17,188 nucleotides of DNA from an uncultured Oscillospiraceae bacterium (GTDB taxonomy: Bacteria > Bacillota_A > Clostridia > Oscillospirales > Oscillospiraceae), in NCBI GenBank assembly GCA_944387745.1, contig CALXGD010000187.1:1-17188 (forward strand), read 5' to 3'. Below the pieces are notes generated by a model that was not told the DNA's origin, searched no databases, and worked only from the letters and a program-made list of their open reading frames with translations. How positions within the stretch are numbered: the first letter of the stretch is position 1; every line of letters starts with the position of its first letter. This document shows, one piece after another, positions 1-17,188 of the stretch. A program made the position numbers and the translations under genes.

Positions 1-2
1 AT

Positions 3-617
3 CTGGAGGGCGTGGTCAACCGGAATCCTGAGAGCATCCGCCCCAGCGACAACCCCTACTCCAAGACCGGCGGCATCGCGGTGCTGAAAGGCAACCTGGC
101 TCCCGACGGCTGTGTGGTGAAGCAGTCCGCTGTGGCCCCGGAGATGATGGTCCACCAGGGCCCCGCCCGGGTGTTCGACAGCGAGGACGAGGCCATCCGA
201 GCCATCTATGACGGCAAGATCGTGGCCGGAGACGTGGTAGTCATTCGGTACGAGGGCCCCAAGGGAGGCCCCGGTATGCGGGAGATGCTCAACCCCACCT
301 CCGCCATTGCGGGCATGGGATTGGACAAGGAGGTGGCCCTCATCACCGACGGCCGCTTCTCTGGCGCCACCCGGGGGGCCTCCATCGGCCACGTCTCCCC
401 CGAGGCGGCCTCCGGTGGACCCATCGGCCTGGTGGAGGAGGGGGACGTCATCTCTATCGACATCCCCAACCACACCATCACCCTGGAGGTGCCCGACGAG
501 GTGCTGGCCGCCCGGCGTGCCAAGTGGGTCTGCCCCCAGCCCAAGATCAAGACCGGCTATCTGGCCCGGTACGCCAAGCTGGTGTCCTCCGCCGACAAAG
601 GAGCCATTCTGGAGTAA
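3..617 (+). CDS. ilvD: Dihydroxy-acid dehydratase, C-terminal part (5' end outside window)
   Basis: IlvD is an iron-sulfur dehydratase that converts 2,3-dihydroxy-3-methylbutanoate (and the isoleucine analogue) to the 2-keto acid in cytoplasmic valine/leucine/isoleucine synthesis. About 204 codons remain of a family length near 555, so the N-terminal cluster-binding part lies to the left of the window. Visible family signatures are the NRNPESIRP and [14 protein letters not shown] stretches and the IlvD/Edd C-terminal signature [18 protein letters not shown] followed by [10 protein letters not shown]. The reading frame is open from the window edge to a TAA at 615-617, and a strong terminator follows 15 nt later, so this is the last gene of its transcript. 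ilvA, from the same pathway, lies 4.5 kb downstream as a separate unit. Confidence 0.97.
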
Positions 618-631
618 CTCTCCCAATAGAC

Positions 632-674
632 AAAAATCTGCGCGCCGTCCGGAGGGACGGCGCGCAGATTTTTT
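632..674 (+). terminator. Intrinsic terminator after ilvD
   Basis: A perfect 19-bp inverted repeat (632-650 with 655-673, loop GGAG) has a GC-rich core flanked by an A-run on the left and a T-run on the right. It is therefore a strong terminator for ilvD and could also stop leftward transcription. It separates ilvD from the SSB-like gene. Confidence 0.93.
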
Positions 675-780
675 CCTACCTGGGGTGCCTCCTGGGACCG
701 ACCTGGACAGCCTGGACATATCCCGCCCCTTCTTCTCATATAGATGGGGGGAACAAACGATTTCAGGAGTGTGATCCAGG

Positions 781-1434
781 ATGAAGCAGACCGGGACGGA
801 CCTCAACCGAATCGTCCTCCACGGCCGGGCCGCCCATTCGCCCGCCTTCTCCCACTGCAGCCACCAGGTGGAGTTCTTCTCCCTCCCCCTTCTGGTCAGC
901 CGTCTGTCCGGAACCGCGGACCAGGTCAACCTCACCGTCCCAAGGCCCCTGCTGGAGGCCTGCGGCTGGCCATCCCAGGGTGACGCCCTCACCGTCCGTG
1001 GGGAGGCGCGCACCTTCAACAACCGCTCCGGGGTGGGGAGCCGGCTGATCATCAGCGTCTTTGCCAAAGAATTGATCCCAGAAGAGGGGGAGGATGAGAA
1101 CCTGCTTCTCCTCTCCGGCACAGTGTGCAAATCCCCCAGCCTGCGCTCCACCCCTCTGGGGCGGACCATCTGCGACATGATTCTGGCGGTCAACCGCAGG
1201 TATGGTCGGGCGGACTACCTGCCCTGCATCGCCTGGGGAAGCCTGGCCCACCTGTGTGCCGGTCTGCCGGTGGGCAGCTCCCTCCGGCTGGAGGGCCGCC
1301 TGCAGAGCCGCGCCTACACCAAAAACCTGGGGGACCGCACTGAGGAGCGCATCGCCTTTGAGGTGTCCATTATGAACCTGCTCCCCCAGGAGATCAATAT
1401 CGCCGGGCCGGAGCTCTCTCTGCGCTCACAGTGA
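781..1434 (+). CDS. Single-stranded DNA-binding (SSB-like) protein with two OB-folds
   Basis: The 217-residue protein reads as two tandem OB-fold units. Residues about 8-98 form a divergent first unit. Residues about 107-200 form a second one with the SSB-family pattern: LSGTVCKSPSLR, then DMILAVNRRYGRADYLPCIAWG, then a VGSSLRLEGRLQSRAYTK strand. Bacterial Ssb normally has one OB-fold in about 110 residues plus an acidic DDIPF-type tail. Here there is no such tail (it ends LSLRSQ), so this is probably an accessory SSB paralogue rather than the replication Ssb. The start at ATG 781 has AGGAG at 765-769, 11 nt upstream, and the frame is open to TGA 1432-1434. It appears monocistronic between the ilvD terminator and the convergent TPM operon. 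I see no convincing promoter in 675-764, only TGGACA at 713-718 with a weak AT-rich box near 737-744. Confidence 0.82.
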   Translation: MKQTGTDLNRIVLHGRAAHSPAFSHCSHQVEFFSLPLLVSRLSGTADQVNLTVPRPLLEACGWPSQGDALTVRGEARTFNNRSGVGSRLIISVFAKELIPEEGEDENLLLLSGTVCKSPSLRSTPLGRTICDMILAVNRRYGRADYLPCIAWGSLAHLCAGLPVGSSLRLEGRLQSRAYTKNLGDRTEERIAFEVSIMNLLPQEINIAGPELSLRSQ

Positions 1435-1511
1435 ACCCGCCTCAGCCCCCCGCTTCCCCAGCTGCCAGACAGAGAGACGGCCATTTTTCACGGGAATCCA
1501 TCTCTTCCCCC

Positions 1512-1553
1512 AAAAATCAGATTGCGCGCCAGTGTATCCACTGGCGCGCAATC
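1512..1553 (-). terminator. Intrinsic terminator of the xpaC-telA-TPM operon
   Basis: A perfect 15-bp inverted repeat (1520-1534 with 1539-1553, 4-nt loop) lies 53 nt past the TPM stop. On the minus strand it is followed by TGATTTTTGG, a short U-tract. The plus strand lacks a T-run after the hairpin, so it works leftward, ending the operon that converges on the SSB-like gene. Confidence 0.85.
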
Positions 1554-1605
1554 ACATAGTTTGGCGAAACGCCGGTTGCACAGCGAGCCTCCGGGACGCC
1601 ACTCC

Positions 1606-2667
1606 TTACCGGCGGCCAAAGCCGCCGCCCCGTCCGCCGCCGAAGCCGCCGCCCCGGGCGAACCCTCCGCCTCGGGCACCTCCGCCGAAGCCTCCACCCC
1701 GGCCACTCCCAAAGCCGCCGCCCCGGGAGAAACCACCACCGCGGGAGAAGCCACCGCCACGGGGGCTGGAGCCAAAGCCGCCCCCTCGGGAACTAGAGCC
1801 GCCGGGCCCGCGGAAGCCGGAAAATCCTCCGTCTCCGGGCCGTCCCGGGCCGCCCGGTCCCCTCGGCCCTCTGGGGGGTGGAGGTGGGGGAGGGGGCCGC
1901 CTCCACCGCCTCTGATACCAGCCCCAGCCTGGACCGTGCCAGAACAGGATGGGCCGGAACACATAGGGTGGATTGACCACCCCGTAGTACCGCTGCCGGT
2001 AGGAGGAATACCGCATGGAGTCCAGGACAGTGGCAATCAGCAGCAGGACCACCAGCAGCACCACCGTGCCGATCACCAGCTCTCCGGCGCGGCGGCCGCC
2101 GTAGGCCCCGCCGCTGTCCTCCAGATAGCCCAGGCCGTAGTGCTCCAGATAGAACTGGTTGATCCCGCCGAACAGCTCCACCACGCCGTGGCCGAAGTCG
2201 CCGGCCATGGCGTCCTCATACAAGTACCGATCCAAATAGGAGCTCACCTGGCTGTCCGTCATGGGGTAGTCAGGGCCCACCGCCAGATAGCAGTCCCCGG
2301 TCCCGGCGTCTACCACCAGAATACCGTCGGCGGAGGCCAGCTGGATCTCCGTCCCCAGGTCATAGGCGTAGTCGGCGATATTCTCCGACAGGGAGGGCAC
2401 CGTGGCCACAGCGATGAGGCTGTCGTACCGCTCCACCCAGTTGGCGTTGTAGCGGCAAATGGTCTCCTCCTGCTGGGGTGTGAGCACATCAGCCTCGTCG
2501 CTGATCCAGACAACGTAGGAGCCGACGTCCAGCGATGTATCCAGTTCCGCCGAGGGGGGCGGCGCTTCCTCCGCCTGTCCTCCCCGCTGCAGGCCGATGA
2601 ACACCCCGGCGGCGATCATCACCAGGGTCAGAGCCACAGCTACACCAGTTTTTCGGAAAAATTTCAT
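1606..2667 (-). CDS. TPM-domain membrane protein with Arg/Gly-rich RGGGF-repeat tail
   Basis: This is a 353-residue protein of the TPM (YgcG/TLP18.3/Psb32-like) group. Residues 8-27 are an N-terminal hydrophobic segment (signal anchor). Residues about 50-178 match the TPM fold: VVWISDEADVLTPQQEETIC, SLIAVATVPSL, then ASADGILVVDAGTGDCYLAVG. A second membrane span lies at about 196-216, followed by a basic linker, eight consecutive prolines (258-265) and a low-complexity Gly/Arg tail with eight RGGGF units between 294 and 350. TPM proteins often end in Gly/Ser-rich tails; this one is enriched in Arg. The topology suggests an extracytoplasmic TPM domain and a cytoplasmic tail. ATG 2667 is preceded by AGGGGGA. 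It lies 33 nt after telA and is the last gene of the leftward operon. The biochemical function of such TPM proteins in Clostridia is not established. Confidence 0.85.
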   Translation of the reverse strand: MKFFRKTGVAVALTLVMIAAGVFIGLQRGGQAEEAPPPSAELDTSLDVGSYVVWISDEADVLTPQQEETICRYNANWVERYDSLIAVATVPSLSENIADYAYDLGTEIQLASADGILVVDAGTGDCYLAVGPDYPMTDSQVSSYLDRYLYEDAMAGDFGHGVVELFGGINQFYLEHYGLGYLEDSGGAYGGRRAGELVIGTVVLLVVLLLIATVLDSMRYSSYRQRYYGVVNPPYVFRPILFWHGPGWGWYQRRWRRPPPPPPPPRGPRGPGGPGRPGDGGFSGFRGPGGSSSRGGGFGSSPRGGGFSRGGGFSRGGGFGSGRGGGFGGGARGGGFARGGGFGGGRGGGFGRR

Positions 2668-2700
2668 AGGCGTCCCCCTATCCAGCCAAATGAAGCCCTC

Positions 2701-3921
2701 TTATCCTCTCAGCTCCAGCAGCTTCTGCTTTAGCTCGCCCTCGATACGGCCCAGCTCCGCTTCGGCCTCTCTGCGCTTCTGGCTGCCCTCGGTCTGGATC
2801 TTCATCACCTCGTCCAGGGTGGAGATGAGCTGTTCGTTGGTGTGCTGGAGCGTCTTGATGTCCACAATGGACCGCTCCGCCTCCCGGGCAGTCTCTACGG
2901 TGCCCATTTTCAGCATGTCCGCGTTCTTTTGCAGAAGCTCGTTGGTCATTTCGGTGACGGCGGACTGGGCGGCAGTGGCCTGACGGGAGTGCTCCAGCCC
3001 CAGGGCCAGCACCATCTGGCTCTTCCACAGGGGGATGGTGTTCACCAGGGAGGACTGGATCTTCTCCAGCATCAGAGTGTCGTTGTTCTGGAGCAGCCGG
3101 GTCTGGGGGCCCATCTGGACGGAGATCATCCGGGTGAGCTCCAGGTCGTGGACCTTCTTCTCAAAGCGGCTGCACAGGTTGGCAAAGTCGTTGTAGGCCT
3201 GGGCGTCCTCCTGAGCGCCCGACTGGGCCGCCTTCTTCCGCAGTTCCTCCAAGTCATGGGTGCGGAGATACTCCAGACGCTTCTTGCCGGCGATGATATA
3301 CATGGTGAGCTCTTTGTAGTACTTGGTGTTCAGCTCATACATCTGGTCCAGCATGGCGATGTCCTTCATCAGCACCACCTGGTGGTCCTCCAGGGCGTGG
3401 ACGATCTTGTCCACGTTCACCTCGGCCTTGGCATAGCTGGCCTTCAGAGCCTCCAGCTTGTTGCGCTTCTTCTTGAAGAAGCCGAAGATGCCCCCCTCGT
3501 CCTCCTCCTCGCCGAAGCCCTTCAGCTCCACCACCAGGGCGGACAGGGCCTGTCCTACCTCGCCCAGGTCCTTGGTGCGCACGCTGTTCAGGGCGTTCTC
3601 CGAGAAGGAGGCAATATTCTTCTGGGCGGCGGAGCCATACTGGAGCACCAGGTTGGCGTCGGTGACGTCGATCTTCTGGGCGAACTCGTCCACCATCTTC
3701 CGCTCCGCCTCGGTGAGCATGGACTCGTCCAGCTTCACCGCGTTGGCCTCCCGCTGCCTCCGCTTCTCCTCCTCAGAGAGGACGGGCTCTCCCACCACCG
3801 GGGCGGCCTGGGCCGCCTGGGGCTCCAGGGTGAGAGATGGGGCCTCTGGCGCGGCGGGGGCAGCGGCGTCCGCCTCCGGGGTCAGGGTCAGCTGCGGGGT
3901 CATATCCAGATTATCGCTCAT
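2701..3921 (-). CDS. telA: TelA/YaaN-family toxic anion resistance protein
   Basis: The 406-residue cytoplasmic protein has the TelA (KlaA/YaaN) architecture. An Ala/Pro-rich N-terminus (residues 1-50) carries two LTL-x-P-like repeats. A largely helical body follows, with the stretches IASFSENALNSVRTKDLG, the FGFFKKKRNKLEALKASY segment, LEDHQVVLMKDIAMLDQMYE and IPLWKSQMVLALGLEHSRQA; the last is the most diagnostic. Family length is about 360-400. TelA proteins were linked to tellurite resistance, and YaaN of Bacillus sits in the xpaC-yaaN operon. The real role is thought to involve the cell envelope but is unresolved. ATG 3921 has AGGAGG 9 nt upstream. It follows the 80-residue membrane protein by 23 nt and precedes the TPM gene by 33 nt. 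I use the symbol as a family name. Confidence 0.92.
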   Translation of the reverse strand: MSDNLDMTPQLTLTPEADAAAPAAPEAPSLTLEPQAAQAAPVVGEPVLSEEEKRRQREANAVKLDESMLTEAERKMVDEFAQKIDVTDANLVLQYGSAAQKNIASFSENALNSVRTKDLGEVGQALSALVVELKGFGEEEDEGGIFGFFKKKRNKLEALKASYAKAEVNVDKIVHALEDHQVVLMKDIAMLDQMYELNTKYYKELTMYIIAGKKRLEYLRTHDLEELRKKAAQSGAQEDAQAYNDFANLCSRFEKKVHDLELTRMISVQMGPQTRLLQNNDTLMLEKIQSSLVNTIPLWKSQMVLALGLEHSRQATAAQSAVTEMTNELLQKNADMLKMGTVETAREAERSIVDIKTLQHTNEQLISTLDEVMKIQTEGSQKRREAEAELGRIEGELKQKLLELRG

Positions 3922-3944
3922 GGTCGTATTCCTCCTAAAATATC

Positions 3945-4187
3945 CTAATTGGATTCATTTTGATGAGTTTTGTCATACCGAAACCAGCTAACAAGCCAGC
4001 ATGTCCCGTTTACCATCCAGCACACTGCCAGCAGGGCGGCCAGCCCCCATCCGCGGGTGCCCCCTGACCACTCCCGCCACGTCTGCACCGCGGCCAGAGC
4101 GGTGCAGGCAAAGGCCAGCGCCGCAAAGAGCAGCCTCCGCCGCTTCTCCCTTTTCACATTCTCCCGCTCCTCTCCGGTCCTCCGCAC
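3945..4187 (-). CDS. Small two-span membrane protein between xpaC and telA
   Basis: An 80-residue protein whose GTG start (4187-4185) directly follows the TGA stop of the xpaC-like gene (4190-4188), implying translational coupling. GGAG lies about 8 nt upstream. After a charged N-terminus (RRTGEERENVKREKRRR) there are two hydrophobic segments at about residues 19-36 and 45-68, separated by the short loop TWREWSGGTRGW. I do not recognise a named family. Its place inside an xpaC-telA operon points to an envelope-associated partner of those proteins. A shorter start at an internal GTG (residue 11) is possible and would keep both spans. Confidence 0.7.
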   Translation of the reverse strand: MRRTGEERENVKREKRRRLLFAALAFACTALAAVQTWREWSGGTRGWGLAALLAVCWMVNGTCWLVSWFRYDKTHQNESN

Positions 4188-4976
4188 TCACAGCTCCAGA
4201 GTGGTGCTACCATCGGAGGCCTTGGGCCGCTCCGGCCCGGACAGCCCCTCCTGAGCCAGCAGGTTCTCCATGACGGTGATGTCAGTAGACACGTCCATGG
4301 CCTCCGCCCCGAACAGGTTGTCCAGCTGTTTGTCAAAGGCCTTCACGATGGTGCCCATCATATTTTCCACCCGGGTCTTGGTGGCGTCGATGTTCTCCCC
4401 AGAGATACCCACCGCATCCATGCGGTCGTATGCGTTGAGAATCTTCTGGGTGGTGGGCAGGAAGTAGTTCAAAAACCGCCGGATCTGGGGGAGCTTTTTG
4501 GGCTCTCGAATCACCTGGTCGATGATCTGCCGGGTGACTTCCTCCAGGTGGTCGATCTGGGCGGAGATGGTCTCGTCCTCGATGCTGTCGTTGAGGCGGC
4601 GCATCTCAGAGAGGGCCCGGTCCCGCTCCAGGATCAGCTTGTCGATCTCTGGGTTGCCGGTGCTCTTGGTCTGCTGGGCCTGCCGGGCCTCTGCCTCCTG
4701 TGCTTGACGCTGCCGCGCCTCCCGGTCCTTCTGGGCCTGCTCCCGGGCGGCGTGGGCCTCCTCCGCCTGCTTCCGGCGCCGCTCCTCCTCATCCTCTGGC
4801 AGCTGATACTCCCGGTCTGGGAACACCGCCTTGCCAAAGATGAACGCCCCCAGAGACACCAGGGCACACAGCACATAGTCCACTGGCCGGTACAGGGAGA
4901 AAAACAGCCCGAACACCAGCCACACCGCTCCCACCAGATAGATCGGAAGCACAGAGCGCTTTGTACGCTTTGCCAT
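4188..4976 (-). CDS. xpaC: XpaC-family protein (5-bromo-4-chloroindolyl phosphate hydrolysis family)
   Basis: The 262-residue protein starts with two close hydrophobic segments (about residues 9-28 and 33-51). A charged Glu/Arg/Gln-rich coiled coil follows (about 57-105). The C-terminal helical domain contains NPEIDKLILERDRALSEMRR, the LPQIRRFLNYFLPTTQKIL segment and ENMMGTIVKAFDKQLDNLF, characteristic of the XpaC/halogen-hydrolysis family. The hydrolysis name comes from an early screening phenotype, and true enzymatic activity is doubtful. It is the first gene of the leftward operon. ATG 4976 has AAGGAGG 7 nt upstream, and a promoter lies at 5033-5061. The xpaC-telA order matches Bacillus xpaC-yaaN, which supports both calls. 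The symbol is a family label. Confidence 0.88.
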   Translation of the reverse strand: MAKRTKRSVLPIYLVGAVWLVFGLFFSLYRPVDYVLCALVSLGAFIFGKAVFPDREYQLPEDEEERRRKQAEEAHAAREQAQKDREARQRQAQEAEARQAQQTKSTGNPEIDKLILERDRALSEMRRLNDSIEDETISAQIDHLEEVTRQIIDQVIREPKKLPQIRRFLNYFLPTTQKILNAYDRMDAVGISGENIDATKTRVENMMGTIVKAFDKQLDNLFGAEAMDVSTDITVMENLLAQEGLSGPERPKASDGSTTLEL

Positions 4977-5032
4977 GGCGACCTCCTTCCTTCGTTCCGG
5001 CTCTGCGGAACGCCGCCAGACACTCTGCTGTT

Positions 5033-5061
5033 ATTGTAACATCCCCCGGAAAGGGGGTCAA
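5033..5061 (-). promoter_or_regulatory. Promoter of the xpaC-telA-TPM operon
   Basis: Read on the minus strand there is TTGACC (5061-5056), a 17-nt spacer and TACAAT (5038-5033). TG one base upstream of the -10 makes it an extended -10 element. The spacer holds a C5-GGAAA-G5 palindrome (5043-5057), which could be an operator or coincidental. The predicted transcript start is about 50 nt upstream of the xpaC start codon. Confidence 0.85.
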
Positions 5062-5090
5062 GAAAATTCCCGCTAAACCGGGGCTGTCCA

Positions 5091-5120
5091 TTGACTTTTC
5101 CCGCCCCGTTGGGTTATGAT
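5091..5120 (+). promoter_or_regulatory. Promoter of ilvA
   Basis: TTGACT (5091-5096), an 18-nt spacer and TATGAT (5115-5120) give a near-consensus sigma-A promoter about 65 nt before the ilvA start. It is divergent from the xpaC promoter, with the two -35 boxes 29 nt apart. The leader is too short (roughly 58 nt) for a T-box or a classical attenuator. Confidence 0.85.
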
Positions 5121-5185
5121 TGCACATATCGAATTCAATCGGGATCCCTCAGCTGCCTGTGATCCGCGGAGAAAAGGAGACTGCC

Positions 5186-6403
5186 ATGACCCTCGAACAA
5201 TTCAAAGCCGCCCGCAGCGTGCTGCAGGGCGTCATCCATCCCACCAACCTGATTCACTCCCCCGCCCTGTCAGAAAACTTCGGCGCCAATGTGTATCTGA
5301 AGCCGGAGAACATGCAGGTCACCGGGGCCTATAAGATCCGGGGGGCCTACTACAAAATCAGTACCCTGTCACAGGAGGAGAAGAACCGGGGGCTCATTAC
5401 CGCCTCTGCCGGCAACCACGCCCAGGGCCTGGCCTACGCGGCCAAGGCCGCCGGCGCACCTGCCACCATTGTCATGCCCACCACCACTCCCCTGGTGAAG
5501 GTAAACAACGCCAAGGCGTACGGGGCCAAGGTAATCCTCCATGGAGAGATCTTTGACGAGGCGGCAGAGAAGGCCGCCCAGCTGTCCCAGGAGGAGGGCC
5601 TCACCTACATCCACCCTTTCAACGACCTGGACATCGCCACAGGGCAGGGCACCATTGCCTATGAGATCTTCCAGGACCTGCCCGATGTAGATGTGATCCT
5701 GGTGCCCATCGGGGGCGGCGGACTGGCCGCCGGCGTGGCCACCTTAGCCAAGCTTCTGAATCCCAACGTCACCGTCATCGGAGTGGAGCCTGACGGGGCC
5801 GCCTCCATGTACGCCAGCCGGCAGGCCGGCCATGTGGTCACCCTCCCCACCGCCAGCACCATCGCCGACGGCGTGGCGGTGAAAACCCCTGGGGACCTGG
5901 TGTTCCCCTATGTACAGAAATATGTGGACCACATCCTCACCATCGCCGACCATGAGCTGGTGGAGGCCTTCCTGGACATCATGGAGAAGCACAAGATGGT
6001 GGTGGAAAACGCCGGGCTGCTGTCGGTGGCCGCCCTGAGACACTTTGAGTGCCAGGGCCAGAACGTGGTCTGCGTCCTGTCCGGAGGCAATATGGACGTA
6101 ATCACCATGGCCTCCCTGGTGCAGCACGGCCTGATCATCCGGGGGCGGATCTTCACCTTCTCCGTGCTGCTGCCCGACCGGCCCGGCGAGCTCATGCGGG
6201 TGTCCGCCCTGCTGGCCCAGCACAACGGCAACATCATCAAGCTGGAGCACAACCAGTTTGTGAATATCAACCGGCAGAACGGGGTTGAGCTGAAGGTCAC
6301 CTTGGAGGCCTTTGGCCGGGAACACAAGGCAGAGATTCTAGAGGCCCTGAAAAAGGAGGGCTTCTCCGTTCGGGAGGTTATGACCGCCGACTTCTACAAC
6401 TGA
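5186..6403 (+). CDS. ilvA: Threonine ammonia-lyase with C-terminal ACT domain
   Basis: A PLP-dependent enzyme that deaminates threonine to 2-oxobutanoate, the entry to isoleucine synthesis (or threonine catabolism). The 405 residues hold a fold-type II catalytic domain (about 1-320) with the PLP lysine K50 in VTGAYKIRGA, the SAGNHAQG asparagine loop and the glycine-rich phosphate loop PIGGGGLAAGV. One ACT domain follows from about 328 (FTFSVLLPDRPGELMRVSALL), suggesting amino-acid control. This is the short one-ACT type, not the 500-residue E. coli IlvA with two. The frame is open from 5120, but ATG 5186 is chosen because AAGGAG lies 7 nt upstream, it falls after the promoter, and the protein then begins like the family. 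tdcB would be an alternative name. ilvD upstream favours a biosynthetic role. Confidence 0.93.
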   Translation: MTLEQFKAARSVLQGVIHPTNLIHSPALSENFGANVYLKPENMQVTGAYKIRGAYYKISTLSQEEKNRGLITASAGNHAQGLAYAAKAAGAPATIVMPTTTPLVKVNNAKAYGAKVILHGEIFDEAAEKAAQLSQEEGLTYIHPFNDLDIATGQGTIAYEIFQDLPDVDVILVPIGGGGLAAGVATLAKLLNPNVTVIGVEPDGAASMYASRQAGHVVTLPTASTIADGVAVKTPGDLVFPYVQKYVDHILTIADHELVEAFLDIMEKHKMVVENAGLLSVAALRHFECQGQNVVCVLSGGNMDVITMASLVQHGLIIRGRIFTFSVLLPDRPGELMRVSALLAQHNGNIIKLEHNQFVNINRQNGVELKVTLEAFGREHKAEILEALKKEGFSVREVMTADFYN

Positions 6404-6414
6404 CTGGGACCTCC

Positions 6415-6448
6415 GCTGTCCGCCGGAGGAAAACCTCCGGCGGACAGC
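6415..6448 (+). terminator. GC-rich hairpin after ilvA, probable terminator without U-tract
   Basis: A perfect 15-bp stem (6415-6429 with 6434-6448, loop AAAA) begins 11 nt after the ilvA stop. Neither strand has a T-run immediately after it, so it is either a non-canonical terminator or an mRNA-stabilising 3' hairpin. Confidence 0.6.
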
Positions 6449-6697
6449 TATCTGAAAAGCGGCGGGCTCTCTGGACTTCCTGGGGAGGACGGTGGGCCCG
6501 TGGGAACGGCCTGGAGCGTACCCAGGGTCCGGAGCCACCTTTCGGGAGCGGCGCGCCGCCCCCGTCTCCGCCCCCCATCCTATGCGCCTCTCCCACTCCC
6601 TGCCCCTGAACGCAGATGCCCCCATTTCCCAATCATAGCCGGAAATAAAAAATTCCGTGAGCTCTATTTCACATCTTGAGAAAGCGAGGATAAAAAA
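6449..6697. other. Intergenic region before rpe, no gene recognised
   Basis: The first 150 nt are very GC-rich (with GGGCCC and a GGCGCGCC core). The last 80 nt turn AT-rich and include GGAA-x8-TTCC (6641-6656), a small hairpin. I see no convincing coding frame, RNA gene or consensus promoter, although the AT-rich part presumably carries the rpe promoter. The region could be a long structured leader. Confidence 0.4.
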
Positions 6698-7342
6698 ATG
6701 ATCAAAATTGCACCTTCCATTCTCTCCGCCGACTTCTGCAACCTGGAACAGGATATCCGGCGGGTGTCCTCCGCCGACTACCTCCATGTGGACGTGATGG
6801 ACGGGGCCTTTGTGCCCAATATCACCATCGGCGTGCCGGTACTCCAGTCCATCCGGAAGCACACGGACATGTTCCTGGACGTACATCTGATGATCGACAA
6901 GCCGGTGCGGTATGTGGAGACCTTTGCCAAGGCGGGCGCCGATCTGCTGTCCATCCATCTGGAGGCCGACCATCCCGACCACATCGCCCAGGCCCTGAAA
7001 ATCATCGGAGAGTGCGGAATAAAGAAGGCAGTGGCCCTGCGGCCCATCACCAAGGCGGAGGCCATTCTGCCTTATATCGAGAACCTGGACATGGTGCTGG
7101 TGATGACGGTTGAGCCCGGCTTCGGCGGCCAGGCCTTCATGGAGTCCCAGCTGGACACCATCCGCCAGGTGCGGGCCCTGATTGAGAAATACAATCCCGC
7201 CTGCGAGCTGGAAGTGGACGGGGGCATTGCCCCCAAGACCGCCCCCCTGGTGGTGGAGGCCGGAGCCAATGTTCTGGTGGCCGGCTCCGCCGTATACAAG
7301 GCGGAGGACCCGGCCGCGGCCATCGCCGCCCTGCGGGTGTAA
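6698..7342 (+). CDS. rpe: Ribulose-phosphate 3-epimerase
   Basis: Interconverts D-ribulose 5-phosphate and D-xylulose 5-phosphate in the pentose phosphate pathway. The 214-residue TIM barrel is full length. It begins KIAPSILSADF and contains LHVDVMDG (metal ligands H30 and D32, with D35 nearby), the VHLMI histidine H63, the phosphate-site loop VEPGFGGQ (138-145) and LEVDGGI with the catalytic Asp D174. The usual Asn-Pro segment of the fourth strand reads LRPITKAE here, a mild departure. ATG 6698 has GAGGA at 6686-6690. recR follows after 77 nt, which contain an imperfect hairpin (7357-7385) but no T-run, so rpe, recR and the next gene may be cotranscribed. Confidence 0.96.
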   Translation: MIKIAPSILSADFCNLEQDIRRVSSADYLHVDVMDGAFVPNITIGVPVLQSIRKHTDMFLDVHLMIDKPVRYVETFAKAGADLLSIHLEADHPDHIAQALKIIGECGIKKAVALRPITKAEAILPYIENLDMVLVMTVEPGFGGQAFMESQLDTIRQVRALIEKYNPACELEVDGGIAPKTAPLVVEAGANVLVAGSAVYKAEDPAAAIAALRV

Positions 7343-7419
7343 CGTACAACAACTATGGGGACCGCCGGGTGCGGCGGAACTCCCCAAAAATCGAAACCTG
7401 ACCAAGGAGGTCATTTCCC

Positions 7420-8025
7420 ATGCAGTATCTCCCCCCCGCGCTGGAAGCCCTGGTGGAGCAGTTCGCCAAGCTGCCAGGCGTGGGCGTGAAATCCGCCCAG
7501 CGGCTCGCTTTCTATGTGCTGTCCATGACGGAGGAGGACGCCAATTCCTTCGCCCAGGCCATTCTCAGCGCCAAGTCCTCCATCCACTGCTGTCCGGTGT
7601 GCCAGAATCTCACCGAGGGGGAGGGCCCCTGCTCCATCTGCTCCAGCCCCCGGCGGGACTCCTCCACCATCTGTGTGGTGGCCGACCCCAAGGATGTGAT
7701 GGCTATGGAGCGCTCCCGGGAGTACCAGGGTCTCTACCACGTGCTCCACGGGGTGATCTCCCCTATGAACCACGTGGGACCTGACGACCTGCACATCAAA
7801 TCCCTGGTGGAGCGGGTAGCCGCCGGCGGCGTCCAGGAGGTCATCATGGCCACCAACCCAGACACCGAGGGGGAGGCCACCGCCATGTACCTGTCCCGGC
7901 TGCTGAAGCCCTTCCAGGTAAAGGTCACCCGCCTGGCCTACGGCATTCCCGTGGGCAGCCATCTAGAGTACGCCGACGACGCCACCCTCATGCGCGCCCT
8001 GGAAGGGCGGCGGGAGATCGGATGA
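7420..8025 (+). CDS. recR: Recombination mediator protein RecR
   Basis: RecR works with RecO (and RecF) to load RecA onto SSB-coated single-stranded DNA. The 201-residue protein has the full family layout: an N-terminal helix-hairpin-helix with LPGVGVKSAQRLAF (residues 18-31), a C4 zinc finger (cysteines at 58, 61, 71 and 74), a Toprim domain starting at TICVVADPKDVMAME and including EVIMATNPDTEGEATA, and the C-terminal region ending VGSHLEYADDATLMRAL. ATG 7420 has AAGGAGG at 7404-7410. In many Firmicutes recR follows dnaX and the YbaB gene; here it follows rpe instead. The stop overlaps the start of the next gene. Confidence 0.97.
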   Translation: MQYLPPALEALVEQFAKLPGVGVKSAQRLAFYVLSMTEEDANSFAQAILSAKSSIHCCPVCQNLTEGEGPCSICSSPRRDSSTICVVADPKDVMAMERSREYQGLYHVLHGVISPMNHVGPDDLHIKSLVERVAAGGVQEVIMATNPDTEGEATAMYLSRLLKPFQVKVTRLAYGIPVGSHLEYADDATLMRALEGRREIG

Positions 8026-8762
8026 TGGGCGCGCCGGCCTCCGCCCCCGCCACCCCCGTAGTGCGGCACTACCTCTGGAAGTTTTTCTTCCGGCTGGCCG
8101 TCTTTCTCCTCATCGCCGGACTGTATTTGTGGAACCAGGACTCCCTGGACTTTTTCCGTCAGGGGATGCTCTCCCCCGCCGGTGTGCTGTGGCTGTGCGT
8201 GCTGATCTCCATGCTGGCCCAGATCAATTCCAGAAGCCACCTCACCGCCGGATGCATGAAGCAGTTCCCCAACCGGTTCGAGTCCGTCCCCGGCTATGAC
8301 CCGTCCCAGCTTCGCCAGGCTGTCCGGCGGCAGAACCGGGGAGCTCTGAAGGTCCTGGTCCTGTGGCTGGCTATCAGCCTGACCCTGGGGCTCGGCTATC
8401 GTTTTGGGGCACTCTGTGTCCCCGATCTGGTGCTCCTGTGCGCCCTGTGCTATCTCTGCGACCTGGTGTGCGTGCTGTTCTTCTGCCCCTTTCAATTTTT
8501 CCTCATGGGCAACCGGTGCTGCGTCAACTGCCGGATTTTCGCCTGGGGCGCCTGGATGATGGCCGCCCCCCTGATGCTGGTCCCCCACTTCTATGCCCAG
8601 TCCCTCTCCCTCACGGGGGCGGTGGTGCTCATCGTCTGGGAGATCCGCTACCACCGCCACCCGGAGCGGTTCTGGTCCGGCTCCAACCGCACCCTCCAGT
8701 GCAGCCGGTGCCAGGAAAAGCTGTGCCGCTTCAAAAACCGGCTGTATCGAATCAATTTGTAG
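8022..8762 (+). CDS. Polytopic membrane protein with cysteine clusters, coupled to recR
   Basis: A 246-residue protein with about five or six hydrophobic spans (approximately 20-37, 52-68, 108-126, 132-160, 172-188 and 194-209) and basic loops. Two cysteine groups stand out: C166/C167-x2-C170 in a cytosolic-looking loop after NR, and C227-x2-C230-x4-C235 in the basic C-terminal tail, a zinc-ribbon-like or redox arrangement. The start ATG (8022) overlaps the recR TGA in an ATGATG arrangement with GGGAG about 7 nt upstream, so translation is coupled to recR; ATG 8025 is not in this frame. I do not recognise a named family. The link to recR may be only operonic. No terminator is visible before the IS-derived region that follows. 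Confidence 0.75.
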   Translation: MMGAPASAPATPVVRHYLWKFFFRLAVFLLIAGLYLWNQDSLDFFRQGMLSPAGVLWLCVLISMLAQINSRSHLTAGCMKQFPNRFESVPGYDPSQLRQAVRRQNRGALKVLVLWLAISLTLGLGYRFGALCVPDLVLLCALCYLCDLVCVLFFCPFQFFLMGNRCCVNCRIFAWGAWMMAAPLMLVPHFYAQSLSLTGAVVLIVWEIRYHRHPERFWSGSNRTLQCSRCQEKLCRFKNRLYRINL

Positions 8763-8803
8763 CCCAGTGAACGGAAAATGGGCGTCCCTATAGGAATTCA
8801 TAT

Positions 8804-8855
8804 GCTCCCTCAATGAGAGACGGTGAAATAAAACACTGTCAAACACTGGGGGAGC
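8804..8855. repeat. Inverted repeat at the left edge of the IS-derived region
   Basis: Arms 8804-8815 (GCTCCCTCAATG) and 8844-8855 (CACTGGGGGAGC) pair at 11 of 12 positions, including one G-T, around a 28-nt loop. It sits right after the last chromosomal gene and just before a transposase-like start. It may be a remnant IS end or a terminator for the upstream operon. Confidence 0.4.
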
Positions 8856-8861
8856 ATTATT

Positions 8862-9025
8862 ATGCTACAAAAGCAAAAACTAGGTTTAGAAAAAATTGAA
8901 ATCATACGTGCTAATCTCGAAGGAACAATCAGCAAGTGTAAAGCAGGCCATAGAGGGGTGTAGCGAGGGATATAGTATAACAATGGGCGCACAACTATGA
9001 ATCAGGTATTTCTGCTACATAAAAA
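8862..9025 (+). pseudogene. Remnant of IS3-type OrfA (helix-turn-helix) transposase
   Basis: ATG 8862 opens a 33-codon frame that reads MLQKQKLGLEKIEIIRANLE then GTISKCKAGHRGV and stops at 8961-8963. This resembles the start of IS3-family OrfA proteins, whose first helices read like KIEIIRAYLEGTISKSEAAR. After a frameshift, 8979-9011 reads W-A-H-N-Y-E-S-G-I-S-A, close to the W-x2-NYE-x-G-I-S-A segment that follows in such proteins. There are stops in between and no OrfB. I infer a truncated, decayed IS3-like copy; the match is from memory of the family and should be treated as tentative. Confidence 0.5.
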
Positions 9026-9134
9026 CCGCGTGTGCTGTATACACCGTCTTAAAAGGGCAGCATGACCACAGGAGCTGATGCACTGGTTCTGCACAAATGG
9101 TGCATGGCAGCCAGAAGCATAGTACTGCCGGAGT

Positions 9135-9545
9135 TTACTCTGGTCCGCCTTTGCGCTTGCGCATAGGCTCGCTTTCAATTTAGGTAGTATATACTGTAGA
9201 TGATTCGATCACAGCTGGCATCGGCTAGGATCGAGCCACACAAGTTCTCACGCCGCTCATCGATGTCATACTGGGAGCAGAACCTTTTTTCTATCCTCTA
9301 ACAGTTCCGGCACATCTTTTACCTCTGCCTCTTTGAAAGGGTAAAGCAACCACTCCTCCGGGATGAGAATTTTCTCTTTCTTGAGCTTTGCATGTAATCC
9401 CGTCAGGTGTTGTTGGCCCAGGCCGCGGAGATCTCCGCCAGCAGATCTGTCAGGTGGATACAGCGGACGGTGTAAAAGCTGCGGCTGGCCGCCATACCGA
9501 GGGGGCAAGCCAGATAGATCTCACCGACCCCGGTGGCCCTCAAGC
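9135..9545 (-). pseudogene. istB: Decayed IS21-family ATPase (IstB) fragment
   Basis: Read on the minus strand from about 9545, the sequence gives ATGVGEIYLACPLGMAASRS then FYTVRCIHLTDLLAEIS, a stop, and after a frameshift HAKLKKEKILIPEEWLLYPF. After another shift it gives FCSQYDIDERRENLCGSILA, and finally IESEPMRKRKGGPE with TAA at 9137-9135. This is the order of IstB, the AAA+ helper ATPase of IS21 transposition. The Walker A lysine (GVGKT) is Glu and the Walker B LILDE is ILIPEE, so both ATPase motifs are lost. At least three frame shifts are needed. The N-terminal third is absent, cut off near the IS256 remnant, and no IstA is present. Confidence 0.8.
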
Positions 9546-9561
9546 GGAGTCAGCATAGCCG

Positions 9562-10158
9562 GTGTTACGGATGAGACAGGCCAGCTGGGTCAACTTCTTC
9601 CGGTGGCTGCGTGGCCATGGCTTGGACGGGGGCAAGCTGGTGGTTGGCGACAAGTGTCTTGGTATGCTGGAGGCTGTTGGAGCAGTATTCTCCGAGGCCA
9701 AGTACCAGCGCTGTACCGTACACTTTTACCGCAGTGTGTTCTCGGTCACACCTCGCTCCAAAGTGAAGCTGGTGGCTCAGATGCTCAAGGCGATCCACGC
9801 CCAGGAGAACAAGAAGGCTGCCAGGGAAAAGACCAAGGCTGTGGTGGAGGGACTGCGCTCTATGAAGCTGAAGGAGGCCGCCAAGAAGGTGGAGGATGGC
9901 ATTGAGGAAGCGCTGACCTACTGTGATTTCCCCAGTGAACACTGGATTCGCATCCGTACCAATAATGCTATTGAGAGGCTGAACCGGGAGATTTGTCGCC
10001 GTACCTGTGTGGTGGGCAGTTTCCCGGACGGTAATTCTGCCCTGATGTTGGTCTGTGCCCGACTGTGTCATGTGGCTGTTACCCAGTGGAGCAACAAGAA
10101 ATACATAAACATGAAGCACCTGGAGGTGGTCTTTGAGGACGCCTCTATTGCTGGCTGA
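9562..10158 (+). pseudogene. IS256-family (Mutator-type) transposase, C-terminal half
   Basis: The frame encodes the C-terminal half of a transposase of the IS256 group. Homology starts at about 9571 (QASWVNFFRWLRG), then LVVGDKCLGMLEAVG with the second catalytic Asp, the zinc-like CTVHFYR motif, VTPRSKVKLV, and RTNNAIERLNREI with the catalytic Glu. The usual protein is about 400 residues; here the N-terminal half with the first catalytic Asp is missing, so it cannot be active. The GTG at 9562 is only the first start codon in the open frame. Several positions that I remember as Arg in intact copies are Cys here (ICRRTC, RLCHV), which fits C-to-T decay. AATTTGCGAAAAACTGTTGA near 10189-10208 may be the right end of the element. 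Confidence 0.88.
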
Positions 10159-10370
10159 CTTCATTCATCCCGGAGCTTGCAAACCAATTTGCGAAAAACT
10201 GTTGACACTGCCATCATTGATGACATCTCACCCAAAATGAACATCTTGTTCCGTCTAAAATGTCCATTCTTGGCAATAAGCGCCCAGACTCCTCTCTCCG
10301 CCATCTCGTGCTGTTTTTTGTTTTCCCTCAAAACTCCGCTCTTATTTCCGAAAAATAGGCATATAAAGAA

Positions 10371-10400
10371 GGGAGCCTAAGGTTTGATCCTTAGACTCCC
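10371..10400 (-). terminator. Hairpin between IS256 remnant and nrdR
   Basis: A 12-position stem (10371-10382 with 10389-10400, one mismatch, loop TTTGAT) is followed on the minus strand by TTCTTTATATGCC, a weak U-rich tract. It probably ends nrdR transcription 51 nt after the stop. A second, weaker inverted repeat, ATGACCT/AGGTCAT, lies at 10423-10448, immediately after nrdR. The rest of 10219-10370 contains nothing recognisable. Confidence 0.55.
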
Positions 10401-10450
10401 CGTGCTATTTTCTGCAGGACAAATGACCTAATTTGAATATGAGGTCATCA

Positions 10451-10906
10451 TCATTTATCCTCCAACAGCTTATTCAGCTCCCGCATAAAGGTATTGATGT
10501 CCTTGAATTGGCGGTATACCGAGGCAAAACGCACATAGGCCACCTCGTCCACCTTCTTCAGCCGCTCCATCACCAATTCGCCGATTTCCGCAGAACTCAC
10601 TTCCCGCTCCATTTCATTTTGAAGCACCTGTTCAATCTCTGTGACAATTTCCTCCAGAGTACCAATAGAGACCGGTCGCTTCTCGCAGGCCCGGATCAGT
10701 CCGCCCATCACTTTATTCCGGTCAAACGCCTGGCGGCTGCCATCCTTCTTCACCACCACAAGAGGCAGACTCTCCATCATCTCATATGTGGTAAAGCGCT
10801 TATGGCAGGACAAGCACTCCCGCCGGCGGCGAATACTGGCTCCCTCGTCCGCAGGCCGGGAATCCACAACTTTGCTTTCCAGATAACCGCAGTAAGGACA
10901 TTTCAT
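10451..10906 (-). CDS. nrdR: Transcriptional repressor NrdR
   Basis: NrdR senses ATP/dATP through an ATP-cone and represses ribonucleotide reductase genes at NrdR boxes. The 151-residue protein has the N-terminal zinc ribbon with C3/C6 (MKCPYC) and C31/C34 (ECLSC), the [16 protein letters not shown] family stretch and an ATP-cone from about residue 46 ([17 protein letters not shown]) to about 136. The start is ATG 10906, not the upstream start at 10954, because AGGAGGT precedes it by 8 nt and MKCPYC is the invariant family N-terminus. No nrdA, nrdD, nrdG or nrdJ is nearby. It appears monocistronic, with an extended -10 box upstream at 10945-10953. Confidence 0.97.
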
Positions 10907-10935
10907 TGGTCTGTACCTCCTGTCACAACCTTGCT

Positions 10936-10953
10936 TACACAGTGAGTGTACCA
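10936..10953 (-). promoter_or_regulatory. Candidate nrdR promoter with overlapping palindrome
   Basis: On the minus strand TGG-TACACT (10953-10945) is an extended -10 element, about 40 nt before the nrdR start codon. No good -35 hexamer lies at the right distance. The perfect inverted repeat TACAC-AGTGA-GTGTA (10936-10950) overlaps the -10 and could be an operator. Confidence 0.5.
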
Positions 10954-11015
10954 TACTTTGATCTTCAGCGGTAGTCCCAAATTACAAAATTCTTCTCTTT
11001 GGCTTAGAAATTTAC

Positions 11016-11044
11016 TTTTCACATTACTTGGAGCATGTTATAAT
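11016..11044 (+). promoter_or_regulatory. Promoter of the nitroreductase gene
   Basis: TATAAT (11039-11044) preceded by TGT makes a perfect extended -10. TTTTCA (11016-11021) at 17-nt spacing is a weak -35. The start codon is 37 nt downstream, with AAAGGA in between. Confidence 0.8.
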
Positions 11045-11080
11045 AAATTTACTCTAATATGATGAAAGGATGGGCATTTT

Positions 11081-11611
11081 ATGAATCACGTCAATGAAAC
11101 CATTGCCACACTCCAGGAGCGGCGCAGTGTCCGCAGTTACCGCAGTGAGCAAATTAAGCCTGAGGAACTTGATGCCATTTTAGATGCGGGCACTTGGGCC
11201 GCCTCTGCCAAGGGGCTACAGTCCGCCGTTATGGTAGTTGTGCAGGACCCGGAAACCATCGCCTACCTCTCAAAGCTCAATGCCGAAATCCTGGGGAAAC
11301 CTGATTCTGATCCATTTTATGGCGCTCCCACGGTGGTTATCGTCTTAGCAGACAGCAATATCAGAACCTGGATTCAGGACGGCTCTCTGGTCATGGGGAA
11401 TCTAATGAATGCCGCCTGGTCCCTGGGAGTGGCCTCCTGCTGGATCAACCGAGCCATGGAGACCTTCGATCGCCCTGAGGGAAAGGCTCTGCTTAAAAAA
11501 TGGGGTCTGCCTGAGACACTGCGCGGAGTGGGTAACTGCATTTTAGGCTATGCCGATGGAGAAATTCCCGCTCCGAAACCCAGAAAAGCTGGTTACATCG
11601 TCCGTGTTTAA
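11081..11611 (+). CDS. Nitroreductase-family FMN oxidoreductase
   Basis: The 176-residue protein is of the short nitroreductase type: NAD(P)H-dependent, FMN-binding, dimeric flavoenzymes that reduce nitroaromatics, quinones or related acceptors. Visible features are the N-terminal FMN phosphate motif ERRSVRSY (residues 13-20), a DAGTWAASAKGLQSA segment, the central strand GAPTVVIVLAD, the LGVASCWINR segment and the C-terminal GNCILGYADGEIP. The natural substrate cannot be told from sequence. ATG 11081 has AAAGGA about 9 nt upstream and its own promoter. It is convergent with the SMR exporter gene; the two share a terminator. Whether they are functionally linked is unknown. Confidence 0.92.
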   Translation: MNHVNETIATLQERRSVRSYRSEQIKPEELDAILDAGTWAASAKGLQSAVMVVVQDPETIAYLSKLNAEILGKPDSDPFYGAPTVVIVLADSNIRTWIQDGSLVMGNLMNAAWSLGVASCWINRAMETFDRPEGKALLKKWGLPETLRGVGNCILGYADGEIPAPKPRKAGYIVRV

Positions 11612-11615
11612 GTGC

Positions 11616-11651
11616 AAAAATACCTCCGTGCTGCGGCACGGAGGTATTTTT
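11616..11651. terminator. Bidirectional terminator between nitroreductase and SMR genes
   Basis: A perfect 16-bp stem (11616-11631 with 11636-11651, loop TGCG) has an A5 start and a T5 end, so both strands show a GC stem with a U-tract. The stop codon of the SMR gene (11652-11650) overlaps its right edge. Confidence 0.92.
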
Positions 11652-11970
11652 ACTCCCCAGAAGTAAGCTTCAACCCCAAAATTCCTGCCAAAAGCAGGGC
11701 TGCAAAAAAAATACGGGCAGCCGTAAGGGGTTCTTTGAACCAAAGGACACCTACAATCAGCGCACCTAAAGCTCCAATTCCCGTCCATACAGCATAGGCC
11801 GTCCCCAGTGGGAGCACCTTCGTAGCCTGGGCCAAGAGGGCAAAGCTGATGATCATCCCTACAACGGTAAGAACTGAAAATTTTAAATTAGTAAAACCAT
11901 CGGAGAGCTTCATACAGGTGGACCAGACCATCTCCATCGCGCCTGCGATACATAAATAGAGCCATGCCAT
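11650..11970 (-). CDS. gdx: SMR-family guanidinium exporter (Gdx/SugE type)
   Basis: The 106-residue, four-span small multidrug resistance protein is of the Gdx subtype, a proton-coupled dual-topology exporter of guanidinium. The central Glu is E13 (IAGAMEMVW). Diagnostic Gdx features are KLSDGFTNLKFS, QATKVLPLGTAYAVWTGIGA and FKEPLTAARI, close to my memory of the characterised clostridial Gdx. The toxic-cation (EmrE/QacE) subtype differs in these places. ATG 11970 is chosen over the upstream start at 12093 because AGGAGG lies about 10 nt upstream and the protein then begins at the family N-terminus. It has a consensus promoter (12180-12207) and a structured leader resembling a guanidine riboswitch, which supports the substrate call. 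Confidence 0.92.
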   Translation of the reverse strand: MAWLYLCIAGAMEMVWSTCMKLSDGFTNLKFSVLTVVGMIISFALLAQATKVLPLGTAYAVWTGIGALGALIVGVLWFKEPLTAARIFFAALLLAGILGLKLTSGE

Positions 11971-12091
11971 AGGAATTGTTCCTCCTAAAAAATAGATTTT
12001 TAAATGACAAATTTTCAATTTCACTGCGTGGGCCAACCCCTGCGGCTTGCTGCTCTTTCGCAAAACAGTACCACACAGAGACGTCAACGCC

Positions 12092-12172
12092 AAAAAAAAG
12101 CACTTACCGATGTATCTTCCAAGGCCTAACGATACATCAATAAATGCACCCCATCTACTCGGCAGCAGATGT
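12092..12172 (-). promoter_or_regulatory. Candidate guanidine-IV (mepA-type) riboswitch with terminator
   Basis: On the minus strand the leader starts with hairpin P1 (12171-12152), an 8-bp stem CATCTGCT/AGTAGATG with loop GCCG. GGGT follows, then a 17-bp hairpin (12147-12139/12108-12100 plus 12138-12131/12116-12109) with a 14-nt loop containing TTAGGCCTTGG. A perfect U8 (12099-12092) comes next. The second hairpin is thus an intrinsic terminator. The two loops can pair (GCC with GGC, or CCGAG with CUUGG), giving the kissing-hairpin design described for guanidine-IV RNAs, in which P2 overlaps the terminator. A Gdx exporter downstream fits. The terminator is certain in structure; the riboswitch class is assigned from memory of its layout. 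Confidence 0.7.
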
Positions 12173-12179
12173 TTTTTTT

Positions 12180-12207
12180 ATTATATCAGATTTGAGCAAA
12201 TTGTCAA
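12180..12207 (-). promoter_or_regulatory. Consensus promoter of gdx leader
   Basis: Minus strand: TTGACA (12207-12202), a 16-nt spacer and TATAAT (12185-12180), with TG one base before the -10. All 12 consensus bases match. Transcription should start near 12173, immediately before the first leader hairpin. Confidence 0.92.
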
Positions 12208-12217
12208 CCCCTGACCC

Positions 12218-12251
12218 AAACCCCGGAGACCGCCGTCGGCGGTCTCCGGGG
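12218..12251 (-). terminator. Terminator of the stalk-domain protein gene
   Basis: A perfect 14-bp GC-rich stem (12221-12234 with 12238-12251, loop GTC) lies 24 nt after the stop codon of the minus-strand gene. Only TTT follows on the minus strand, so the U-tract is short. It insulates the gdx promoter just downstream. Confidence 0.75.
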
Positions 12252-12274
12252 TGCTTCATACCGTCTATCCCCAA

Positions 12275-13735
12275 TCAGAAGGCTGACATAGGGCCTCGCA
12301 CAGACATCGAAGTTTCCTCCATCCCCAACAGGCCCTCCATGAGATCTACTGTCTCAGCGCCGGCAGGAGGTACTGCATCAGGAACGGCCTCGACGCTCCG
12401 ATAGGTGCCGTCCATATGGAAGTTCATTGTTCCGCCAGGGATGTCCATATCAAATGCCATGGTCATTTTCTCATCCCGCATCTCCGTAACCAGGGACACA
12501 CCCTCCGTCTCGTCATCAAGTCGCATCTCCAGGCTATAGCCGGTCACCTCGCCCCGGCTGACAAAAAGATCAAAGCGCATCTGGAGCGCCGCCCCTTCCT
12601 CAAAGAAATCCACGGTGCTGGTGTAGGTAGAACCCTCCTGCACAAAAGCGCTGTCTGCAAAGATCCCATTGCAAATTGTCAAATAATCCTGCGTGGTGAC
12701 CTCTCTGGACAGGGGCAGCATGTTGTCGCTGCGGAGCATGGCCTCCAGTGTCTGGGCGAAGGTCATATCCGGACTCGCCAGACTCAGGGCAACCATTTCA
12801 TCATAGAAGCCGGGTCCGTAGGCCAAATCATAGATCTCCCGCATATCCATGCTGAACCAAGTATCCGCGCCGGAGAGGGCCTGAGATTGGAAATAGAACA
12901 TCCCTGTCTCCACATCATACCGCACATCTATGTCTACATTGGGCAGAACAAACTGCATACCGCTCTCCAGTTCTCCCAAAGTAATGGCCAGGTCAGTGTC
13001 AAACAGCAAAGCTGTTTCATTGGTAATCGTGCTGTACTCCCCGCCCAGGCCGACGGCGGCAGAGGTTTCATCGGAAAAGGACAGGGACAAAGTGCCGTCC
13101 ACCTGCCAATTTCCCTTGTTATACTGTCCGGCATACTCCATGTACTGGTCCATCAGCTCATAGGTCTCCTGGTTAGCCGCCCAGATGGCCTCCACATCGT
13201 CCACCACCACGGCCGCCTCGGCCGTAGACAGAGCCAAGCCACCGGCAGCGTCTGCTGTCCAGCCGTAGTCCACTGCCACACGAAACGTTTCAGGCAGGAG
13301 ATTGTCCAGATCCTCAGCGCTTATGTAGGTGCGCCAAGTTGCTGGGTCCACATAGGGCGGCTTGGACAGCGCAACAGGGCCTCCAGACGAGCCAGTGGTG
13401 GCCGACTTTCCGTCCTCGGATACCTCCGACCAACTGGGGCCGCTCCAAAAGGCGGTCTCATTGCCGATAACTAAGGCGACAGATCTGCCGTCCTTCTCTG
13501 CAGTGATGGTCTGGCTGGATTCATCCCAGGTGATCTGGAACCCCAATGCCTCAAACGTGGCCACCGCCGGGACATCAATGGTATCACCGCGAAACAGCGG
13601 CACAGCATCCGGAAATACTGCCTCCTCCCCGTTTACCAGGAGCGGAATTTCCCCCGGCTCTGCCGCCAGAGACGAAGTGCACATCAGGGTCGCCAGTACA
13701 CCACCGCACAGCATGATTCTTTGCACCTTTTTCAT
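12275..13735 (-). CDS. Secreted protein with copper-amine-oxidase-N-like stalk domain
   Basis: The 486-residue protein begins with a signal peptide (MKKVQRIMLCGGVLATLMCT, cleavage probable after SSLAA at residue 25). Residues about 31-90 match the copper amine oxidase N-terminal (stalk) domain common in Firmicute secreted proteins: PLLVNGEEAVFPDAVPLFRG, DVPAVATFEALGFQITWDES, then QTITAEKDGRSVALVIG. A short segment near 125-145 (PYVDPATWRTYISAEDLDNL) resembles its usual continuation. The rest, about 160-486, is an acidic, beta-rich region with no family I know. It has no cell-wall anchor, no visible catalytic motif and few cysteines. ATG 13735 has GAGGGAG about 7 nt upstream and a promoter at 13853-13881. 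It is divergent from rpoB. I infer an extracellular protein of unknown function. Confidence 0.82.
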   Translation of the reverse strand: MKKVQRIMLCGGVLATLMCTSSLAAEPGEIPLLVNGEEAVFPDAVPLFRGDTIDVPAVATFEALGFQITWDESSQTITAEKDGRSVALVIGNETAFWSGPSWSEVSEDGKSATTGSSGGPVALSKPPYVDPATWRTYISAEDLDNLLPETFRVAVDYGWTADAAGGLALSTAEAAVVVDDVEAIWAANQETYELMDQYMEYAGQYNKGNWQVDGTLSLSFSDETSAAVGLGGEYSTITNETALLFDTDLAITLGELESGMQFVLPNVDIDVRYDVETGMFYFQSQALSGADTWFSMDMREIYDLAYGPGFYDEMVALSLASPDMTFAQTLEAMLRSDNMLPLSREVTTQDYLTICNGIFADSAFVQEGSTYTSTVDFFEEGAALQMRFDLFVSRGEVTGYSLEMRLDDETEGVSLVTEMRDEKMTMAFDMDIPGGTMNFHMDGTYRSVEAVPDAVPPAGAETVDLMEGLLGMEETSMSVRGPMSAF

Positions 13736-13852
13736 AGCATCTCCCTCTCACATACATGAAATACGCCGCTCCACTTATTCCTGCCCTGAATCTATGGGCA
13801 TCCGCATTTTGCCCAAAATCAAGAAGAAGCAGCAGCAAAATTCTGTATCATT

Positions 13853-13881
13853 ATCATACACGCCATTCTCTCTCATTGCAA
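13853..13881 (-). promoter_or_regulatory. Promoter of the stalk-domain protein gene
   Basis: Minus strand: TTGCAA (13881-13876), a 17-nt spacer and TATGAT (13858-13853). The predicted leader is about 110 nt, in which I see no clear riboswitch. Confidence 0.7.
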
Positions 13882-13996
13882 GGAGAACACACTATTTTTC
13901 TCACTCTTTTTTATCTTTTTTAGATATCAAAAAAGGCCGTCCCTCTTTGGAACCGCCAGATCATTCAAAAAATATTCTCGCAAATAAGAAAAAGGC

Positions 13997-14026
13997 TTGA
14001 CAAAAATTTGCCAAGCATGGTACAAT
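13997..14026 (+). promoter_or_regulatory. Promoter of rpoB
   Basis: TTGACA (13997-14002), an 18-nt spacer and TACAAT (14021-14026), with TG one base before the -10, form a strong sigma-A promoter. It implies a leader of about 240 nt before rpoB. The region 13882-13996 between the divergent promoters shows nothing else recognisable. Confidence 0.88.
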
Positions 14027-14032
14027 AAAATG

Positions 14033-14273
14033 CTTTTATGTCCCTCCTAAAGGAGAGACTCCCACTTTTCTTCCTGATCAGTGTAGCACAGGTCCTGAAA
14101 AAAGGCAAGAGCCACATTCAGGAATTCATCAACGGGTCCGGGCGTTCGAAAAGCAGCCTTGCCCCTAAAATTGTGATTTTTCACAAAGAGCAGGGCTGTT
14201 TTTCCGGCGAACGGACCGAGAAATGCGAGAATCCACCCATTTCATGCACAAGAAAGCGAGTTGATTTTTTAGC
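14033..14273 (+). promoter_or_regulatory. Structured 5' leader of rpoB with attenuator-like terminator
   Basis: The leader contains three hairpins: CTCCT-AA-AGGAG near 14044-14055; TCCTGA (14093-14098) with TCAGGA (14118-14123) enclosing GGC-AAGA-GCC; and a terminator-like structure at 14149-14203. I see no ribosomal protein gene here. An open frame from 14038 to 14283 has no ribosome binding site and no recognisable protein, so I treat the stretch as untranslated. The third hairpin is listed separately. Confidence 0.6.
14149..14203 (+). terminator. Terminator-like hairpin (attenuator) in the rpoB leader
   Basis: CAGCCTTGC (14154-14162) pairs fully with GCAGGGCTG (14190-14198). The stem extends through AAAAG (14149-14153) against T5 (14199-14203). 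Nested inside is TTGTGA-TTTT-TCACAA (14171-14186). The stem followed by T5 is the form of an intrinsic terminator, placed after the promoter and 70 nt before the start codon, so part of the transcripts may end here. Confidence 0.65.
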
Positions 14274-17188
14274 ATGGTCGTAAAGGATGTAATGTATGGC
14301 AAGACCCTCCGCAAGAGCTTTGCCCGGTATCAGGAGATCCTGGATATGCCCAACCTGCTGGAGGTCCAAAAGAAATCCTACCAGTGGTTTTTGGACACGG
14401 GTCTGCGGGAGGTGTTCAAGGATGTGGACGCCATCACCGACTACGCCGGCAACCTGGAGCTGTCCTTCATTGACTACTCCATGGACGAGAAGCCCAAGTA
14501 CGACATCGAGGAGTGCAAGGCCCGGGACATGTCCTACGCCGCCCCCATCAAGGTGAAGGTGCGCCTGCGCAACAAGGAGACCGAGGAGATCAAGGAGCAG
14601 GAGATCTTCATGGGTGATTTCCCCATTATGACCAACTCCGGCACCTTTGTCATCAACGGGGCCGAGCGGGTCATCGTCTCCCAGATCACCCGCTCCCCCG
14701 GCATGTACTTTACCGACACCCCGGACAAGGCGGACAACCATATCTATGAGACCACCGTCATCCCCTACCGGGGCGCCTGGCTGGAGTATGAGACCGACCT
14801 GTCCAACGTGTTCTATGTGCGCATCGACAAGAACCGCAAGCTGCCCATCACCTGCCTCATCCGGGCCATCGGCCCCAAGACAGACGCGGAGATCATCGAG
14901 ATGTTCGGTGAGGACGAGCGGATCCTCTCCACACTGGAGAAGGACCCCTGCAAGACCTATGAGGAGGCCATGCTGGAGATCTACCGAAAGCTGCGCCCAG
15001 GTGAGCCCCCCACCCTGGATTCCGCTGAGACTCTGCTGAACGCCACCTTCTACGACCCCCATCGCTACGACCTATCCGCGGTGGGCCGCTATAAATTCAA
15101 CAAGAAGCTGGCCCTTTGGGCCCGGCTGTCCGGCCGCACCCTGGCCTTGCCGGTGGCCGACCCCCGCACCGGCGAAATTTTGGCCGAGGCCGGGGAGTCC
15201 CTCACCCGGGAGCGCGCCCGGGAGCTGGACAACGCCGGCGTGACCGAGGCGGTCCTGGATGTGGACGGCCGGCAGGTGAAGGTGTTCGCCAACAACATGG
15301 TGGACATGAAAAACTTCGTGGACTTTGACCCGGAGACATGCGGTATCACCGAGCTGGTGTCCTTCCCCGCCCTGTGCGCCCTGCTGGACCGCCGGGAGGC
15401 GGAAAATCTGTCCGACGAGGACTTTAAGGACCTGGTGCGCGACAGTCAGGACGCCCTCATCCCCAAGCACATCACTGCCGAGGACATCCTGGCCTCCATC
15501 AACTACCTGAACTGCCTGGCTCACGGGGTGGGCACCCCCGACGACATCGACCACCTGGGCAACCGCCGCCTGCGCTGTGTGGGAGAGCTGATCCAGAACC
15601 AGTTCCGCATCGGCTTTTCCCGCATGGAGCGGGTCATCCGGGAGCGTATGACCACCCAGGACCTGGACTCCGTCACCCCCCAGAGCCTCATCAATATCCG
15701 CCCCGTTACTGCCGCCATCAAGGAGTTCTTCGGCTCCAGCCCCCTGAGCCAGTTCATGGACCAGACCAACCCCCTGTCTGAGCTGACCCACAAGCGCCGC
15801 CTGTCCGCCCTGGGCCCTGGCGGCCTCTCCCGTGACCGGGCCTCCTTTGATGTCCGAGATGTGCACTACAGCCACTACGGCCGTCTGTGTCCCATCGAGA
15901 CCCCCGAAGGTCCCAACATCGGTCTAATTTCCTACCTGGCCTCCTACGCCAGAATCAATCGCTACGGCTTCATTGAGACCCCCTACCGCAAGGTGGATAA
16001 GACCACCGGTCAGGTCACGGATGAGATTGAATATATGTCCGCCGATATGGAGGATGAATTCACCATCTGCCAGGCCACCGAACCGGTGGATGAGGAGGGC
16101 CGCTTCGTCAATGAGCGCATCACCTGCCGCCGGCGCAGCGAGATCATCTCCGTTTCCAAGGATCAGGTGGACTATGTGGACGTGTCTCCCAAGATGATGG
16201 TGTCCATCGCCACCGCCATGATCCCCTTCCTACAGAACGACGACGCCAACCGGGCCCTGATGGGCGCCAACATGCAGCGGCAGGCCGTGCCTCTGCTCTC
16301 CCCCGAGGCCCCCATTGTGGCCACCGGCCAGGAGCACAAGAACTGCATCGACTCTGAGATTGCAATTCTAGCGGAGGGTCCCGGCACCGTCACTAAGGTG
16401 TCCGCCCGGTATATCACCGTGAAATACGACAGCGGCGAGACCAAGGACTACCGCCTGACCAAGTACCTGCGCTCCAACCACGGCACCTGCATCAATCAGC
16501 GCCCCATCGTAAATGCGGGACAGCGGGTGGACTTCCAGGACGTGCTGGCCGACGGCCCCTCCACCGACCGGGGTGAGATCGCCCTGGGCCGGAACATCCT
16601 CATGGGCTTTATGACCTGGGAGGGCTACAACTACGAGGACGCCGTGCTGCTCAATGAGCGCATGGTCCGGGATGACGTGTTCACCTCCATCCACATTGAG
16701 GAATACGAGCTGGAGGCCCGGGACACCAAGCTGGGGCCTGAGACCATCACCCGGGACATCCCCAACGTGGGCGAGGACGCCCTGCGGGACCTGGACGAGC
16801 ACGGCATCATCCGCATCGGCGCGGAGGTCCACGCCGGCGACTATCTGGTGGGCAAGGTGGCCCCCAAGGGCGAGGCCGAGGCCACCGCAGAGGAGAAGCT
16901 CCTGCGGGCCATCTTCGGCGAGAAGGCCCGGGAGGTCCGGGACACCTCCCTGAAGGTGCCCCACGGCGAGAGCGGCACCATCGTGGACGTAAAGATCTTC
17001 ACCCGGGAGAACGGCGACGAGCTGGGCCCCGGCGTCAATCAGAAGGTTCGGGTCTATATCGCCCAGAAGCGAAAGATCTCCGTGGGCGACAAGATGGCCG
17101 GCCGCCACGGCAACAAGGGCGTGGTGTCCCGCATCCTGCCCCAGGAGGATATGCCCTTCCTGCCCGACGGCACCCCCCTGGACATCGT
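14274..17188 (+). CDS. rpoB: DNA-directed RNA polymerase subunit beta (3' end outside window)
   Basis: This is the beta subunit of core RNA polymerase. 971 codons are present and the frame is still open at the window end, against roughly 1200 in Firmicutes. Landmarks in order: [20 protein letters not shown] at the N-terminus; [20 protein letters not shown] with ITRSPGMYF; the Rif pocket [19 protein letters not shown], then [20 protein letters not shown]; the [14 protein letters not shown] motif; [19 protein letters not shown] with the acidic pair near the active site; [20 protein letters not shown]; and [19 protein letters not shown] with the conserved lysines. The rifampicin-contact positions D516, H526 and S531 (E. 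coli numbering; codons at 15759, 15789 and 15804) are wild type. The start could be ATG 14274 ([11 protein letters not shown]) or ATG 14292, which has AAAGGA closer. I choose 14274, the first ATG after an in-frame stop, because family proteins include the KDV-x-YGKT stretch. rplJ and rplL are not directly upstream. Confidence 0.97.

What the first reader, a model, noticed from the sequence alone, without database searches (positions are those of the whole stretch)
12092..12207. Candidate guanidine-IV riboswitch controlling a Gdx exporter
A perfect-consensus promoter is followed immediately by two hairpins separated by GGGT, the second a 17-bp terminator with U8. Loop sequences GCCGAG and TTAGGCCTTGG can form a loop-loop pairing. 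The gene downstream is a Gdx-type SMR protein, the family that exports guanidinium. The compact design, with the aptamer's second hairpin doubling as the terminator, matches what I know of the mepA/guanidine-IV class and not guanidine-I, -II or -III. This would make an aptamer, terminator and exporter unit in about 560 bp.
Basis: partly seen in the sequence, partly recalled or inferred. Interest (0 to 1): 0.75.

Follow-up and report, generated by a model that had tools for sequence, protein, structure and literature searches.

The report
Guanidine-sensing RNA switch before exporter gene
A short RNA in front of a guanidinium-exporter gene, in a bacterium related to gut Clostridia, has the sequence, folding and gene setting of a known switch class, guanidine-IV, that turns such genes on when guanidine is present; it is a clear but ordinary new member.

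Summary
On the minus strand lie a 12/12 promoter (12207-12180), an 8-bp hairpin with loop GCCG, a GGGU linker, and a 17-bp terminator hairpin with U8; a Gdx/SugE-type SMR gene (11970-11650) follows. A covariance model built without the window or its nearest relatives scores the element at 70.0 bits, E 6.1e-14. Of 80 homologous gdx loci, 75 carry it. In 50 aligned sequences 94% of pair cells form standard pairs and 22 of 28 pairs change on both sides. The loop-loop contact is GCC with GGC; its variable pair is G-C in 56, A-U in 16 and G-U in 4 of 76 distinct sequences. It corresponds to the pair A29-U72, tested by compensatory mutation in the C. botulinum guanidine-IV riboswitch (PMC11611296). 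Of 26 further model hits, 15 precede SMR, MATE or PnuC genes. The empty Rfam result means little: 20 of 20 motif-bearing relatives also gave no riboswitch match. Guanidine binding was not tested.

The parts
12180..12207 (-). Sigma-70 type promoter TTGACA-16-TATAAT with TG before the -10
   Evidence: 12 of 12 matches; by eye, TTGAC stands at a similar place in 8 of 8 relatives printed
12092..12175 (-). Guanidine-IV-type riboswitch, aptamer plus terminator
   Evidence: model R1 89.3 bits (window in its training set); model R2, without window and nearest relatives, 70.0 bits, E 6.1e-14
12152..12171 (-). P1 hairpin, 8 bp, loop GCCG at 12163-12160
   Evidence: fold; 6 of 8 pairs with changes on both sides, 91.9% of cells paired in 50 sequences
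12161..12163 (-). Loop 1 kissing triplet GCC
   Evidence: pairs with 12126-12124; 100% of cells of the three pairs paired in 50 sequences, variable pair G-C 46 / A-U 4
12148..12151 (-). Linker GGGU between P1 and P2
   Evidence: sequence
12100..12147 (-). P2: 17-bp terminator stem with 14-nt loop; its loop is the second half of the aptamer
   Evidence: fold; 15 of 17 pairs with changes on both sides, 93.9% of cells paired
12124..12126 (-). Loop 2 kissing triplet GGC (equivalent of positions 70-72 of the C. botulinum RNA)
   Evidence: mapping to PMC11611296
12119..12119 (-). Loop-2 G, equivalent of G72 (L. lactis) / G77 (C. botulinum)
   Evidence: six bases after the second G of the triplet, as; G at this column in 44 of 50 and 25 of 26 sequences
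12092..12099 (-). U8 tract of the intrinsic terminator
   Evidence: sequence
11981..11986 (-). Shine-Dalgarno AGGAGG
   Evidence: sequence
11650..11970 (-). gdx/sugE: 106-aa SMR transporter, guanidinium-exporter type (E13, W16, S42, Y59, W62)
   Evidence: Pfam PF00893 109.8 bits; Gdx-Clo chain 6wk5 133.8 bits versus best EmrE chain 49.1 bits; W16 rule

Best explanation
This is a guanidine-IV (GGAM-1 / mepA-motif) riboswitch that controls transcription termination before a gdx (sugE) guanidinium exporter. RNA polymerase starts at about 12173 and makes P1, then P2. Without guanidine, P2 zips to its full 17 bp and terminates at U8 (12099-12092). With guanidine, loop 1 (GCC) and loop 2 (GGC) kiss; this docked form holds the base of P2 open, the terminator fails, and polymerase reads on into gdx, whose product exports guanidinium. 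Shown here: promoter sequence, stems, loops, terminator, their covariation, the gene type and the gene setting of the motif. Inferred from published work on the class: guanidine as ligand, the ON direction, the steric mechanism, and transport by this protein.
For: Architecture and fold. 75 of 80 homologous gdx loci carry the element. Cells paired 94.0% versus 77.6% shuffled and 31-43% slid; 22 of 28 pairs change on both sides, shuffled mean 17.9. Model R2 without window and nearest relatives: 70.0 bits, E 6.1e-14. Variable kissing pair G-C 56, A-U 16, G-U 4, A-C 0 of 76 distinct sequences. Published C. botulinum mutants: G71C, U72C and G77C weaken the kissing loop and A29G/U72C restores it (PMC11611296); the window has the A29G/U72C state naturally. 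Published L. lactis loop-2 mutants G66C, U67A, G72C abolish the response (PMC7736828). R1 matches in 22 of 398 genomes of the phylum, centre genome included. Of the 28 matches fetched, 2 repeat training loci; for the other 26 the longest same-strand ORF starting within 400 nt is SMR 4, MATE 9, PnuC 2, DUF1989 1, pyridoxamine-oxidase-like 5, radical SAM 2, other 3. SMR, MATE and PnuC are published targets. Gdx-type exporter.
Against: No Rfam match. No published guanidine-IV sequence could be fetched; the mapping rests on published residue numbers and spacing. PMC7736828 names U67 among positions of 97% nucleotide identity, yet the equivalent here, and in 56 of 76 sequences, is C; whether the figure's symbol allows C could not be seen. 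In PMC11611296 the C30G/G71C double mutant did not restore the kissing loop, so pairing alone is not enough. One of 76 sequences (L107) has CA instead of CC in loop 1. A 9-of-12 promoter-like site at 12018-11989 could give riboswitch-independent transcription. The protein scores 108.6 bits, under the NCBIfam SugE equivalog cut-off of 126. No binding or transcription was measured.
Confidence: 0.95

Rival explanations
1. It is a Gd4v RNA, the published look-alike of guanidine-IV whose ligand is unknown.
For: Same two-hairpin, kissing-loop, terminator design (PMC9788692).
Against: [quoted passage not shown] Here the gene is gdx and P2 ends in an open 14-nt loop. The exact D1 residue could not be read from text.
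Confidence: 0.03
2. It is a plain constitutive terminator or attenuator behind a promoter, without a ligand.
For: A strong hairpin with U8 is present; termination is the default state in any model.
Against: A terminator alone needs no conserved loops, P1 hairpin or loop-loop covariation. 11 columns are invariant in 50 sequences and the variable kissing pair is standard in 76 of 76.
Confidence: 0.01
3. A real guanidine-IV riboswitch, but bypassed here, since the leader is long and holds a weak second promoter.
For: 144 nt from loop 2 to the start codon against 47 and 42 in the near relatives L001 and L021; 9-of-12 promoter-like site at 12018-11989, shuffle mean 0.6 such sites.
Against: Conserved residues, both stems, U8, Shine-Dalgarno and ORF are intact. 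Other relatives also have long leaders (115-161 nt in L006, L011, L013, L017). A 9-of-12 site is weak.
Confidence: 0.04

Closest known systems
Guanidine-IV riboswitch (GGAM-1, mepA motif), e.g. L. lactis sugE and the C. botulinum RNA
   Same: Two hairpins, kissing loops, second hairpin is the terminator, mutationally tested loop-2 Gs, SMR target gene
   Different: Kissing pair 29-72 is G-C instead of the A-U of the C. botulinum RNA; leader longer than in its nearest relatives
Gd4v motif
   Same: Overall two-hairpin kissing-loop terminator design
   Different: Gd4v has an extra hairpin on the terminator in the subset compared, other genes (never sugE), and binds guanidine at best weakly
[quoted passage not shown]
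   Same: Also control gdx/sugE genes
   Different: No match of the window to any Rfam family at gathering; in 11900-12400 only four weak unrelated matches up to E 10
Gdx-Clo (PDB 6wk5, 6wk8, 6wk9)
   Same: SMR guanidinium exporter with the central Glu13, W16, S42, W62; 133.8 bits over residues 1-104
   Different: Ordinary sequence divergence

Membership tests
Guanidine-IV riboswitch | Two hairpins, the 3' one an intrinsic terminator followed by a U run | tested here: met
   covariation
Guanidine-IV riboswitch | Loop-loop pseudoknot between hairpins 1 and 2, supported by covariation | tested here: met
   G-C 56, A-U 16, G-U 4, A-C 0 of 76 distinct sequences; mapping to A29-U72 and C30-G71 of PMC11611296
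Guanidine-IV riboswitch | Loop-2 G residues required for binding (L. lactis G66 and G72) | tested here: met
   G12125 and G12119, by published numbering and spacing, not by alignment to the published sequence
Guanidine-IV riboswitch | Loop-2 U67, named as a highly conserved position | tested here: inconclusive
   the equivalent here is C with G in loop 1, the compensated state that restored the kissing loop in PMC11611296; the paper's 97% figure for this position could not be checked against its drawing
Guanidine-IV riboswitch | Upstream of sugE/gdx, MATE or PnuC genes | tested here: met
   window gene Gdx type; 15 of 26 model hits outside the training loci precede SMR, MATE or PnuC
[quoted passage not shown]
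   open 14-nt loop in MFE and centroid
Guanidine-IV riboswitch | D1 residue is G (distinction from Gd4v) | not testable with these tools
   the residue is defined in a figure that is not held
Guanidine-IV riboswitch | Match to a curated covariance model | tested here: inconclusive
   no Rfam hit, but only tRNA hits on 20 motif-bearing loci too, so this Rfam copy seems to lack the class
Guanidine-IV riboswitch | Binds guanidine and raises read-through | not testable with these tools
   bench test needed
Guanidine-I, -II, -III riboswitches | Match to their Rfam models | tested here: not met
   0 gathering-level hits in the window; none of them among the 4 hits up to E 10 in 11900-12400. That these three classes are in Rfam is recalled
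Gdx subtype of SMR | W at position 16 (G or A in the Qac subtype) with E13, S42, W62 | tested here: met
   E13, W16, S42, W62 invariant in the 19 sequences of A1, window included; rule from PMC7695847
Gdx subtype of SMR | NCBIfam SugE equivalog cut-off | tested here: not met
   NF008512 is the best model, 108.6 bits against cut-off 126; the next, Smr, has 70.2

The most novel reading that the evidence does not exclude
The G-C form of the kissing pair (three G-C pairs in all), which dominates among the gdx-linked RNAs seen here, is a naturally tuned subtype that docks with less ligand than the A-U form, so that these bacteria set a lower guanidine threshold.
Probability: 0.12. Interest if true: 0.4.

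Novelty: new member of a known kind. Interest (0 to 1): 0.2.

Why it matters
It adds one more guanidine detoxification unit (promoter, switch, exporter in 558 bp) among relatives of gut Clostridia. The set of 76 sequences shows in nature the same A-U to G-C exchange at the kissing pair that was made in the laboratory. Practically, a scan with this Rfam copy misses the class, so such leaders may go unannotated.

Tried and rejected
Rfam scans of the window and of 11900-12400 at E up to 10 gave nothing relevant; a control on 20 motif-bearing loci gave only 3 tRNAs, so the null was set aside. A viral-contig scan with A1 matched 18 stretches, none confirmed.

My first regex for the element found 68 of 81; it was replaced by a rule that also scores stem pairing, 76 of 81 with the window. 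The five misses are L043 (only 28 nt upstream), L045 and L052 (no motif seen), L051 (degenerate first loop) and L074 (motif visible but P1 under the 4-bp rule). My first loop-loop table showed no association (p 0.26) but was wrong: the regex took a P1 stem base for the loop base in many rows and a wrong AGG in at least two. It was replaced by fixed alignment columns, and on recheck one row there (L093) proved to be the same sequence as L080 of A2; the final table, 76 distinct sequences, is. Rows dropped before that count: L087 (same as L060), both L093 rows (same as L080, and a spurious plus-strand row), leaving 26 of 29 rows of A4. A2 holds 50 of the 76 motif-bearing sequences; I left out 26, chosen by eye, many near-duplicates. 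Fisher p values ignore relatedness.

The idea that the longer leader is a repeated mobile element found no support: 0 of 118 loci, 0 viral contigs, 0 of 200 genomes of the family of G002 (which by its own note shows nothing without a positive control). The leader does not fold beyond chance (z -0.45).

Full report
The element. On the minus strand of 12207-12092 there is a promoter with both hexamers perfect (TTGACA, 16 nt, TATAAT, TG before the -10), then P1, a GGGU linker, and P2, a 17-bp stem with a 14-nt loop and U8. The fold has -33 kcal/mol, z -5.76, and none of 200 shuffles reached it. The gene that follows, 11970-11650, has AGGAGG at 11981-11986.

The gene. It is a 106-aa SMR protein (PF00893, 109.8 bits). 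SugE is its best NCBIfam model, although below that model's cut-off (108.6 against 126). In the PDB it matches Gdx-Clo at 133.8 bits and EmrE at 49.1. It has W16, which a structural study reports as conserved in Gdx and G or A in the Qac subtype, and E13, S42 and W62 of the binding site.

Relatives. A profile of 19 proteins found 108 confirmed loci in the genome collection, of which 80 were kept. By a rule that asks for loop 1, loop 2 and both stems, 75 of 80 loci plus the window carry the element within 300 nt upstream of the gene. Record titles of these loci name, among others, Pseudoflavonifractor, Mediterraneibacter, Lachnoclostridium, Blautia and uncultured Oscillospiraceae; one is Brachyspira, without the motif.

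Structure test. In 50 aligned sequences the named structure of 28 pairs has 94.0% of cells paired; shuffles average 77.6% and slid versions 31-43%. Changes on both sides occur in 22 of 28 pairs (shuffled mean 17.9, reached by 1 of 500). RNAalifold finds the same two stems by itself. The loop-loop contact is a triplet: two pairs are invariant C-G in these 50, the third is G-C 46 and A-U 4. Adding 26 model hits from other genomes, the third pair is G-C 56, A-U 16, G-U 4, A-C 0 of 76 distinct sequences. One of the 26 (L107) has CA instead of CC in loop 1 and so breaks another pair of the triplet.

Independent score. Model R1 includes the window (89.3 bits). Model R2, built from 26 sequences without the window, without its nearest relatives (L001-L004, L021) and without any sequence of the GCCGAG form, still scores 70.0 bits, E 6.1e-14, at 12175-12095. 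A weak plus-strand hit (11.9 bits) overlaps the same hairpin.

Match to published guanidine-IV. Of PMC7736828 I saw the abstract, the results sections on candidates, binding and termination, the discussion, and passages. Of PMC9788692 I saw the abstract and parts 1 and 2 of 3 of the results. Of PMC11611296 I saw section 6 and passages; of PMC12186494, PMC7695847 and PMC9574504 passages. The class is described there as two hairpins with a pseudoknot, the second hairpin being the terminator; it is an ON switch thought to keep the base of the terminator from forming. In the C. botulinum RNA, G71C, U72C and G77C weaken the kissing loop, A29G/U72C restores it, and C30G/G71C does not. In the window the same positions are G-C and C-G, with a G six bases after the second loop-2 G. 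Distances fit: 37 nt between the paired C and G here (A2 range 28-47), 41 by the published numbers; 33 nt from that G to the end of U8 here, 34 to position 105 there. Not settled: the discovery paper counts U67 among positions of 97% identity, while C dominates here. I could not fetch the published sequences or figures.

Gene neighbourhood of the class. With R1, 22 of 398 genomes of the phylum have a match at E 0.001 or better, and 35 of 200 of the family of G002; both counts include the centre genome, and both searches used stricter filters that lose weak matches. For the 28 phylum matches I took the longest same-strand ORF of 60 aa or more that starts within 400 nt: SMR 6, MATE 9, PnuC 2, pyridoxamine-oxidase-like 5, radical SAM 2, and DUF1989, NUDIX, PPDK and ABC transporter 1 each. 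Two of the SMR cases are training loci. SMR, MATE and PnuC are transporters named in the discovery paper.

Why Rfam is silent. The window has no gathering-level hit, and 20 of 20 motif-bearing loci gave only tRNAs or nothing. This copy seems to lack a guanidine-IV model, so the null is no evidence against the class.

Gd4v. The look-alike Gd4v is reported never to stand with sugE, and in the subset compared always has an extra hairpin on the terminator. Neither fits here.

What remains open. Ligand binding, ON direction and start site are inferred. The leader between U8 and the start codon is 121 nt. From the end of the loop-2 match to the start codon it is 144 nt here, 47 and 42 in the near relatives L001 and L021, and up to 161 elsewhere in the set (L017). 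It holds a weak 9-of-12 promoter-like site. Its origin is unknown.

Verdict. A well supported, ordinary member of a known class.

Noticed in passing
window 11987-12091 (-): About 100 nt more leader between terminator and Shine-Dalgarno than in the near relatives L001 and L021, though other relatives have long leaders too; no copies found and no fold beyond chance.
   Followed up: partly
L119 1142-1925: Two gdx genes in tandem (both 106 aa), with R1 matches 468 nt apart on that contig (G474:C12; ORFs); the C-terminal part of ilvD lies close by.
   Followed up: partly
L090, L097, L100, L101, L115; L098, L102: Five guanidine-IV-type RNAs stand before pyridoxamine 5'-phosphate oxidase-like genes and two before radical SAM genes. 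The four G-U forms of the kissing pair are two of those five (L097, L101) and both of those two.
   Followed up: partly
L110 875-1480: A guanidine-IV-type RNA before a DUF1989 gene, with a nitroreductase-like ORF further on; the window also has a nitroreductase gene (11081-11611) next to gdx, convergent.
   Followed up: partly
window 12220-12252: Perfect 16-bp G+C-rich inverted repeat around one base, between the upstream gene with a Cu-amine-oxidase N-domain (12275-13735, -) and the promoter; it may end that gene's transcript.
   Followed up: no
window 9562-10158 (+): Mutator-family transposase ORF that covers only profile positions 208-369 of 379.
   Followed up: no
Rfam 15 copy: No riboswitch family matched 20 of 20 loci carrying the motif, so guanidine-IV seems absent from this copy.
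   Followed up: partly
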